64,000 bases of DNA, from NCBI GenBank assembly GCA_027489035.1, contig JAIYAN010000021.1, positions 1 through 64,000 of the forward strand. The letters run 5' to 3'. Shown piece by piece: positions 1-64,000 of this stretch. Both the position numbers and the translations under genes were made by a program. The DNA comes from Chitinophagaceae bacterium. Lineage in GTDB: Bacteria; Bacteroidota; Bacteroidia; Chitinophagales; Chitinophagaceae. Position 1 is the stretch's first letter, and every line of letters begins with the position of its first letter. The notes below the pieces were generated by a model. That model was not told the origin of the DNA. It was given only the letters and a program-made list of their open reading frames with translations, and ran no database searches.

Positions 1-85
<85 letters not shown>

Positions 86-347
86 AAATGTGTTGTTTGA
101 ACTGACTGTTTAATTTCATTGGAAATTAACGTCAAATTCTAATTAATATTTGCGCTAACCATTACCTGTTTAAATTTATTCGCATAAAATGCGAATCGTT
201 GCTGTTTCCATTCTTTCAAAGATCTTTCGAATCACAAATCAAAAGTTTAACCTCTTGACCGTAATCCCTATTTTAATTTCTTAATTTCTATTTTTTAATT
301 CCCTCGTTTTCCTCTCTAGAAAAACAACCCGTTTTTGATTGGGAGTG
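86..347 (-). other. rRNA operon leader region
   Basis: This stretch between the nearest promoter and the 16S 5' end has no coding capacity. On the minus strand it contains GATCTTTGAAAGAATGGAAA at 206-225, which resembles the TTCTTTGA-type leader seen before Bacteroidota rRNA genes and may act as a boxA-like antitermination or processing element. That role is inference. The rest is AT-rich spacer. Confidence 0.5.
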
Positions 348-381
348 CAAATGTAGAGGTTTTTTGTATTCAAAAAACAAA
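348..381 (-). promoter_or_regulatory. rRNA promoter, proximal (TACATTTG)
   Basis: On the minus strand a -7 element TACATTTG (348-355) is preceded by TTTTG at 378-381 with a 22-base spacer. This fits the Bacteroidota sigma-ABfr pattern TTTG-N19-22-TAnnTTTG. It is the closest of three tandem sites upstream of the 16S gene and the least perfect in spacing. Confidence 0.6.
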
Positions 382-453
382 ATGATAATTTTTATTTTTT
401 AAAATATTTTTTCTACTCGCAAAAGAACATTTCGCTTTTTTAAAAGCGGGTTG

Positions 454-484
454 CAAATATAGATTTATATCTTTTTAAACCAAA
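454..484 (-). promoter_or_regulatory. rRNA promoter, middle (TATATTTG)
   Basis: The minus strand has a -7 box TATATTTG at 454-461 and a TTTGG -33 element at 480-484, with a 19-base spacer. The following bases CAACCCGCTTTTAAAA (438-453) are nearly identical to those after the distal promoter, so the core promoter and discriminator look duplicated. Confidence 0.75.
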
Positions 485-592
485 TTAATTTTAAAAATAA
501 ACTTGAATTTTTTACAACAAACCAACACCGTGTTCTTACTCTTTTTCTAATCGAATGTCTTAGATCTTTTAGCTCGTTTTAAAAGCGGGATG

Positions 593-624
593 CAAATATA
601 GTAGCATATTTTTAGTAAGCAAAA
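593..624 (-). promoter_or_regulatory. rRNA promoter, distal (TATATTTG)
   Basis: The minus strand has TATATTTG at 593-600 and TTTTG at 620-624, with a 19-base spacer. It is followed by CATCCCGCTTTTAAAA, matching the middle promoter except at one base. It is the outermost of three tandem sites in a 660-base gene-free stretch between the 16S gene and truA. Confidence 0.72.
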
Positions 625-750
625 TTATTTTGAAAATAAACTGATTTTATTTTTTTATAAAAATGGCGCAATTCAATAAGAATCAATGCAGTTATGGATT
701 TCATGCTTTGCTATTTTTCAATAAAAAAAGTAAAATAAAAGATATAGTGT

Positions 751-1485
751 TTAATAATTTACACTAACTAGCATTAACCCACGCGCAGGAGTAGAAAAAT
801 CAACCTGACTTACATCTCCCATTTCAATTATTTTTTTAAACTCATCAATACTTGTTTTTTCTGTTCCAACTTTCAACATCGTGCCCACCAACCCCCTTAC
901 CATGCCCCTTAAAAACCTACTTCCACAAACATGATACTGTATTTCATTGTCTTGTTGGCGCCAAAAACTTTCAAATATTGTACAGTTAAAGTTTAAAACT
1001 TGGGTGTTTTTTTTTGAAAACGATTCAAAATAGCTCGTTTGCTTTATGATTTCGGAAGCCTCTGCCAACCTCTCCATGTTTAAAGGATAAGGAAAATAGT
1101 AACCCCTATCCATCAAGAAAGGATCCTTATGCTGGTACACTGTATATAAATACTGCCTACTTTTTGCGTCAAATCTAGAATGAGCTCCTTCATGCTTTAA
1201 TGCTATTCCTTTAATTACAACATCTGAACTGATAATGGCATTTAAATGGTAAACTGACTTCTCAAAGTTTTCTGTAGGAATTTCATTTTCGTCGAAATGG
1301 AAAAAATTTTGCAATGCATGCACACCCGCATCTGTTCGAGACGAACCTGTTAATTCAATTTCTTTTCTAAAGTAAATTTTTAGCGCTTGTTCTATTTCAG
1401 ATTGAATGGTATGTGCATTATTTTGCTTTTGAAATCCAGCAAAATTGGTCCCCTTATATGAAACCTCAATAAAATAACGTGACAT
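751..1485 (-). CDS. truA: tRNA pseudouridine synthase A
   Basis: Converts uridines 38-40 in the tRNA anticodon arm to pseudouridine. The 244-residue length is usual for TruA. The catalytic aspartate lies in SSRTDAGVHAL (about residues 48-58), the family's RTDxGVHA signature, and the C-terminal part carries the conserved FLRGMVRGLVGTML stretch. The start is ATG at 1485. It is 12 bases downstream of a DUF4476-type gene on the same strand, so the two are probably cotranscribed. It ends next to the gene-free rRNA promoter region. Confidence 0.95.
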   Translation of the reverse strand: MSRYFIEVSYKGTNFAGFQKQNNAHTIQSEIEQALKIYFRKEIELTGSSRTDAGVHALQNFFHFDENEIPTENFEKSVYHLNAIISSDVVIKGIALKHEGAHSRFDAKSRQYLYTVYQHKDPFLMDRGYYFPYPLNMERLAEASEIIKQTSYFESFSKKNTQVLNFNCTIFESFWRQQDNEIQYHVCGSRFLRGMVRGLVGTMLKVGTEKTSIDEFKKIIEMGDVSQVDFSTPARGLMLVSVNY

Positions 1486-1497
1486 TTTGATTGGGGT

Positions 1498-2565
1498 TTA
1501 TTCAAACAATTGATTAAATTGAATTAAGCTCTTTTCTTCAGAAAGAACAATAGACAACAACCTGTAATTTTGTTTATCTGACACATATTTATATGCGTTT
1601 AACAAAAAAGTCAATTTGTTTTTTTCTTTTAAAAACAAGACCGATAAATTTTTTATCATGTCTGTTGAATACGCTAATTGTTCAAATGCTTTTTCTGAAA
1701 TTGAGATCATGCGCTCTTCATTTTCTTCTAAAATCATTTGCTTTCTTAGTTGTAAAAAATCGTTTTCAGTTGCTATTGATGCTTTTACTATAGATGAATT
1801 TTTTACTACGTTTAATTGTTGACTTTTAGTTGTATCAATTTTAATTTCTTTAGAAAATGGAATAAAGATAGATACCGTGTCGCTTTTATCTTCATCACTT
1901 ATTACATATTTAATTAAATTTCCAGCGCTATCGACATAAGAAAAATCTTTTTGAATGCGTTGTTTCTCCTTTTTCCTTTCTGGTTTTTTATTAGGCTCTT
2001 TTTCAATTTGAACAATATCAGTATTAGCTGAATTTGAATCTACATTTTCAACAACTTTTACATTTGTTTCTAATTTCAAGTTTGAGCTATCCTTTGTTTG
2101 AATGATTTTTTTAGTTTGCTTAATCTTAGGATTATTGCTTACTTCAGCCAAAATATTTGAAAATTCATCATTGTTGTTCTCTATTAATTCTAGTTTCTGA
2201 TTCGTATTGTTTCTAAAAACGGTGTGTTTTTCTTGTTCATCATACAATTCCCATTCCAATGAATCCACCTTTTTTAATTGAAATGATAAATCCTTGTCTT
2301 CAACATCTATATTATAATTCATTGCATTCCATTGATTCTTTGGGAATCCAATTATTAAAGGCAGTTTTCCAGTTTGCAATTTTGGTATGATCACATAACC
2401 TAATTGTGATGAACTAAATACTTTATTATTTATTCGCACGTAAAAAGCCTGACTATTATCAGATTGAATATATAAAAAATGAGCAGTTTGCGCTGATATG
2501 CTTGTTGAAAAAATAATCAGCAATAAAAACAAACATAGTTTTTTTATTGAGTTTACATTCGTCAT
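1498..2565 (-). CDS. Secreted DUF4476-domain protein
   Basis: This 355-residue protein starts with a signal peptide (hydrophobic stretch about residues 9-25, ending SISAQ). The middle is lysine/glutamate-rich and probably disordered (about 150-220). The last 85 residues (FEQLAYSTDMIKNLSVLF, then NAYKYVSDKQNYRLL) match the helical DUF4476 domain common in Bacteroidota. The function of that domain is unknown. It is the first gene of a two-gene operon with truA. A TAGCTTTG box ends four bases before the ATG, suggesting a leaderless transcript. Confidence 0.75.
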   Translation of the reverse strand: MTNVNSIKKLCLFLLLIIFSTSISAQTAHFLYIQSDNSQAFYVRINNKVFSSSQLGYVIIPKLQTGKLPLIIGFPKNQWNAMNYNIDVEDKDLSFQLKKVDSLEWELYDEQEKHTVFRNNTNQKLELIENNNDEFSNILAEVSNNPKIKQTKKIIQTKDSSNLKLETNVKVVENVDSNSANTDIVQIEKEPNKKPERKKEKQRIQKDFSYVDSAGNLIKYVISDEDKSDTVSIFIPFSKEIKIDTTKSQQLNVVKNSSIVKASIATENDFLQLRKQMILEENEERMISISEKAFEQLAYSTDMIKNLSVLFLKEKNKLTFLLNAYKYVSDKQNYRLLSIVLSEEKSLIQFNQLFE

Positions 2566-2569
2566 GTTT

Positions 2570-2577
2570 CAAAGCTA
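2570..2577 (-). promoter_or_regulatory. -7 box TAGCTTTG before the DUF4476 gene
   Basis: The minus strand TAGCTTTG ends four bases before the ATG at 2565. No clear -33 TTG was found. If used, transcription would start at or next to the start codon. Confidence 0.45.
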
Positions 2578-2633
2578 CTTAATTGTAAATAAATTTCAAT
2601 TGTTAAAAACAATCATTTTAAAATAAATGCAAG

Positions 2634-2641
2634 TAAATTTG
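2634..2641 (+). promoter_or_regulatory. -7 box TAAATTTG before the first M1 peptidase
   Basis: TAAATTTG lies 16 bases before the ATG at 2658. No TTG was found at the expected -33 distance. Confidence 0.4.
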
Positions 2642-2657
2642 GCAAAAAATCAAACAC

Positions 2658-5099
2658 ATGCGCAATCCATTTATTTTATTGTTATTATTAATTGCAACTG
2701 AATCCACATTTGCACAATTTCAAAATGAATCCAAAGACACCAGTTGGAAGAAAGAATACAGAAGTAGTGAAACAAAAATCAACAGCGTTGTACACACAAA
2801 ACTAGAAGTAAAATTTAATTTCGACAGTGCTACAATGAATGGAAAAGAGTGGCTTACATTACAACCTACATTTTATGCTACAGACTCTGTTAGGCTTGAT
2901 GCTAAAGGAATGACAATTAAAGAGGTTTCATTAATTAATGCAGGGGTAAAGACCAAATTGAAATATGATTACGATGGTATGCAATTGAATATCAAACTAA
3001 ATAAAACATACAAGGGCGGTGAAAAATACACGCTATATTTTGAATATATCAGCAGACCTAATGAACTTGAAACCGAGGGAAGTGCAGCAATTACTGATGC
3101 TAAAGGACTTTATTTCATCAATCCAACTGGATCAGAAAAAAATAAACCAACTCAAATTTGGACTCAAGGTGAAACAGAATCCAACAGTGCATGGATGATT
3201 ACGATTGATAAACCCAATCAGAAATCTACTCAAGAAATCACCATGACAGTACCGAATAAATACGTTACCCTTAGTAATGGTTTATTGATTAGTCAAAAGA
3301 AAAATACCGATGGTAGCAGATCAGACTATTGGAAAATGGATTTACCACATGCGCCATATTTATTTTTTATGGGTGTAGGTGATTTTGCCATTGTAAAAGA
3401 CAGCTATAAAGGAAAAGAAGTGAGTTACTACGTAGAAAAAAAGCAGCAACCTTTTGCTCGTGGTGTTTTTGGAAACACCCCAGAAATGATGGATTTCTTT
3501 TCGAAAAAACTAAATGTTGAATACCCATGGCCTAAATATGCTCAAATGGTGGGTAGAGATTACGTAAGTGGTGCTATGGAAAATACATCAGCTACATTAC
3601 ATCAGGAAAGTGCTTATCAAAATGCACGTGAATTGACAGAAGGAAATGATTGGGAAGAAACAATAGCTCATGAACTATTTCATCATTGGTTTGGCGATTT
3701 AGTTACGGCTGAAAGCTGGAGCAACCTTACTGTTAATGAAAGCTTTGCCAATTACAGCGAATATTTATGGGATGAATATAAATATGGAAAAGACTTTGCG
3801 GATGCCCATAATTTCGAAGATATGCAAGGGTATATGATGAGCGGGTCAGAGAAAAAAGATTTGGCAAGATTTCATTATGCAAGTAGAGAAGATATGTTTG
3901 ACGCCGTTAGTTATAACAAAGGTGGACGCATTTTACACATGTTGAGAAACTTTGTTGGGGACGATGCATTCTTCAAATCACTAAACAACTATTTGACCAC
4001 CAATAAATTCAAAACTGGAGAAGCGCATCAATTGCGTTTGGCATTTGAAGAAGTAACAGGAAGAGATTTAAATTGGTTTTGGAATCAATGGTATTATGGA
4101 AGTGGGCATCCAAAATTAAAAATCAGTTATGGCTTTGATTCAGAAAAAAACACAGCATCTGTAATAATTGATCAAGTTCAAAAATCTGGAAAAGCTTTCA
4201 TGCTTCCAATGGCAGTTGATATTTATGTAGATGGGAAATCAACTAGACAAATGATAACCGCAAAAAATTTGAGCGACACGTTTAGTTTCAATGTATCGAA
4301 AATGCCAGATTGGATTAGCGTTGATGCAGACAAAATTTTACTTGCTGATAAAACGGATTCAAAAACGGAAGCAAATTATCTTGCGCAATGGAAGTTTGGT
4401 AAGAATTATTTAGACAGAAAGGAAGCCTTGGATTATTTTGCAAAGAACAGTATTAAACAACTTTCGGAAGGGTTAAATGATAAATTTTTCAAACTAAGAT
4501 TAAGCACAATTCAAAAAATTGGCACATCTGGTTTTAAAGGAGACGCTTCAATTATCAACCAAATTGAACTTATTGCAAAGAATGACCCGAACAAAAAAGT
4601 AAAAGCTGCTGCCATTAATTTCCTTGTAAAAAATGGAGATAAAAAGTATTTATCATTATTTGAAACAGCCATTAATGATTCGTCTTACAGTGTTGCAGGT
4701 GCTGCTTTTAAAGGAATAAATACCATAAATCCAGAAGGTGCTTTTGAACTTGCAAAAAAATACAGCAATGATGTAAAAGGTGCATTTAGAGACGAGGTAA
4801 ATAAAATTATTTTATCTCAGGGAACTGAAGCAGATTTTGACTTTATCGCTAACCGATATGCTGAAGCTCCGTTAAGTCAGGAAAAAATTTCAATGACTGA
4901 TAAGTTTGCCGTTTATTTATCTAAGTTAAATGACATGACAAAAATTAAAGCTGGAATTGATAAGATTTTAGAATTCAGAAACAGCATCCCTGCTCAATAC
5001 ATGAGTTTCATTGACCCAAGTATTTCAAAAGCATTGGGAAAAATTTCAAAAGCAAAAGGAGAAGAAATTGAAAAGTATATTGAGGAGAAGTTGAAGTAA
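2658..5099 (+). CDS. M1 family aminopeptidase, secreted
   Basis: Zinc aminopeptidase of the M1 (gluzincin) family, 813 residues. A signal peptide ends at TFAQ (about residue 19). The substrate-recognition motif GAMEN is at about 305-309. The zinc site HELFHHW starts near residue 338 and the third ligand is the glutamate in NESFANYSEY (about 360). The C-terminal third (from about 570) is helical and HEAT-like, which fits long M1 enzymes. No T9SS sorting domain is visible, so it is probably periplasmic. It stands alone, divergent from the DUF4476/truA pair and followed by a repeat island. It is one of three M1 peptidases in this window. Confidence 0.93.
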   Translation: MRNPFILLLLLIATESTFAQFQNESKDTSWKKEYRSSETKINSVVHTKLEVKFNFDSATMNGKEWLTLQPTFYATDSVRLDAKGMTIKEVSLINAGVKTKLKYDYDGMQLNIKLNKTYKGGEKYTLYFEYISRPNELETEGSAAITDAKGLYFINPTGSEKNKPTQIWTQGETESNSAWMITIDKPNQKSTQEITMTVPNKYVTLSNGLLISQKKNTDGSRSDYWKMDLPHAPYLFFMGVGDFAIVKDSYKGKEVSYYVEKKQQPFARGVFGNTPEMMDFFSKKLNVEYPWPKYAQMVGRDYVSGAMENTSATLHQESAYQNARELTEGNDWEETIAHELFHHWFGDLVTAESWSNLTVNESFANYSEYLWDEYKYGKDFADAHNFEDMQGYMMSGSEKKDLARFHYASREDMFDAVSYNKGGRILHMLRNFVGDDAFFKSLNNYLTTNKFKTGEAHQLRLAFEEVTGRDLNWFWNQWYYGSGHPKLKISYGFDSEKNTASVIIDQVQKSGKAFMLPMAVDIYVDGKSTRQMITAKNLSDTFSFNVSKMPDWISVDADKILLADKTDSKTEANYLAQWKFGKNYLDRKEALDYFAKNSIKQLSEGLNDKFFKLRLSTIQKIGTSGFKGDASIINQIELIAKNDPNKKVKAAAINFLVKNGDKKYLSLFETAINDSSYSVAGAAFKGINTINPEGAFELAKKYSNDVKGAFRDEVNKIILSQGTEADFDFIANRYAEAPLSQEKISMTDKFAVYLSKLNDMTKIKAGIDKILEFRNSIPAQYMSFIDPSISKALGKISKAKGEEIEKYIEEKLK

Positions 5100-5125
5100 G
5101 AAGAGGTTTTTGAGGTTTTTGAGGT

Positions 5126-5161
5126 CATCGTTAGGGTTGAATATTTTCAACCCTAACGATG
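5126..5161. repeat. Perfect hairpin of the GGGTTGAA/TTCAACCC family
   Basis: Arms of 16 bases (CATCGTTAGGGTTGAA and its exact reverse complement) flank a TATT loop, 27 bases after the stop of the M1 peptidase gene. It could act as a terminator but lacks a T-run. Five more relatives occur at 14182-14197, 14738-14755, 16131-16150, 16181-16200 and 37460-37479, which argues for a dispersed repeat. Confidence 0.8.
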
Positions 5162-5190
5162 AGATTTTCAACCCTTACGTTCAATATGTT

Positions 5191-5255
5191 CAAAAGGTTC
5201 AATGAGTTCAAAAGGTTGGAAGTATTTTCCGTTTTGGGCTTATTGAACCTTTTTT
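5191..5255 (-). repeat. Dispersed hairpin element, copy B
   Basis: The arms AAAAGGTTCAATGAG (5192-5206) and CTTATTGAACCTTTT (5239-5253) form an imperfect inverted repeat. The reverse complement of the whole element matches copy A at 16052-16120 over about 60 bases, including the loop (AAGCCCAAAACGGAAAATAC here, AAGCCAAAATCGGAAATCAC there). It is therefore a true dispersed element and not chance AT-richness. Confidence 0.7.
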
Positions 5256-5551
5256 TATAATGGATATTTTAAACTTTAGAATATTCAAGCTCCCTTGACC
5301 TATTTGGGAAGAGCTGAGGAACAAGGATCTTTTCGTCTTTGGTCCTTTGCGAGCTTTGCGCGAAACAAAAAATATTCAAAAGTTTTGATGAGTTCAAAAG
5401 GTAGAGAATTTTCGTATGTCATTTTTTTGATAAGAAGGGAGGAAACACGAAGACACGAAGTTTTTATATAAATCAAAGATGTTAAAAAGGTTGGATGCAT
5501 TTCAACAATTAAACCATTAAACATTAAACCAGCGAAGCGATTTAAACCTTA

Positions 5552-6310
5552 TTACCACCCACCACTTGCTCCTCCACCGCCAAAGCTTCCTCCACCAAAA
5601 CCACCAAATCCACCGCCACCGGAGCTTCCGCCACCACTAGATCCGCCAAAGCCGCCGCCCATTGGGAAAAACATTGGACCGCTAAAACCACGGTGACCTC
5701 TCCTACTCATCATCGAACCTCCTCCGCCACCACCTACTCCCATTGACAATATCACTAAGATTATCACCAAAACAATTACAATTTTCCCTGATGTATTCTT
5801 ATCCTTTTTACGTGCTGTATTATATTCGCCTTTTACCGCTTTAATGATGGCATTTGTTCCTTCATCAATCCCGCGATAGTAATCATTTCCTTTAAAATTG
5901 GGCTTTACCTCATCTTCTATAATATGCTTTGCGGTGATGTCTGGAAGTGCCCCTTCTACCCCATATCCGGTAGAAATATTCATCTTTCTATCGTCTTTGG
6001 CGATTAAAAAAACCACCCCATTGTTATACTCTTTTCCGCCTATACCCCATGACCTGCCTATCTTTAACGCATAATCACTGATGTCATTTCCTTCAAGTGT
6101 TGAAACAATAATTACGGCGATTTGTGTACTTGTGCTGTCATCAAAGGCTACTAATTTTCTTTCTAAAGCTGCTTGTTGATCGGCAGTAAGTGTGTTGGTA
6201 TAATCATTTACCAAGCGCGGGGGATTAGGACGATCGGGAATATTTTGACCAAATGCAATTTGAGCCCATCCCAAAATAAACAACAAACAAACAATACCTA
6301 ATTTTTTCAT
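5552..6310 (-). CDS. TPM-domain membrane protein with glycine-rich tail
   Basis: This 252-residue protein has a signal peptide (ends FGQ, about residue 22), then a TPM domain (about 30-160; VNDYTNTLTADQQAALE, AVIIVSTLEG, GRSWGIGGKEYNNGVVFLIA). A transmembrane helix follows (about 175-193), then a Gly/Ser-rich tail. This is the YgcG-like layout. TPM domains are linked to membrane-protein or photosystem quality control, but the bacterial role is not settled. It is the last gene of a lemA-TPM-TPM operon, 12 bases after the second gene. Confidence 0.85.
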   Translation of the reverse strand: MKKLGIVCLLFILGWAQIAFGQNIPDRPNPPRLVNDYTNTLTADQQAALERKLVAFDDSTSTQIAVIIVSTLEGNDISDYALKIGRSWGIGGKEYNNGVVFLIAKDDRKMNISTGYGVEGALPDITAKHIIEDEVKPNFKGNDYYRGIDEGTNAIIKAVKGEYNTARKKDKNTSGKIVIVLVIILVILSMGVGGGGGGSMMSRRGHRGFSGPMFFPMGGGFGGSSGGGSSGGGGFGGFGGGSFGGGGASGGW

Positions 6311-6322
6311 TTTTGGGGGCGT

Positions 6323-6778
6323 TTATTTACCGAATACAATTTCATCCGGCAATTCATTTTTATCCATAGTTCCTTGATGTGGAAATTTTTCAATCAAAAC
6401 ATTTCCTACCTCGGTGATGCATTTTACAATACCTTCTGTTAGATTGTTTTCTTTAAACAACATCACCATTTCTTTTACCTGATTGTTCCAGAATTCAGTG
6501 CCTACTTGTTGATGAATGCCTTCGTCGCCAAAGATGGCCACTTCTCTGTCCTTATATGCGAGGTATAATAAAACGGCGTTCCTTTGAGCGGTTCCCTGCA
6601 TTTTTAAATTAAAGAAAATCTCAGAAGCTCTTTCGATGGTACTCACCAATGGATTTTTTGATTCAATATAAATCCTTATTTCACCACTGGTTAGTTGTTC
6701 GGAAGATTTAATCGCCTCCACAATTCTTGCATTTTCTACATCAGAAAACAATGGTTTCTTTTTAAACAATCCGAACAT
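6323..6778 (-). CDS. TPM-domain protein, short
   Basis: This 151-residue protein consists almost entirely of a TPM domain (SGEIRIYIES, RNAVLLYLAYKDREVAIFGDEGIHQ). It has no signal peptide or tail, so it is cytoplasmic or attached to the membrane through partners. It lies between lemA (30 bases upstream) and the longer TPM gene (12 bases downstream). This three-gene order is common in Bacteroidota and suggests a joint envelope function. Confidence 0.83.
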   Translation of the reverse strand: MFGLFKKKPLFSDVENARIVEAIKSSEQLTSGEIRIYIESKNPLVSTIERASEIFFNLKMQGTAQRNAVLLYLAYKDREVAIFGDEGIHQQVGTEFWNNQVKEMVMLFKENNLTEGIVKCITEVGNVLIEKFPHQGTMDKNELPDEIVFGK

Positions 6779-6808
6779 ATTGATATTTATTTTCTTCTTG
6801 ATTAAAAA

Positions 6809-7402
6809 TTACTTGATGTTAAAATCAATCTTTGGTGCTTTTTCTGTGCCTTCGTCTGCTTTGTAAAACGGCTTTTCGTTATATCCAAACAAACGCGCCA
6901 ATATAACCCCAGGGAATTTTTTCACCCTTAAATTATAATCTTCAATGGCTTTGTTGTAATCCTGACGAGCTACATTAATTCTGTTTTCCGTGCCTTCAAT
7001 TTGTGTTTGAAAATCTCTAAACGCATCGGTTGTTTTTAAGTTTGGATAGTTTTCTGCAACTGCCATCAATCTACTAAATGAACCTTGTAAATTGGCCTGT
7101 GCTTTTTGATATGCTTCTAAAGATGCAGGATCATTTACATCTACCTGAATTTGTGTTGCTTTTGCTCTAGCTTCCATCACCTCTTTCAACGTTGATTTTT
7201 CAAAATTCGCAGATCCTTCAATGGTTTTAATTACGCTACTATACAAATCTGTTCTACGTTGATAATTGGTTTCTACATTACTCCATACTTTTTTCACTCC
7301 CTGATCTGCACCAACCAATCCATTGTAACCATTACAACCCCAAAATCCGATGATTAATAAAAAAGCGCCTAAAGCGATTAAAATGATACTACTTGTCTTC
7401 AT
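6809..7402 (-). CDS. lemA: LemA family protein
   Basis: This 197-residue protein has an N-terminal membrane anchor (about residues 6-24) and the LemA helical domain: NGLVGADQGVKKVWSNVETNYQRR, VMEARAKATQ, LMAVAENYPNLK, ENRINVARQDYNKAIEDYN and the closing FPGVILARLFGY. LemA proteins are small envelope proteins with a long helical bundle; the molecular role is unclear. It is the first gene of the operon with the two TPM genes, and a good promoter lies directly upstream. Confidence 0.92.
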   Translation of the reverse strand: MKTSSIILIALGAFLLIIGFWGCNGYNGLVGADQGVKKVWSNVETNYQRRTDLYSSVIKTIEGSANFEKSTLKEVMEARAKATQIQVDVNDPASLEAYQKAQANLQGSFSRLMAVAENYPNLKTTDAFRDFQTQIEGTENRINVARQDYNKAIEDYNLRVKKFPGVILARLFGYNEKPFYKADEGTEKAPKIDFNIK

Positions 7403-7434
7403 GATTTTTATTTTTTTTGTAAAATTATAGATTC

Positions 7435-7465
7435 CAAAACTAAATTGTCTGTTAATTTAAACAAA
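7435..7465 (-). promoter_or_regulatory. lemA operon promoter
   Basis: The minus strand has TAGTTTTG (7435-7442) and TTTG (7462-7465) separated by exactly 19 bases, a full match to the Bacteroidota promoter pattern. It predicts a leader of about 25-30 bases before the lemA ATG at 7402. Confidence 0.65.
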
Positions 7466-7595
7466 CAAATTAAAAACTTCTTGAATTAATGTATGATTCG
7501 GCATTTTTTGACAATCACTAAAAACAGGTTTTCATATTACTTAACCAGCAACAATTTTTATTTTATTTGTTTGATTTTATACCTAGTTTCACTTC

Positions 7596-8918
7596 GTGGA
7601 AAATAAATCAACATTAAAAAAGGCATTAAAACCCATTCACCTTTGGGGCTTGGCCGTAGGATTGGTGATATCTGGAGAGTATTTTGGGTGGAATCTAGGC
7701 TGGGATGCAGCTGGAACCATTGGCTTTCTGATGTCTACTTTAATCGTTACGGTTTTATATATCTGCTTTGTTTTTAGTTTTACAGAATTAACAGCAAGCA
7801 TCCCACATGCAGGTGGTCCATTTGCCTTTGCCTATAAAGCATTTGGACCTTACGGAGGACTCATCGCTGGCTATGCCACATTTATAGAATTCGTTTTCGC
7901 CCCTCCCGCAATTGCATTTTCGTTAGGAAGTTATGTGCATTTTCTTCTTGCAGGCATTCCCGTTATGTACACTGCTGTTGGTTGCTATGTATTATTTACC
8001 CTCATTAATTTATTGGGCATAAAAGAATCTGCCATCTTTAATTTAATCATTACTGTTTTGGCTGTAATTGAATTATTAGTTTTCATGGGTTTGGTAGCAC
8101 CGAGTTTTGAAATGAAAAATTTTACTGCCGATCCAATGCCACATGGAATTACAGGAATCTTTGCCGCATTACCTTTTGCTATATGGTTATTTTTAGGCAT
8201 TGAAGGTGTAGCCATGGTTGCTGAAGAAGTGAAAGACCCCAATAAAAATATTCCCAAAGGGTATTTAATGGGTATTGGCACCCTTATCTTTTTAGCATTG
8301 GGTGTAATGATTTTAACTGGCGGAATTGGAGATTGGCATTTGCTCAGTAAAATAGATTATCCGCTTCCAGAGGCCATTGGTTTGGTTATGGGGAAAACCA
8401 ATCAACTCACCACAATCTTTGCTGGCATTGGATTATTTGGATTAATTGCATCTTTTCATGGGTTAATCATTGGCTATTCAAGACAAATATTTGCATTGTC
8501 GAGAAGTGGTTTTTTACCCAAAATATTCAGCAACGTGAACGCTCGTTTTCGAACCCCTCATTGGGCATTGATTTTGGGTGGGGTGATTGGTCTCATTTCA
8601 TTATTTACGGGTACAACACTTATCGTAATTACTATTTCTGCTTTAGGCGCCGTGGTTATGTACAGCATAAGTATGATCAGCTTATTGAAATTAAAAAAAG
8701 ACAAAAATTTTCAATCAAGTTTTAAAACACCATTTTATCCATGGTTTCCAATTGTTGCTTTAATACTTTCTTTGGTTTGTATAGTTGCAATAATTTATTA
8801 CAATGTTATGCTTAGTGGCATTTTCTTTGCAGGGCTTCTGATAGCATTTTTATTATTAAAATTATCAGGCACTAAAAATATCAGTTTGGACAATGATGTT
8901 GACATAAATCATGCATAA
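7596..8918 (+). CDS. eat: Ethanolamine permease, APC family
   Basis: This 440-residue transporter has about 12 hydrophobic segments. Conserved APC features are LVISGEYFGWNLGWDAAGT (about 20-38), HAGGPFAFAYKAFGPYGG (about 69-86) and EGVAMVAEEVKDPNKNIP. It matches the ethanolamine permease branch, and the two genes after it encode both subunits of ethanolamine ammonia-lyase (17 bases to eutB). Together they import and cleave ethanolamine. The start is GTG at 7596; no in-frame ATG close by offers a full first helix. The 193 bases to lemA show no cobalamin riboswitch. Confidence 0.88.
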   Translation: MENKSTLKKALKPIHLWGLAVGLVISGEYFGWNLGWDAAGTIGFLMSTLIVTVLYICFVFSFTELTASIPHAGGPFAFAYKAFGPYGGLIAGYATFIEFVFAPPAIAFSLGSYVHFLLAGIPVMYTAVGCYVLFTLINLLGIKESAIFNLIITVLAVIELLVFMGLVAPSFEMKNFTADPMPHGITGIFAALPFAIWLFLGIEGVAMVAEEVKDPNKNIPKGYLMGIGTLIFLALGVMILTGGIGDWHLLSKIDYPLPEAIGLVMGKTNQLTTIFAGIGLFGLIASFHGLIIGYSRQIFALSRSGFLPKIFSNVNARFRTPHWALILGGVIGLISLFTGTTLIVITISALGAVVMYSISMISLLKLKKDKNFQSSFKTPFYPWFPIVALILSLVCIVAIIYYNVMLSGIFFAGLLIAFLLLKLSGTKNISLDNDVDINHA

Positions 8919-8935
8919 TTCATTCATAACAATTC

Positions 8936-10312
8936 ATGTATAAACACAGCATACAAAATATCACTTACAGTTTCTCCGACTTAAAAACATTGATGGCTAA
9001 AGCAACGCCATTTAGATCAGGTGATGCTTTGGCGGGATTGTGTGCAGAGAGCTATCAAGAAAGAATTGCTGCTCAAATTTGTTTGGCTGATGTGCCGTTA
9101 ACTAATTTTTTAAATGAGGTTGTCATCCCTTACGAATCTGATGAAGTAACTCGATTAATTATAGACGGTCATGACCATATTGCTTTTTCAGAAATAAGTT
9201 CATTTACCGTTGGCATGTTTCGCGATTGGTTATTGAGTGACATGGTGGATACTACAAAAATTCAACAATTACAATTTGCATTTACGCCAGAAATGGTTGC
9301 TGCTGTAAGTAAAATCATGCGCAACCAGGATTTGATTTTAGTGTCTAAAAAATGTGAGGTTGTTACAAAATTTAAAAATACAATTGGATTAAAAGGAAGA
9401 TTATCAACTAGACTTCAACCCAATCACCCCACTGATGATTTAAAAGGAATTGCCATTAGCATTATTGACGGGTTGTTTTATGGAAGCGGTGATGCTGTAA
9501 TAGGCATCAATCCAGCAACTGATAACCCAGAAAAAGTCTATTCGATTTTGTCCATGCTTGACGATTTGATTTTAGCTTTTGATATCCCAACACAATCATG
9601 TGTATTAACGCATGTTACAACCACAATAGATTTAATCAATAAAAATGCACCTGTTGATTTGATATTTCAATCTATAGGCGGTACAGAAAAAACAAATACC
9701 AGCTTTGGTGTTAGTTTGAGATTATTACAAGAAGCTTATGAAGCTGGCTTGAGCCTGAATAGAGGAACCATAGGAAACAATGTCATGTATTTTGAAACCG
9801 GTCAAGGTTCTTCTTTATCTGCGAATGCGCATGAGGGTGTGGATCAACAGACTTGTGAAGCGAGAGCTTATGCCGTTGCCAGAATTTTTAAACCTCATTT
9901 GGTAAATTCTGTTGTAGGATTTATTGGACCGGAATATTTATATGACGGCAAACAAATAACACGTGCTGCATTGGAAGATCATTTTTGTGGAAAGTTGCTT
10001 GGCCTTCCAATGGGAATGGATATTTGTTATACCAATCATGCCGAAACGGACCAAGATGATATGGATAATTTATTGGTATTAATGGGCACCGCAGGCTGCA
10101 ACTACATCATGGGTGTTCCTGGAGCCGATGACATCATGTTGAATTATCAATCTACTTCATTTCATGATGCATTATTTGTTCGAGAATTACTTGGATTAAA
10201 CCCTGCACCAGAATTTGAAAGTTGGCTATACAAACAAGGATTAACAGATGATCAAGGAAAATTAATCTCATCGAAATCAAACCATCCTTTATTAAAGTAC
10301 ATTAATGCATAA
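8936..10312 (+). CDS. eutB: Ethanolamine ammonia-lyase, large subunit
   Basis: Catalytic subunit of the adenosylcobalamin-dependent enzyme that splits ethanolamine into acetaldehyde and ammonia. At 458 residues it has normal EutB length. Conserved stretches include FRSGDALAGLCAESYQER near the N-terminus, LKGRLSTRLQPNHPTDD, TGQGSSLSANAHEGVDQQT (about 285) and GVPGADDIMLNYQSTSFHD near the C-terminus. It overlaps eutC by eight bases, so expression is coupled. No eutA reactivase and no microcompartment shell genes are nearby, so this is the short, shell-less type of eut operon. Confidence 0.96.
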   Translation: MYKHSIQNITYSFSDLKTLMAKATPFRSGDALAGLCAESYQERIAAQICLADVPLTNFLNEVVIPYESDEVTRLIIDGHDHIAFSEISSFTVGMFRDWLLSDMVDTTKIQQLQFAFTPEMVAAVSKIMRNQDLILVSKKCEVVTKFKNTIGLKGRLSTRLQPNHPTDDLKGIAISIIDGLFYGSGDAVIGINPATDNPEKVYSILSMLDDLILAFDIPTQSCVLTHVTTTIDLINKNAPVDLIFQSIGGTEKTNTSFGVSLRLLQEAYEAGLSLNRGTIGNNVMYFETGQGSSLSANAHEGVDQQTCEARAYAVARIFKPHLVNSVVGFIGPEYLYDGKQITRAALEDHFCGKLLGLPMGMDICYTNHAETDQDDMDNLLVLMGTAGCNYIMGVPGADDIMLNYQSTSFHDALFVRELLGLNPAPEFESWLYKQGLTDDQGKLISSKSNHPLLKYINA

Positions 10313-11069
10313 AGAAAACGAAATAATAAAGCATGATTCATGGGAGGTTTTAAAAAAACACACCGCCGCAAGAATTGCATTGGGTAAAACGGGTGTATCG
10401 ATTCCATCTAATCAAAATTTGTCATTCAAATTGGCGCATGCATTAGCGAGAGATGCTGTTTATGATTTAATAGATAAAAAGGAGCTTCATCATAATCTTG
10501 ATGAGCTTCAACTTCCTTTCCTTTTTTTACAAAGTTGCGCCATTGATAAAAAACAATATTTACAAAGACCTGATTTTGGCAGAAAATTAAATCAACAGTC
10601 AATTGATATCATCAACAAAGAAGATTCAAATATTAGTTATGATATCTGTATAAATATTGCTGATGGATTATCCGCTGATGCTGTCAATAAACATGCTATG
10701 CCATTGATTCATTTATTAATTCCAATGTTGAGAGAAATAAAATATTCAATTGCGCCCATCTGCGTTATTGAGCAAGGTCGTGTAGCCATAAGTGATGAAA
10801 CAGGATATTTATTAAACTCAAAAATGTCAATTATTTTAATTGGCGAACGTCCAGGATTAAGCGCCACAGATAGTTTGGGCGTTTACTTAACCTATAACCC
10901 AAAAGTTGGAAATAACGACGCATTACGAAATTGCATTTCTAACATTAGACCAGAAGGATTGACTTACGAAATTGCTGCACAAAAAACCATAGCGCTTATT
11001 AATGAAGCCATGCGCTTAAAGATGACGGGCGTTTGTTTAAAAGACAACAATAATTTTATAACTAATTAA
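10305..11069 (+). CDS. eutC: Ethanolamine ammonia-lyase, small subunit
   Basis: Small subunit that completes the cobalamin-binding enzyme with EutB. It has 254 residues, a little shorter than the enterobacterial protein. Conserved: SWEVLKKHTAARIALGKTG at the start, ICINIADGLSADAVNKHA in the middle, and LIGERPGLSATDSLGVYLTYNPK near the end. Its stop codon shares the TTAA at 11066-11069 with the stop of the convergent short aldehyde dehydrogenase gene, so the two genes overlap by four bases. Confidence 0.95.
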   Translation: MHKENEIIKHDSWEVLKKHTAARIALGKTGVSIPSNQNLSFKLAHALARDAVYDLIDKKELHHNLDELQLPFLFLQSCAIDKKQYLQRPDFGRKLNQQSIDIINKEDSNISYDICINIADGLSADAVNKHAMPLIHLLIPMLREIKYSIAPICVIEQGRVAISDETGYLLNSKMSIILIGERPGLSATDSLGVYLTYNPKVGNNDALRNCISNIRPEGLTYEIAAQKTIALINEAMRLKMTGVCLKDNNNFITN

Positions 11070-11953
11070 TACCCAGATTTAGATCCGCCAATGTTTTCTA
11101 TTGGATGCCAGGTCGTTTTCACCTCTTGAAAATCGTTTATAAAATATGGTGATTGTGCTTCTTCACTCATCCAATTTTTATTTTTATAAAAAGCAGTTCT
11201 TTTCACATTCAACGCTGCATTTTCCTGAATCAATTTAATATCGTTTGCATTATCTTCTGCAAAACAAACTGCATTTACATCCATGTGATTTGAAAAATGA
11301 GGCAATAACTCAGAAACTTTTCCGGTTAAAATATTTACAACACCACCAGGTAAATCTGAGCTGTTAAGCACTTCAGCAAAAGTTACTGCAGACAATGGTT
11401 TTGTTTCGGAAGCCAATATCACACAAGTATTTCCACCGGCGATTACTGGCGCCATAAGTGATACCAGTCCTATCAATGCATTTTGTTGTGGCGCAATAAT
11501 CGACACCACGCCCATTGGCTCTAATGCAGAAAAATTAAAATGAGATGACGCTACTGGATTGACACTACTGAATATTTGTTGGTATTTATCGCACCACCCA
11601 CTGTAATAAATCAAACGATCAATTGCCAATTCCACTTCGTTTTCAGCTTGCAACTTTTTTGATCCATGAAGCATCAACTCTTCTACAAACTGCAACTTTC
11701 TACCTTCCAACATTTCTGCAATTCGATATAAAATTTGTCCACGATTGAAAGCAGCTCTTGTGCTCCAGCCTCCAAATGCAGTTCTGGCAGCTACTTCAGC
11801 ATCTCTAAAATCTTTTCTAGAGCTCAAGCACACATTCGCAGCCACTTCTCCTTTTGGATTTTTTATTTCATAGGTTCTCCCCGATTCGGTTCTTGGGAAT
11901 TGCCCGTTGATGTAAATTTTGTATGTTTTTAAAACGTTGATTCTAGTAGACAT
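11066..11953 (-). CDS. Short aldehyde dehydrogenase-family protein lacking the catalytic domain
   Basis: At 295 residues this is about 190 shorter than a normal aldehyde dehydrogenase. The N-terminal NAD-binding half is present: YKIYINGQFPRTESGRTYEIKNP, EPMGVVSIIAPQQN, APVIAGGNTCVILASETKPLSA and LPGGVVNILTGKV. The region with the catalytic cysteine and the general-base glutamate is absent. The protein ends in IGGSKSGY, which resembles the GGxKxSGxG motif near the C-terminus of full-length enzymes, so this looks like an internal deletion within the family. The lack of catalytic residues suggests a structural or regulatory partner for the full enzyme encoded upstream, as in two-module ALDH16 proteins. 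That comparison is inference. Confidence 0.82.
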   Translation of the reverse strand: MSTRINVLKTYKIYINGQFPRTESGRTYEIKNPKGEVAANVCLSSRKDFRDAEVAARTAFGGWSTRAAFNRGQILYRIAEMLEGRKLQFVEELMLHGSKKLQAENEVELAIDRLIYYSGWCDKYQQIFSSVNPVASSHFNFSALEPMGVVSIIAPQQNALIGLVSLMAPVIAGGNTCVILASETKPLSAVTFAEVLNSSDLPGGVVNILTGKVSELLPHFSNHMDVNAVCFAEDNANDIKLIQENAALNVKRTAFYKNKNWMSEEAQSPYFINDFQEVKTTWHPIENIGGSKSGY

Positions 11954-11965
11954 GTTTAACGGTTT

Positions 11966-12045
11966 AAGGCGCTTTGCTGGTTTAAGGGTTTAATTCGCTT
12001 CGCTGGTTTAAGGGTTTAATGGTTTAATTTGCTGCGCTGGTTTAA
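11966..12045 (-). repeat. Three tandem CCAGCGAAGCG-family units
   Basis: Three units ending in GCTGGTTTAA lie at 11970-11985, 11996-12011 and 12031-12045. They are inverted relative to the two units at 12611-12643 on the other side of the first four-helix-bundle gene. The family also occurs at 5524, 15997 and 37417. Confidence 0.75.
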
Positions 12046-12057
12046 TGGTGTATTGGT

Positions 12058-12108
12058 TTTTTACTTTTTACTTTTTACTTTTTACTTTTTACTTTTTATT
12101 TTTTATTT
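12058..12108. repeat. (TTTTTAC)n short tandem repeat
   Basis: Seven-base units TTTTTAC repeat about six times, just downstream of the four-helix-bundle stop codon. Similar short runs occur near 30256-30275 and 34815-34840. Confidence 0.7.
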
Positions 12109-12115
12109 TATCAAC

Positions 12116-12508
12116 TTACTCTTTTTTTCTAACTCCATCTATTTTAGTTTTTTTTAAATACAACATTAACCCATAAATCATTGCGCTTATTCTTGAAACC
12201 AATTTTAGAAGTTCGTCAAATTGTTGCTGTTCGATGTATTTTCTATCAAACGCTCTATATAATTGAGATCTAAGTTCTCCGCAACTACCTTTTGAATATC
12301 CTAAAAAAACAATAAATTCATTTCTTGTCCCTCGCTCAAATCCTTCTGCTATATTGTCCATTATTGAACCTGATGACCCTTCTATTTGATTTATCAATCT
12401 AAAATTATGTTCAAATTTTCTATCTCGTATAATACTGCCGATTGTTTTATTCAAAGCCCTGCTTTCTTTCCAAACATCCAAATCTTCAAATCTTTTTATT
12501 GTAGACAT
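12116..12508 (-). CDS. Four-helix-bundle protein (23S rRNA intervening-sequence family), copy 1
   Basis: This 130-residue protein has the family's typical start, TIKRFEDLDVWKESRALNK, and the core EGSSGSIMDNIAEGFERG...EFIVFLGYSKGSCGELRSQ. Members occur in 23S rRNA intervening sequences and as free-standing genes in Bacteroidota, with no settled biochemical role. It lies between the two aldehyde dehydrogenase genes with 137 and 162 bases of repeat-rich spacer on its sides, so it probably inserted into an older operon. A close relative is at 14236-14624. Confidence 0.87.
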   Translation of the reverse strand: MSTIKRFEDLDVWKESRALNKTIGSIIRDRKFEHNFRLINQIEGSSGSIMDNIAEGFERGTRNEFIVFLGYSKGSCGELRSQLYRAFDRKYIEQQQFDELLKLVSRISAMIYGLMLYLKKTKIDGVRKKE

Positions 12509-12610
12509 TTTTTTATTTCAAAATTCCAAATGTCTTCAAAAAAATCAATGTGAAAAACAACAACTTCTAACCGTTTTTTCAACCCCTTCTTTGCTTCAAT
12601 CATTCAACCC

Positions 12611-12643
12611 TTAAACCAGCTTGCGTATTAAACCAGCGAAGCG
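12611..12643 (+). repeat. Two tandem CCAGCGAAGCG-family units
   Basis: TTAAACCAGCTTGCGT (12611-12626) and TTAAACCAGCGAAGCG (12628-12643) end two bases before the stop codon of the full-length aldehyde dehydrogenase gene. They are inverted relative to the three units at 11970-12045, so the first four-helix-bundle gene lies between inverted repeats. Confidence 0.75.
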
Positions 12644-12645
12644 CA

Positions 12646-14118
12646 TCAAACCTCCACATACCCCCCCAATCCATGCAATCCGCCTTCTCTTCCAAAACCA
12701 CTTTCTTTGTAACCACCGAATGGTGAAGTAGGATCGAATTTGTTATACGTATTTGCCCAAATTACACCTGCTCTTAATTTGGAAGTCATGTTGAATATTT
12801 TAGATCCTTTATCTGTCCATACGCCGGCCGATAAACCAAACGCTGTATTGTTGGCTTTTTCAATGGCTTCATCGATGGTTCTGAATGTTTGGATGGCTAA
12901 TACTGGACCGAAAATTTCTTCTTGTGCAATGCGATGCGATTGAGCCACGTTTGTAAAAATGGTTGGCTTACAATAAAATCCTTTTTTAGGCAAGGCACAT
13001 GAAGATTGAAAAATTTCAGAACCTTCTTGCTGACCAATTTTCAAATAATTATTGATGACATCTAATTGTTGTTTGGAATTTATCGCTCCTATATCTGTAT
13101 TCTTATCCATTGGATTACCAACGATAAGTGTTTCGATTCTGTCTTTTAATTTTTGCAAAACCAATTTATACACCGATTCTTGTACAAACAATCTAGAGCC
13201 AGCACAACATACGTGACCTTGATTGAAGAAAATACCATTTATAATTCCTTCGACTGCTTGATCAATTGGGGCATCTTCAAATATGATGTTTGCTGCTTTT
13301 CCACCCAATTCGAGTGTGGCTTTTTTATTGGTTCCGGCAATAGATTTTTGAATAATTTTTCCCACTTCTGTAGATCCAGTAAAAGCAATTTTGTTTATGC
13401 CTGGATGGTTCACCAATTCAGCGCCTGTATTTCCAGCACCTGTTATGATATTCACCACACCAGGAGGCAAATCAGCTTCCTGAAAAATCTCTGCTAATTT
13501 CAATGCCGTTAAAGAAGTATTTTCTGCTGGTTTTAACACCACCGTATTCCCTGTGGCTAATGCTGGTGCAATTTTCCAAGCTGCCATCAACAGTGGAAAA
13601 TTCCAAGGGATTATTTGTCCGGCTACACCTAGCGGCTTTGGATTTCTATTTGGAAATGCATATTCTAATTTATCTGCCCATCCCGCGTTATAAAAAAAAT
13701 GATTTGCTGCTGCAGGAATATCAAAATCACGACTTTCTTTAATTGGCTTGCCACCATCTAACGTTTCAATAACCGCCAATTCTCTGGCTTTTTCTTGAAT
13801 GATTCTGGAGATCCGGAAAATATATTTCGCCCTTTCTTTTGCAGGTAATTTCTTCCATACTTTATCGTAGGCATTTCTTGCTGCTACCACCGCTTTATCC
13901 ACATCTGCTTTATTAGCTAATGCAATAGAAGACAACTTTTCCTCCGTAGCTGGATTTATGGTATCGAAATATTTTTTTGAGCTTGGTTTTTCAAACTTCC
14001 CATTTATAAACAACTCATATCGATCCGCAATCTTTGCAATAGCAGCACTTTCCGGAGCAGGGTCAAGGTTACGAGCGCTGTCGAATTTGAGTTTGAGGGT
14101 GTTTTTTGATTTGGCCAT
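12646..14118 (-). CDS. NAD-dependent aldehyde dehydrogenase
   Basis: Full-length, 490-residue aldehyde dehydrogenase. Substrate and cofactor motifs are intact: IIPWNFPLLMAAWKIAPALATGN (about 168-190), AFTGSTEVGK (about 245), the general-base glutamate in LELGGKAANIIF, the catalytic cysteine in FFNQGHVCCAGSR (about 300), EIFGPVLAI and FGGYKESGFGREGG. It oxidises an aldehyde to the acid. Downstream of deoC and facing eutBC, acetaldehyde is the likely substrate (inferred from context). Repeat islands abut both ends of the gene. Confidence 0.93.
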   Translation of the reverse strand: MAKSKNTLKLKFDSARNLDPAPESAAIAKIADRYELFINGKFEKPSSKKYFDTINPATEEKLSSIALANKADVDKAVVAARNAYDKVWKKLPAKERAKYIFRISRIIQEKARELAVIETLDGGKPIKESRDFDIPAAANHFFYNAGWADKLEYAFPNRNPKPLGVAGQIIPWNFPLLMAAWKIAPALATGNTVVLKPAENTSLTALKLAEIFQEADLPPGVVNIITGAGNTGAELVNHPGINKIAFTGSTEVGKIIQKSIAGTNKKATLELGGKAANIIFEDAPIDQAVEGIINGIFFNQGHVCCAGSRLFVQESVYKLVLQKLKDRIETLIVGNPMDKNTDIGAINSKQQLDVINNYLKIGQQEGSEIFQSSCALPKKGFYCKPTIFTNVAQSHRIAQEEIFGPVLAIQTFRTIDEAIEKANNTAFGLSAGVWTDKGSKIFNMTSKLRAGVIWANTYNKFDPTSPFGGYKESGFGREGGLHGLGGYVEV

Positions 14119-14197
14119 TATATAGAGGTTTGAGAGGTTTGTGAGGTTTATGAGGTTTGTGAGGTTTATGAGGTTTCACGTGTTGAAAATTTTCAAC
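14112..14197 (+). repeat. GAGGTTTNTGAG tandem units and palindrome, left of copy 2
   Basis: Five or six units of the type GAGGTTTGTGAGGTTTATGA run from 14112 to 14176, followed by the palindrome GTTGAAAATTTTCAAC (14182-14197). The same two elements reappear in inverted order and orientation at 14738-14817, on the other side of the second four-helix-bundle gene. Confidence 0.75.
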
Positions 14198-14235
14198 CTA
14201 TGAAAAGTTTTTTGTTGTTTTTGTTGTTTAGGTGG

Positions 14236-14624
14236 TTATTTAAATTTCACGCCTTTGATTTCTGATGTTTTTAAGTAGTTTATTAGTTTTGAAATTAAAT
14301 AATTTATTCTTAAACATTTATCATTTATTTCTTCAAATTCACTTTGAATAATGTATTCAGCATCTAAAGCCCTGTATGATTGCGACCTTAGTTCTGCACA
14401 AGAACCTTTTGCATAATAAAGAAACAAAATGAATTCTTTATTCCCACCACGATCAAATCCCTCAGCTATATTATCCATAATAGAACCTGCAGAACCTTCA
14501 ATTTGGTTAATTAATCTAAAATTATGCTCGAAACGCTTTTGCTTGATTAAATTCCTCATGAATTTATTTAGCGATCTTGCTTCTTGCCAACATAGAATAT
14601 CTTCAAATTTTTTATTGTTGCCAT
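14236..14624 (-). pseudogene. Four-helix-bundle protein, copy 2, with a 5' frameshift
   Basis: An intact reading frame from an internal ATG at 14559 encodes 107 residues closely matching copy 1 (RFEHNFRLINQIEGSAGS, IMDNIAEGFDRG, EFILFLYYAKGSCAELRSQ). The natural start is upstream: ATG at 14624 reads MATIKNLK and stops after 18 codons. Adding one A to the run of six (14608-14613) would give MATIKKFEDILCWQEARSL and join the frames, matching copy 1's start. So this is a one-base deletion, a sequencing error in a homopolymer, or a slippage site. It lies between deoC and the full-length aldehyde dehydrogenase gene. Confidence 0.8.
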
Positions 14625-14737
14625 TTTAATAAAAAACAAACCTATTAAACATGTCACAAAAACTGAAAAAATATTACTTAAGAATATTTAGTAAAATTTT
14701 CAAATTGATATTCATACATCATAAACTCATTTTCATT

Positions 14738-14817
14738 GGTTGAATATTTTCAACCCCTACCAAAATCCCCAACCTCATAAACGTCTCAAACATCAAAAAC
14801 CTCTCAAACCTCTCTCT
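14738..14817 (-). repeat. Palindrome and CTCAAACCTC-type units, right of copy 2
   Basis: The palindrome GGTTGAATATTTTCAACC (14738-14755) is followed by CCTCATAAACGTCTCAAACA-type units (14769-14817) up to the deoC stop codon. Read on the minus strand these are the GAGGTTTNTGAG family, so they invert the array at 14112-14197. Confidence 0.72.
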
Positions 14818-14819
14818 CC

Positions 14820-15725
14820 CTAGTCATTCGAAAAATAATCCCCCGATTGATACAACCCTGTTTTTTGTTTCATCAATTGCATTAAAATATCATTGGCTAA
14901 ACTGCTGGCACCAAATCTAAACCATTCATTGTTCATCCAATCTTCGCCCAATACTTCGTTTAACATTACTAGATAGTGTAAAGCTAATTTTGCTTTTGAA
15001 ATACCACCGGCTGGTTTCATGGCGATTTTTTTGCCGGTTTTGTAATAGAAGTCTCTAATAGCTTCTAGCATTACCAACGTTACTGGCATTGTAGCGGCAG
15101 GTTGAATTTTTCCGGTAGAGGTTTTGATAAAATCGGCGCCTGCATACATGGCAATATCACTCGCTCTGCGCACATTATCTAACGAACCCAATTCGCCTGT
15201 TTCTAAAATCACTTTTAAACGAACTTCGCCACACAATTCTTTAATGGCGGCTATTTCGTCATAAACAAAATTGTATTCGCCTTGATGAAATTTACCTCTT
15301 GATATCACCATATCTATTTCATCTGCACCTTGAGCAATGGCAAATCTGGTATCTTCTTTTTTTACTTTCAATGTGGATTGTCCGCTGGGAAATGCGGTTG
15401 CAACAGAAGCCACTTTTATTCCTGAATCACCTAATGCTTTTTTGGCTATACCTACCATAGATGGATATACGCAGATTGCTGCAACGGTTGGTAGTCCTGG
15501 GTATGCATCAAGTAAATGCATCGCTTTGTAACAAAGTTGTTTTACTTTCCCTTCGGTATCTTTTCCTTCGAGTGTAGTTAAATCAATCATATTTAATGCA
15601 AGCATCAAACCATTTAATTTGGTTTCGCCTTTCAAGCTTCTTTTGGTAAAACGAGAAGCACGTTCTTCTACCCCAACCTGATCTATTTTGGGGGTGGCTG
15701 TAAAATCTGGAATTATATCGAACAT
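14820..15725 (-). CDS. deoC: Deoxyribose-phosphate aldolase
   Basis: Cleaves 2-deoxyribose 5-phosphate to acetaldehyde and glyceraldehyde 3-phosphate, the last step of deoxynucleoside catabolism. It has 301 residues. The class I aldolase motifs are DEIDMVISRGKF, LKVILETGEL, the Schiff-base lysine in ADFIKTSTGK and AMKPAGGISK near the C-terminus. It belongs to the longer DeoC type (enterobacterial forms are about 259 residues). It starts a leftward gene series whose next intact enzyme is an aldehyde dehydrogenase that could consume its acetaldehyde. Confidence 0.94.
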   Translation of the reverse strand: MFDIIPDFTATPKIDQVGVEERASRFTKRSLKGETKLNGLMLALNMIDLTTLEGKDTEGKVKQLCYKAMHLLDAYPGLPTVAAICVYPSMVGIAKKALGDSGIKVASVATAFPSGQSTLKVKKEDTRFAIAQGADEIDMVISRGKFHQGEYNFVYDEIAAIKELCGEVRLKVILETGELGSLDNVRRASDIAMYAGADFIKTSTGKIQPAATMPVTLVMLEAIRDFYYKTGKKIAMKPAGGISKAKLALHYLVMLNEVLGEDWMNNEWFRFGASSLANDILMQLMKQKTGLYQSGDYFSND

Positions 15726-16254
15726 TGTTTTGAAGGTTAGGGAGTGAAGTTAGGGAATTTTTAAAAACAGACCCCTAAATCCCCCAAGGGGAAGCTGGAA
15801 TTTCCATTTATTAGCAGTTTGTAATTTTCAAAAGTATGTGCGATTTTTTATGTCACCCCGCTGGGGCTTTATTTCATTATCAAACAATTCTAGTGATATG
15901 ACACCCCGCTGGGGCTATTGTGTGCACATCATTTTTTGAATGCTCAAACTCCCTTCACCTTTTGGGGGAAGGGTTGGGAATTGGGGCTTTAAACCATTAA
16001 ACCAGCGAAGTGCATTAAACCAACAAAGTGATTTAAACTTAAATTCAAAAACTCAAAAGGTTCAATAAGCCAAAATCGGAAATCACTTCCCAACCTCTTG
16101 AACTTATTGAACCTTTTGAACATTTTGTACGGGTTGAAAATGTTAAACCCCTACAACCTCATAAACATCACAAACCTCAAGGGTTGAAAATGTTCAACCC
16201 CTACAACGTCACAAACCTCAAAAACATCAAAAACCTCCCAAACCTCTTCCTCCC
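15726..16254. repeat. Repeat island 4 (gene-free)
   Basis: This 529-base stretch between deoC and the lolA-like gene holds no gene. It contains two CACCCCGCTGGGGCT units (15854-15868 and 15902-15916), two TTAAACCAGCGAAGTG-family units (15997-16012 and 16014-16030), hairpin element copy A (16052-16120), two GGGTTGAA palindromes (16131-16150 and 16181-16200) and CCTCATAAACATCACAAACC-type units (16154-16180 and 16204-16250), which run up to the stop codon of the next gene. Confidence 0.75.
16052..16120 (+). repeat. Dispersed hairpin element, copy A
   Basis: Perfect 17-base arms TCAAAAGGTTCAATAAG (16053-16069) and CTTATTGAACCTTTTGA (16103-16119) flank a 33-base loop. Copy B at 5191-5255 is the same element inverted, with loop sequence also conserved. 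It resembles bacterial REP- or MITE-like intergenic hairpins. Confidence 0.75.
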
Positions 16255-16917
16255 CTACCTCAAATCCACCACCTCAACACCAGGATATTTTTTGGCATCA
16301 AATACAAATGATTGATCCGTTAACGCAGCGTCTGATTTTAAATTACTTACTGTGTAGGTATATCTTGAACCAGATTTTTCAAATATTTTGGTAGATGCAA
16401 TCATTGATTTATCAATATACAACAACACTTTATGAAATGTTTTCGTTTTATCAATTGGTGTCAATTCAATTTCTTGCATGCTTTTTCCTCCTTCTTTTAC
16501 CATTCCATTCAACTTGTATAGAAAGTCTTTATCGTAAAAATTAGTAAATAACTTTTGAGGCGTCAAAGCATTTGATGAAGGATCTATTTTATTAATAGTC
16601 ACCTCGTTTGATGCTTTTTCATATGTCCAAATCGTTACTCCATCCGAAAATATTTCTTGTCCAGATACATTTATTTTATAACGGTTGCCTTTCATAAACA
16701 CAGTACCTGTTTTGTTGCCCAAACTTTTCCCCGATGCATTGTCTATTTTTAATACAAAACTTGCCTGAAATGTTTTAAAGGATTTAAATTTCACACTAAC
16801 TGCATCTAAAATCTTCTTTGCTTCTGCGTCATTTTTGCCCATTCCTTTTGGTGGCTGAGCCATTAAAATAACATTTACAACAAATAAAGAAACCATTACC
16901 ATCAAAATTCTTTTCAT
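16255..16917 (-). CDS. LolA-like outer-membrane lipoprotein carrier
   Basis: This 220-residue periplasmic protein has a signal peptide ending at about residue 20 (ILMAQ). The LolA-type fold shows in KTFQASFVLKIDN, GTVFMKGNRYKINVSGQEIFSDGVTIWTYEK and LTPQKLFTNFYDKDF. LolA carries lipoproteins from the inner to the outer membrane. Bacteroidota have several LolA-like proteins, so this may be a specialised paralogue. A TATCTTTG box (16938-16945, minus) precedes it. Confidence 0.85.
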   Translation of the reverse strand: MKRILMVMVSLFVVNVILMAQPPKGMGKNDAEAKKILDAVSVKFKSFKTFQASFVLKIDNASGKSLGNKTGTVFMKGNRYKINVSGQEIFSDGVTIWTYEKASNEVTINKIDPSSNALTPQKLFTNFYDKDFLYKLNGMVKEGGKSMQEIELTPIDKTKTFHKVLLYIDKSMIASTKIFEKSGSRYTYTVSNLKSDAALTDQSFVFDAKKYPGVEVVDLR

Positions 16918-16937
16918 TTATTTTATTTTTTGAGTGC

Positions 16938-16945
16938 CAAAGATA
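16938..16945 (-). promoter_or_regulatory. -7 box TATCTTTG before the lolA-like gene
   Basis: The minus strand TATCTTTG ends 20 bases before the ATG at 16917. No clear -33 element was found. Confidence 0.4.
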
Positions 16946-17185
16946 AGTCTTCAATTTATTTTTTTCAACATTGATGTGTTTAATAGTTCTGTTAAAAATA
17001 AAGAGAACACATTTTTTAATCATATGTACAATATTAAAGTCAAAATTAAAAATTAAAAAAACAGGAATTCGTTTCTAGTCTTTTTCACTTTTGTCTTTTC
17101 ATCACATTTCCAAGTCCTCAAACAAAACGTTTTGGCTATTTCGATAGAATTGCATCTGCGACATCCAACTAAACTTGAAATCAAC

Positions 17186-17193
17186 TAAATTTG
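17186..17193 (+). promoter_or_regulatory. -7 box TAAATTTG before mutS
   Basis: TAAATTTG ends four bases before the mutS ATG at 17198. If used, the mRNA would be leaderless. No TTG was found at the -33 distance. Confidence 0.45.
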
Positions 17194-17197
17194 CGTT

Positions 17198-19798
17198 ATG
17201 GCAAAAGCAAGTGGCGAAACCCCTTTAATGCAACAACATAATGCCATCAAGGCGAAATATCCTGATGCGATATTATTGTTTCGGGTAGGTGATTTTTATG
17301 AAACATTTGGTCAAGATGCTGTAAATGCTTCCGCAGTTTTAGGCATTACCTTGACCAAAAGAAATAATGGAAATGCTACTTCTTTAGAATTGGCAGGTTT
17401 CCCATACCATGCACTCGATACTTACTTGCATAAATTGGTTAAAGCAGGCTACCGTGTGGCCATTTGCGATCAGCTCGAAGATCCTAAAACGGTAAAAGGC
17501 ATTGTGAAAAGAGGCGTTACTGAATTGGTTACTCCGGGCGTTGCCGTAAATGATAAATTGCTCGAACACAGCAGCAACAACTTTTTAGCCGCCTTACATT
17601 TTGAAGAAAATAAAATTGGTGTCGCATTTTTGGACATTTCAACCGGTGAGTTTTTCATTGCAGAAGGGGACAAAGAATACACCGATAAGTTATTGCAAAG
17701 CTTACAACCCGCAGAAGTAATTTTCCAAAGAAATAAACAAAAACATTTTGTTGAAACATTCGGCAATCAATTTTTTACATACACTTTAGATGAATGGATT
17801 TTTACTGAAGCTTATGCCACTGAAATTTTGTTAAAGCATTTTGGTACGCATAGTTTAAAAGGTTTTGGTGTAGAAGAACTTCCATTAGGCATCTTGGCTT
17901 CTGGTGCTATTTTACATTATCTCAAAGATACCGAACATCCCAATTTGCAGCACATCACTTCTTTGCAAAGAATTAATAGAGATGAGCATTTATGGATGGA
18001 TCGTTTTACCATCAGAAACCTTGAACTCATTTCAAATCTCGATCAAGCACAAACACTGTTTAAAACCATCAACAATACCTCGTCGCCCATGGGTGCACGT
18101 TTACTCAAAAGATGGATGTTGATGCCATTGAATAATATCATCAGTATTAACGAAAGATTAAATGCTGTTGAGTTTTTAATGAATCAAACAGAAATTAGAA
18201 ATCAACTCATTCAACACATCAAACAAGCTGGAGATGTAGAAAGATTAGCCGCAAAAGTTCCATTAAAAAAAATCAATCCCCGAGAAGTGTTACAAGTGGC
18301 TAAAGGACTTTTACAAGCACAACAAATCAAATCCATTTGCGCTGATATTGATAATGACTTCTTTAAACGTTCGGGCGACGCTTTAAATCCTTGTACGTAT
18401 ATTTTAGAAAAAATTACCAGAGAAATCGCAGAAAATCCGCCAGCTGTTTCTACCAAAGGTGGGTTAATTGCTGCTGGCATTCATGCAGAATTAGATGAGC
18501 TCAGGGCCATTTCAAGTGGTGGTAAAAATTATCTTATAGAGCTACAACAAAAAGAAGCTCAAATCACTGGTATCTCTTCACTTAAAATAAGTTTTAATAA
18601 TGTTTTTGGATACTATTTGGAAGTTACCAACCTCCATAAAGCCAAAGTGCCCGAAACATGGATTAGAAAGCAAACCCTTGCCAATGCTGAACGATACATC
18701 ACCCCAGAGCTGAAAGTATATGAGGAAAAGATTATGGGTGCCGAAGATAAAATCATTCAAATTGAACAAGAGATCTTTGCTGGTTTATTAAATGAATTGC
18801 AAGATTATATTGCTCCAATGCAAGTAAACGGACACATCATGGCGGTGATGGATTGCTTGATAAACTTTGCCAATAATGCCATACAATTTGGATACAAGAA
18901 ACCTCAAATGCATGAAGGCTCAAAACTATTTTTAAAAGATAGTCGACACCCCGTTATTGAAAGAAACTTACCAATAGGAGAATCCTATATTACAAATGAT
19001 ATTTTACTCGATAATAATGAGCAACAAATCATTATTTTAACCGGACCAAACATGAGTGGTAAAAGTGCGATTCTTCGTCAAACGGCACTCATCACTTTGA
19101 TGGCGCACATGGGCAGTTTCGTTTCGGCATCAGCAGCAGAAATTCCGATTACAGATAAAATATTTACCCGCGTTGGCGCATCCGATAATTTGAGTGGTGG
19201 CGAAAGTACGTTCATGGTAGAGATGAATGAAACGGCAAGCATCATCAACAACTTAACCCCAAGAAGCTTGATTTTATTGGATGAAATTGGGCGAGGCACT
19301 TCTACATACGATGGTATTTCTATCGCTTGGAGTATTGCCGAATTTTTGCATCAATGTGTACAAATGCCTAAAACACTTTTCGCTACGCATTATCACGAAC
19401 TCAATGAATTGGAGAACAAATTCAATCGCATTAAAAATTATCACATCACCAATAAAGAAGTAGGCAATAAAGTTATTTTTCTGAGAAAATTAGCCGCTGG
19501 TGGAAGCACGCACAGTTTTGGTATTCATGTTGCCCGCATGGCAGGCATGCCGCCCGAATTGATTAATCGTGCAAATGAAATTTTAAAACAACTTGAAGAA
19601 AGCAGAGACGGAAATGAAAATAACTTTCAAAACAGCATTAAACAAATCAACAATACAAAAATGCAATTGAGTATTTTTGATGCACATTCAATGACTTTTG
19701 AGGAAATAAGAACTTTATTAAATAATGTAGATATCAACAGATTAACCCCTGTTGAAGCTCTTTTAAAATTGCAAGAAATAAAAAATAAAATCAACTAA
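17198..19798 (+). CDS. mutS: DNA mismatch repair protein MutS
   Basis: Recognises base mismatches and starts repair. It has 866 residues, usual for MutS1. The mismatch-binding Phe-x-Glu lies in VGDFYETFGQDA (about residues 31-42). The connector, lever and clamp regions follow. The ATPase has Walker A GPNMSGKS (about 616-623), Walker B LILLDEIGRGTSTYDG and ATHYHELNELE. The C-terminal region (about 800 onward) is typical. It is divergent from the lolA-like gene. Confidence 0.97.
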   Translation: MAKASGETPLMQQHNAIKAKYPDAILLFRVGDFYETFGQDAVNASAVLGITLTKRNNGNATSLELAGFPYHALDTYLHKLVKAGYRVAICDQLEDPKTVKGIVKRGVTELVTPGVAVNDKLLEHSSNNFLAALHFEENKIGVAFLDISTGEFFIAEGDKEYTDKLLQSLQPAEVIFQRNKQKHFVETFGNQFFTYTLDEWIFTEAYATEILLKHFGTHSLKGFGVEELPLGILASGAILHYLKDTEHPNLQHITSLQRINRDEHLWMDRFTIRNLELISNLDQAQTLFKTINNTSSPMGARLLKRWMLMPLNNIISINERLNAVEFLMNQTEIRNQLIQHIKQAGDVERLAAKVPLKKINPREVLQVAKGLLQAQQIKSICADIDNDFFKRSGDALNPCTYILEKITREIAENPPAVSTKGGLIAAGIHAELDELRAISSGGKNYLIELQQKEAQITGISSLKISFNNVFGYYLEVTNLHKAKVPETWIRKQTLANAERYITPELKVYEEKIMGAEDKIIQIEQEIFAGLLNELQDYIAPMQVNGHIMAVMDCLINFANNAIQFGYKKPQMHEGSKLFLKDSRHPVIERNLPIGESYITNDILLDNNEQQIIILTGPNMSGKSAILRQTALITLMAHMGSFVSASAAEIPITDKIFTRVGASDNLSGGESTFMVEMNETASIINNLTPRSLILLDEIGRGTSTYDGISIAWSIAEFLHQCVQMPKTLFATHYHELNELENKFNRIKNYHITNKEVGNKVIFLRKLAAGGSTHSFGIHVARMAGMPPELINRANEILKQLEESRDGNENNFQNSIKQINNTKMQLSIFDAHSMTFEEIRTLLNNVDINRLTPVEALLKLQEIKNKIN

Positions 19799-19865
19799 TG
19801 GTTTTCTTTGTCAATAACAAACATTTGAATTCAATTCACGATTTGACTTATCTTGTATACTCAAT

Positions 19866-21875
19866 ATGAAACAATTATTTATTTGTTTATTTTTCTTATC
19901 GACCGCTTTTGCACTAAAGCTCCAAGCTCAGCCTTGTACAACATTAGGACAAAATCCCGAAACTGCTTTTCCTGTTTGTGAAAGCGATACATTTCGTCAA
20001 GGTTCTGTAAATATTTGTGGAAACACCACCGTTGTTTCTCGATGTACCGGACCAAATGCTTTGTTTACAGATAAAAATCCATATTGGTATAAATTTACTT
20101 GCTTTACATCTGGTACACTTGGATTTGTAATTAGACCTGATAATCTTGGTGATGATTACGACTGGCAGTTATTTGATGTAACCAACAGAAATATTGCCGA
20201 TGTATATTCTGATGTATCTATGTTTGTGGCTTGTAATTGGAGTGGTGAAGTGGGCATAACAGGTGCATCAGCAGCAGGGAATTCTTTAATTCGTTGCGAA
20301 GGTCCTGGCGTTCCATTATTTAGTTCAATGCCATTCATTGTTCAAGGGCATGAATACTTACTTTTAATCAGTCATTTTACAGATTCACAAAGTGGCTACG
20401 CTTTATCGTTTGGTGGTGGCACAGGAAGTATTACCGACCCTACAGACCCACAAATGGTTTCGGCTAAAGCGGATTGCGATGGAACTGTTATTAGCATCAA
20501 GCTAAACAAAAAGATGAAATGTAAATCTATTACAGCAAGCGGCTCCGAATTTAGCATATCTCCTCCGATTGCCAATGTAATTAGCGCTACAGCTATTGGA
20601 TGTACACAAAGATTTGATACTGATTCAGTTTTAATTAGTTTATCAAATGCACTAGTTCCGGGTGATTATACCATTACTATCAATAACGGTACAGATGCCA
20701 ATACCATAGTTGATAATTGTGGAGACAATATCCCTGTTGGATCACAAATCCAACTTACGGTTCTTCCCATCTTGCCAACACCGATGGATAGTTTAACAAA
20801 GCCAAAATGTGCGCCTAATCAACTGGAATTGGTTTTTAGAAAATCCATTAAATGTAATTCGATATCTCCAGATGGAAGCGACTTCAGCATCACTGGTGCT
20901 TATCCGGTTGGAATTACTTCTGCTACTGGCATCTGCATAAATGGTAGAACTACAAAAATAATTATTCAACTATCTGCACCACTTCAAGTTGCAGGCAATT
21001 TTAGAATAACACTTAATAGAGGTAGCGACGGAAATACTTTACTTGATGAATGTACACAAGAAACCCCTGTTGGGCAATTCATTCCTTTTGAAATAAAAGA
21101 CACAGTTAATGCCAATTTTAATTCTACGATATTTTTAGGTTGTAAAACAGACACCATAAAATTCAATCACAATGGGGCAAACGGGGTAAACTATTGGAGT
21201 TGGAGCTTTGAAAATCAACCAGGTTCTAATTTGCAGAATCCGATTGTTTACTATACTGTTTTTGGTATCAAACAAGTAAAGCTGATTGTTGGAAATGGGG
21301 TTTGCTTTGATACAAGCAACGCGTCTGTAAACTTAACCAATTTTTTAAAGGCAGGTTTTATTGGAGAAAAATTTGTTTGTCCTGGTGATGTATTACAATT
21401 TACAGATACCAGCATAGGGCAAATCATCAACTGGAACTGGGATTTCGGAAATGGAAATACTTTCTCCGGTCAATTACCACCTTCCCAAACTTATTTACCC
21501 GCTATATCTTCAAATTATAATGCGCTAATAAAACTAGTAGTTAAAAACAATATCAACTGTTTAGATACCGCAACATTAAAAGCAACCATAGTTTGGAATT
21601 GTTATATAGACGTGCCAAACGCATTTACACCAAATGGCGATGGATTAAACGACTTTTTATACCCATTGAATGCATACAAGGCAAAGTCTTTGAAATTCAG
21701 TGTTTACAATCGTTTTGGACAAAGATTATTTTATACCGAAGATTGGACAAAAAAATGGAACGGCATGTTCAATGCAAAAAGAATGGACATTGGAACTTAT
21801 GTTTGGGTGTTGCAGTATTATGACGAGAATAATGTTTTCAAACAAAGGAGAGGAACAACAATACTAATCCGATAA
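19866..21875 (+). CDS. Secreted PKD-type protein with T9SS type B sorting domain
   Basis: This 669-residue extracellular protein has a signal peptide (ends KLQAQ, about residue 22). Two Ig-like repeats carry DSLTKPKCAPNQLELVF-type and GDYTITINNGTDANTIVDNCG-type sequences (about 190-415). PKD-like segments follow (YWSWSFENQPGS, NWNWDFGNGNTFSG). The last 85 residues (VPNAFTPNGDGLNDFLYPL, FSVYNRFGQRLFYT, GTYVWVLQYYD) are the gliding-motility-type C-terminal domain that routes cargo through type IX secretion. The role is unknown; adhesion to surfaces or polymers is plausible. It starts 67 bases after mutS. Confidence 0.88.
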   Translation: MKQLFICLFFLSTAFALKLQAQPCTTLGQNPETAFPVCESDTFRQGSVNICGNTTVVSRCTGPNALFTDKNPYWYKFTCFTSGTLGFVIRPDNLGDDYDWQLFDVTNRNIADVYSDVSMFVACNWSGEVGITGASAAGNSLIRCEGPGVPLFSSMPFIVQGHEYLLLISHFTDSQSGYALSFGGGTGSITDPTDPQMVSAKADCDGTVISIKLNKKMKCKSITASGSEFSISPPIANVISATAIGCTQRFDTDSVLISLSNALVPGDYTITINNGTDANTIVDNCGDNIPVGSQIQLTVLPILPTPMDSLTKPKCAPNQLELVFRKSIKCNSISPDGSDFSITGAYPVGITSATGICINGRTTKIIIQLSAPLQVAGNFRITLNRGSDGNTLLDECTQETPVGQFIPFEIKDTVNANFNSTIFLGCKTDTIKFNHNGANGVNYWSWSFENQPGSNLQNPIVYYTVFGIKQVKLIVGNGVCFDTSNASVNLTNFLKAGFIGEKFVCPGDVLQFTDTSIGQIINWNWDFGNGNTFSGQLPPSQTYLPAISSNYNALIKLVVKNNINCLDTATLKATIVWNCYIDVPNAFTPNGDGLNDFLYPLNAYKAKSLKFSVYNRFGQRLFYTEDWTKKWNGMFNAKRMDIGTYVWVLQYYDENNVFKQRRGTTILIR

Positions 21876-21962
21876 ATAATGTTTTTATCTTGCAAAGTTT
21901 TCAATTTTATAAGTAGTTAGATAAATCTATCTCAAACGGTTTAACAACAAAATCAAATTACC

Positions 21963-21970
21963 TAAGTTTG
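21963..21970 (+). promoter_or_regulatory. -7 box TAAGTTTG before kynA
   Basis: TAAGTTTG lies 12 bases before the ATG at 21983. A GGTTTAAC stretch sits near the -33 position but is not a clean TTTG. Confidence 0.4.
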
Positions 21971-21982
21971 TAAAAAAAATCA

Positions 21983-23017
21983 ATGGAACATCAACCGGTA
22001 TATTATGGCGAATATCTTCAGTTAGATAAAATTATCCGCGCTCAACATCCAGAAAGTTTTAAAGAAGGAAAAAATCCGGCTCATGATGAAATGTTGTTTA
22101 TCATCATACATCAGGCATATGAGCTTTGGTTTAAACAAATTCTTTTTGAATTGGATTCGGTAAAAGAAATCATGATGAAGCCCACGCTCAATGACAATAC
22201 CGGAGATTTGCAAACTGTTGTACATCGGATGAAAAGAGTGGTAACGATTTTGCAGGTTCTAGTGCATCAGATTGACATTTTGGAAACCATGACACCAATG
22301 GACTTTTTAGATTTTAGAGATATGCTTCGTCCTGCTTCTGGTTTTCAGAGTTGGCAATTTAAAATCATTGAAGCCAAACTTGGTTTGAAATTTGAACAAC
22401 GTCACGGACAAAATTATTATACGTCTCAATTGAGTGAAGAAGATATAAAAACGATTAAATCAATTGAAAATGAGCCTTCTATTTTAATGTTGATTAATCA
22501 ATGGCTCGAAAGGATGCCATTTTTAAATGATAAAAATATTTGGGCAAATATTGATGCAGGTTCTAACCACAAATTTTGGAATGCATACGAGAAAATATAT
22601 ACCGACAGTTTATCTGATGCAGAAAAAAACAACAGCACCATTTTTAAACAATTATTCTACGGTGCAGAAAATACATTCGAAAGGAATTTAACCCCAGAAG
22701 CTTGCCGATCAGCGTTGTTTGTTATGTTATACAGAGGGTATCCTTTATTAGAATCGCCATTTCAATTGCTAGATGTATTATTGGAAATCGACAATCAATT
22801 GGGCAGTTGGAGATATCGCCACATCAACATGGTTAAACGTATGATTGGGAGTAGAGTTGGAACAGGTGGAAGTACGGGTGCAGGATATTTACAAGGTGCA
22901 ATGGATAAGCATTATATCTTTAAAGAAATTTCGCAATTAAATAGTTTCTTAATTGATCGTAGAAAACTACCGGTGTTGCCTAATGGCTTAATAGAAAAAT
23001 TGGGATATCAGTTTTAA
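21983..23017 (+). CDS. kynA: Tryptophan 2,3-dioxygenase
   Basis: Haem enzyme that opens the tryptophan indole ring to N-formylkynurenine, the first step of the kynurenine route. It has 344 residues. Family motifs are YGEYLQLDKII (about 9-19), DEMLFIIIHQAYELWFKQILFEL (about 37-59, with the conserved distal-side His), FQSWQFK (about 119) and GTGGSTGAGYL near the C-terminus. No other kynurenine-pathway gene (formamidase, kynureninase, kmo) is in the window, so they must lie elsewhere if the route is complete. Confidence 0.93.
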   Translation: MEHQPVYYGEYLQLDKIIRAQHPESFKEGKNPAHDEMLFIIIHQAYELWFKQILFELDSVKEIMMKPTLNDNTGDLQTVVHRMKRVVTILQVLVHQIDILETMTPMDFLDFRDMLRPASGFQSWQFKIIEAKLGLKFEQRHGQNYYTSQLSEEDIKTIKSIENEPSILMLINQWLERMPFLNDKNIWANIDAGSNHKFWNAYEKIYTDSLSDAEKNNSTIFKQLFYGAENTFERNLTPEACRSALFVMLYRGYPLLESPFQLLDVLLEIDNQLGSWRYRHINMVKRMIGSRVGTGGSTGAGYLQGAMDKHYIFKEISQLNSFLIDRRKLPVLPNGLIEKLGYQF

Positions 23018-23059
23018 TCCAGCATTCTCAATTGGAATTTCTAAAAAATCAGGGCTCAA

Positions 23060-24187
23060 CTACAATACTTCTTTAAGTTTTTGTATCACTACATCTACTT
23101 CTTCTTTAGTGTTATTTTTACAAAAACTAAACCTTACGGTTATTTGATTAGGGTTGTTGTTTATTGCCCTAATTACGTGGCTACCTGCTTCAGCACCTGA
23201 TGCACAAGCACTTCCGCCACTTGCACAAATGTTGTTGATGTCTAAATTAAACAACAACATTTCAGATTTTTCTGTCTTTGGAAAACTAACACTTAAAACG
23301 GTGTATAAACATTGTCCCAATACATCACCATTAAAATCAACCCCTTTTATATTAAGTTTGAGTTGATCGTAGAAATATTTTTTAACTTCTAAAATGTGAT
23401 TTTTATCTGCATCGTGATTATTTGTTGCCAGTTCCAGCGCTTTTGAAAATCCTACAATGCCATACAAGTTTTCTGTACCTGCGCGCATATTTCTCTCTTG
23501 TCCGCCACCAAAAATAAACGGGTTGATGCGTACATTTTCATTGATGTATAAAAGTCCCACACCTTTTGGACCATGAAATTTATGGGCAGCACCTGTGATA
23601 AAATGTACCGGTGTTTTTTTCAAATTAATGGGAAAATGTCCAACTGTTTGTACTGTATCACTATGAAAAATAGCGTTGTATTTTTTACAAATATTTCCTA
23701 CGGTATGCCAATCAAGCATATTACCAATTTCATTATTGGCTTGCATTAAAGATACCAGTGCTTTTTCTTTGCTTTCGATAAGTAACTTTTCAAGGTGCAC
23801 AATGTCGATATGCCCATTAGGCATTAAATTTACATAGCTGACCTTGATTTGAAACTGTTTTGCAAGTTGCTCAACCGTATGCGTAACCGCATGATGTTCG
23901 ATTTGAGAAGTAATGATATGCTTACAACCCAAATCTCTAACCGAGGAAGTGATTGCAGTATTGTTGCTTTCTGTGCCACCACTGGTGAAAAATATTTCTG
24001 AAGGGTGTGCATTTAAAATTTTTGCTACATTTTTTCGTGCAGATTCAATAGCCATTTTTGTTTCTCTGCCATATGAATAAATAGAAGAAGGATTGCCGAA
24101 TTTCTCCGTTAAAAAAGGCATCATATCTTGCAGCACCTCATTATCCAACGAAGTCGTAGCTGCATTATCAAAGTAAATGCGATTCAT
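23060..24187 (-). CDS. Cysteine desulfurase, NifS/IscS type
   Basis: PLP enzyme that takes sulfur from cysteine for Fe-S cluster or thio-modification pathways. It has 375 residues. Motifs are YFDNAATTSLD (N-terminus), TSGGTESNNTAI (about 70-81), the PLP-binding lysine in GAAHKFHGPKGVGLLYI (about 205), GGGQERNMRAGTEN and a cysteine loop CASGGSACASG near residue 330. It starts 29 bases after the phosphoglucosamine mutase gene, so the two are probably cotranscribed. No iscU or suf scaffold gene is adjacent. Confidence 0.9.
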   Translation of the reverse strand: MNRIYFDNAATTSLDNEVLQDMMPFLTEKFGNPSSIYSYGRETKMAIESARKNVAKILNAHPSEIFFTSGGTESNNTAITSSVRDLGCKHIITSQIEHHAVTHTVEQLAKQFQIKVSYVNLMPNGHIDIVHLEKLLIESKEKALVSLMQANNEIGNMLDWHTVGNICKKYNAIFHSDTVQTVGHFPINLKKTPVHFITGAAHKFHGPKGVGLLYINENVRINPFIFGGGQERNMRAGTENLYGIVGFSKALELATNNHDADKNHILEVKKYFYDQLKLNIKGVDFNGDVLGQCLYTVLSVSFPKTEKSEMLLFNLDINNICASGGSACASGAEAGSHVIRAINNNPNQITVRFSFCKNNTKEEVDVVIQKLKEVL

Positions 24188-24216
24188 ATAGATATTTTAA
24201 ATTTTACAAACCGAAA

Positions 24217-25617
24217 CTATACCAACGACTCCTGAATGTCTCTCATTAGACGCATGGCAATATTATCAGCTGTGGTTTCAAAATTACTTTCAGCATAAAT
24301 ACGAATAATCGGTTCCGTATTGCTTGTTCGAAGATGAACCCAATCATTATCAAATTCTATTTTCAAACCATCTTCTGTATTCGCAGGGTTAGATTTATAT
24401 TTTTTCTTGATTTTATCGAAAACCAAGCCAACATCTACTCCTTGATCAAGCGTTATTTTATTTTTACTCATAAAATAATCTGGATAGGTGTTTCGAAGTT
24501 GTTTTGTACTTTTTTTACTTTTTACCAAATGCGTCAAAAACAAAGCGATTCCAATTAACGCATCGCGACCATAATGTAAATCTGGAAGTATAATTCCACC
24601 ATTACCTTCTCCACCAATAACGGCATTTTCTGCTTTCATTTTATTTACAACATTTACCTCTCCTACTGCGCTGGCAAAATACATTCCACCATGTTTTAGC
24701 GTAATGTCTTTTAAAGCTCTTGTAGATGATAAATTACTTACTGTATTTCCTGGTTTGTTACTCAACACATAATCTGCTACAGCAACCAAAGTATATTCTT
24801 CTCCAAACATGGTACCATCTTCACAAACAAAACAAAGTCTGTCTACATCAGGATCTACGGCAATTCCAAGGTTTGCTTTATTGGAAATTACTGCCCTACT
24901 CAATTCGGTAAGATGCTCAGGCAATGGCTCTGGGTTATGGGCAAAATGACCATTGATTTCGCCGTTAATCACCACTACTTCTTCTACACCCAAAGCTTTC
25001 AATAAAGCCGGAACAGCAGTAGCACCTGTGCTATTTACGGCATCAACCACAATTTTTAACCCAGCAGCTTTAATGGCATTTTTATCTACCAATTCATAGT
25101 TGGCCACTAAATCAATATGGGCAGCAAGCATTTCATCATTTGCTACAATTTCGCCTAGCTGATCTACATGTATAAATTCAAAAGATTCATTTGATGCAAT
25201 ATCTAATATCATTTTCCCTTCTTCTCCACTGATAAACTCGCCTTTGTTATTTAATAGTTTTAAAGCGTTCCATTCTTTGGGATTGTGGCTTGCAGTTAAT
25301 ATAATACCGCCATCTGCTTTTAATAAGGTTACTGCCATTTCCACAGTAGGTGTAGTGCTGTAATCTAAATCTATAACATCAATACCTAATCCAGTTAATG
25401 TAGAAGCTACTAAATTTTTAACCATCAACCCACTAATCCTTCCATCTCTTCCTATTACAACTTTTGAAGGTGATTTTGATTTTTTCTTTGAAACGTTTTG
25501 TAATAACCAAGTTCCATATGCAGCAGTAAACTTCACTACATCCACAGGTGTTAAATTATCCCCCGTTTTACCTCCAATAGTTCCTCTAATACCTGAAATA
25601 CTTTTTATCAACGACAT
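24217..25617 (-). CDS. glmM: Phosphoglucosamine mutase / phosphohexomutase
   Basis: Interconverts hexosamine 6- and 1-phosphates for cell-wall precursor synthesis. It has 466 residues. The phosphoserine motif is ILTASHNPKEWNALK (about 100), the metal-binding motif is DPDVDRLCF (about 255), the sugar-binding motif is GGEGNGG (about 335) and the C-terminal phosphate loop is RTSNTEPIIRIYAE. The family also covers phosphomannomutases, so substrate choice is by resemblance to Bacteroidota GlmM. TATATTTG (25640-25647, minus) lies just upstream. Confidence 0.85.
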   Translation of the reverse strand: MSLIKSISGIRGTIGGKTGDNLTPVDVVKFTAAYGTWLLQNVSKKKSKSPSKVVIGRDGRISGLMVKNLVASTLTGLGIDVIDLDYSTTPTVEMAVTLLKADGGIILTASHNPKEWNALKLLNNKGEFISGEEGKMILDIASNESFEFIHVDQLGEIVANDEMLAAHIDLVANYELVDKNAIKAAGLKIVVDAVNSTGATAVPALLKALGVEEVVVINGEINGHFAHNPEPLPEHLTELSRAVISNKANLGIAVDPDVDRLCFVCEDGTMFGEEYTLVAVADYVLSNKPGNTVSNLSSTRALKDITLKHGGMYFASAVGEVNVVNKMKAENAVIGGEGNGGIILPDLHYGRDALIGIALFLTHLVKSKKSTKQLRNTYPDYFMSKNKITLDQGVDVGLVFDKIKKKYKSNPANTEDGLKIEFDNDWVHLRTSNTEPIIRIYAESNFETTADNIAMRLMRDIQESLV

Positions 25618-25639
25618 ATTTACAACAAATTTTGGACGA

Positions 25640-25647
25640 CAAATATA
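25640..25647 (-). promoter_or_regulatory. -7 box TATATTTG before glmM
   Basis: The minus strand TATATTTG ends 22 bases before the ATG at 25617. No clear -33 TTG was found. Confidence 0.4.
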
Positions 25648-25748
25648 ACAAAGAGTTGGCAGTAAAGTTCAGTGATGATTTACATCACTTATATTTTTTG
25701 AAATATTGACTTATATTTTTTATCTATCTCTAATACAATAGCTTATAT

Positions 25749-25756
25749 TATCTTCG
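25749..25756 (+). promoter_or_regulatory. -7 box TATCTTCG before the methyltransferase gene
   Basis: TATCTTCG, a TTCG variant of the -7 box, ends four bases before the ATG at 25761. The same TTATCTTCGC string precedes sucC (40972-40981) and accB (63483-63492), supporting it as a promoter element. Confidence 0.45.
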
Positions 25757-25760
25757 CAAT

Positions 25761-26501
25761 ATGCAAGAAGAATGGTTTAAAAATTGGTTTGATACTGCTT
25801 ATTATCATCAACTATACAAAAACAGAGATACAGCGGAAGCTTCTTTGTTCATTGATACACTTGTAAAAAAATTAAATCCAACTAAAGATGCTAAAATGTT
25901 GGACATTGGCTGTGGAAAGGGACGACATGCCATTCAATTGGCTAATTTAGGATTTGATGTTACTGGAATCGACCTCAGTAATGCGAGTATTGAAGAAGCT
26001 TTAAAGCAAGAGAAAGATAATCTCCATTTTTATCAACATGATATGCGTGAGATTTTTTGGATCAATTATTTCGATTATGCTTTTAATTTATTTACCAGTT
26101 TTGGGTATTTTAATACGAAAAGAGAAAATAACAACGCAATTCAGTCTATTGCTCAATCTATAAAAAATGGGGGTAAATTGATAGTTGATTATTTAAATGT
26201 TCATTTTACCGAACAAAATATGGTTCATGAAAGTAAAGAATTGATAAATAATGTTGCTTACACCATTACCCGTTGGCATGATGAACAAAAATTTTATAAA
26301 AAAATATTAATTGAAGATCCCGCATTGAATGAAGCGCTTGCTTTTACAGAGGTGGTTTCTAAATTTACATTTGCTGATTTTGAAGCAATGCTTTTGCCAC
26401 ATCAGATGAAAATAAAAAATGTTTTTGGAGATTATCAATTGAATAATTTTGATGAAAATAATTCTCCAAGACTGATTTTTGTTGCAGAGAAAACGGCATA
26501 A
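25761..26501 (+). CDS. SAM-dependent methyltransferase, class I
   Basis: This 246-residue enzyme has SAM-binding motif I in MLDIGCGKGRHAIQLANLG (about 45-63), with FDVTGIDLS after it, and FTSFGYFNTKRENN as the motif IV region. The substrate cannot be told from sequence. It resembles stand-alone small-molecule methyltransferases of Bacteroidota. It lies 73 bases before the PAP2 gene. Confidence 0.85.
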   Translation: MQEEWFKNWFDTAYYHQLYKNRDTAEASLFIDTLVKKLNPTKDAKMLDIGCGKGRHAIQLANLGFDVTGIDLSNASIEEALKQEKDNLHFYQHDMREIFWINYFDYAFNLFTSFGYFNTKRENNNAIQSIAQSIKNGGKLIVDYLNVHFTEQNMVHESKELINNVAYTITRWHDEQKFYKKILIEDPALNEALAFTEVVSKFTFADFEAMLLPHQMKIKNVFGDYQLNNFDENNSPRLIFVAEKTA

Positions 26502-26574
26502 ATAATATCCAGTAAATGTTCAAATCAACTATTAAAAAAATGAGTTGTTTTCTGGGAAGAGATAATTCTTAGTT

Positions 26575-27150
26575 ATGTTTAAAGCGCTAATTGATTTAGA
26601 TAAATATTTATTTGGCATAGTTAATCAAAAAGCCAGCAATCCTTTTTTTGACTCAATAATGCCATTTTTTCGTAACCCATTTTTTTGGTTGCCTTTATAT
26701 TTGTTCATTATTTTATTTGCGATTTATAACTTTCCTAAAAAAGCTGCTATTTGGGTGGGCTGGATGATATTAACAGTTGCTATTACAGATGCGATAAGTA
26801 GCCATTTTTTTAAGCCACTTTTTGGAAGATTAAGACCTTGCAACAATCCCGAACTCGCAGACAGTATACGCTTACTCGTTGACCATTGTGGGCAAAATGG
26901 GAGCTTCACTTCATCACATGCCACCAATCATTTTGGAATCGCGGTATTTATTTTTATGACGTTGGATAAAGTATGGGGTAAATTTAATTATCTATTTATT
27001 TTATGGGCATCGGTTATATGTTTTGCACAAGTTTACGTAGGCGTTCATTTTCCTTTTGATGTAATTGGTGGTGCGATATTGGGAAGTAGTATTGGATATT
27101 TAACGGCTACGTTTTTTAAACGCAGGGAAGGTTCTATAGAAATCAATTAG
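26575..27150 (+). CDS. PAP2-family membrane phosphatase
   Basis: This 191-residue integral membrane phosphatase has about five helices. The three PAP2 motifs are KPLFGRLRP (about 81-89), TSSHATNH (about 115) and YVGVHFPFD (about 151-159). Substrates in this family include undecaprenyl diphosphate, lipid A phosphates and phosphatidic acid. Nine bases separate it from an ArnT-like glycosyltransferase gene, so a shared role in lipid A or lipid-carrier chemistry is likely but inferred. Confidence 0.88.
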   Translation: MFKALIDLDKYLFGIVNQKASNPFFDSIMPFFRNPFFWLPLYLFIILFAIYNFPKKAAIWVGWMILTVAITDAISSHFFKPLFGRLRPCNNPELADSIRLLVDHCGQNGSFTSSHATNHFGIAVFIFMTLDKVWGKFNYLFILWASVICFAQVYVGVHFPFDVIGGAILGSSIGYLTATFFKRREGSIEIN

Positions 27151-27159
27151 ACAAAATTT

Positions 27160-28812
27160 ATGAATAGAAATCATTTATTGATTGCAGGTTCTTTATTGTT
27201 GGTATATTTTATTGGGTTTGGCATAAACATTATGGATGTAGATGCTGCGCAATATGCTTCTATGAGCAGAGAAATGTTGCGCACTGGAAATTATTTACAC
27301 GTTTATGATACAGGAATTGAATACCTTGATAAACCACCATTTCTATTTTGGATAAGTGCTTTAAGCTTGAAAATATTTGGGGTTAACAACTTCGCGTATC
27401 GCTTACCGTCATTTCTATTTGCTTTACTAGCCGTATTCTCTACATACAAATTGGCAAAATTATTTTACAACAAAAAAACAGCTTTGCTTTCTGCCTTGAT
27501 TCTAGCTACATCACAAGGATTTTTTTTAATGAATCATGATGTAAGAACCGACACGATATTAATGGGCTGCGTAGCTTTTAGTGTCTGGCAGTTGGCGGCT
27601 TGGTATCAAACAAATAAAATATGGCATTTCATTTTGGGATCTATTGGCATTGGTATAGGCATGATGACAAAAGGACCAATAGCATTGCTGGTTCCATGTT
27701 TCGGGTTTTTCTGTCATTTTTTGCTTCAAAGAAACTTTAAAGCATTTTTTAAATGGGAATATATTTTAGCCATTTTGATTATTGGCGTTTTACTGATACC
27801 AATGAGTTGGGGTTTATATGATCAATTTGATTTACATCCCAACAAAATTGTAAATGGAAAAACGGGTGTTTCAGGTTTGCGTTTTTTTTATTGGACGCAA
27901 AGTTTTGGGAGAATCACAGGCGAATCGGTGTGGAATAACGGAGCGGGAATTAGCTTTCTTTTACAAAACATGTTATGGTCATTTTTGCCTTGGATTTTAT
28001 TTTTTTTTGTTGGCTTAATTTGGCAAATAAAAAATATCCTTCAACAAAAATTCAGCATCAACAAAACCGCTGAGGCCATTTGCATAGGCGGATTTATTCT
28101 TACCTACTTATCATTGGGCATGAGCAAATACCAGCTGCCACATTATATATTTGTTGGGTTTCCTTTTGCAGCAATAATAACCGCTGTTTATTTGAATCAT
28201 TTATTTGATGAAAACCAAGATTCTAAATGGTTAAAGATTTTTACAAATGTGCATGTTGTGTTATTCTCTTTACTTTGGATAGCCATAATATTATTGCTAA
28301 AATTTCCATTTGAAAATATTCACATTTTATATTTCATTTTAGCGATTGTATTATTTGCACTGATGATTTACTTTTTCATCAAAATAAAGGAGCAAAAAAA
28401 CAAGTTGATTTTCATTTGTCTTTTTACCATAATTGGATTGAATTTATTTTTAAATGCAGCTATTTATCCGGCATTGCTCGAATATCAAACGGGAAGTACT
28501 ATGGGTAAATACATCAAAAAAAATAACATCAACCCAAAAAATGTATTTACTTATCAGTTTTCAATAATGAGAAGTATTCATTTTTATTCGGATGGATTTG
28601 TACGAGAACAAAATAACCGGGATTCTATTAAATCTGGTGATTTCATTATTACCACTGAGGAAAAGTTAAAAGAATTATCAAATGCTAAAAGGGATTTTTC
28701 AATTTTAAAAACTGGCGAAGATTTTGGCATAACCCGTTTGTCGTTGATTTTTTTGAACCCGAAAACCCGAAAATCGGTGGTGACGAAATACGCACTTGTT
28801 AAAATAAAGTAG
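27160..28812 (+). CDS. ArnT/PMT-like glycosyltransferase, GT-C fold
   Basis: This 550-residue inner-membrane enzyme has about 11-12 helices. The first periplasmic loop has the acidic pair of GT39/ArnT enzymes (NIMDVDAAQYASMSREMLRTGNYL, about 24-47), followed by DKPPFLFWISALSLKIFG. Later it has NHDVRTDTILMG and MTKGPIALLVP. Such enzymes move sugars from polyprenyl phosphate donors to lipid A or proteins. It follows the PAP2 gene by nine bases. Confidence 0.85.
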   Translation: MNRNHLLIAGSLLLVYFIGFGINIMDVDAAQYASMSREMLRTGNYLHVYDTGIEYLDKPPFLFWISALSLKIFGVNNFAYRLPSFLFALLAVFSTYKLAKLFYNKKTALLSALILATSQGFFLMNHDVRTDTILMGCVAFSVWQLAAWYQTNKIWHFILGSIGIGIGMMTKGPIALLVPCFGFFCHFLLQRNFKAFFKWEYILAILIIGVLLIPMSWGLYDQFDLHPNKIVNGKTGVSGLRFFYWTQSFGRITGESVWNNGAGISFLLQNMLWSFLPWILFFFVGLIWQIKNILQQKFSINKTAEAICIGGFILTYLSLGMSKYQLPHYIFVGFPFAAIITAVYLNHLFDENQDSKWLKIFTNVHVVLFSLLWIAIILLLKFPFENIHILYFILAIVLFALMIYFFIKIKEQKNKLIFICLFTIIGLNLFLNAAIYPALLEYQTGSTMGKYIKKNNINPKNVFTYQFSIMRSIHFYSDGFVREQNNRDSIKSGDFIITTEEKLKELSNAKRDFSILKTGEDFGITRLSLIFLNPKTRKSVVTKYALVKIK

Positions 28813-28843
28813 TTTTAAAACATCGAACATCTAGCTCAACCCT

Positions 28844-28851
28844 TATATTTG
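28844..28851 (+). promoter_or_regulatory. -7 box TATATTTG before the CorC-type gene
   Basis: TATATTTG lies 42 bases before the ATG at 28894. No clear -33 element was found. Confidence 0.35.
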
Positions 28852-28893
28852 TGAGGATATTTTGGCTTTTGCCAATCAATTTATTGTTTCATT

Positions 28894-30198
28894 ATGGAAA
28901 TTTTTATATTACTCTTACTTATTTTTTTAAATGGCTTATTCGTTTTGGGTGAAATTGCATTAATCAGTGCCCGCAAATCAAGAATGGAAAGTTTGGCCAA
29001 CAAAGGAGATCTAAAAGCAAAAGTTGCTTTAATGCTCATCGACCATCCAGAGCGTTTTTTAAGTACCGCTCAAATTGGGATAACAGGTATTGCTATTTTA
29101 ACGGGGGTTTACTCCGGTGACAAATTTGGTGAAGATTTAAAACCTTTTATAGAAAGCATACCGATTCCAGCTTTAAAACCTTATGCCGATTCGCTTTCCA
29201 CAGGCATTGTAGTAGTATTTGTAACATTTTTAACCATTATTTTTGGCGAACTCATACCCAAAAAACTTGGTTTAATGCAAGCTGAAAAAATTGCACGGAT
29301 TGCAGCAGGACCAATGAATATCATTTCAAAAATAGTATATCCTTTTGTGTGGTTATTATCCAGCTTTACCAATTTGATTGTTAGAATATTTAGAATAAAA
29401 AAATCATCAGATAATGCAGTAACTGAAGAAGAAATAAAAATGATGATTACGGAAGGAAGCGAACATGGCTCAATTGAAGAGGATGAAAAAGAAATCATTG
29501 AAAGGGTTTTTCATTTGGGTGATAGAAACATAACTTCTTTAATGACACATCGTACAGAAATTGTATGGCTAGATATTAATGATACCGTTGCAGATGTGAA
29601 AAGTAAATTACCTGAAATCATTTACAGCACTTACCCTGTTTGCGATGGTGTTGTGGATGAAATCAAAGGAATTGTTTATGTAAAAGATTTGGTTAAAGCC
29701 GATCCTGTAACAAAGCTAGAGCATTTGTTAAAACCAGCGTTATTTGTTCCAGAAAACAACAAATCATATCAATTATTGGAAAAATTTAAAACGTCAAGAA
29801 TTCACGCTTGCTTTATCGTTAATGAATATGGCACCCTTGAAGGAATGATTACTTTAAATGATATTATAGAAGCCATTGTAGGCGATGTAACTCATGATGG
29901 CCAGAACGAATACGAAATCACAAAGCGAGAAGATGGCACTTTCTTAGTAGATGCATTGATTCAATTCTATGATTTCTTAAGTTATTTCGAACGTGCAGAA
30001 TGGATGAACGAAGGCGAACATGAGTTTGATACTTTAGCCGGTTTTGTACTCCACGAATTAAAACATATTCCAATAACTGGTGAAAGCTTTAGTTGGAAAG
30101 ATTTTCATTTTGAAATCATCGACATGGATGGTCAACGAATTGATAAAATACTTGTAAAAATTTCGGAAGAATTAAAAGATGAATTGGAGGAGGAATAA
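28894..30198 (+). CDS. CNNM/CorC-type transporter protein (hemolysin family)
   Basis: This 434-residue protein has an N-terminal DUF21/CNNM membrane domain (about 1-180, with GEIALISARKSRME and FGELIPKKLGL). Two CBS domains follow (about 200-335: SLMTHRTEIVWLDIND, ACFIVNEYGTLEGMITLNDIIEAIVGD), then a C-terminal CorC_HlyC domain (about 350-430). The family is tied to magnesium or cobalt efflux; "hemolysin" is a historical label. It is 81 bases after the ArnT-like gene. Confidence 0.92.
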   Translation: MEIFILLLLIFLNGLFVLGEIALISARKSRMESLANKGDLKAKVALMLIDHPERFLSTAQIGITGIAILTGVYSGDKFGEDLKPFIESIPIPALKPYADSLSTGIVVVFVTFLTIIFGELIPKKLGLMQAEKIARIAAGPMNIISKIVYPFVWLLSSFTNLIVRIFRIKKSSDNAVTEEEIKMMITEGSEHGSIEEDEKEIIERVFHLGDRNITSLMTHRTEIVWLDINDTVADVKSKLPEIIYSTYPVCDGVVDEIKGIVYVKDLVKADPVTKLEHLLKPALFVPENNKSYQLLEKFKTSRIHACFIVNEYGTLEGMITLNDIIEAIVGDVTHDGQNEYEITKREDGTFLVDALIQFYDFLSYFERAEWMNEGEHEFDTLAGFVLHELKHIPITGESFSWKDFHFEIIDMDGQRIDKILVKISEELKDELEEE

Positions 30199-30281
30199 GG
30201 AAAATCAAAATTAAAAATTCAAAAGTTAAAAAACATACCAACAATTTTTAGTTTTAAATTTTTACTTTTTACTTAGATGAC

Positions 30282-30797
30282 TTAATAACTCAAACTAAAC
30301 GAATTGTCCGGATTTACCAGCTTCGTGCTTTTTCTATTCCCATTAACCACTATATGAATAATGCTGATTTGCTCCGATTTGTATTCATATAAAATATTAT
30401 CCTGAACGTCTATTTTTTTGATCGTTGCCACATCACCAATTTCAAAATAACTTTGAATGGCATCTTCATTTTGCTCGTACCCTAAAAATTCCATTTTCTT
30501 AATTTGGCCGTCGACTTTTATTTTAAGGTGTTGTTGGATGTATTGATTAACCAAGGACTCCATTAAAGCTTTATCTGTTGGTTGTAAAAGATTGACTTTA
30601 GATTTTGTTTTGGATTTTAAAATGGCTTCAAAATCGCTAGTAAAAATCTTACAACTTATTTCCAGTGTTTTATCTTTTGCATTGTGTTGAATTTCGGTAA
30701 CGCTTACATAAATGGGATGCTTAGCAGCACCAGTAAAAACTAATGGCATACAAATCAACAACAGTCGAATAACAATACTTCTTTTATTTTTGAACAT
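30282..30797 (-). CDS. DUF6702-family secreted protein
   Basis: This 171-residue protein has an N-terminal hydrophobic segment (about 9-24). The motif AKHPIYVSVTEIQHNAKDKTLEISCKIFTSDFE is typical of a Bacteroidota family (DUF6702) that usually sits near a HupE/UreJ gene and an M1 peptidase gene. Both are present here on the other strand, with a 73-base divergent gap. The function is unknown. Confidence 0.78.
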   Translation of the reverse strand: MFKNKRSIVIRLLLICMPLVFTGAAKHPIYVSVTEIQHNAKDKTLEISCKIFTSDFEAILKSKTKSKVNLLQPTDKALMESLVNQYIQQHLKIKVDGQIKKMEFLGYEQNEDAIQSYFEIGDVATIKKIDVQDNILYEYKSEQISIIHIVVNGNRKSTKLVNPDNSFSLSY

Positions 30798-30870
30798 CCT
30801 TATTAATTTAAAATATTTCAGTTAGCTTGTAATCAAAACTAGGTTTTTACTTTTAAGAAATACATCATTA

Positions 30871-31449
30871 ATGGAAGATTTTGTTTTTTACTTTAAACTG
30901 GGCTGGCATCACATCATCAGTGTTGATGCATTTGACCATTTGTTTTTCATCATGGCGTTGACCTCCATCTATCTTTTAAAAGACATAAAGCAGGTCTTGT
31001 TATTGGTAACCGCATTCACTATAGGGCATGCCATTTCTTTGAGTTTGAGTGTTTTAAATTTGGTAAAAATAAACAGTGATCTTGTAGAATTTCTAATCCC
31101 AATCAGCATCATTTTTACAGCCGAAATTCAATTTGTAAAAAGTTTACATCCAAAAGCTCCATTTCGATTTAAATATGTATTTGCATTATTGTTTGGATTG
31201 CTTCATGGGCTTGGATTTGCCAATACGATACGATTTATTTTAGCTGAATCACAACAAATAACTTTACCGTTATTAAGTTTTAATATTGGGCTTGAGGTGG
31301 GACAAATTTTAATTGTACTGCTTATGCTTTTATTGGCAAAATTATTTGTAGAGATAATTGGGCTGCCACAAAAATGGTGGATTCGAATCTTAAATACCAT
31401 TGCATTAGCTGCTGGAATTTATTGGTGCATCATAAGATTTCCTATTTAA
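30871..31449 (+). CDS. HupE/UreJ-family membrane protein
   Basis: This 192-residue protein has about six helices. Conserved: GWHHIISVDAFDHLFFIMAL (about 10-29, with the family's D-x-x-DH pattern), FTIGHAISLSLSVL (about 50-63) and FGLLHGLGFAN (about 108-118). The pattern of histidines and aspartates in helices fits nickel/cobalt permeases of the HupE/UreJ family. No urease or hydrogenase gene is nearby. The M1 peptidase gene starts 35 bases later, so the two are probably cotranscribed. Confidence 0.86.
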   Translation: MEDFVFYFKLGWHHIISVDAFDHLFFIMALTSIYLLKDIKQVLLLVTAFTIGHAISLSLSVLNLVKINSDLVEFLIPISIIFTAEIQFVKSLHPKAPFRFKYVFALLFGLLHGLGFANTIRFILAESQQITLPLLSFNIGLEVGQILIVLLMLLLAKLFVEIIGLPQKWWIRILNTIALAAGIYWCIIRFPI

Positions 31450-31484
31450 AAATCATACATTTACAACTCAAATAAACATCAATT

Positions 31485-33860
31485 ATGCATAATAAAATCA
31501 TAGCTTTTTTGCTATTACAATTTCTAATTGTATCTATTCAAGCACAAGACATTCGAAACAATCCAGGTAGCAATCATGGAAATCGATTTGAGCAATTGGG
31601 GACAATTTTACCCACGCCAAATGAATACAGAACAGCAAGTGGTGCTCCGGGTGCAAAATATTGGCAGCAACGTTGCGATTATAATATTGACTGCGAATTA
31701 GACGAAACCAATAGAAGATTATATGGGAAAGAAACCCTAACGTTTTTTAATAACGCGCCAGAATCATTGGATTATTTATGGCTTCAACTTGATGAAAATC
31801 AACAAAGCACCAATAACAATGCCGATTATCAAAACAGCAATGGTATGCCTAGGCAAATCAATGAAGGCGATATCATGAATATGCAAGGAAAGAAAGACAA
31901 GCCATTTGGCGTTAACATCACTAAGGTTACAACAGCTGCTGGTATTGCATTAAATTATACCATCAATAAAACGATGATGCGCATTGATTTACCTACACCA
32001 TTAAAATCTGGACAAAAATTCACTTTTAAAATTGACTGGAATTATTTTATTGCAGACCGTATGAAATATGGTGGACGTGGAGGTTACGAAAATTTCCCAG
32101 AAGATGGCAACGATATTTTTACCATTACACAATGGTTTCCAAGATTATGCGTGTATAGCGATAACCAAGGATGGCAAAATCATCAATTTGTGGGAACAGG
32201 TGAATTTGCTTTAATATTTGGCAATTACAAAGTAAAAATGACCGTACCTGCTGATCATGTGGTGATGGCTACTGGCGTTGGTCAAAATTATCAGCAAGTG
32301 CTTTCTGCTGCACAATTTAAAAGATGGCAGACTGCACAAAATGCAAACGACGTTACAGAAATCGTTACACTTGATGAAGCAACAGCAAGAGAAAAACAAA
32401 AAAGCACAGATAAGAAAACATGGATTTTTTACGCAGATAGCGTTAGGGATTTTGCCTGGGGAAGTAGCCGCAAATTTGTGTGGGACGCATTGCCAGTTAA
32501 AGTAGAAGGTAAAAAAGTAATGTGTATGAGTGCTTATGGAAAAGAAGCATATCCACTTTATCGTAAATTCAGTTCTAAGGTTATTGCTCACACGATAAAA
32601 ACCTATTCTAAGTTTACCATTCCTTATCCATATCCTATTGCTCAAAGTATTGAGGCTGCTAACGGTATGGAATACCCGATGATATGTTTCAATTATGGTC
32701 GTTGCGAAAAAGATGGCACGTACAGCGAAGGAACGAAAAATGGTATGCTTGGTGTGGTTATACATGAAGTAGGTCATAATTTCTTTCCAATGATTATCAA
32801 CAGCGATGAAAGACAATGGTCGTGGATGGATGAAGGTTTAAATACGTTTGTGGAATATCTTACAGAGGAATTATGGGACAATAAATTTCCTGTAGGAAGA
32901 GGACCGGCATATAAAATTGTCGATTACATGAAATTGCCAAAAGATCAATTGGAACCTATAATGACAAACAGTGAAAACATCATCATGTTTGGACCCAATG
33001 CTTATTCAAAACCAGCAACTGGTTTAAATATTTTGAGAGAGACGATTATGGGCAGAAAGAATTTTGATTTTGCATTTAAGAAGTATTGTACCAGATGGAC
33101 ATTCAAACATCCTACCCCAGCTGATTTCTTTAGAACTATGGAAGATGCTAGTGGAGAGGATTTAGATTGGTTTTGGAGAGGATGGTTTTACAATACAGAT
33201 CCAGTAGATATTTCACTGGATAGTGTTAAATGGTCTGTTTTAAATACTGAGCCAACAGAAGCAAAAGCTTCAGAAGAAAAAAGTAGACTTCAGCCTGTAC
33301 AGAAACCAATTCAAAATAATTTCGAAGACATTTCAAAAATTAGAAACAGAGCGGATAAAAGTATTGTTTTTGCTACAGATGTCGATACAACATTGAGGGA
33401 TTTTTATTGGAGATATGATAGAGGATTGGTAAATGTAGATACAAATGCATTTGTAATTCCAGCGCAACCAAGCAATAAAGAAGAATTAACTACTGAAGAA
33501 AAAACCAAAATTGCTGGCGAGGTTCGTCTTTACGAATTATCGATGAGTAATAAAGGCGGATTAGTGATGCCAATCATTATAGAATGGACTTTCAAAGATG
33601 GTAGTAAAGAAGTTGACAGGATTGGTGTAAATGTTTGGAGAAAAAATGAGCAAAAGGTGGTAAAAACATATTTGAAAGAAAAAGAAGTGGTATCTATAAA
33701 ATTAGACCCATACAGAGAAACAGCTGATATTGATGAAAAGAACAACAATTGGCCTTTAACTACCACACCTTCTAAATTTGAATTATTCAAATCGAAAAAA
33801 GCAACGCCAAGAGGAGCCGTTGGCGGAAGAAATCCAATGCAGAAAGAGATTAAAAATTAA
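31485..33860 (+). CDS. M1 family metallopeptidase, secreted
   Basis: This 791-residue protein has a signal peptide ending IQAQ (about residue 20). The gluzincin site is HEVGHNFFP (starting near 427), with the third ligand glutamate in DEGLNTFVEY. The exopeptidase motif appears as NGMEYPM, as is usual in this Bacteroidota subgroup, in place of GAMEN. The C-terminal 150 residues are charged and show no T9SS domain. It follows a HupE/UreJ gene. The strong hairpin after the stop is a likely terminator. Confidence 0.9.
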   Translation: MHNKIIAFLLLQFLIVSIQAQDIRNNPGSNHGNRFEQLGTILPTPNEYRTASGAPGAKYWQQRCDYNIDCELDETNRRLYGKETLTFFNNAPESLDYLWLQLDENQQSTNNNADYQNSNGMPRQINEGDIMNMQGKKDKPFGVNITKVTTAAGIALNYTINKTMMRIDLPTPLKSGQKFTFKIDWNYFIADRMKYGGRGGYENFPEDGNDIFTITQWFPRLCVYSDNQGWQNHQFVGTGEFALIFGNYKVKMTVPADHVVMATGVGQNYQQVLSAAQFKRWQTAQNANDVTEIVTLDEATAREKQKSTDKKTWIFYADSVRDFAWGSSRKFVWDALPVKVEGKKVMCMSAYGKEAYPLYRKFSSKVIAHTIKTYSKFTIPYPYPIAQSIEAANGMEYPMICFNYGRCEKDGTYSEGTKNGMLGVVIHEVGHNFFPMIINSDERQWSWMDEGLNTFVEYLTEELWDNKFPVGRGPAYKIVDYMKLPKDQLEPIMTNSENIIMFGPNAYSKPATGLNILRETIMGRKNFDFAFKKYCTRWTFKHPTPADFFRTMEDASGEDLDWFWRGWFYNTDPVDISLDSVKWSVLNTEPTEAKASEEKSRLQPVQKPIQNNFEDISKIRNRADKSIVFATDVDTTLRDFYWRYDRGLVNVDTNAFVIPAQPSNKEELTTEEKTKIAGEVRLYELSMSNKGGLVMPIIIEWTFKDGSKEVDRIGVNVWRKNEQKVVKTYLKEKEVVSIKLDPYRETADIDEKNNNWPLTTTPSKFELFKSKKATPRGAVGGRNPMQKEIKN

Positions 33861-33890
33861 TTGGGAGGTCGATAAATTTTTCAAAATATT

Positions 33891-33928
33891 AATAACCCAT
33901 GGAAAATTCCATGGGTTATTTTTTTATT
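33891..33928 (+). terminator. Rho-independent terminator after the second M1 peptidase
   Basis: Perfect 14-base arms AATAACCCATGGAA and TTCCATGGGTTATT (loop AA) are followed by a T-run, 30 bases after the stop codon. Confidence 0.8.
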
Positions 33929-33989
33929 TATTTGAGACATTAAAAGGAAAAAAAATGGTTAAAACCATTACACATTAACAACCATTCAA

Positions 33990-34048
33990 TAACCCACAGC
34001 TTAAACCGTGGGTTAAGAACAAAATTCTTCATAACCGTTTCAACGGTT
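33990..34048. repeat. Two small inverted repeats between convergent genes
   Basis: TAACCCAC / GTGGGTTA (33990-33997 and 34008-34015) and AACCGTT / AACGGTT (34033-34039 and 34042-34048) lie between the M1 and archaemetzincin genes. They may be extra terminator-like or repeat elements; neither has a long T-run. Confidence 0.5.
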
Positions 34049-34081
34049 TATGTAAATATTTAACATGAATAAATTATCGAT

Positions 34082-34717
34082 TTAATTAAATGTCCAACCT
34101 GCATTAATCAAAACAGATTTACATTTTTTGCAAAATTCCTTTTCCTCATCGAGGTGGTCTTTCCCTTTTGCATCGCGCATTAAGCAATCATCGACTGGAC
34201 AATGTTTCAACCCTTGTGTATGCCCTAATTCATGAATGGCTACTTTGAAAAGTTTCTCCATTTTGTTTTTTCCTTTTAATTTAAAAGAAGAAGCAATGCA
34301 AGAATTTCCTGGACAAAAACCTAAACCCATAATGCCCCAATCTTGAATATTGTTTTTGGTTGTACTAATATCACTTTTTGTAAGTCCAATAGTTAAATAC
34401 CCTGGCTTTGTTTTTGCACTTAGAAATCTTATTAGAGAATCCGCTCTATGCCTTGTTTTAGCTTGATTGAGTGAGTTTTTTGGGAATTTAATTGGCGCAT
34501 TAATAACTACGTTAGCGTACATTTTTTTTAAATAATTAGCTACATAATCAACATTTTCTTTTGGAATATCAACAAACGGTTGAATAGCAATTATGACCTT
34601 TTTCTTTTTATTGTCGTTTAAAGATTGATTCGTTTTTTTAGCATTGTCCTTTTTTTGACTTTCGTTACAGGCTGTGCAGAAAAAAATTGCTATGGTTATG
34701 TAAAGTAGTGTTTTCAT
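34082..34717 (-). CDS. Archaemetzincin-like zinc protease, lipoprotein
   Basis: This 211-residue protein carries the archaemetzincin signature: HELGHTQGLKH (162-172), then Cys173, Cys178 and Met180 (CPVDDCLM) and the CKKC pair (196-199). The histidines bind catalytic zinc and the four cysteines a second, structural zinc. The N-terminus (FFCTACNESQ) looks like a lipoprotein signal with Cys17 as the lipidated residue, so the protease should be anchored outside the cytoplasm, unlike characterised eukaryotic and archaeal relatives. The substrate is unknown. Confidence 0.85.
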   Translation of the reverse strand: MKTLLYITIAIFFCTACNESQKKDNAKKTNQSLNDNKKKKVIIAIQPFVDIPKENVDYVANYLKKMYANVVINAPIKFPKNSLNQAKTRHRADSLIRFLSAKTKPGYLTIGLTKSDISTTKNNIQDWGIMGLGFCPGNSCIASSFKLKGKNKMEKLFKVAIHELGHTQGLKHCPVDDCLMRDAKGKDHLDEEKEFCKKCKSVLINAGWTFN

Positions 34718-34741
34718 TTATTAATGGTTAATTCAAAATTG

Positions 34742-34825
34742 AAAAGTAAAAATTAAAAAAGTGAAATTGTATGTTCTTTGCACTTTATACGCCACTGCGG
34801 ACAATCTTTTTTAATTTTTACTTTT
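34742..34825. repeat. Perfect 20-base inverted repeat between two minus-strand genes
   Basis: AAAAGTAAAAATTAAAAAAG (34742-34761) and its exact reverse complement (34806-34825) flank 44 bases. The arms are low-complexity and resemble the TTTTTAC runs seen elsewhere. It may act as a terminator-like structure for the gene at 34845-35525. Confidence 0.55.
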
Positions 34826-34844
34826 TACTTTTTACTTTCTCTTT

Positions 34845-35525
34845 TTACAACCCCGTTCTGCCATCAGTTATTTTCTTTCCTTTATTTTTCTTTTCCCACT
34901 CAATCATTTCAATGGGTTTGTCTACTTTTTTAGGTTTCTCGTATGCTTGTTTTAGTTTGGAATTTCCATTATCGGGATTCACTAAATTGTTGTTGCGCCA
35001 TTGCTCAGTTCTGATGACTCTTCCTGTTCCTGGATCGTAATAACGCCACTCTCCTTCCTTCACACTGTATGGTGCCGCTTTTACCAATTTGTAATCAATA
35101 ATTTCATTACTCCCCGTTCCATAAATAGCAACCGTGTCGTAAGGTGCGTCTGGATTATAACCACGCCAATTTTCTTCTCTTTCTATTGCGCCAAGATAAT
35201 TGTAATATTGTTGCAATCCATCTTTTCCACCTAAAATAAAATGTTCAACTGCCAGTAAATCGCCAATGGTAGAATACTTTCTCCAAAACCCGTGTTTTTC
35301 TCCTTTCTTGTAGAGCCCTTCTTCTACATAACCTTCTTCGCCACGCAAAGGCCCAACTTCAATTACCCATTTTCCAACTTTTTGTCCAGCACTATTTATG
35401 GCATTTATAGTATCCCCTTCAGCATTTAATTTAAAAGACTGATATTGGCCAAATGATACGTTTGTGCAAAAAATAAATAAAACAAAAAAAGCAATTTGAT
35501 ATTGTTTTATACAATTTGAAACCAT
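34845..35525 (-). CDS. MORN-repeat (YwqK-like) secreted protein
   Basis: This 226-residue protein has a signal peptide (about residues 10-26, ending SFGQ). MORN-like units follow, seen as KVGKWVIE, YKKGEKHGFWRKYS, GKDGLQQYYNYLG, KEGEWRYYDPGTGRVIRTEQW. Such repeats form beta-hairpin arrays; many Bacteroidota carry them with no known role. The C-terminal 40 residues are lysine-rich. Confidence 0.75.
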   Translation of the reverse strand: MVSNCIKQYQIAFFVLFIFCTNVSFGQYQSFKLNAEGDTINAINSAGQKVGKWVIEVGPLRGEEGYVEEGLYKKGEKHGFWRKYSTIGDLLAVEHFILGGKDGLQQYYNYLGAIEREENWRGYNPDAPYDTVAIYGTGSNEIIDYKLVKAAPYSVKEGEWRYYDPGTGRVIRTEQWRNNNLVNPDNGNSKLKQAYEKPKKVDKPIEMIEWEKKNKGKKITDGRTGL

Positions 35526-35616
35526 TGTTCGTGCGTTTAAATGATTAGTATTAATTTGTGTTCAAATTTACAATTTAAGTTCTCTAAAAACTGTTAATTT
35601 TCATCAAATAGAAAAA

Positions 35617-35997
35617 ATGAAAGATTTTAAAAAATACTACATTATAAATACAGAGCCGGAAATTTTATACCATGCATTAACCAATGCCGCTACAATTCAA
35701 TTGTGGACAGGTTCTCCTGCAATTATGGAACCAATTGCAGACACAGAGTTTTCACTTTGGGAAGATAGTATTTGCGGAAAAAACATATCATTCGAATATG
35801 GTAAAAAAATAGTGCAGGAATGGTATTTTGGCGAACAAGAAACACCTTCAATAGTTACTATAATTTTACATGCAGATAAAAGCAGAACTTCGGTAGAATT
35901 ACGCCATACCAATATTCCGGATGAAGATTTCGAGTCAATAACTACAGGATGGACACAAAGTTATTTTGGTTCGTTGATGGAATTTTATAATGATTAA
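35617..35997 (+). CDS. START-like (AHSA1/SRPBCC) domain protein
   Basis: This 126-residue cytoplasmic protein fits the Bacteroidota START-like family: YIINTEPEILYHALTNAATIQLWTG, a central strand region with FEYGKKIVQEWYFGEQ, and a C-terminal helix with GWTQSYFGSLMEFY. The fold makes a hydrophobic cavity for ligands. The ligand or partner is unknown. It is a single gene, convergent with the FAH-family gene 13 bases away. Confidence 0.78.
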   Translation: MKDFKKYYIINTEPEILYHALTNAATIQLWTGSPAIMEPIADTEFSLWEDSICGKNISFEYGKKIVQEWYFGEQETPSIVTIILHADKSRTSVELRHTNIPDEDFESITTGWTQSYFGSLMEFYND

Positions 35998-36010
35998 GAA
36001 ACTTACTAAC

Positions 36011-36622
36011 TTATTTCACTTCCATTTTTAGTAAGCTTTCATTTTCTAAAAATGCTTCAAGCTCATCGCCCACAACACATTCGCCTACGCCTGCGGGTGT
36101 GCCAGTAAAAATAAAATCTCCAATATTTAATGAGAAGTACATCGATATGTTGGCAATTAGCTTATCGATGCTAAATATCATATTGCCCGAATTGCCTTGT
36201 TGTACTTTTTCGCCATTTTTGAAAAACGAAAAATTGATATTTTTTTTGTTGAAGTCTGGTTTGATATCAATGAATTTTCCAATTGCTGCTGAATTATCAA
36301 ATGCTTTTGCTTTTTCCCAAGGAAGTCCTTTTTTCTTCAATTCATCTTGAATATCTCGAGCTGTAAAATCAATCCCAACCGTTATACCATTGTAATAATT
36401 AGAAGCATGACGTTCTTGAATATACTTTCCGTTTTTACTGATGCGCAACACAAGTTCGCATTCGTAATGAAGTTCATTTGTAAATTCGGGATAGTAGAAA
36501 GGTGTATGGGGCTGTATGATAGCGCTTTTGGGCTTCATGAAAATAACGGGCTCATCTGGAATATCGTTGCCTAATTCCTTTGCGTGCTCAACATAGTTTC
36601 TGCCAATGCAAATTATCTTCAT
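36011..36622 (-). CDS. Fumarylacetoacetate hydrolase-family protein
   Basis: This 203-residue protein is the compact FAH fold: IICIGRNYVEHAKELGN, EPVIFMKPKSAI, the metal-binding ELHYECELVLRI (with the E-x-E pair), GITVGIDFTARDIQ and GDFIFTGTPAGVG. Relatives include acylpyruvases and oxaloacetate decarboxylases; the substrate is not decidable from sequence. It lies 76 bases downstream of pth on the same strand. Confidence 0.9.
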   Translation of the reverse strand: MKIICIGRNYVEHAKELGNDIPDEPVIFMKPKSAIIQPHTPFYYPEFTNELHYECELVLRISKNGKYIQERHASNYYNGITVGIDFTARDIQDELKKKGLPWEKAKAFDNSAAIGKFIDIKPDFNKKNINFSFFKNGEKVQQGNSGNMIFSIDKLIANISMYFSLNIGDFIFTGTPAGVGECVVGDELEAFLENESLLKMEVK

Positions 36623-36698
36623 TTTCGTTTTTGTATGGGGTTAGAGATTATTCAGAAAACGAAAATAGTAAAAAGGAGTTTAAATTTCCAATAAGAAA

Positions 36699-37286
36699 TT
36701 AACTTTTATTTAAATCGTATGAAGTGCTGTTACAAACGGTCATCGTTTTATCTATTCCAACAAATGCGAAGCTTTCTATTAATTCTACAGATTTTTCAAT
36801 TTTATGTTTAATTATCGCCACTTCATCCGGCTTCCATTTCCCCAATACAAAATCAACTTGCATGCCTTTTGGAAACACATTTCCAATGCCAAATCTCAGT
36901 TTAGGATATTCATCCGTTCCCAAAATATTTTGAATATCCCTCAACCCATTATGTCCAGCATGCGTACCCGATTTTCTGATTCTGATTTTGTCAATAGGAA
37001 GTGCTAAATCATCCACAATCGTAAGTGTATTTTCGGTGGGCACTTTTTCTTTTTCTTGCCAATATTTAAAAGCCCTCCCACTTAAATTCATGTACGTGGT
37101 TGGACAAACACAAACGAATGTTTTACCTTTTATTTTTACTTCAGCAACAAAAGCCAATCTATCCGATCTAAAACTCCCGCCATGTTTAGCCGCAAATGCA
37201 TATACCACATCAAATCCAATGTTGTGGCGTGTGTTGGCATATTCTTCACCAATATTTCCTAATCCGATTATGAGGTATTTTGACAT
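36699..37286 (-). CDS. pth: Peptidyl-tRNA hydrolase
   Basis: Releases peptides from prematurely dissociated peptidyl-tRNA. It has 195 residues. Conserved: LIIGLGNIGEEYANTRHNIGFDVV (about 5-28, with the catalytic His), TYMNLSGRAF (with the conserved Asn), VDDLALPIDKIRIRKSGTHAGHNGLRDI and RFGIGNV. The start is ATG at 37286. Upstream lies a G-rich repeat and no clear promoter, so it may be read through from ftsK. Confidence 0.95.
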   Translation of the reverse strand: MSKYLIIGLGNIGEEYANTRHNIGFDVVYAFAAKHGGSFRSDRLAFVAEVKIKGKTFVCVCPTTYMNLSGRAFKYWQEKEKVPTENTLTIVDDLALPIDKIRIRKSGTHAGHNGLRDIQNILGTDEYPKLRFGIGNVFPKGMQVDFVLGKWKPDEVAIIKHKIEKSVELIESFAFVGIDKTMTVCNSTSYDLNKS

Positions 37287-37488
37287 TTATTTTAAATGTT
37301 TGGGGTTTGGGGTTTGGTGTTTGGGGTTTGGTGTTTGGGGTTTGGTGTTTGGTGTTTCGCGCAAAGTTCGCAAAGGAGCAAGGTGCGTAAAGGTAGAACA
37401 CTTCTACCTTAAACCATTAAACCAGCGAAGCGAATTAAACACTTTCAGACCTTTTGTAAGGGTTGAAAATTTTCAACCCCTACAACTC
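37287..37488. repeat. Repeat island 5 between ftsK and pth
   Basis: A minisatellite of 14-base units TTTGGGGTTTGGTG runs from about 37299 to 37354, with four GGGG runs at 37302, 37309, 37323 and 37337. Then come GTTTCGCGCAAAGTTCGC (37354-37371, inverted relative to 5345-5366), TTAAACCAGCGAAGCG (37417-37432) and the perfect palindrome GGGTTGAAAATTTTCAACCC (37460-37479). The island has no gene. Confidence 0.75.
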
Positions 37489-39906
37489 CTACAACAACCT
37501 ATTTAAAATCTCCTGCAATTCCGCTTCCGTTTTTACCAACACATCCCTTACTTTACTGCCTTGGCTTGCGCCTACAATTCCGGCGGCTTCGAGCTGATCC
37601 ATTAATCTGCCGGCGCGGTTATATCCAAGTTTCATTCTTCTTTGTAATAATGAGGTACTTCCACTTTGGCTGCTCACAATCAATCTAGCTGCATCTTCAA
37701 ACAAAGCATCTTTATCATTTACATCAAAATCTTTTCCATCTGCATCTTTCTCGTCAATATATTCTGGCAACATAAATGCTTGAGGATATCCGCGTTGGTC
37801 GCCAATGAAATCAACTATTTTGTCTACTTCTGGTGTATCCACGAAAGCGCATTGTAAACGAACAATTTCGCCATTGTAGTTGATAAGCATATCTCCTTTA
37901 CCAATCAATTGCTCCGCACCACCTGCATCCAAAATGGTTCGACTATCAATTTTACTACTCACCTTAAAGGCTATACGCGCTGGGAAATTGGCTTTGATGG
38001 TACCCGTGATGATATTTACAGAAGGCCTTTGTGTAGCAATAATTAAATGTATTCCTACCGCACGTGCCAACTGCGCCAAACGAGCAATAGGCATCTCTAC
38101 TTCTTTACCTGCAGTCATAATTAAATCTGCAAACTCATCTACAACCAAAACAATGAATGGTAAAAACTGATGTCCTTTTTCTGGATTCAATTTTCTTTCT
38201 GCAAATTTTTCGTTGTATTCTCTAATGTTTCTGCAACCTGCTTCTTTTAATAAATCATAACGATTGTCCATTTCAATACACAGTGCATTCAACGTATGTA
38301 CCACTTTTTTGGTATCTGTGATGATGGCATCTTCTTCACCTGGTAGTTTTGCTAAGAAATGGCGTTCAATTGTTTTGTAAATACTCAGCTCTACTTTTTT
38401 GGGATCCACCAACACAAATTTTAATTGCGATGGATGTTTGCTGTAAAGTAAAGAAACCAATATCGCATTTAACCCTACAGATTTACCTTGTCCAGTAGCA
38501 CCCGCCATCAACAAATGCGGCATGCTTGCTAAGTCTACAATAAAATTTTCATTGTCAATTTTTTTACCAATTGCAATTGGAAGTGCGAAATTATTTTTTG
38601 TAAATTTATCAGCAGACAATAATGTCTTCATGCTCACGATTGTCTTTTTCGCATTTGGCACTTCAATACCAATTGTTCCTTTTCCAGGAATTGGTGCAAT
38701 GATACGAATACCAAGCGCAGCCAAGCTTAAAGCGATGTCATCTTCTAAATTTTTGATTCTAGAAATGCGCACCCCAGCAGCAGGAATAATTTCGTACAAG
38801 GTTACAGTTGGACCTACGGTAGCGGAGATTTTCTGGATGCTGATGTCGTAATTCTTCAGCGTGTTGATAATCTGATTTTTATTATTTTCTAGCTCTTGTG
38901 GGTCCTGAATAATTTTTTCGCTACCATGATTTTCTAAAAGATCCAACGTAGGAAATTTATAATCACGCAAATCAAGAATGGGGTCATAAGGCTTAACGGA
39001 AACTTTTTTCTCTCCTACTTCTTCTTCTTTGATTTCTAGTTCAACTTTTTTTATTTCAAGCTCTAATCCTTCTGTATTTGTTGGTAATTCTTGAACGATA
39101 TCATCATTGTCAAATTCTTCTACTACAGGTTCAATTTCATCTTTATCAACAAATTCCAATTCTGTTTCTTTTTCTTCTACACCAGGAGCAATAAACAATT
39201 TCGCTTCTTCTTCTTTCTTTGGCTTAACTGGCTCCTCTGGGGTTTCTTCTACAGGTGCCATGTTTACATCTTCAGATTTATTTTTTCTTGCCTCCATTAG
39301 TTTATTGAACTGTGGATTAAATCGCCAAATAATATAGGCCCAAAAAGCTATAAAAATCAATGCAAAAGTGCCAAAGGAACCGATGACTTTAAACATCCAA
39401 AGTTTACTTAAATCGCCTACTGCACCTCCCCAAGGAAATGGATTCGAAGAAAAAAATGCTGAAGCGGTAATGCTTAATAAAGGAAGTCCAACAATCAGGT
39501 ATCGTAAATTTCTAACTATTGAAAAAACGGATTTGCTAAATAATAAATTAACGCCAATAACAAAAAAGAATCCGCAAAACAAATATGATGCTACCCCAAA
39601 ACCTTTGTACATAAACAGATGCGCAATAAAAGCACCGAAAGTGCCCATTAAATTTGCCACTTCTGTATCTGTTCCCCAAAATAATTTATTTCCTTCTGAA
39701 ATCAATTTATCTTGATCTTCATCCCAAGTAGACAAATAAGAAGTGAAAGACACAAATAGAAGCAAAGACATCAACACAAAGATGCTGCCTGTTATTTTAT
39801 GCGTCCTTTCGTCTTTAATAAATTGTTTAAACGTTACTTTCTGTAATTTTTCCTGCTTAAGATCAGCATCTTTAGCATTAGTGATGTTTTTTTCTTTTTT
39901 AGCCAT
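37489..39906 (-). CDS. ftsK: DNA translocase FtsK
   Basis: Septal DNA pump that clears chromosome ends at division. It has about 805 residues. The N-terminus has about four membrane helices (about 35-200), followed by an acidic glutamate-rich linker (about 210-310). The motor has Walker A GATGQGKSVGLNA and Walker B FIVLVVDEFADLI, and a C-terminal gamma domain (SSQSGSTSLLQRRMKLGYNRAGRLMDQLEAAGIVG). The start is ATG at 39906; a TTG three codons upstream falls inside a TACCTTTG promoter box and is unlikely. It is downstream of aroK and DUF423. Confidence 0.95.
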   Translation of the reverse strand: MAKKEKNITNAKDADLKQEKLQKVTFKQFIKDERTHKITGSIFVLMSLLLFVSFTSYLSTWDEDQDKLISEGNKLFWGTDTEVANLMGTFGAFIAHLFMYKGFGVASYLFCGFFFVIGVNLLFSKSVFSIVRNLRYLIVGLPLLSITASAFFSSNPFPWGGAVGDLSKLWMFKVIGSFGTFALIFIAFWAYIIWRFNPQFNKLMEARKNKSEDVNMAPVEETPEEPVKPKKEEEAKLFIAPGVEEKETELEFVDKDEIEPVVEEFDNDDIVQELPTNTEGLELEIKKVELEIKEEEVGEKKVSVKPYDPILDLRDYKFPTLDLLENHGSEKIIQDPQELENNKNQIINTLKNYDISIQKISATVGPTVTLYEIIPAAGVRISRIKNLEDDIALSLAALGIRIIAPIPGKGTIGIEVPNAKKTIVSMKTLLSADKFTKNNFALPIAIGKKIDNENFIVDLASMPHLLMAGATGQGKSVGLNAILVSLLYSKHPSQLKFVLVDPKKVELSIYKTIERHFLAKLPGEEDAIITDTKKVVHTLNALCIEMDNRYDLLKEAGCRNIREYNEKFAERKLNPEKGHQFLPFIVLVVDEFADLIMTAGKEVEMPIARLAQLARAVGIHLIIATQRPSVNIITGTIKANFPARIAFKVSSKIDSRTILDAGGAEQLIGKGDMLINYNGEIVRLQCAFVDTPEVDKIVDFIGDQRGYPQAFMLPEYIDEKDADGKDFDVNDKDALFEDAARLIVSSQSGSTSLLQRRMKLGYNRAGRLMDQLEAAGIVGASQGSKVRDVLVKTEAELQEILNRLL

Positions 39907-39912
39907 GGTAAA

Positions 39913-39920
39913 CAAAGGTA
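39913..39920 (-). promoter_or_regulatory. -7 box TACCTTTG before ftsK
   Basis: The minus strand TACCTTTG ends six bases before the ATG at 39906. If used, the transcript is leaderless or nearly so. No clear -33 element was found. Confidence 0.45.
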
Positions 39921-39951
39921 TTAAATACCTGAATGAAAAAAATTGTGAAGC

Positions 39952-40347
39952 TTAATTTTTATTGATAAGGTTTTTGTGATTAACAGAAGCAAAAAGCATT
40001 ACCCATCCTATGATAAAGCACGTGCCGCCAATGGGTGTTATTGCCCCAATGAAGCCATAATTCGAACCGAGGATTGCCAATAAATACAATGAACCGCAGA
40101 AAAAAATTAACCCAAAAGAAAAGAATCTGCAAGCAATTACTACAAAACGTTGATAGCAGTGTTTATACAAAACACCAGAGGCTATTAAAATAGCAAATGC
40201 ATGATAAAATTGATATCGCACACCCGTTTCAAAAGTTATTAAAGATGTTGCAGGAATTATATTTTTTAATGCATGTGCTGCAAAAGCGCCCAACAAAACA
40301 CTAAGTGCAGAAACGAATATTGCAATTTTTAAAAAAAAAGTATTCAT
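39952..40347 (-). CDS. DUF423 small membrane protein
   Basis: This 131-residue protein has four hydrophobic helices. The DUF423 (YgdD-like) signature is ALSVLLGAFAAHALKN near the start, then TGVRYQFYHAFAIL and ITPIGGTCFIIGWVML. The function is unknown. It starts two bases after aroK, so the pair is cotranscribed. Confidence 0.88.
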   Translation of the reverse strand: MNTFFLKIAIFVSALSVLLGAFAAHALKNIIPATSLITFETGVRYQFYHAFAILIASGVLYKHCYQRFVVIACRFFSFGLIFFCGSLYLLAILGSNYGFIGAITPIGGTCFIIGWVMLFASVNHKNLINKN

Positions 40348-40349
40348 TA

Positions 40350-40862
40350 TTAATTGGTTGATTTTAAGTTTAGTATCGCGTTTATAGAATTGGAATTCAA
40401 TTCGACTGCTTCAAGGCGAATGATTGCCTTATTATAAAAATCCATTCTTTCTTTTAATTTCATTTCAATAAAAAAAAGCAATTCGCCTTTGTTAATTTTT
40501 TTTAAAAGGGGACGTTCTTTATTATCGTTAATGATATTTTCCAAAATTTTTGAAGGCGTTGAGTTTAGTAAAACAGTTATACCGTTTTCATTCATCCAAT
40601 CCATATTGTTTTTAAAGCAAGGCGTTCCTCCACCGCAAGCAATAATACAATTATCGTTTTGATCCATTTCAATCAAAGTTTCAGCTTCTACATCTCTAAA
40701 AAAATCTTCCCCTTTTTTTTCAAAAATCTCTTCAATGCTCAATCCTATTTTTTTTTTAATTTCAATATCAAGATCAATGAATTTTAAATTATGTTGGCTT
40801 GCCCATATTTCACCCCAGCGGGATTTTCCAGTACCCATAAACCCAATCAAGAAAATACGCAT
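40350..40862 (-). CDS. aroK: Shikimate kinase
   Basis: Phosphorylates shikimate in aromatic amino-acid synthesis. It has 170 residues. Walker A is GFMGTGKSRWGE (about 7-18). Shikimate binding shows in DLDIEIKKKIGLSIEEIFEKKGEDFFRDVE, and IIACGGGTPC (about 73) carries the GGG loop. The lid arginine is in ERPLL (about 117). It is the first gene of a pair with DUF423. Confidence 0.93.
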   Translation of the reverse strand: MRIFLIGFMGTGKSRWGEIWASQHNLKFIDLDIEIKKKIGLSIEEIFEKKGEDFFRDVEAETLIEMDQNDNCIIACGGGTPCFKNNMDWMNENGITVLLNSTPSKILENIINDNKERPLLKKINKGELLFFIEMKLKERMDFYNKAIIRLEAVELNSNSINAILNLKSTN

Positions 40863-40972
40863 AATTTAAGGTTGAATTGATTTTATAACTGCACGTAATT
40901 TAATCAATTGTACGTTCAAAATAGAAAATTTCAATATTCTATTCTATGCTGTTTATCGATTAAAGTTTTTCT

Positions 40973-40980
40973 TATCTTCG
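40973..40980 (+). promoter_or_regulatory. -7 box TATCTTCG before sucC
   Basis: TATCTTCG lies 14 bases before the sucC ATG at 40995. The identical TTATCTTCGC string precedes two other genes in the window. No -33 TTG was found. Confidence 0.45.
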
Positions 40981-40994
40981 CAAAAAAATAAAAA

Positions 40995-42206
40995 ATGAAT
41001 TTACACGAATATCAAGCCAAAGAATTACTGAAAAAATTTAATGTGCCCGTGCAAGAAGGGATTGCATGTAGCTCAACTAATGAAGCAGAAGATGCGTATC
41101 GCCAAATTCATGCGCAATTTGGAAGCAAATTTGCCGTAATAAAAGCACAAATTCATGCTGGTGGAAGAGGAAAAGGAAGCATTGTTGGAAAAGATCAACG
41201 TGGTGTAGCAGTTGGAAAAAGCATGGAAGATGTTGTTAGCATTTCAGGTAATATTTTAGGCGGCACTTTAGTTACCATTCAAACTGGTCCTGAAGGTAAA
41301 TTGGTAAATAAAGTATTGGTGGCTCAGGATGTATATTATGATGGGCCAAATCCAGTAAAAGAATTTTATTTGTCTATTTTAATGGACAGAAGCAGTTGTA
41401 TGAATGTAGTGATGTATAGTACAGAAGGTGGAATGAACATTGAAGATGTTGCCCACGATACGCCTGAAAAAATCTTCAAAGAATACATTCACCCAGGTGG
41501 ACGACTTCAAGGTTTTCAAGCTAGAAAAATTGCTTTCAACTTAGGATTAAGCGGTGAGTCATTTAAAAACTGCGTGAAATTTGTTACTAATTTATACAAT
41601 GCATACGTAGAATTGGATTGTGGTATGCTTGAGATTAATCCTTTGTTTAAAACCAGTGATGACAAAATCATTGCGGTTGATTGTAAAATGAATATCGACG
41701 ATAATGCGTTAATGCGTCATCAAGATGTAGCAGCTTTGAGAGATTTATCTGAAGAAGATCCTACAGAAGTAGAAGCTGGAAAATTCAATTTAAATTTCGT
41801 GAAATTAGATGGCAATGTAGGTTGTATGGTAAATGGTGCAGGATTAGCAATGGCTACTATGGATATGATTAAATTAAGTGGTGGTGAACCAGCAAATTTC
41901 TTAGACGTAGGTGGAACGGCAAATGCACAAACTGTAGAAGCTGGATTCCGTATCATTATGAAAGATCCAAAAGTAAAAGCTATTCTGATTAATATTTTTG
42001 GGGGTATTGTTCGTTGTGATCGTGTGGCACAAGGTGTAATTGATGCTTACCAAAGCATTGGCAATATTGAAATTCCAATTATCGTAAGACTACAAGGAAC
42101 GAATGCTGATGTTGCTAAAAAATTAATCGACGAAAGTGGATTAAAAGTACAAAGTGCAATTTTATTAAGCGAAGCAGCAAGTTTGGTAAATCAAGCGGTG
42201 GCTTAA
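40995..42206 (+). CDS. sucC: Succinyl-CoA synthetase, beta subunit
   Basis: Nucleotide-binding subunit of the TCA-cycle ligase that makes ATP or GTP from succinyl-CoA. It has 403 residues. The ATP-grasp region has MNLHEYQAKELLKKFNVPV, KAQIHAGGRGKGS, ELDCGMLEINPL and AVDCKMNIDDNA. The C-terminal part has FLDVGGTA, INIFGGIVRCD and RLQGTN. The sucD partner is not adjacent, so the two subunits are encoded at separate loci. A strong terminator follows. Confidence 0.96.
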   Translation: MNLHEYQAKELLKKFNVPVQEGIACSSTNEAEDAYRQIHAQFGSKFAVIKAQIHAGGRGKGSIVGKDQRGVAVGKSMEDVVSISGNILGGTLVTIQTGPEGKLVNKVLVAQDVYYDGPNPVKEFYLSILMDRSSCMNVVMYSTEGGMNIEDVAHDTPEKIFKEYIHPGGRLQGFQARKIAFNLGLSGESFKNCVKFVTNLYNAYVELDCGMLEINPLFKTSDDKIIAVDCKMNIDDNALMRHQDVAALRDLSEEDPTEVEAGKFNLNFVKLDGNVGCMVNGAGLAMATMDMIKLSGGEPANFLDVGGTANAQTVEAGFRIIMKDPKVKAILINIFGGIVRCDRVAQGVIDAYQSIGNIEIPIIVRLQGTNADVAKKLIDESGLKVQSAILLSEAASLVNQAVA

Positions 42207-42228
42207 TAAGTTACTGTATAAATAATTA

Positions 42229-42259
42229 AAAGGGTTGGCGATTCGTCAGCCCTTTTTTT
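42229..42259 (+). terminator. Rho-independent terminator after sucC
   Basis: AGGGTTGGCGA and TCGTCAGCCCT pair with two G-U wobbles around a TT loop and are followed by a T-run, 24 bases after the stop codon. Confidence 0.82.
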
Positions 42260-42402
42260 ATTCAAAATCAGGCTAAATCCAAAATTTTAATACTTATAAA
42301 TAACTTGGGTTTTCGTATTTATTTTAACATGATTCCAAGCTTCTATAAAAAATTATCGATTCTCCTTTTTTAAATTTTTAATTTTGACTTAAAGACCAAA
42401 CC

Positions 42403-42894
42403 ATGCAATTCAGAAACGCAACAATAGATGACCTTCCAATGATAGTAGCTATTTATAACTCTACGGTTCATAGCAGAATGGTTACAGCCGACACGGAGCC
42501 TGTTTCGGTTTCAGACAAAACCAATTGGTTTAATCAACACCACAGTAAAAGGCCGATATGGGTTGTTGAGCATGAAAACAATGGGATTATTGGGTGGATT
42601 AGTTTTAAAGATTTTTACGGTAGACCTGCTTACAGCGGTACTGCAGAAATCAGCATCTATATTCATGAAGAATTTAGAAAAATGGGCTTTGGAAAAAAAA
42701 TGTTGCAATATGCTATTTCAAAAGCAACGGAACTTGATTTACACACATTGCTTGGATTTGTTTTTGAACACAATACAAGCAGCATTAAAATGTGTGAATC
42801 ATTAGGTTTTGAAACATGGGGCAATTTGAAAGACATTGCCATCATGGATGATAAGCATTACGCTTTAAAAATCTTAGGACTTAAAATTAATTAA
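42403..42894 (+). CDS. GNAT N-acetyltransferase, phosphinothricin-acetyltransferase-like
   Basis: This 163-residue GNAT protein has the layout of the Pat/Bar subfamily: IRNATIDDLP-type start (FRNATIDDLPMIVAIYNSTV), GWISFKDFYGRPAYSGTAEISIYI, the acetyl-CoA loop RKMGFGKKML (about 90-99) and NTSSIKMCESLGFETWG. The natural substrate is probably an amino acid or analogue; resistance is not implied. Its stop shares TTAA (42891-42894) with the convergent PBP gene stop. Confidence 0.87.
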   Translation: MQFRNATIDDLPMIVAIYNSTVHSRMVTADTEPVSVSDKTNWFNQHHSKRPIWVVEHENNGIIGWISFKDFYGRPAYSGTAEISIYIHEEFRKMGFGKKMLQYAISKATELDLHTLLGFVFEHNTSSIKMCESLGFETWGNLKDIAIMDDKHYALKILGLKIN

Positions 42895-45200
42895 TAGTCG
42901 GACTGCGTTTTTGGTGTTGGCTTTTGTTTTGGTTTTGATTTATTAGAATCAGTTGGCGTTTTAGGAATTTGCTTATCATCTACAAACTCATCAGTTTGTT
43001 CATTTATAAAAAAGTCATCGCTCTTTTCATTTCCAGATTCCTGATTTAAGCTATCCCCACTTGTTGCAATGTCTGCAAAATTGGATTCTGCATAAATTGG
43101 ATCATTTCTCAATTCTAGTGGCTGTTCAAACTCAGTAATTTTCCCATAGTTCAATCTTTTATCTGTGTATACACTACGCATGAACATACCCCATTTAGGA
43201 GCCGCCATTTCAGCACCGCCACTATTGTTGGAATAAATGGGAATAAATGGATCTTCGCAACCAACCCAAGTTCCTGCAAGTAACTCGGGTGTATACCCCA
43301 TAAACCATCCATCGGTGTTTCCGTTTGTAGTACCCGTTTTCCCTGCTGATTTTACTGGTAAATTATAACTTTGAATTCTTCTGGCTGTACCAAATTCCAC
43401 AACACCTTCCATCATTTTAACCATTGAGTAAGCATCTGCTTCACTGATGATTTCTTTACTTTGTGAAATTGGAAACTCTTTTAATAAATTACCATCTTTA
43501 TCCTCAATCCGAGTTAAATAAACAGGTGGTGTATTATAACCTTTGTTGGGAAACATAGTATATGCCTGCAGCATTTGCAACATTGGAATTTCTGCAGCAC
43601 CAAGTGCTATAGAAGGATAATTAGGCAATTTTGCAGTGATACCACATTGTTTTGCAAATTCAACTGTTCTTTTTACGCCAATAGTCCCCATTAAATGCCA
43701 TGCAGCTCCATTTAAAGATTTAGCCAAACAATATGCCATTGTGCCGCCACCTGTACTAATTGTTTTTCCCCCGAGCGTTAACGGACCGCCAGGGATGTAA
43801 GTTTGTGGTGTATAACCAGCATCTGTAACACCAAGCGTGTACAATAGTGGCTTAAATGTAGAGCCTACTTGTCGGTTTGCAGTAACGTGATCATATTTGA
43901 ACCATTTGTAGTCAATGCCTCCTACCCAAGCTTTTATTTCTCCTGTTCTGGGATCCATTGCAGCAAATGAAGTTTGTAATAATTGCTTATGATATTTAAT
44001 AGAATCAAATGGAGTCATTATGGTGTCAATCTCATGGTTTTTGTTACCCCACCAAGAAAATATCTTCATTTTTACAGGAACCAAAAATGATTTTCTGATT
44101 TCACTGCTATCAATGCCTTCTTCTTCCATATTTTTCCATCGTTCTGTAAATTTCATAGCTGCTACAATTACATTGTCATGTCCTTTCCATAATTTATCTC
44201 CTCTATATTTAAAATAAGCATTCAATTTTCTTTGTAAAACAGGCATGTGTTCTTCGACAGCTTTTTCCGCATACTTCTGCATTCTTGAATCAATCGTTGT
44301 ATAAATTTTCAATCCATCTCTGTATAAATTATAAGGTTCATCCGTTTTAGGATTCTTATTGTTTTTGCACCAATCTTTCAATACCGTTACCAATACAGAA
44401 CGATAATATGGCGCTAATCCAATATTTTCATCGATTTTTTTATAGTTGGTAATTAATGGCTTTCTTTTTAATGCATCTGCTTCCGATTGTGTGATATAAG
44501 GTGTTCGCGCTAAAGCCATCTGATTAATAACAATATTTCTTCTTTCAAGAGATAATTTTGCATGCCTGATTGGTTCATAAATAAAGCCCTTCAACATGCC
44601 AACTAAAACAGCAGCCTCTTCAATCTTTAAATCTTTGGGCTCTTTTTGAAAATATGTTTTTGATGCATTTCTAATGCCATATACATTTCCCCAAGGAGCG
44701 TGATTTAAATATAGTGTTATGATTTCCTCTTTAGTGAAATTTCGTTCCAATTTTACAGCTACAATCCATTCTTTAATTTTTTGCATGCCCCTTACAAATT
44801 TATTTCCTGTGCCCTGCCCCAACATCATCTTTGCCAATTGTTGTGTAAGTGTACTACCACCACCTTGACTTCCCAATGAAATAATTGCACGAGCTAATGC
44901 TTTTGCATCAATACCTGAATGATCATAAAAGCGTTCATCTTCAGTTGCAATCAACGCATGGATAACATTTGGAGAGATTTCACTGTATTTTACTTCACTC
45001 CTATTTTCTGCATAGTACTTTCCCATTAATACTCCATCAGCGCTGATGATTTCACTAGCTAAATCAGCTTCGGGATTTTCCAATTGCTGTATCGAGGGCA
45101 TTTTTCCAAACAGACCAAAATTAGCAGCAACAAAAATCAATATCAACAAAAGAAATCCGCCGAAAAATACACGCCACAATATTAAAACTGATTTTTTCAT
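42891..45200 (-). CDS. Penicillin-binding protein 1A type
   Basis: Bifunctional peptidoglycan synthase, 769 residues. A membrane anchor (about 7-28) precedes the GT51 glycosyltransferase domain (ALIATEDERFYDHSGID, GGSTLTQQLAKMM, WIVAVKLERNFTKEEIITLYLN; about 75-240). The transpeptidase has STFKP (SxxK, about 450), a later SLN-type motif (AKSLNGA) and KTGTTNGNTDGWFMGY. The C-terminal tail is rich in Lys, Pro and Thr. It is 35 bases downstream of the PorW/SprE-like gene. Confidence 0.93.
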   Translation of the reverse strand: MKKSVLILWRVFFGGFLLLILIFVAANFGLFGKMPSIQQLENPEADLASEIISADGVLMGKYYAENRSEVKYSEISPNVIHALIATEDERFYDHSGIDAKALARAIISLGSQGGGSTLTQQLAKMMLGQGTGNKFVRGMQKIKEWIVAVKLERNFTKEEIITLYLNHAPWGNVYGIRNASKTYFQKEPKDLKIEEAAVLVGMLKGFIYEPIRHAKLSLERRNIVINQMALARTPYITQSEADALKRKPLITNYKKIDENIGLAPYYRSVLVTVLKDWCKNNKNPKTDEPYNLYRDGLKIYTTIDSRMQKYAEKAVEEHMPVLQRKLNAYFKYRGDKLWKGHDNVIVAAMKFTERWKNMEEEGIDSSEIRKSFLVPVKMKIFSWWGNKNHEIDTIMTPFDSIKYHKQLLQTSFAAMDPRTGEIKAWVGGIDYKWFKYDHVTANRQVGSTFKPLLYTLGVTDAGYTPQTYIPGGPLTLGGKTISTGGGTMAYCLAKSLNGAAWHLMGTIGVKRTVEFAKQCGITAKLPNYPSIALGAAEIPMLQMLQAYTMFPNKGYNTPPVYLTRIEDKDGNLLKEFPISQSKEIISEADAYSMVKMMEGVVEFGTARRIQSYNLPVKSAGKTGTTNGNTDGWFMGYTPELLAGTWVGCEDPFIPIYSNNSGGAEMAAPKWGMFMRSVYTDKRLNYGKITEFEQPLELRNDPIYAESNFADIATSGDSLNQESGNEKSDDFFINEQTDEFVDDKQIPKTPTDSNKSKPKQKPTPKTQSDY

Positions 45201-45235
45201 ACGCTAAAATTCAAAATTGGGAATCACGTTATTTT

Positions 45236-48193
45236 TTAAAATTTTCCTGGATACTGATTATTCAATAATTTCCTATAAGTATCTAATTCTTTATTCGATT
45301 TTAATTTATTTAAATTGTCTTCATGAATAATTATAAACATATACTTCGATGCCGCTAACCAAGAAATTTGTGTTGGAGCTACTTTTTTTATTTTATCTAA
45401 ATAGCTTGTAGCATCTTCGGCATTTTCGAATGAAGAAAAAACCAATAAATTGTTTTTTGTGTCCAACGCATCTTTTACAATATTTTTTGTACTAAAATTG
45501 TTGGATGAATTAAATCGTTGAAAGGCAACTTTAGCCTCGTTCACATACACCTGATCTACATCTTTTAGTATCATTACAACAAGATGTGGTTTATCTGGTT
45601 GCCATTTAAAAACACCTTCAAAAGTACCTGGCAACATTGATATAGCAGAATCTTTCATCTTAACCATCGATTTCAATCCTTTAATTTTCGGTTCAGATTT
45701 CTTGTCAGATTCAATCGTTTTTCTTTCAATTTTTTGATCTGTTGGAATCAATATTTTATCATCTTCTTCTACTCTTGTAACTTCTAAGTTATTAAGATAC
45801 GTTTCAATTTCTTTTCTACGGGTTAATACATCAATCAAAGCTGTTGCCTTTGCTACCAATGGCGATTCTGGATACAAACCAATTAATGTATTTAAATTGT
45901 TAACAGCTTCACTGTCATAACCACATTTCACATAGTACATCGACTCTATAAACAATAACTGCGGTGTCCAATATTGCTTCCCATAAATACTATCTGCAGT
46001 CTTTTTCAATTCGAAAGCAATGTCATATTTCTCTTGAAAAAATAAATTATAAATATCCTGGTATTTTTTTGAAACAGTTGGATTGTTTTTCTCCGGCTGT
46101 AACGATATTGGGTCGTTTATTTTTTTTGCAGAAACAGATTCACTAAAAGAAGAATCCAATAAACTTTTATAATACGCTGCCTTTTCTACATCTTGAATTT
46201 TTGTATAGCAATAATACAAACCCAAATAAACTTCACCTTCCATCAATCTCGTTGGAAACCTTTGTAAATAAATATCATAGGTATAAATTGCTTCTTCGTA
46301 ATCTCTTAATTCGTTTTGAAATATTTCTGCGAGTGTTAATAATGCACTTGCAATGTTTTCATTGCTGCTATCTAATTTTTCTGGAGTCAAGGGTAAACTA
46401 CGCAACAATGATTCAAAAGAAATTTCTTGATTTTGCCCAGATTGAGCGCCACTGCTATCCGCTGGTGCTAAAGGGTCTATTGCATCTATTACTATTGCAT
46501 CCGAAGCTGATTTCCTCCTCCAGTTATCTGAGTTTTCCCTATCCCCCCATTTTGCCTTAAAAGATGAATATCCTTTAGATTTTGCTGATGCATTGTAAAA
46601 ATACCATTCACCTTTTGTAGGTGTTTTAAATAAATCGGTTGATGCGTTTTTATCTTCCGAAAAACTACTTAATTTATTGCCATCATCAATAACATTTACC
46701 TCCTTCAAACCAGCATCTTTACGGGATTTTTTAACAAGTTTTTTTAGCAACGCATCACGCTCAACAATAGGCAATGATGCTACCATTTGCAAACTATCTT
46801 CTAATAATATAATATCGAGTTGATTAGCCGCCTTGCGTAAACTTTCTTTTCTTTCAGCAACTTCTAATGAATCTATTTGTAACGCAGGCTCAGCTATATC
46901 CAAACTATCATAATGATCAGCAGCTGATTTATATTGTTTTTGTGCATAAGCAATTCTACCTAAAGCAAGATGGACTTTATTTTTATACGCCGCATTAGAT
47001 TCATTCACTTTTAGACTTTTTTCATAGAATGCAATTGCGGCCGTAGTGTCCGGCTTTTTCATGCTTAAAATTCCGGCACTGTGAAAAATGATGTCTCTAT
47101 ACGCTTCATATTTATCACGCTTTGCCATTTTTAAAAGTTGTGCTATACTTTCGTCTAATGCTTTGCTATTTCCTGAATCCCTTAACATTTTTGCATTGTT
47201 CAAATGCGCAAAAATATCCATCAACGGGTCTACGGTACGCTTTCCTGCAATACTAAAATATTTGTTTGCCTTATCAAACTTTCCTGTCATCTCATACAAC
47301 TGCCCCAACAAATACTGCCATCTTGCTAGATCTGCTTTATTATCTGCACTTGTTAAAGCTTTTTCAAGAAATACAGCAGCACTATCATAATTCCCTTGTT
47401 TAAAATACCAATATGCATTCACTTGGTCTAAATCATCTTTTAATCTAAATGGCAAATTGGGATCTTCTTGAAGTATGTTAATCAATCCTGCTGATTCTCC
47501 AAATTGATCAGAATCAATATAATTTCTTGCCAACCAAATCAACGACTCGTTTCTACTTGGGGGTTTTGAAAATATGCGCTTAAAAATATTTCGCTTTTCC
47601 TTATCTGCAATTGATAATTTGGTTAAAGTTGCCGAACTATTTGCACCAACAATACGATTATCGTCTTCATTTTTAGCTCTTGGAAAAAGATTATAATTTA
47701 TAAATTGAAATGTAAGAGATGCTGTATCAAAGGTTTTTCTGAAATAATACGCTTTCCCTATTAAAAAATACATGTTATCAACCCAATCCGTTCTCAAATC
47801 ATGCAATAATATTCCAGCTGTAGCTTTATATATCACCGAGTCCAATTCTGTTGCCTGTTGCGATGTGTTGTCTAAACTGTATGGATAAAAACTCAGCAAC
47901 TTTGCATAATCATCTTTTTGAGCGGCTTTTGCTACTTCAAGTACAGTGTTAATCTTATTGTTTGCGTTGAAATAGTAATTATAGTGTGTTACATTATTTT
48001 GAATAAAGCGACGAAGTTTGGTGAATTTTTTATCTGCCGTTTTTTCTGATCCTAATTTTTTTTCCTCGTATTCTTTTGGCTTTTTTTCTTTTCCAAAAGG
48101 GTCAAAGGTCCAAGTTGGTTGTGCAATTCCAGAAAAAGAAATCATCACAAACAAACATATTATTGAGAAATAATGGTAAGTCTTCCCATTCAT
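45236..48193 (-). CDS. TPR protein, PorW/SprE-like (type IX secretion)
   Basis: This 985-residue periplasmic or outer-membrane protein has a signal peptide (about 8-24). FIQNNVTHYNYYFNANNKINTVLEVAK (about 65-90) matches the N-terminal region of PorW/SprE proteins. Many tetratricopeptide-like repeats follow (for example AYWYFKQGNYDSAAVFLEKAL, YLLGQLYEMTGKFDKANKYF). A C-terminal globular region has an NNLLVFSSFENAEDATSYL-type pattern found in the same group. SprE and PorW are needed for gliding and T9SS function. It lacks a clear lipobox, so the assignment is likely but not certain. Confidence 0.68.
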   Translation of the reverse strand: MNGKTYHYFSIICLFVMISFSGIAQPTWTFDPFGKEKKPKEYEEKKLGSEKTADKKFTKLRRFIQNNVTHYNYYFNANNKINTVLEVAKAAQKDDYAKLLSFYPYSLDNTSQQATELDSVIYKATAGILLHDLRTDWVDNMYFLIGKAYYFRKTFDTASLTFQFINYNLFPRAKNEDDNRIVGANSSATLTKLSIADKEKRNIFKRIFSKPPSRNESLIWLARNYIDSDQFGESAGLINILQEDPNLPFRLKDDLDQVNAYWYFKQGNYDSAAVFLEKALTSADNKADLARWQYLLGQLYEMTGKFDKANKYFSIAGKRTVDPLMDIFAHLNNAKMLRDSGNSKALDESIAQLLKMAKRDKYEAYRDIIFHSAGILSMKKPDTTAAIAFYEKSLKVNESNAAYKNKVHLALGRIAYAQKQYKSAADHYDSLDIAEPALQIDSLEVAERKESLRKAANQLDIILLEDSLQMVASLPIVERDALLKKLVKKSRKDAGLKEVNVIDDGNKLSSFSEDKNASTDLFKTPTKGEWYFYNASAKSKGYSSFKAKWGDRENSDNWRRKSASDAIVIDAIDPLAPADSSGAQSGQNQEISFESLLRSLPLTPEKLDSSNENIASALLTLAEIFQNELRDYEEAIYTYDIYLQRFPTRLMEGEVYLGLYYCYTKIQDVEKAAYYKSLLDSSFSESVSAKKINDPISLQPEKNNPTVSKKYQDIYNLFFQEKYDIAFELKKTADSIYGKQYWTPQLLFIESMYYVKCGYDSEAVNNLNTLIGLYPESPLVAKATALIDVLTRRKEIETYLNNLEVTRVEEDDKILIPTDQKIERKTIESDKKSEPKIKGLKSMVKMKDSAISMLPGTFEGVFKWQPDKPHLVVMILKDVDQVYVNEAKVAFQRFNSSNNFSTKNIVKDALDTKNNLLVFSSFENAEDATSYLDKIKKVAPTQISWLAASKYMFIIIHEDNLNKLKSNKELDTYRKLLNNQYPGKF

Positions 48194-48455
48194 GAATTTG
48201 AAAATATTTAATGCGGTTAAATATCGGCAATTTTTGCCTTACAGCAATAAAAAAAGACGATTGAACCCAAAAGTTTAACGGAAAAATACAATTGAATTCC
48301 ACCCCATTAATACAAAATAAATAGATTGAGATTTAAGAAATTTGAATTTCATCGTAAATTATTCGGATTTTTTATACAGAGTAAAACAACTTTATCTTAG
48401 AAATTGTATGTTTACACACTAAATGGGATTATACTTTAGCGCATAAATTAAAGAT

Positions 48456-48854
48456 ATGGATCAGTCAGATATTACAAATAGGTTAAAACGATTGAAGAAC
48501 AATTACAGATTGGTGTTAATGAATGAGGACACTTACGAAGAAGTGATCAAATTCAAACTAACAAGATTAAGTGTGTATATTTCAATGAGTATGCTTTTTG
48601 TAGTATTGGTGGCCTTAACAGCTTCTTTAATTATTTTCACACCCTTAAAATATTATTTACCTGGAGTAGGTTATGGAAATGTAAAGCAAGTAAAAGAGTT
48701 TAGAATGCTAAAAGCCAGAACGGATTCAATGGAAAAAGCTTTAAATCAACAGCATATTTATTATGAAAATATTGAGAATGTATTAAAAGGGAAAATTGTG
48801 ATTAAAGACACCAACAACTTAAAAATGCCAAAATTGGACAATATTGATGATTAA
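48456..48854 (+). CDS. Small membrane protein next to bactofilin, M23-peptidase N-terminus-like
   Basis: This 132-residue protein has a cytoplasmic segment (about 1-36: KRLKNNYRLVLMNEDTYEE), one transmembrane helix (about 37-62) and FTPLKYYLPGVGYGNVK followed by a short coiled coil (about 75-112). This matches the N-terminal part of the M23 peptidases commonly encoded beside bactofilin in Bacteroidota, but the peptidase domain is absent and the gene ends cleanly. The bactofilin gene starts 43 bases later. A membrane tether for bactofilin is a reasonable inference. Confidence 0.7.
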   Translation: MDQSDITNRLKRLKNNYRLVLMNEDTYEEVIKFKLTRLSVYISMSMLFVVLVALTASLIIFTPLKYYLPGVGYGNVKQVKEFRMLKARTDSMEKALNQQHIYYENIENVLKGKIVIKDTNNLKMPKLDNIDD

Positions 48855-48897
48855 TATTGTCCAACCTTTATTTTAATTACCTATAAATTTTTTACTT

Positions 48898-49302
48898 ATG
48901 TTTCAACAAAAGTCTAAATCAGAATCCAATCAAGATCTTCAATCAATTAGCATCATAAGTGCCGATTCCATTATCAAAGGCGATATGGATAGTGTGGGTG
49001 ATATTCGAATCGATGGGAAAGTTATTGGAAATATAAATTGCAAAGCAAAAATTATCATTGGCCAACAAGGTACAATAGAAGGTAATTTGAATGGAAATCA
49101 GGCCGATATATTGGGTACTATAAATGGCGATATCAAAATGACAGGACAACTAAATTTGTTGGGAAACTCCATAATCAATGGCAATATACATGTAGGAAAA
49201 CTTCAAATGGAAAGCTCGGTTATCTTTAATGGAAAATGTGTAATGGGCCAAAATATTACAGCATCAATAACGCCCGTTTCAAACGAAGAAGATGAACAAT
49301 AA
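48898..49302 (+). CDS. Bactofilin
   Basis: Polymer-forming cytoskeletal protein of 134 residues. The core is a right-handed beta-helix with the family pattern SIISADSIIKGDMDSVGDIRIDGKVIGNI, GQQGTIEGNLNGNQADILGTINGDIKM and GNSIINGNIHVGKL (about 17-115). Both ends are short and disordered, as usual. It overlaps the AtpZ-like gene by 11 bases. Confidence 0.93.
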   Translation: MFQQKSKSESNQDLQSISIISADSIIKGDMDSVGDIRIDGKVIGNINCKAKIIIGQQGTIEGNLNGNQADILGTINGDIKMTGQLNLLGNSIINGNIHVGKLQMESSVIFNGKCVMGQNITASITPVSNEEDEQ

Positions 49303-49492
49303 AAACAATGGATTGAAATATTTGAGTCTAACCGCTCAATTGATTGGCGGTTTGCTGATTTGTATATTTGGGGGTATTCAGGTAGATAAATATTTAAAGT
49401 TCAATACACCTCTAGCCACTTGGGTTTTTCCATTAATTTTAATCGCTGCTACCATCATAAAAATCGTAATTGATACCAGCAAAAAAAAATAA
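49292..49492 (+). CDS. AtpZ/AtpI-family small membrane protein
   Basis: This 66-residue protein has two helices: LSLTAQLIGGLLICIFGGIQVDKYL and WVFPLILIAATIIKIVID. This is the AtpZ/AtpI family, usually encoded just before ATP synthase genes and thought to help c-ring assembly or ion supply. Here no atpB or other atp gene follows; the next genes are a membrane protein and a SprT-like gene. Confidence 0.82.
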   Translation: MNNKNNGLKYLSLTAQLIGGLLICIFGGIQVDKYLKFNTPLATWVFPLILIAATIIKIVIDTSKKK

Positions 49493-49495
49493 ACC

Positions 49496-49885
49496 ATGTT
49501 CAATTTTATAAAAAAATCATACCTCCTATTTCTTGTCTTTTTTATTTTGGGGTCGATTATTTTTCTCTTTCAAACATCTGCCTTAAGTCGTTTTCATTTT
49601 GACAATGCTTTACTTTGGGCGTCGAATATATTTTTCCTTCTGTTGAGTTTAATCACATTGGCTTTACAAATCAAATCGATGAAAAATAAAAATCCCAATG
49701 TTTTTATTAGAAGCGTAATGGGTGGAATTTTAATTAAAATGTTTGGCTCATTATTAGCGGTTTTTGTTTACGTTATTTACAACGATTACAAATTTGATAA
49801 AGGCAGTATGTTTTTGGGATTGTGTTTTTATTTGTTTTATTTGATGGCAGAAGTAACTACCTTAATGAAGCTTAATAAAAAATAG
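49496..49885 (+). CDS. Hypothetical four-helix membrane protein
   Basis: This 129-residue protein has about four hydrophobic segments (about 8-28, 40-58, 72-94, 100-122) with GGILIKMFGSLLAVFVYVIY. Its position after an AtpZ-like gene suggests the small hydrophobic protein found in the same place upstream of atpB in other Bacteroidota, possibly AtpI-like. Sequence support is weak. Three bases separate it from the AtpZ-like gene and two from the next gene. Confidence 0.65.
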   Translation: MFNFIKKSYLLFLVFFILGSIIFLFQTSALSRFHFDNALLWASNIFFLLLSLITLALQIKSMKNKNPNVFIRSVMGGILIKMFGSLLAVFVYVIYNDYKFDKGSMFLGLCFYLFYLMAEVTTLMKLNKK

Positions 49886-49887
49886 AC

Positions 49888-50520
49888 ATGTCTAAAAAGC
49901 AAGTGCCGATTCACGCATTAGCCGCTTATTTACCCGATAATTGTTGCGATGAAGTATTGGAAGAATTGCATCGATATAAAGTGCATTTAACCATCACACG
50001 CCATCGTCAATCTATTTTAGGCGACTACCGACATGCGTTTAAAGATAAAGCGCACCGCATTAGTGTAAATGGGAATTTAAATAAGTTTAGTTTTCTGATA
50101 ACACTCTTACACGAGCTAGCACATTTACACACTTTTGAAAAATATGGCAACAGGGTTTCGCCTCATGGTATAGAATGGAAATCTTTTTTTTCAGAAATTT
50201 TATCTGTATTTGTAAAAAAGAAAATCTTTCCTACCGACATAGAATCTGCCTTAAATAAAACATTGAAAAATCCTGCAGCAAGCAGTTGCGGTGATGAACA
50301 ACTCCTTCGTGTATTACGCAATTATGATGCTAAAAAAGAAAATCATTTCTTAGTGGAACAATTGCCAATTGGGACAAAATTTGTTATAAAAGGGAACCGT
50401 AAATTTATCAAAGAATCGAAAGTAAGAAGTCGTTATAAATGCTTAGAAATAGACACGAAAAAATATTATTTATTTCACGGCTTGTATGAGGTTCAAATAC
50501 TAGAAAATTCACCGGAGTAA
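49888..50520 (+). CDS. SprT-like zinc metalloprotease-domain protein
   Basis: This 210-residue protein has the SprT-like site LLHELAHLHTFEKYG (HExxH at about 72-76) and a later SPHGIEWKSFF histidine as third ligand. The C-terminal segment (about 155-205) may be the small zinc-ribbon region, though its cysteines are mostly missing. Some SprT-like proteins in other organisms cleave DNA-protein crosslinks. It ends a tight gene run that begins with the bactofilin group. Confidence 0.82.
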   Translation: MSKKQVPIHALAAYLPDNCCDEVLEELHRYKVHLTITRHRQSILGDYRHAFKDKAHRISVNGNLNKFSFLITLLHELAHLHTFEKYGNRVSPHGIEWKSFFSEILSVFVKKKIFPTDIESALNKTLKNPAASSCGDEQLLRVLRNYDAKKENHFLVEQLPIGTKFVIKGNRKFIKESKVRSRYKCLEIDTKKYYLFHGLYEVQILENSPE

Positions 50521-50534
50521 AACGAGAATTTCAA

Positions 50535-51017
50535 TTAATATTTTGTTGGATCTAATGCAGCTGGCGACCAGTTTTGTAAAAATGAAATTACTTTTTTCTT
50601 GTCGTAGCTTTTTTTACCATCCTCCAAGTATTCCGAATTTTGAGTATGAATGCGCTCCCCATTTTCATTTAAAATAATAAAAATTGGGAACCCAAATCTT
50701 TGAGGATAATCGTATTTTTTAAACAAATCTTCGTTTTTATTTTCCTTGCTATAATTCAAATGATACCAAACAAAATTTGCGTTTATGATTGAATCGATTT
50801 GTTTGTCTGCTGAACAAAATCTGTGAAACTCAATACACCAAGGGCACCAATTTCCGCCGCCTTGTAGCAATATAAATTTATGTTCTGCCTTTGCTTTTTT
50901 CAATGCATTTTCAATGTCCATTTTCGCATTCGCCTCTGGATTATACAATGTAGATTTCTGCGCAATTGCTGCAACAGAAACAATCATAAAAAAAACTACG
51001 ACAATGATTTTATTCAT
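50535..51017 (-). CDS. Thioredoxin-fold protein, periplasmic
   Basis: With the start at ATG 51017 the protein has 160 residues and a signal peptide (KIIVVVFFMIVSVAAIAQ). The open frame continues upstream to 51146, but that part overlaps panD and lacks a natural N-terminus. The thioredoxin-like domain has GNWCPWCIEFHRF (CxxC near residue 58) and FPIFIILNENGE with the cis-proline. A role in disulfide reduction or folding in the periplasm is likely. It lies 52 bases after panD. Confidence 0.84.
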   Translation of the reverse strand: MNKIIVVVFFMIVSVAAIAQKSTLYNPEANAKMDIENALKKAKAEHKFILLQGGGNWCPWCIEFHRFCSADKQIDSIINANFVWYHLNYSKENKNEDLFKKYDYPQRFGFPIFIILNENGERIHTQNSEYLEDGKKSYDKKKVISFLQNWSPAALDPTKY

Positions 51018-51069
51018 TTGAAATGTTTTAACTTTTATTGAAAAATAAAGCAAATTTTTTATAATTGCT

Positions 51070-51414
51070 TTATAGCAGGTTTCCTTCTTTAGGGAAAACA
51101 ATTGTTGGCTTGTGCGTTTTAGCTTTTTCAAAATCCATGATGGCATAAGAAATCACAATAATCACATCGCCTGGTTCTCCACGCCTTGCTGCAGCTCCAT
51201 TCAAACATGCCACTCCACTGCCACGAGGGCCTTTTATTAGATAGGTTTCTAATCGTTCGCCATTATTTACATTTACTATGTGTATTTTTTCATACTCAAT
51301 CATGTTGGCTGCATCCATTAAATCTTCATCCAATGTTAAGCTACCAACATAATTTAAATTCGCTTCCGTAATAACAGCACGATGAACCTTCGATTTTAAA
51401 ACTTCAATTTGCAT
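51070..51414 (-). CDS. panD: Aspartate 1-decarboxylase
   Basis: Makes beta-alanine for pantothenate and coenzyme A. It has 114 residues. The proenzyme self-cleavage site is Gly24-Ser25 in NYVGSLTLD, giving the pyruvoyl group. [21 protein letters not shown] is the conserved C-terminal stretch. It starts 39 bases downstream of the third M1 peptidase gene. Confidence 0.95.
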
Positions 51415-51453
51415 TAATCCTCGTTTTTAATTATAAATTCTTTTTAAAGCTAA

Positions 51454-53700
51454 TTAATTTTTTACCAATTTTTTTACTGATTTATTTCCAAATTGGTCAG
51501 TTACAGAAATGATGTACGTTCCAGCAGCCAATTGATTCATATTTGACCAATTGATGTTGTTAATTCCTCTTGCTAATGAACGTTTTTCTTTTTTGATGAT
51601 TTGTCCTACACTATTGGCTAATACAATAACCACTTCTGTAGAAATCCCCAATTGCACGCGAATATTTAAATTGTCCTGAAACGGAACCGGACTGTATATT
51701 ACACCAAATTCTAAAGGACATTTTGTTTCCAAATTTACTGTTGAGGTATAGCTGTAACTACCATCTGATTCTACAATTTTTATTCTAAAATAGCTGTATG
51801 CACGAACGTTATCAGGTGTAACAAATGTATAATCGTTTGTTGCGTTTCTTAATGCAATTTGTTCGCCAATTTTAGCAAAATTCATTCCATTGCTACTTAC
51901 TTCAATTTCATACCTTACCACATTAAATTCATCCGCTGTTTTCCAATTTAAATTCATCATGCAGTCTGCAGTTGCAGTTCCTGTAAATGATATCAATCTC
52001 ACAGGTAAAACAACTCCACTAGTTACTGTTCCGGTTTTATTTACAATCCAATTGTTAGGATCTATTACTATTCCAGTTGGCGTTTTATTATACCCAATTT
52101 TAAACACTTGATTATTGCCCGTTACATTTACTAAAACAGTTGTATCACCTTGCAAAGAAGTAATTTTCAATTCTAATAACCCTTTAAAAAACGGTGTAAC
52201 AGTTGGTGCGCTTACGGTTTCGTTTACCAAAATCAATATCGAATCATTATTAGGTCTGTAATAAGTAATGTTGTATGTTGGATATCCTTCGCCATAAATC
52301 CATTGATTAAAAAAATCAGTCAAATTTTTTCCACTCGTATTTTCTGCTATTGTTTTAAAATTACTTGTTGTCGCAACATTGTTTTGATATTGTTGTTGGA
52401 AATTTTTCAACGTGTTGAAAAACAATGTATCACTTCGCATTTCAAATCTTAAATTATGTACAGTTGTTGCGCCTTTATTATAACTTAATCTTGAACTAAA
52501 TATTCTATTTTCGTCAAACAGTGAAGCGTCTGGCACATATACGCTACCGTTAGTTGCAGACATAACACTGTTGTGTAAATTCAACATATTTGTTGTTGCT
52601 GAGGTTGTAAATAAAGTAGGCAATTTTTCCATCATCAATTGTTCTGAATAGGTGGCAAAACCTTCATTCAGCCAAATATCGTTCCAGGTTGCACAAGTCA
52701 CATAATCACCAAACCATTGATGACCCAATTCATGCGCAATCAATGAAGTTCCAAAATTTGCCATTGTAGACATGGTTTGATGCTCCATACCTCCACCAAT
52801 ATTTGCCATCGCATGGCCATATTTTTCATGCTTAAATGGATATAAACCAAAAAGCTCACTCATCTTTTCTACAAACCTTGGTGTTTTATCGAGATTCGTT
52901 TTTACTGAAGTTAAATAGGTTGGTGTATTTACAATATAATGTTGAATCAAAAGAGAATCCGGCGCCATTGCCGCTGGCTTAGCATAATTTAAATACTCTT
53001 GATAATTTCCAACAGCAATACTTGGCAAATAATAATTCATTGGGTAATTGGTTTTCCAACGATAACGAACTTTGCTTGCTGGTAAAACATCCACTCCTTG
53101 TAATAATCCGTTTGAACCCACTTTATTTACATTGCTCGTGGTTACCCATATTTCTGTAGAATCAATTTTATCAGATAAAATTTGTTTACAAGGAAACCAC
53201 TCCCTAGCTTGATAACTTTCAGACAATGTAGCCACATATGTTAATCCATTGCTTGTACCTGCATAAACACCTAAATTATTTGATGTGCCACGGTAAAAAA
53301 TCAACACCGAAATTGAAGCGCCAACTGTTTGAGTCGTACTCAACGGAATAAATACATGATCCGATGATTGATAGAAACCAACAATAATATTATTCACTTT
53401 AATTGAGTCTACAATCATATTTGAACGTAACTCTGTGATAAAAGTATCAAGTGGAGAAACAATTTGAGCAACGGTAAGCGCATTGCCAGAAATAGCCCTA
53501 CTCCCTGGTTGAGCAGCAATGTCTAATTTCAAATATTTTACATCATATTTACTCATTGATGTTTCTTGATAATAACTAACTCGACTTGTTGAAAAATCAC
53601 TAACTACACGACTACATTTGTGAACACATTGGTCTGTATCTTGAGATTTTGCATTAAATATTTGTAAGAAAAACAAAACAGAAATAAAAAGATATTTCAT
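51454..53700 (-). CDS. M1 family aminopeptidase with T9SS type A sorting domain
   Basis: This 748-residue protein has a signal peptide (about 1-19). The exopeptidase motif is GGMEHQT and the zinc site is [10 protein letters not shown] (starting near residue 323), with the third ligand in [11 protein letters not shown]. After the catalytic part comes a fibronectin-like segment (about 580-655: [21 protein letters not shown]). The last 80 residues ([24 protein letters not shown] ending in KSVKKLVKN) are a type A sorting domain, so it is exported by type IX secretion and attached to the surface or released. It is the third M1 enzyme here. Confidence 0.92.
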
Positions 53701-53719
53701 AAATAGATTTTAATAGGCG

Positions 53720-53727
53720 CAAATATA
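53720..53727 (-). promoter_or_regulatory. -7 box TATATTTG before the third M1 peptidase
   Basis: The minus strand TATATTTG ends 19 bases before the ATG at 53700. No clear -33 element was found. Confidence 0.4.
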
Positions 53728-53893
53728 ATAATTGTATTTGTTAAGATGAATTATTGATTAATTGCCTGATTTTGAAATTATGAATTTTAGCACTTTGAAA
53801 CTTTGGGTCAAAAGAGCATACAATAGTTTCACGTTTTAATATTAAACGATCTGATGATAAAATTGTTTGGATTTTTTCAAATTATATTCCCCG

Positions 53894-53901
53894 TAACTTT
53901 G
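53894..53901 (+). promoter_or_regulatory. -7 box TAACTTTG before uvrA
   Basis: TAACTTTG lies 16 bases before the uvrA ATG at 53918. A TTTG at 53866-53869 is 24 bases upstream, longer than ideal. Confidence 0.45.
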
Positions 53902-53917
53902 GTGGATTAATTTCATT

Positions 53918-56794
53918 ATGGCTACTAAAAAATCTACCCCAGTTATAAAAAACGCTTCTTATACATTTATTGAAGTAATTGGTGCACGTGAACATAATTT
54001 AAAAAACATCGATATAAGATTGCCCAAAAACAAATTGGTTGTTTTTACAGGGGTTAGTGGCAGTGGTAAATCATCGTTAGCATTCGACACCATTTACAAC
54101 GAAGGACAACGTCGATACATGGAAAGTTTTTCGGCCTACGCACGTCAGTTTGTTGGCGATATGGAACGTCCAGATGTAGATAAAATAACTGGCCTTTCTC
54201 CAGTAATTTCTATCGAGCAAAAAACAACCAACAAAAATCCCAGAAGTAGCGTTGGTACCATCACAGAAATATATGATTTCTTAAGATTGCTTTTTGCAAG
54301 AGCCAGCGATGCGTACAGTTTTAATACAGGCAAAAAGATGGTTAAGTTTAGTGAAGAAGAAATTGTACAATCGATATTTGAGAAATTCAATAATAAAAAA
54401 ATCAGCTTACTCGCTCCTTTAGTGAGAGGTAGGAAAGGTCATTACCGCGAACTCTTTGAAGACATTCGTAAAAAAGGTTTTCTAAAAGTTCGTGTTGATG
54501 GTGAAGTAATGGACCTGACACCCAAAATGCAAGTGGACAGATATAAAATTCACGATATTGAAGTAGTGGTGGATAGATTACAAGTTTCTGATGATATGAA
54601 ACTTAGATTGAGTCAGAGTGTTCAAAAAACACTTCAACTCGGTAAAGATCTTTTGTTTTTATTGGTTAATGATCAAAACACAGTTACGCAATATAGCAAG
54701 CAATTGATGTGTTTAGATACAGGCGTTTCTTATGAAGAGCCTTCGCCCAATGCATTTTCTTTCAACTCGCCTTATGGCGCTTGCCCTGTTTGTAAAGGAC
54801 TGGGAAATGTGTATCAAATCAACATGGAAGCCATCATTCCTGATGATACAAAAACAGTAAACGAAGGTGGAATCGTTCCAATTGGAGAAGCAAGAGATGT
54901 GACTTCTTTTAAGCAAGTACAACAATTGGCAAAAAAATACAAATTCAGTTTAGATAAGCCCATTCAATCATTACCAAAAAAAGCACTGAATTTACTGTTG
55001 TATGGAATGGAAGACATTCAAAATGAAGAAGATTTAAATGATGCGGCTAATTTCAGTGAGAAAACTTCATTCTATTATCCAGATGAATATGAAGGTGCGG
55101 TAAATATGATTAAGCGATGGTTTTCCTCTACAAATACTTCTGAAGCGGTTAGGGATTGGGCAGAAAAATTCATGATTTTAAAACCATGCGAAACCTGTGA
55201 AGGCACTAGACTTAAAAAAGAAAGTTTATGGTTTAAAGTTGATGGTAAAAATATTGCAGAACTGAGCGATATGGACTTAGATGTGTTAAGTGAATGGTTT
55301 GCTGATATCGAAAAAAGACTATCCAAAAAACAAAATGAAATTGCAAAAGATGTGCTTAAAGAAATTAGAGAACGTCTGCAATTTTTGTTGAATGTAGGAT
55401 TAACATATCTCACCTTAAACCGTCCGTCAAAAAGTTTAAGCGGTGGCGAATATCAAAGAATTCGTTTGGCAACCCAGATTGGTTCTCAGTTACAAGGAAT
55501 CACTTATGTTTTGGATGAACCTAGTATTGGTTTGCATCAACGCGATAATCAAAGATTAATAAATGCGCTTTGTAATTTAAGAGATATCGGCAATTCCGTT
55601 TTAGTGGTTGAACACGATAAAGACATTATGCTTGCTGCTGATTATTTGGTGGATATTGGACCGAAAGCAGGAATACATGGAGGTAAAATTGTAGCACAAG
55701 GAACACCTCAAGATGTGATTAACAGCAATTCTGATACAGCGCAGTATTTAAATGGAACAAAAAAAATTGCAGTCCCAATTGATAGAAGAAAAGGAAATGG
55801 AAATACAATCATAGTTAATGGCGCCAGTGGAAATAACTTAAAAAATATTTCGGTGTCTTTTCCTTTAGGTAAATTAATTTTCGTTACAGGTGTTAGTGGC
55901 AGTGGGAAATCAACGTTAATCAACGAAACACTTTATCCCATTTTAAATCAATATTGTTATAATTCAAAAACAGCGCCGCTGAAATATAAGTCAGTAAAGG
56001 GTTTGGAGCATATTGACAAAGTAATAGAAATAGATCAGAGTCCAATTGGAAGAACACCAAGAAGCAATCCTGCAACTTACTGTGGATTCTTTACGGATAT
56101 CAGAACATTATTTGCATCTGTACCCGAAGCAAAAATCAGGGGTTATCAAGCAGGTCGTTTTTCTTTTAATGTAAAAAGTGGCAGATGCGAAACCTGCGAA
56201 GGTGGTGGGATGCGTGTAATCGAAATGAATTTCTTACCTGATGTGATGGTGCATTGCGAAAAGTGTAATGGCAAAAGATATAATCGCGAAACCCTTGAAA
56301 TTCGTTACAAAGGAAAATCAATTAGTGATGTTTTAAACATGACTGTTGAAGAAGCGGTAGAATTTTTCTCCGCGGTTCCGTATATCTACCGAAAAGTAAA
56401 AGTATTACAAGATGTAGGACTAGGCTATATCACACTCGGACAAAGTGCGGTTACTTTAAGTGGTGGCGAAGCACAACGGGTGAAACTTGCTACCGAATTG
56501 GGCAAAAGAGATACGGGTAAAACGTTTTACATTTTAGATGAACCCAGCACTGGACTTCATTTTCAAGATATTGGATTGTTGATTGATGTTCTACAAAAAT
56601 TAGTAGACAGAGGCAATACCGTTTTGGTTATTGAGCACAATCTGGATATGATAAAAGTAGCCGACCACATCATCGATATTGGACCTGAAGGCGGCAATGG
56701 AGGCGGAAAAGTTTTGTATGAAGGCACCCCCGAAAAAATGGTTTCTGTAAAAGAAAGCATTACTGCAAAATATGTAAAAGCGGAATTGATGTAA
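53918..56794 (+). CDS. uvrA: Excinuclease ABC subunit A
   Basis: DNA damage sensor of nucleotide excision repair, 958 residues. It has two ABC ATPase modules: Walker A GVSGSGKSSLAF (about 45-56) and a second GVSGSGKSTLIN (about 655), with signature stretches SLSGGEYQRIRLATQIGSQL and TLSGGEAQRVKLATELG. Zinc-binding CxxC pairs are CPVCKG and CETCEG in the first half and CETCEGGG...CEKCNG in the second. It is convergent with the elaA-like gene, ten bases apart. Confidence 0.97.
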   Translation: MATKKSTPVIKNASYTFIEVIGAREHNLKNIDIRLPKNKLVVFTGVSGSGKSSLAFDTIYNEGQRRYMESFSAYARQFVGDMERPDVDKITGLSPVISIEQKTTNKNPRSSVGTITEIYDFLRLLFARASDAYSFNTGKKMVKFSEEEIVQSIFEKFNNKKISLLAPLVRGRKGHYRELFEDIRKKGFLKVRVDGEVMDLTPKMQVDRYKIHDIEVVVDRLQVSDDMKLRLSQSVQKTLQLGKDLLFLLVNDQNTVTQYSKQLMCLDTGVSYEEPSPNAFSFNSPYGACPVCKGLGNVYQINMEAIIPDDTKTVNEGGIVPIGEARDVTSFKQVQQLAKKYKFSLDKPIQSLPKKALNLLLYGMEDIQNEEDLNDAANFSEKTSFYYPDEYEGAVNMIKRWFSSTNTSEAVRDWAEKFMILKPCETCEGTRLKKESLWFKVDGKNIAELSDMDLDVLSEWFADIEKRLSKKQNEIAKDVLKEIRERLQFLLNVGLTYLTLNRPSKSLSGGEYQRIRLATQIGSQLQGITYVLDEPSIGLHQRDNQRLINALCNLRDIGNSVLVVEHDKDIMLAADYLVDIGPKAGIHGGKIVAQGTPQDVINSNSDTAQYLNGTKKIAVPIDRRKGNGNTIIVNGASGNNLKNISVSFPLGKLIFVTGVSGSGKSTLINETLYPILNQYCYNSKTAPLKYKSVKGLEHIDKVIEIDQSPIGRTPRSNPATYCGFFTDIRTLFASVPEAKIRGYQAGRFSFNVKSGRCETCEGGGMRVIEMNFLPDVMVHCEKCNGKRYNRETLEIRYKGKSISDVLNMTVEEAVEFFSAVPYIYRKVKVLQDVGLGYITLGQSAVTLSGGEAQRVKLATELGKRDTGKTFYILDEPSTGLHFQDIGLLIDVLQKLVDRGNTVLVIEHNLDMIKVADHIIDIGPEGGNGGGKVLYEGTPEKMVSVKESITAKYVKAELM

Positions 56795-56804
56795 GCTTTT
56801 TTGA

Positions 56805-57266
56805 TCAAGATTTTTCTTTATCAAATAGCATTTCAATGTGTGGAATACCATCTTCCATATATACTTCGCTAGTTTGTTCAAAACCCAAATTGCTATAAAA
56901 ATTCAGTAGGTACAATTGTGCGCCTATTTTTATTTTTTGCACACCATATTGTTTTAAAGTCTTTTCGATAGCTACTCTCATCAATTCAACTCCATAACCA
57001 TTTTTACGAAATGTAGGATTGGTAAGTACTCTACCGATACTGGCTTCTTCATAAGAAACACCTGGCGTTAGTATGCGCACATAAGCAACCAATACATCAT
57101 CTTGCCAACCGCACAAATGCCAAGCATCTATGTCTTTATTGTCGGTATCTAAATAGACACAATTTTGTTCCACCACAAATACCTCACTTCTAAGCGAAAG
57201 AATGGTATATAATTCTTGTGTAGTTAATGAATTAAAATGTTTGTATGTCCAGTTTAATGAATGCAT
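56805..57266 (-). CDS. ElaA-like GNAT acetyltransferase
   Basis: This 153-residue protein has the ElaA family start (LTTQELYTILSLRSEVFVVEQNCVYLDTDNKD), then WHLCGW, VRILTPGVSYEEASIGRVLTNPTFRKNGYG and a C-terminal ANF-type segment (KIGAQLYLLNFYSNLGF). The substrate is unknown. It is the third gene of an aspS-rarA-elaA operon. Confidence 0.9.
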   Translation of the reverse strand: MHSLNWTYKHFNSLTTQELYTILSLRSEVFVVEQNCVYLDTDNKDIDAWHLCGWQDDVLVAYVRILTPGVSYEEASIGRVLTNPTFRKNGYGVELMRVAIEKTLKQYGVQKIKIGAQLYLLNFYSNLGFEQTSEVYMEDGIPHIEMLFDKEKS

Positions 57267-57275
57267 AAATTTTAT

Positions 57276-58535
57276 TTAATAGCCATAAATTTTTTTCCAA
57301 CGTGATTTTAAAAATTGGCGAATTTCTTCTTCTCTGGCATTTTTTTGTGGCGAATAAAATCTTGTTCCGGAAATGGCTTCAGGTAAAAATTCGTGAAGCA
57401 CAAAATTGTTTTCAAATTGATGTGCATATTGATAGTCTTTCCCATAATCCATTTGCTTCATCATTTTGGTTGGGGCATTTCTAAGATGAAGGGGCACAGG
57501 CAAATCGCCCGTTTTTCGCACCATTGCTAAAGCCTCGTTTATTGCCAAATACGAAGCATTACTTTTTACAGATGTGGCTAAATATACCGCGCATTGAGAA
57601 AGTATAATTCTGCTTTCTGGATAACCAATAACATTCACTGATTGAAAGGTAGTATTGGCCAATAATAAAGCATTGGGGTTTGCGTTTCCAATATCTTCAC
57701 TCGCAAATATCATCATTCTTCTGGCTATAAATTTCACATCTTCTCCACCCTCAATCATACGCGCCAACCAATACACCGCTGCATTTGGATCACTGCCGCG
57801 CATACTTTTTATAAATGCCGAAATGATATCGTAATGTTGCTCCCCTTTTTTATCGTACAACGCAATTTTTTGTTGCGCAATTTCCATCACCAACTCATCA
57901 GTAATTACACCATTCAAACCCACTTGATCACAAACCAATTCAAATAAGTTCAAAAGTTTTCTTGCATCTCCACCAGATAATCGAATCAATGATTCCGTTT
58001 CTTTTAAAACTATTTTCTTTGAAGAAAGTGTTTCATCTTTTTGTAGTGCAATGTTCAATAATGCATTCAAATCCTTTTCAGACAAGGCTTTCAATACATA
58101 CACCTGACTTCTGCTCAACAACGCACTATTCACCTCGAATGAAGGGTTTTCGGTCGTGGCACCAATTAAAGTGATGATGCCTTTTTCTACAGCACCCAAC
58201 AAAGCATCTTGCTGTCCTTTATTGAATCGATGAATTTCATCTATAAATAAAATAGCACCATTCTTTGTTTTGGCAATGTCTATGATTTCTCGAATATCTT
58301 TTACTCCAGCAGAAATGGCACTTAACGTAAAAAATGGCTGTTGTAAAGTATTGGCAATTATTCCTGCGATAGTTGTTTTCCCAACGCCTGGAGGACCCCA
58401 TAAAATGATAGAGGGGATTTTACCATTTTCAATTGCAGACCTTAAAATACTTCCTTTACCCGTGAGGTGTTCTTGCCCAACCAAATCGTCTAGATTTTGA
58501 GGGCGAAGTCTTTCAGCTAAAGGTGGACGATGCAT
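57276..58535 (-). CDS. rarA: Replication-associated recombination protein A
   Basis: AAA+ ATPase related to clamp loaders, acting at stalled replication forks; 419 residues. Conserved: LAERLRPQNLDDLVGQEHL, Walker A WGPPGVGKTTIA (about 46-57), Walker B LFIDEIHRFNKGQQD, sensor 1 IGATTENPSFEVN, and the C-terminal tetramerisation part (GEDVKFIARRMMIFASEDIGNANP). It starts nine bases after aspS. Confidence 0.94.
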   Translation of the reverse strand: MHRPPLAERLRPQNLDDLVGQEHLTGKGSILRSAIENGKIPSIILWGPPGVGKTTIAGIIANTLQQPFFTLSAISAGVKDIREIIDIAKTKNGAILFIDEIHRFNKGQQDALLGAVEKGIITLIGATTENPSFEVNSALLSRSQVYVLKALSEKDLNALLNIALQKDETLSSKKIVLKETESLIRLSGGDARKLLNLFELVCDQVGLNGVITDELVMEIAQQKIALYDKKGEQHYDIISAFIKSMRGSDPNAAVYWLARMIEGGEDVKFIARRMMIFASEDIGNANPNALLLANTTFQSVNVIGYPESRIILSQCAVYLATSVKSNASYLAINEALAMVRKTGDLPVPLHLRNAPTKMMKQMDYGKDYQYAHQFENNFVLHEFLPEAISGTRFYSPQKNAREEEIRQFLKSRWKKIYGY

Positions 58536-58544
58536 GACTTTTAA

Positions 58545-60374
58545 TTAATCTTTTAAATCAAGCTTAATTTGAAGCTCATCAAATTGTTTATCATCAATCG
58601 TTGATGGTGCATCAATCATTACATCTCTGCCGCTGTTATTTTTAGGAAACGCAATAAAATCTCTAATGCTTTCACTACCACCTAAAATAGAGCAAAGTCT
58701 GTCAAAACCAAATGCAATACCACCATGAGGCGGAGCACCATATTCAAAAGCGCCTAATAAAAATCCAAATTTATGTTGCTGCTCATGTTCATCCATACCT
58801 AACGCTGCAAACATTTTTTGTTGCAATTCTTTTTGAAAAATCCGAATACTACCTCCACCAATTTCATTTCCGTTTAACACCATATCATAAGCATTGGCTT
58901 TGATATTGGCATATGGATGTTTCAAATATTCTGATGGATTATCGATTACCGGATTGTTGTTAATCATGGTATCAATATCAGAAGGCTTTGGCGATGTAAA
59001 TGGATGATGGCGAGCTACCCAACGATTGTCGTCTTCTGCATATTCAAACAATGGGAAATCAAGCACCCACAATAATTTAAATACTTCTGGGTTACGCTTT
59101 CCCAATTGTTGTGCCAAATGCAAACGCAATTCACTAGCCGCTTTTCGCGTTCTTTCTTCAGCACCTGCAACTATAAAAATCATGTCGCCCACCTGAGCTT
59201 TTGTGGCTTCGGCAATGGCTTTTAATTTCTCTTCCGAATAAAACTTATCTACGCTGCTTTTAAATGTTCCATCAAGATTACATTTGATGTACACCAAACC
59301 TTTCATGCCAATCTGAGGACGTTTAACCCATTCCGTTAGTTCATCGGTTTGCTTGCGTGTATATTCACTACATCCAGGAGCTGCTAAAGCAATAACTGTT
59401 TCTGACTCATCAAAAACTTTAAAATCAACTCCACTGATTAATGAAGAAATATCTGTTTTTGTTGGAAAAGTATGTGACGGAAATTTAAGGTTACACAATT
59501 TCATATCGAAACGAATGTCTGGCTTATCATTTCCAAAATTCCACATCGCTTCTTCCCAAGTCATTCTTTCTACCGCATATGTATAGTCTATGTTTTTTAC
59601 ATCTTTAAAAATTCTTTTGATTAAATTTTCAAACATATTTAAAATGTCTTCTTGCTCTACAAACGACATTTCGCAATCTATCTGTGTAAATTCTGGCTGA
59701 CGATCTGCACGTAAATCTTCATCTCTAAAACATTTTACAATTTGATAGTAGCGGTCATAACCACTCACCATCAACAATTGTTTGAAGGTTTGTGGCGATT
59801 GAGGAAGTGCATAAAATTGCCCAGCATTCATTCTGCTTGGCACCACAAAATCACGCGCTCCTTCTGGTGTTGATTTGATTAAAAAAGGCGTTTCAATATC
59901 CATGAATTGTTGCTCATGTAAAAAATTACGTGTGCTTCTGCCAACTGCATATCTAAGTTCTAGATTCTTTTTTACGGCTTGTCTTCTTAAATCTAAAAAA
60001 CGGTATTTCATTCTAAGTTCATCTCCACCATCGGTATCATCTTGAATGGTAAATGGCGGTGTTACTGACTTATTAAGAATGGTAAAATCCGAAACAGTAA
60101 TTTCAATTTCTCCTGTAGACATATTTGGATTCTTGCTGCTTCTTTCATTCACTACGCCTGAAACTTGAAGCACATACTCTCTACCCAATGGATGGGCTTC
60201 TAATTTTTCATTTAAAGATTCAGAAAACAACAATTGTGTAACTCCATATCTATCTCTTAAATCTACAAAAGTAATGCTGCCAAATTTGCGAATGGTTTGT
60301 ACCCAACCCGCTAAGGATATATTTTTGTTTACATCTTTAATGTTTAATTCTCCACAGGTATGCGTTCTGAACAT
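58545..60374 (-). CDS. aspS: Aspartyl-tRNA synthetase
   Basis: Class II synthetase, 609 residues from ATG at 60374 ([11 protein letters not shown]). An earlier ATG at 60413 is in frame but lies inside a TATATTTG promoter box, so it is not used. The OB-fold anticodon domain (about 1-110) is followed by motif 2 ([25 protein letters not shown]), the bacterial insertion domain (about 280-420) and motif 3 (GIAFGFDRL). It is the first gene of an operon with rarA and the elaA-like gene, with nine-base gaps. Confidence 0.96.
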
Positions 60375-60410
60375 ATTTTTTAATTTGAATGGTAATTTTA
60401 AAATTGTATG

Positions 60411-60418
60411 CAAATATA
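60411..60418 (-). promoter_or_regulatory. -7 box TATATTTG before aspS
   Basis: The minus strand TATATTTG lies about 36 bases before the ATG at 60374 and overlaps the alternative ATG at 60413. This decides the aspS start in favour of 60374. No clear -33 element was found. Confidence 0.45.
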
Positions 60419-60448
60419 AGTCAAAGTAAAGGCTTGATTTTTGCCATT

Positions 60449-60847
60449 TTACATAGTTTCTAATTCATCTTTATATCTGGGTTTCCAAATTATATAATAA
60501 AAGGCCAATAAAAGTATGCCTAATATAAACGGAATTAAAGCCAAATGCTTGTAGGTAAAAATACCAAACAACACATGCCTATCAAAAGAAAAAAAATCAG
60601 AAATCATCCAATAACTATTTGCTGTAATCCAAAATATAATCGCAAGATTATGGCATAATTCACTCACAAAACCACGATTTTGCCAAGCAATTACAATTGA
60701 AATAAATAATGTTGGCAAAATCATTGCAATGCCTAAAGGTTTCCAAATCAAACACCAGGATAAATCTTTAAACAACCAAAATACGATATGCAAATTTTCC
60801 ATTTTTCTATATTTCAATGGAATATTGTATGATTGTTCGTTTTTCAT
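60449..60847 (-). CDS. Hypothetical membrane protein
   Basis: This 132-residue protein has four likely helices (about 20-35, 38-55, 66-84 and 98-118). Tryptophans cluster near the first segment ([15 protein letters not shown]). I do not recognise the family. It lies between the mdh terminator and aspS on the same strand, so it probably has its own promoter. An ATG at residue 16 ([13 protein letters not shown]) is an alternative start. Confidence 0.6.
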
Positions 60848-60881
60848 TTTGAATTAATGATTTACTCACGAAATTAATAGA

Positions 60882-60919
60882 ATAAAATAAAAAACCGCCT
60901 CCTTGTTTGGAGACGGTTT
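60882..60919 (-). terminator. Rho-independent terminator after mdh
   Basis: On the minus strand AAACCGTCTCC and GGAGGCGGTTT (one wobble) pair around AAACAA and are followed by a T-rich run, 21 bases after the mdh stop. Confidence 0.85.
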
Positions 60920-60940
60920 GGATATTTTTATTTTTTGAAA

Positions 60941-61876
60941 TTATATAGAAAGTGTTGCTAAAACACTGTTCATACTTTTAACCGCTTCTGCGCTTTTGTG
61001 CATTGCTGCCATTTCTGTTTCATTTAATTTGTAATCAACTATAGATTCCCAACCATTTCTTCCGATGATTACAGGAACACCTAAGCAGATGTCGCTTAAA
61101 CCATATTCCCCATCTAACGCAACGCAACATGGCATCATTTTCTTCTCATCACGGATAATCGCTTCTACTAAAGTTGCCCCAGCAGATCCTGGAGCATACC
61201 ATGCTGAAGTACCCAATAATCCAGTTAATGTAGCACCGCCAACCATTGTATCTGCAGCTACTTTTGCTAAAGTTGCTTCATCTAAATAATTTGAAACCGG
61301 AGTGCCACAATAAGTAGCCAAACGCGTTAAAGGAATCATTGTAGTATCTCCATGTCCGCCTACAACTGTTGCTTGTAAATCGTTGGGTGAACAATGCATC
61401 GCTTGACTCAAATAAAAACGGAATCGAGCACTATCCAAAATACCGCCCATTCCAATAATTCTATTTTTTGGAATACCGCTAGATTTTAATGCTAAATAGG
61501 TCATGGTATCCATTGGATTACTGATTACCACAATAATAACTTCTGGAGAATATTTCAACAAATTTTCAGTAACTGATTTCACAATCCCTGCGTTGATGCC
61601 AATTAACTCTTCACGTGTCATTCCTGGTTTACGAGGAATACCTGAAGTGATTACAGCAACTGTACTTCCGGCAGTTTTTGAATAGTCATTTGTGCTACCC
61701 GTGATTTTTGTATCAAAACCTTCTAATTGTGCGGTTTGCATCAAATCCATTGCTTTTCCTTCTGCAACGCCTTCTTTGATGTCGAGGATTACTAACTCGT
61801 CGCATAATTCACGACGTGCAATGTTATCGGCACAAGTAGCTCCTACAGCTCCAGCACCTACTACAGTTACTTTCAT
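60941..61876 (-). CDS. mdh: Malate dehydrogenase
   Basis: NAD-dependent TCA-cycle enzyme of the LDH/MDH superfamily, 311 residues. The Rossmann loop is VVGAGAVGATCADNIA (about 4-19). ITSGIPRKPGMTREEL (about 78-93) carries the substrate-binding arginines, VVISNPMDTMTYLA follows, and VVGGHGDTTMIPL (about 174) carries the catalytic histidine. TAACTTTG lies 37 bases upstream of the ATG and a strong terminator follows the stop, so it can be a single-gene unit. Confidence 0.95.
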   Translation of the reverse strand: MKVTVVGAGAVGATCADNIARRELCDELVILDIKEGVAEGKAMDLMQTAQLEGFDTKITGSTNDYSKTAGSTVAVITSGIPRKPGMTREELIGINAGIVKSVTENLLKYSPEVIIVVISNPMDTMTYLALKSSGIPKNRIIGMGGILDSARFRFYLSQAMHCSPNDLQATVVGGHGDTTMIPLTRLATYCGTPVSNYLDEATLAKVAADTMVGGATLTGLLGTSAWYAPGSAGATLVEAIIRDEKKMMPCCVALDGEYGLSDICLGVPVIIGRNGWESIVDYKLNETEMAAMHKSAEAVKSMNSVLATLSI

Positions 61877-61912
61877 AATTTATATTTTTTTGGTTGGGAT
61901 GAAATTTCGGGG

Positions 61913-61920
61913 CAAAGTTA
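61913..61920 (-). promoter_or_regulatory. -7 box TAACTTTG before mdh
   Basis: The minus strand TAACTTTG lies 36 bases before the ATG at 61876. No clear -33 element was found. Confidence 0.4.
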
Positions 61921-61982
61921 ATCTTAATGATATTTAATCTATGATGTTAAAGAAAATATCTTAAAATTATTTTTACGCTTTT

Positions 61983-62534
61983 TTAATAATTGATTAAGTC
62001 TTTGATGGCAACCTCACTTGAATAACTTTTTAAAAACTTCCCTTTTTCATCGTACAAATAAGCAGATGGAAATTGACGAATGTCAAATAAGCTCACAAAT
62101 GCATACTTTGGATCTCTACCCATTGTAATAAATGGAACATCATACATTTTATTGTCGTAGTAAAAGGTTTTAATTCTTTGGAAATCAACAGACGACATCA
62201 TTACTATTTGGGTGTTTTTGAACATTGAAATGCTATCCATCATTTTTCTTGCAAATTGAACGCAATGCCCACAATCAGGACCATAATAAATAAAAATGGT
62301 TTTTTTAGTCTTGTCCAAATTAGCATCTGTAAAAGCAGTACTGTCTACAACATTATCCAAAACAAAGGTTGGAATTGTAGCAATTTTTTTATCTACCTGA
62401 GGTACTGCAGGCACAACTGCTTTTTTTACAACTGTGGTTGATTTTTTAGGTGTGGCTTTTTTGACTACTTTTTTTTGTGCAAAAACAGCAGTTCCAATAG
62501 AAAGCAAAAGCATAATTACAATTGACTTTTTCAT
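61983..62534 (-). CDS. Thioredoxin-like secreted protein
   Basis: This 183-residue protein has a signal peptide (ends VFAQ, about residue 20) and a lysine/valine-rich linker (about 21-50). The thioredoxin-like domain has YYGPDCGHCVQFARKM (CGHC near residues 95-98) and RQFPSAYLYDEKGK with the cis-proline. It is probably a periplasmic disulfide enzyme. It lies 106 bases upstream of mdh. Confidence 0.84.
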   Translation of the reverse strand: MKKSIVIMLLLSIGTAVFAQKKVVKKATPKKSTTVVKKAVVPAVPQVDKKIATIPTFVLDNVVDSTAFTDANLDKTKKTIFIYYGPDCGHCVQFARKMMDSISMFKNTQIVMMSSVDFQRIKTFYYDNKMYDVPFITMGRDPKYAFVSLFDIRQFPSAYLYDEKGKFLKSYSSEVAIKDLINY

Positions 62535-62701
62535 GTTTTGATCTTTTTTAGTTTTAAAACCTAGATTTTAGGGTTATTAATAAAAAATAATTTTTTGTTG
62601 ACGAGGTATAAAATTGGTGCGAATTTACTGCAAAACAAAAAAAACCAAAAGATTAATTTGTTAGCCAATTTATAATTTTTCCATTTTTTGAATAGTATTG
62701 T

Positions 62702-62709
62702 TACTTTTG
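62702..62709 (+). promoter_or_regulatory. -7 box TACTTTTG before efp
   Basis: TACTTTTG lies 31 bases before the efp ATG at 62741. A TTTG is present at 62687 but at the wrong spacing. Confidence 0.4.
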
Positions 62710-62740
62710 TGGAAATTAAAAATTACAATAAAATAATTTT

Positions 62741-63304
62741 ATGGCAACAACAGCAGACATGCGCTCAGGGTTAATTTTAAAAATTGACAACAATTTATAC
62801 ACGGTGATTGAGTTTGGTCAGAACAAAACTGCTCGTGCAGCAGCGAAAGTTTGGGCTAAATTAAAAGGTGTAGATAATGCAAGAACAATTGAAGTAACAT
62901 GGAATAGTGGTGAAACAATTTTCCCAGTTCGTGTAGAGAAAAAAGCATATCAATATTTATACAAAGATGATACAGGATATAGTTTCATGGACGGCGAAAC
63001 TTTTGAACAAGTAACTGTACCTGAATCTATGATTGATGCACCAGGTTTTTTAAAAGACGGCCAAGAAGTATCTATTTTAATCAATGGTGAAACTGATTTA
63101 CCAATGGGTGTTGAATTGCCAGACAAAATAGTTTTGTTGGTAACTTATAGCGAACCAGGAATGAAAGGAGATACGGCTACAAGAACATTGAAGCCTGCTA
63201 CGGTAGAAACAGGGGCAACCGTAAACGTTCCATTATTTGTAAATGAAGGAGAATTGATTCGCATCAACACCAAAACTGGAGAGTACGTTGAGCGTGTGAA
63301 ATAA
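62741..63304 (+). CDS. efp: Elongation factor P, Arg32 type
   Basis: Helps ribosomes stalled at polyproline stretches. It has 187 residues and three beta-barrel domains, ending in the family signature (ATVETGATVNVPLFVNEGELIRINTKTGEY). The loop that normally carries the modified lysine (KPGKG, Lys34 in E. coli) reads QNKTARAAAKVWAKL, with Arg32 at the position that is rhamnosylated in the Pseudomonas-type KSGRNAA loop. The modification state here is unknown. It is followed by a terminator, then accB, an order common in bacteria. Confidence 0.94.
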   Translation: MATTADMRSGLILKIDNNLYTVIEFGQNKTARAAAKVWAKLKGVDNARTIEVTWNSGETIFPVRVEKKAYQYLYKDDTGYSFMDGETFEQVTVPESMIDAPGFLKDGQEVSILINGETDLPMGVELPDKIVLLVTYSEPGMKGDTATRTLKPATVETGATVNVPLFVNEGELIRINTKTGEYVERVK

Positions 63305-63324
63305 TATATACAATACATTACTAT

Positions 63325-63357
63325 AAAAAGACCAGATACACATCTCTGGTCTTTTTT
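63325..63357 (+). terminator. Rho-independent terminator after efp
   Basis: AAAAAGACCAGA pairs with TCTGGTCTTTTT and ends in a T-run, 20 bases after the stop codon. Confidence 0.85.
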
Positions 63358-63457
63358 ATTTTTCCCCATTTTTTAGCGTTTTTTAGCACTTTCGACTTGA
63401 TTTTGATTCGTTTTCCCCAATTTTTAGTGCTTTTTAAGCAAAAATGATAATTTTAAA

Positions 63458-63491
63458 TTTGTGCGGTTTATGCAACTTATCATTATCTTCG
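63458..63491 (+). promoter_or_regulatory. Promoter candidate for accB
   Basis: TTTG at 63458-63461 is followed after 22 bases by TATCTTCG (63484-63491). The predicted leader is about 40 bases. The TTTG is also part of a TAAATTTG box (63454-63461), which is an alternative. Confidence 0.45.
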
Positions 63492-63534
63492 CCACTCAAT
63501 TTGATAACAATTAATTCATTTTCAAACTAATCAC

Positions 63535-64000
63535 ATGGACATTAAGCAAATTCAAGAGTTGGTTAAATTAATCAACAAAACATCAATTGGCGAAATCACA
63601 ATTGAAGAAGATGGCAAAAAAATTACTATCAAACAAAAAAGCGATCCTGTTCAAAACATTATTGCTTCTGCGCAACCAACTTATGCGCCTGCTCCATCTA
63701 CACCACAAGCATCTGCACCTGCAGCGCCAAGTACTCCAGTAGCGGCTGCTCCAAAAACTGATAATTTAATCACCGTAAAAAGTCCGATGATTGGTACGTT
63801 TTATCGTCAAGCTGGACCGGGTAAACCAATTTTTGCTAACGTTGGTGACGAAATCAAACCAGGAAAAGTGCTTTGCATTATCGAAGCAATGAAGTTGTTT
63901 AACGAAATCGAAAGTGAAGTAAAAGGAACAATTGTAAAAGTTTTGGTTGATGATGCAAGTCCGGTAGAATACGACCAACCCTTATTTTTGGTTGATCCAG
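63535..64000 (+). CDS. accB: Biotin carboxyl carrier protein (partial)
   Basis: Carries biotin for acetyl-CoA carboxylase in fatty-acid synthesis. The gene starts at ATG 63535 and runs off the window after 155 codons, close to its natural end. The N-terminal part (MDIKQIQELVKLINK, EITIEEDGKKITIKQ) is followed by a Pro/Ala-rich hinge (about 45-75) and the biotinyl domain with the target lysine in CIIEAMKLFNEIE. accC would be expected just to the right. Confidence 0.95.
   Translation, partial: MDIKQIQELVKLINKTSIGEITIEEDGKKITIKQKSDPVQNIIASAQPTYAPAPSTPQASAPAAPSTPVAAAPKTDNLITVKSPMIGTFYRQAGPGKPIFANVGDEIKPGKVLCIIEAMKLFNEIESEVKGTIVKVLVDDASPVEYDQPLFLVDP

Follow-up and report, generated by a model that had tools for sequence, protein, structure and literature searches.

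What is a small four-helix-bundle gene bounded by inverted repeats doing between the protein-coding genes of an operon? The question arises in the window, the whole 64,000-nucleotide stretch of a Chitinophagaceae contig analyzed here, where such a gene (S23 copy 1) separates two aldehyde dehydrogenase (ALDH) genes, and for which a first-pass annotation had proposed a small mobile cassette related to the hairpin-framed intervening sequences (IVSs) of 23S rRNA. A second S23 gene (copy 2) lies in the same operon. We think it probable that the pair are hairpin-framed cassettes akin to 23S rRNA IVSs, seated in junctions between protein genes. The features on which the argument turns, by window position, are these:

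5524–5539, minus strand: dispersed 16-bp unit, with none of the genome's four S23 genes nearby
11066–11953, minus strand: short ALDH, 295 aa, downstream of slot A
11954–12059, no strand assigned: downstream inverted arm of copy 1, an array of GGTTTAA-type units plus CGCTTCGCTGG; pairs best over 11987–12027
12058–12109, no strand assigned: heptamer array TTTTTAC x7.4, on one side only, between the S23 stop and the arm
12116–12508, minus strand: S23 copy 1 (slot A), four-helix-bundle gene, intact, 130 aa; PF05635, TIGR02436
12509–12594, minus strand: leader of copy 1, from arm to S23 start; resembles the leaders of L094 and L095 (by eye), which are homologous to each other
12595–12652, no strand assigned: inverted arm upstream of copy 1; pairs best over 12595–12634
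12646–14118, minus strand: ALDH, 490 aa, between slots A and B; orthologues found
14124–14206, no strand assigned: inverted arm downstream of copy 2, built of 9-nt units GAGGTTTGT
14236–14625, minus strand: S23 copy 2 (slot B), whose ATG is not in frame with the remainder of the gene
14730–14813, no strand assigned: inverted arm upstream of copy 2, built of 9-nt units AACCTCTCA
14820–15725, minus strand: deoC, upstream of slot B; TIGR00126, 177 bits (cut-off 117)
15988–16032, no strand assigned: S23-less array next to deoC, of the unit family of the copy 1 arms
37417–37432, minus strand: dispersed 16-bp unit, with none of the genome's four S23 genes nearby

Two S23 genes in a deoC operon

The operon runs deoC, S23 copy 2, ALDH, S23 copy 1, short ALDH, in agreement with the earlier description of copy 1 as splitting a deoC–ALDH–ALDH series. 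The four-helix-bundle gene is real: in profile searches copy 1 scored 109 bits against PF05635 (cut-off 33.8) and 99 bits against TIGR02436, its predicted structure (pLDDT 89.6) has 2gsc as top fold match, and comparison with L094 gave a dN/dS of 0.10 at a dS of 1.07. Copy 2 either is frameshifted near its start, where a run of six A adjoins the ATG, or starts at 14559 to encode 107 aa. Between the arms of the window copies S23 is the sole gene among open reading frames of at least 80 aa, with no transposase or recombinase; copy 1 had no match in a phage collection, and neither copy had one in PHROGs. The window also carries one end of a 16S rRNA gene (1–85, minus strand).

The two sides of copy 1 are complementary over ~40 nt (11987–12027 with 12595–12634), and its arms are paired in both the minimum-energy and the centroid RNA folds. 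Copy 2, whose unit is a different 9-nt sequence, is framed more strongly; RNA folds of both window copies pair the arms (z −5.3 and −5.0, 20 shuffles each). The three units resembling CGCTTCGCTGGTTTAA that had been described on one side of copy 1 were recovered at no more than two mismatches (11970, one mismatch; 11996, none; 12030, two). Two inverted units had been placed at 12611–12643 on the other side; that at 12628–12643 is an exact inverse, whereas the one beginning at 12611 is only about half conserved.

The tie between this 16-bp repeat and the gene did not survive, since the repeat flanks many unrelated places, an outcome that covers half of what the first-pass annotation had named as refuting its idea. 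The window holds 7 matches to the pattern at two or fewer mismatches (0.02 expected) and the genome 129 sites (66 forward, 63 reverse) at no more than one mismatch in 15, compared with 0 for the reversed control; most of these window-type repeats occur without S23. Because it forms a genome-wide family, the 16-bp unit does not belong to the S23 gene, and we rejected it as a marker of that gene. The dispersed units of the window genome could instead represent an S23-less form of the cassette. Beside deoC, at 15850–15920, lie two copies of a short caccccgctggggct repeat, perhaps another dispersed family.

Framing of S23 genes and change of the arm units

Framing was scored by local alignment of the upstream flank to the reverse complement of the downstream flank relative to shuffles, and a gene was called framed at z over 4. 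The window genome (3.04 Mb in 26 contigs) carries four S23 genes, and with flanking windows of 250 nt all 4/4 were framed (z 25.7, 14.0, 8.4 and 8.1), the C1 copy giving a z of only 3.4 when the test was restricted to its spacers. On the window's own contig (322 kb), where 6/136 genes tested were framed, the two S23 genes ranked first and fourth.

Inverted arrays around S23 genes are the rule. Among 80 named Bacteroidota loci, 22 of which lie in the same deoC operon as in the window, 53/66 S23 genes were framed versus 12/290 other genes. A set of relatives drawn mostly by the Pfam model gave 44/61 versus 11/247 against shuffles and 39/61 versus 9/247 against a first-order Markov null. This set took in 91 loci, in 83 of which a local S23 profile found 88 S23 genes, 76 of them scored; identical copies, S23 genes less than 60 nt from a locus end and controls less than 250 nt from an end were left out, and the spacer-limited test did not score spacers under 20 nt. 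A phylum-wide sample (30 loci from 30 genomes) yielded 13/25 versus 1/38. When the sets were pooled and deduplicated anew (183/186 S23 genes and 856/873 controls kept), 99/131 S23 genes and 3/179 other small genes with spacers of at least 30 nt were framed, and 79/109 S23 genes once the deoC-operon loci were removed. By the z test, 42/150 pooled S23 genes and 12/25 in the phylum sample had no arms. The direct-orientation control was lower (S23 10/80, 5/76 and 2/30; other genes 21/448, 9/378 and 1/47). Several of the framed control genes adjoin S23 in the same operon, and 5/37 such codirectional genes were framed. A link to ALDH operons was considered and rejected: ALDH accounts for 18/147 neighbours, from a few conserved sites, and S23 genes not adjoining ALDH were still framed in 37/52 cases.

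These frequencies bear on one alternative, that the arrays are slippage-prone spacer filler, with inverted arms made by template switching and S23 merely lying in long non-coding spacers. The 16-bp unit is indeed dispersed, and hairpins were found in 14/115 S23-free codirectional spacers. Yet among genes with same-strand neighbours and similar spacer length, 33/41 S23 genes were framed as opposed to 1/42 genes away from S23 (p = 2e-14), and the low count for other small genes points the same way. We return to this alternative with the empty sites below.

The arms have a median length of 29–31 nt and ~86% identity, with more G than C in the 5′ arm in 50/53 and 44/50 cases. Tandem arrays were found in 69/91 framed arms of at least 22 nt (3.4 in shuffles), and the best period of the 91 was 7 or 14 in 53, 9 in 18 and 8 in 14; L111, L098 and L103, the same S23 loci as L233, L221 and L202, were excluded from these and the slot counts. 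Units vary even within one genome, where four S23 copies have four arm units (GAGGTTTGT; GGTTTAA with CGCTTCGCTGG; AAAAAGT; GTTTGGG), measuring 8/26 nt in copy 1, 9 nt in copy 2 and 7 nt in the C1 and C3 copies. The unit also changes between orthologous loci while pairing is retained, both arms of each locus remaining complementary. Own partners accordingly scored above swapped ones in slot A (37.1 versus 23.8, n = 17, p = 0.0002), in slot B (53.7 versus 31.9, n = 10, p = 0.0002) and at the RidA site (45.8 versus 30.2, n = 6, p = 0.012); at the suf (n = 5, p = 0.08) and rlmB (n = 5, p = 0.19) sites the difference did not reach significance, and the own partner was the best of its row in only 6/17 (slot A) and 4/10 (slot B). 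Template switching, as the filler reading supposes, would also yield such own-arm matching.

Five genomes encode an in-frame fusion of S23 with a protein that by eye resembles RidA, and the linker is the translated arm. These fusions (L247, L237, L224, L208, L212) lie mostly beside ALDH and their linker differs between species; L187, in the window genome, is an S23–RidA fusion split by a TAG. Three loci from Bacteroidota MAGs (L140, L141, L144) have S23 genes 98–99.5% identical within surrounding blocks of 82–93%, and their unusual arms, direct in two (by eye) or of reversed polarity, led us to keep them out of the proof. In L284, a framed S23 gene is antisense to both neighbours, so that excision from host mRNA would there act on an antisense hairpin.

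Filled and empty junctions

Framed S23 genes occur widely, across several phyla. On cyanobacterial plasmids the arms are inverted arrays of GGGAAAA, AGGTGAC, AGGGAGT and AGGGTGT units, and 10/15 S23 genes were framed in a sample that holds related pairs (L290/L291, L294/L295). This fraction is likely low, because arms running into the S23 3′ end escape the z test (L308, z −0.4; L310, z 0.0), probably also in L294, L295 and L299, each of which matches 98–100% of the length of the L308 unit. Adding Azospirillum and Gemmatirosa gave 12/17, versus 5/90 annotated neighbours, with the Gemmatirosa flank scoring in the direct control as well (z 8.4).

These plasmids present the same junction with and without the unit. 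In a Nostoc plasmid operon, Y–Z–W, 3 nt separate the Y stop from the Z start in L282, L306 and L311, while in L308, L310 and L309 the junction holds an arm–S23–arm unit of 420, 420 and 602 nt, respectively, with arms of CAGAAGT/CAGGAGT heptamers; S23 is the only annotated gene of the 420-nt unit. The L308 and L310 units are identical at 416/420 positions within flanks of 92.5 and 90.8% identity, and the L308 and L309 units at 413/420 within flanks of 90.2 and 91.1%. Since the unit is more alike than its flanks, it either spread after the plasmids parted or was converted. The Z/W junction carries a unit (~500 nt) in L282 only, at a TAATG stop/start overlap, with a different S23, which shares 47/115 aa with the L308 protein; by annotation, this junction ranges from a 1-nt overlap to a 3-nt gap in L306 and L308–L311. 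Likewise, a Nostoc C052 unit of 477–486 nt occupies a site that measures 36–42 nt in two C057 plasmids, and a Calothrix unit of 517–518 nt one that measures 10–11 nt in Tolypothrix and Aulosira.

It had been suggested that four-helix-bundle genes of Bacteroidota be examined for inverted repeats or target duplications at their edges. Inverted arms proved common, as the pooled counts attest, but no consistent target duplication was found at the cyanobacterial sites: two of them show short repeats (ATG; TTCTA, by eye) that the start and stop codons alone might impose, and at others the unit stands in place of 10–42 nt. An identical S23 pair in Calothrix NIES-22 was rejected as a case of unit movement, as both genes belong to a 3.6-kb block that two plasmids have in common (97.5%). 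S23 units also sit inside plasmid CRISPR operons (L283, L292 (cas6 / cas4), L293 (cas10 / cmr3)), at the same junction in two cyanobacterial genera.

Arms of this kind also occur without the gene. In L309 an exact insertion of 182 nt interrupts the S23 gene; the inserted sequence is itself a hairpin (z 12.0) that has the same arm units but lacks S23. Across 32 cyanobacterial plasmid records, counting its own, this hairpin has matches at 46 places, and at least 80% of its length is matched in 14 records; 24 of the 30 match places listed are without a listed gene, in gene tables that are incomplete. In Trichormus, parts of the hairpin match an S23 unit in two pieces at ~95–96%, and in L307 the arms were apparently kept (by eye) around a loop of ~150 nt without S23.

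The 182-nt hairpin, together with the fact that S23-less copies far outnumber S23-bearing ones, could mean that the arms are an independent mobile repeat, MITE- or STRR-like and moved by some transposase, in which S23 is a trapped passenger. We consider this unlikely: one protein family recurs within unrelated arm units in Bacteroidota and Cyanobacteriota, and is framed also in one Pseudomonadota (rRNA) and one Gemmatimonadota locus, while S23 is the only sizeable gene found inside the window arms and the 420-nt unit. An S23-bearing cassette with S23-less derivatives remains the reading we prefer.

The mobility first proposed for copy 1 is partly supported: in cyanobacterial plasmids the cassette looks like an exact insertion unit, whereas the window copy is mainly inherited with its operon. 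Comparison with relatives, as had been suggested, did reveal empty sites. Among 26 ALDH loci (own genome included), slot A (ALDH/ALDH) was visible in 22, filled in 7 and empty in 15, and slot B (deoC/ALDH) was visible in 23 and filled in 2; the nearest relative (ALDH 99% identical) has slot A empty, with a spacer of 75 nt. Hairpins were present in 6/7 filled slot A spacers but in 0/12 testable empty ones. This last comparison, and the cyanobacterial empty junction of 3 nt into which the arms come with S23, make spacer filler a rather improbable account, although 4/17 testable empty slot B spacers do contain a hairpin.

In the S23 tree, the deoC-operon genes form one clade of 29 (100/98) within which slots A and B are largely separate; the clade includes two genes outside these slots (L097, L095_3238), and the slot A S23 of L048 (64% to copy 2, 54% to copy 1) was left out. 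One duplication is visible in a Chitinophagaceae-like MAG (L094/L095), where an S23 unit in slot A and another next to deoC have arms, leader and gene in common (744 nt, 83%). The CALPIT02 contigs L094 and L095, which carry these Chitinophagaceae-like operons, are labelled Streptomyces griseus, a label that looks wrong. S23 is under purifying selection (dN/dS 0.03–0.11 in 8/8 pairs; dS above 1 in 4, some saturated), and its loss goes on, since the ATG of copy 2 is out of frame and the C3 copy has an internal TAG. Because the slot A clade mostly stays in the same operon, the patchiness of the window copy is mainly loss. The window cassettes thus appear to be mainly old residents, inherited with the operon, at times duplicated locally and often lost.

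Such residence might also suggest that S23 is an ordinary operon gene regulating its neighbours, with the arms as a binding site or attenuator and no mobility. Purifying selection, the locus-faithful groups of slots A and B and the in-frame RidA fusions would fit, as would the finding that both neighbours share the S23 strand for 79% of 76 S23 genes versus 46% of 378 controls. The neighbours themselves are diverse, however (ALDH, cas, conjugation and ribonucleotide reductase genes; by eye also rml, atp and suf), presence is patchy (as in slot A), and the cyanobacterial unit is 99% identical within flanks of 91–93%. We give this account little credence, and continue with the cassette.

Probable kinship with 23S rRNA intervening sequences

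The likeness to hairpin-framed IVSs that the first-pass annotation had pointed to is supported by the recurrence of gene plus inverted arms, and by Azospirillum lipoferum (AZO_p2), in which an S23 gene inside the 23S rRNA gene, a true IVS, has inverted heptamer arms and is built alike. In Coxiella, the IVS has a stem of 28 bp, a run of three heptamers precedes S23, and RNase III does the cutting (PMC4990558). Like the S23-encoding IVSs of Coxiella, Leptospira and Azospirillum, the cassettes are patchily distributed, measure a few hundred nucleotides, carry the S23 frame in the loop and have a stem of ~30 bp made from terminal inverted repeats; heptamer units, as in the Azospirillum IVS, build many of the arms but not those of window copies 1 and 2. 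They differ in being seated between protein genes, in units that vary by locus, and in the purifying selection on S23 in every pair compared. Counting against our reading, the S23p of Coxiella is considered not to be produced (PMC4990558). No 23S rRNA match was found at either window S23 gene, for which reason we do not file the cassettes as 23S rRNA IVSs; rRNA matches were likewise found in 0/30 other Bacteroidota S23 loci scanned. On the sequence evidence, S23 hairpin units have the look of mobile hairpins of the IVS type seated outside rRNA.

The STRR sequences of cyanobacteria are short tandem heptamers, intergenic and lineage-specific, without known mechanism. The TAACTGA repeats of Beggiatoaceae are described as direct in orientation, with one indirect set among 169, and S23 goes unmentioned in the accessible part of that report (PMC4679880). 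Both resemble the arms described here in their tandem 7-nt units, intergenic position and lineage specificity; unlike the TAACTGA repeats, the present units are arranged as inverted pairs that flank S23 or build hairpins lacking it. MITEs and REP elements are also short, dispersed, non-coding hairpins with matched ends, but the S23 arms are arrays with no fixed terminal sequence, and no partner transposase was identified. The Avd protein of diversity-generating retroelements shares the four-helix fold (4dwl, TM 0.73 by query length, E 0.11), with an identity of 7–8% to the 4dwl chains and, in contrast to Avd, no reverse transcriptase beside S23; the window genome has two RVT_1 matches, both in one 554-aa frame on another contig (C8). 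In the open-access literature, outside which most subscription papers lie, and including the accessible parts of PMC10053308 and PMC10910872, no link of S23 to arrays beyond rRNA was found.

The cassette may be pictured as arm, leader, S23 gene and arm, in which the arms are complementary tandem arrays, usually of 7–9-nt units. The arms would pair in the transcript and loop out the insert, and RNase III, whose gene is present in the window genome, would probably cut the stem as it does in rRNA. Looping out would make the insert tolerable between co-transcribed genes. The S23 protein, cited as a homopentamer (PMC4990558), could as a ring (2gsc; Avd fold 4dwl, E 0.11) bind the stem or help its movement.

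A broader and distinctly more speculative reading is that S23 hairpins are a mobile-element class of their own without a recognised recombinase, combining an Avd-like ring with self-complementary arrays and changing its arms as it moves, perhaps by way of a hairpin RNA and a reverse transcriptase of the host. The rRNA IVSs would then be the best-known sites, and many of the short tandem (heptamer) repeats so far unexplained in cyanobacteria and Bacteroidota might be S23-less derivatives. The role of S23 in rRNA IVSs and the origin of scattered short tandem units become one testable question. Given that PF05635 is present in 157/198 sampled Bacteroidota genomes, an unrecognised mobile hairpin may occupy many core-gene operons, where it may be co-transcribed with core genes and mistaken for an ordinary small gene.
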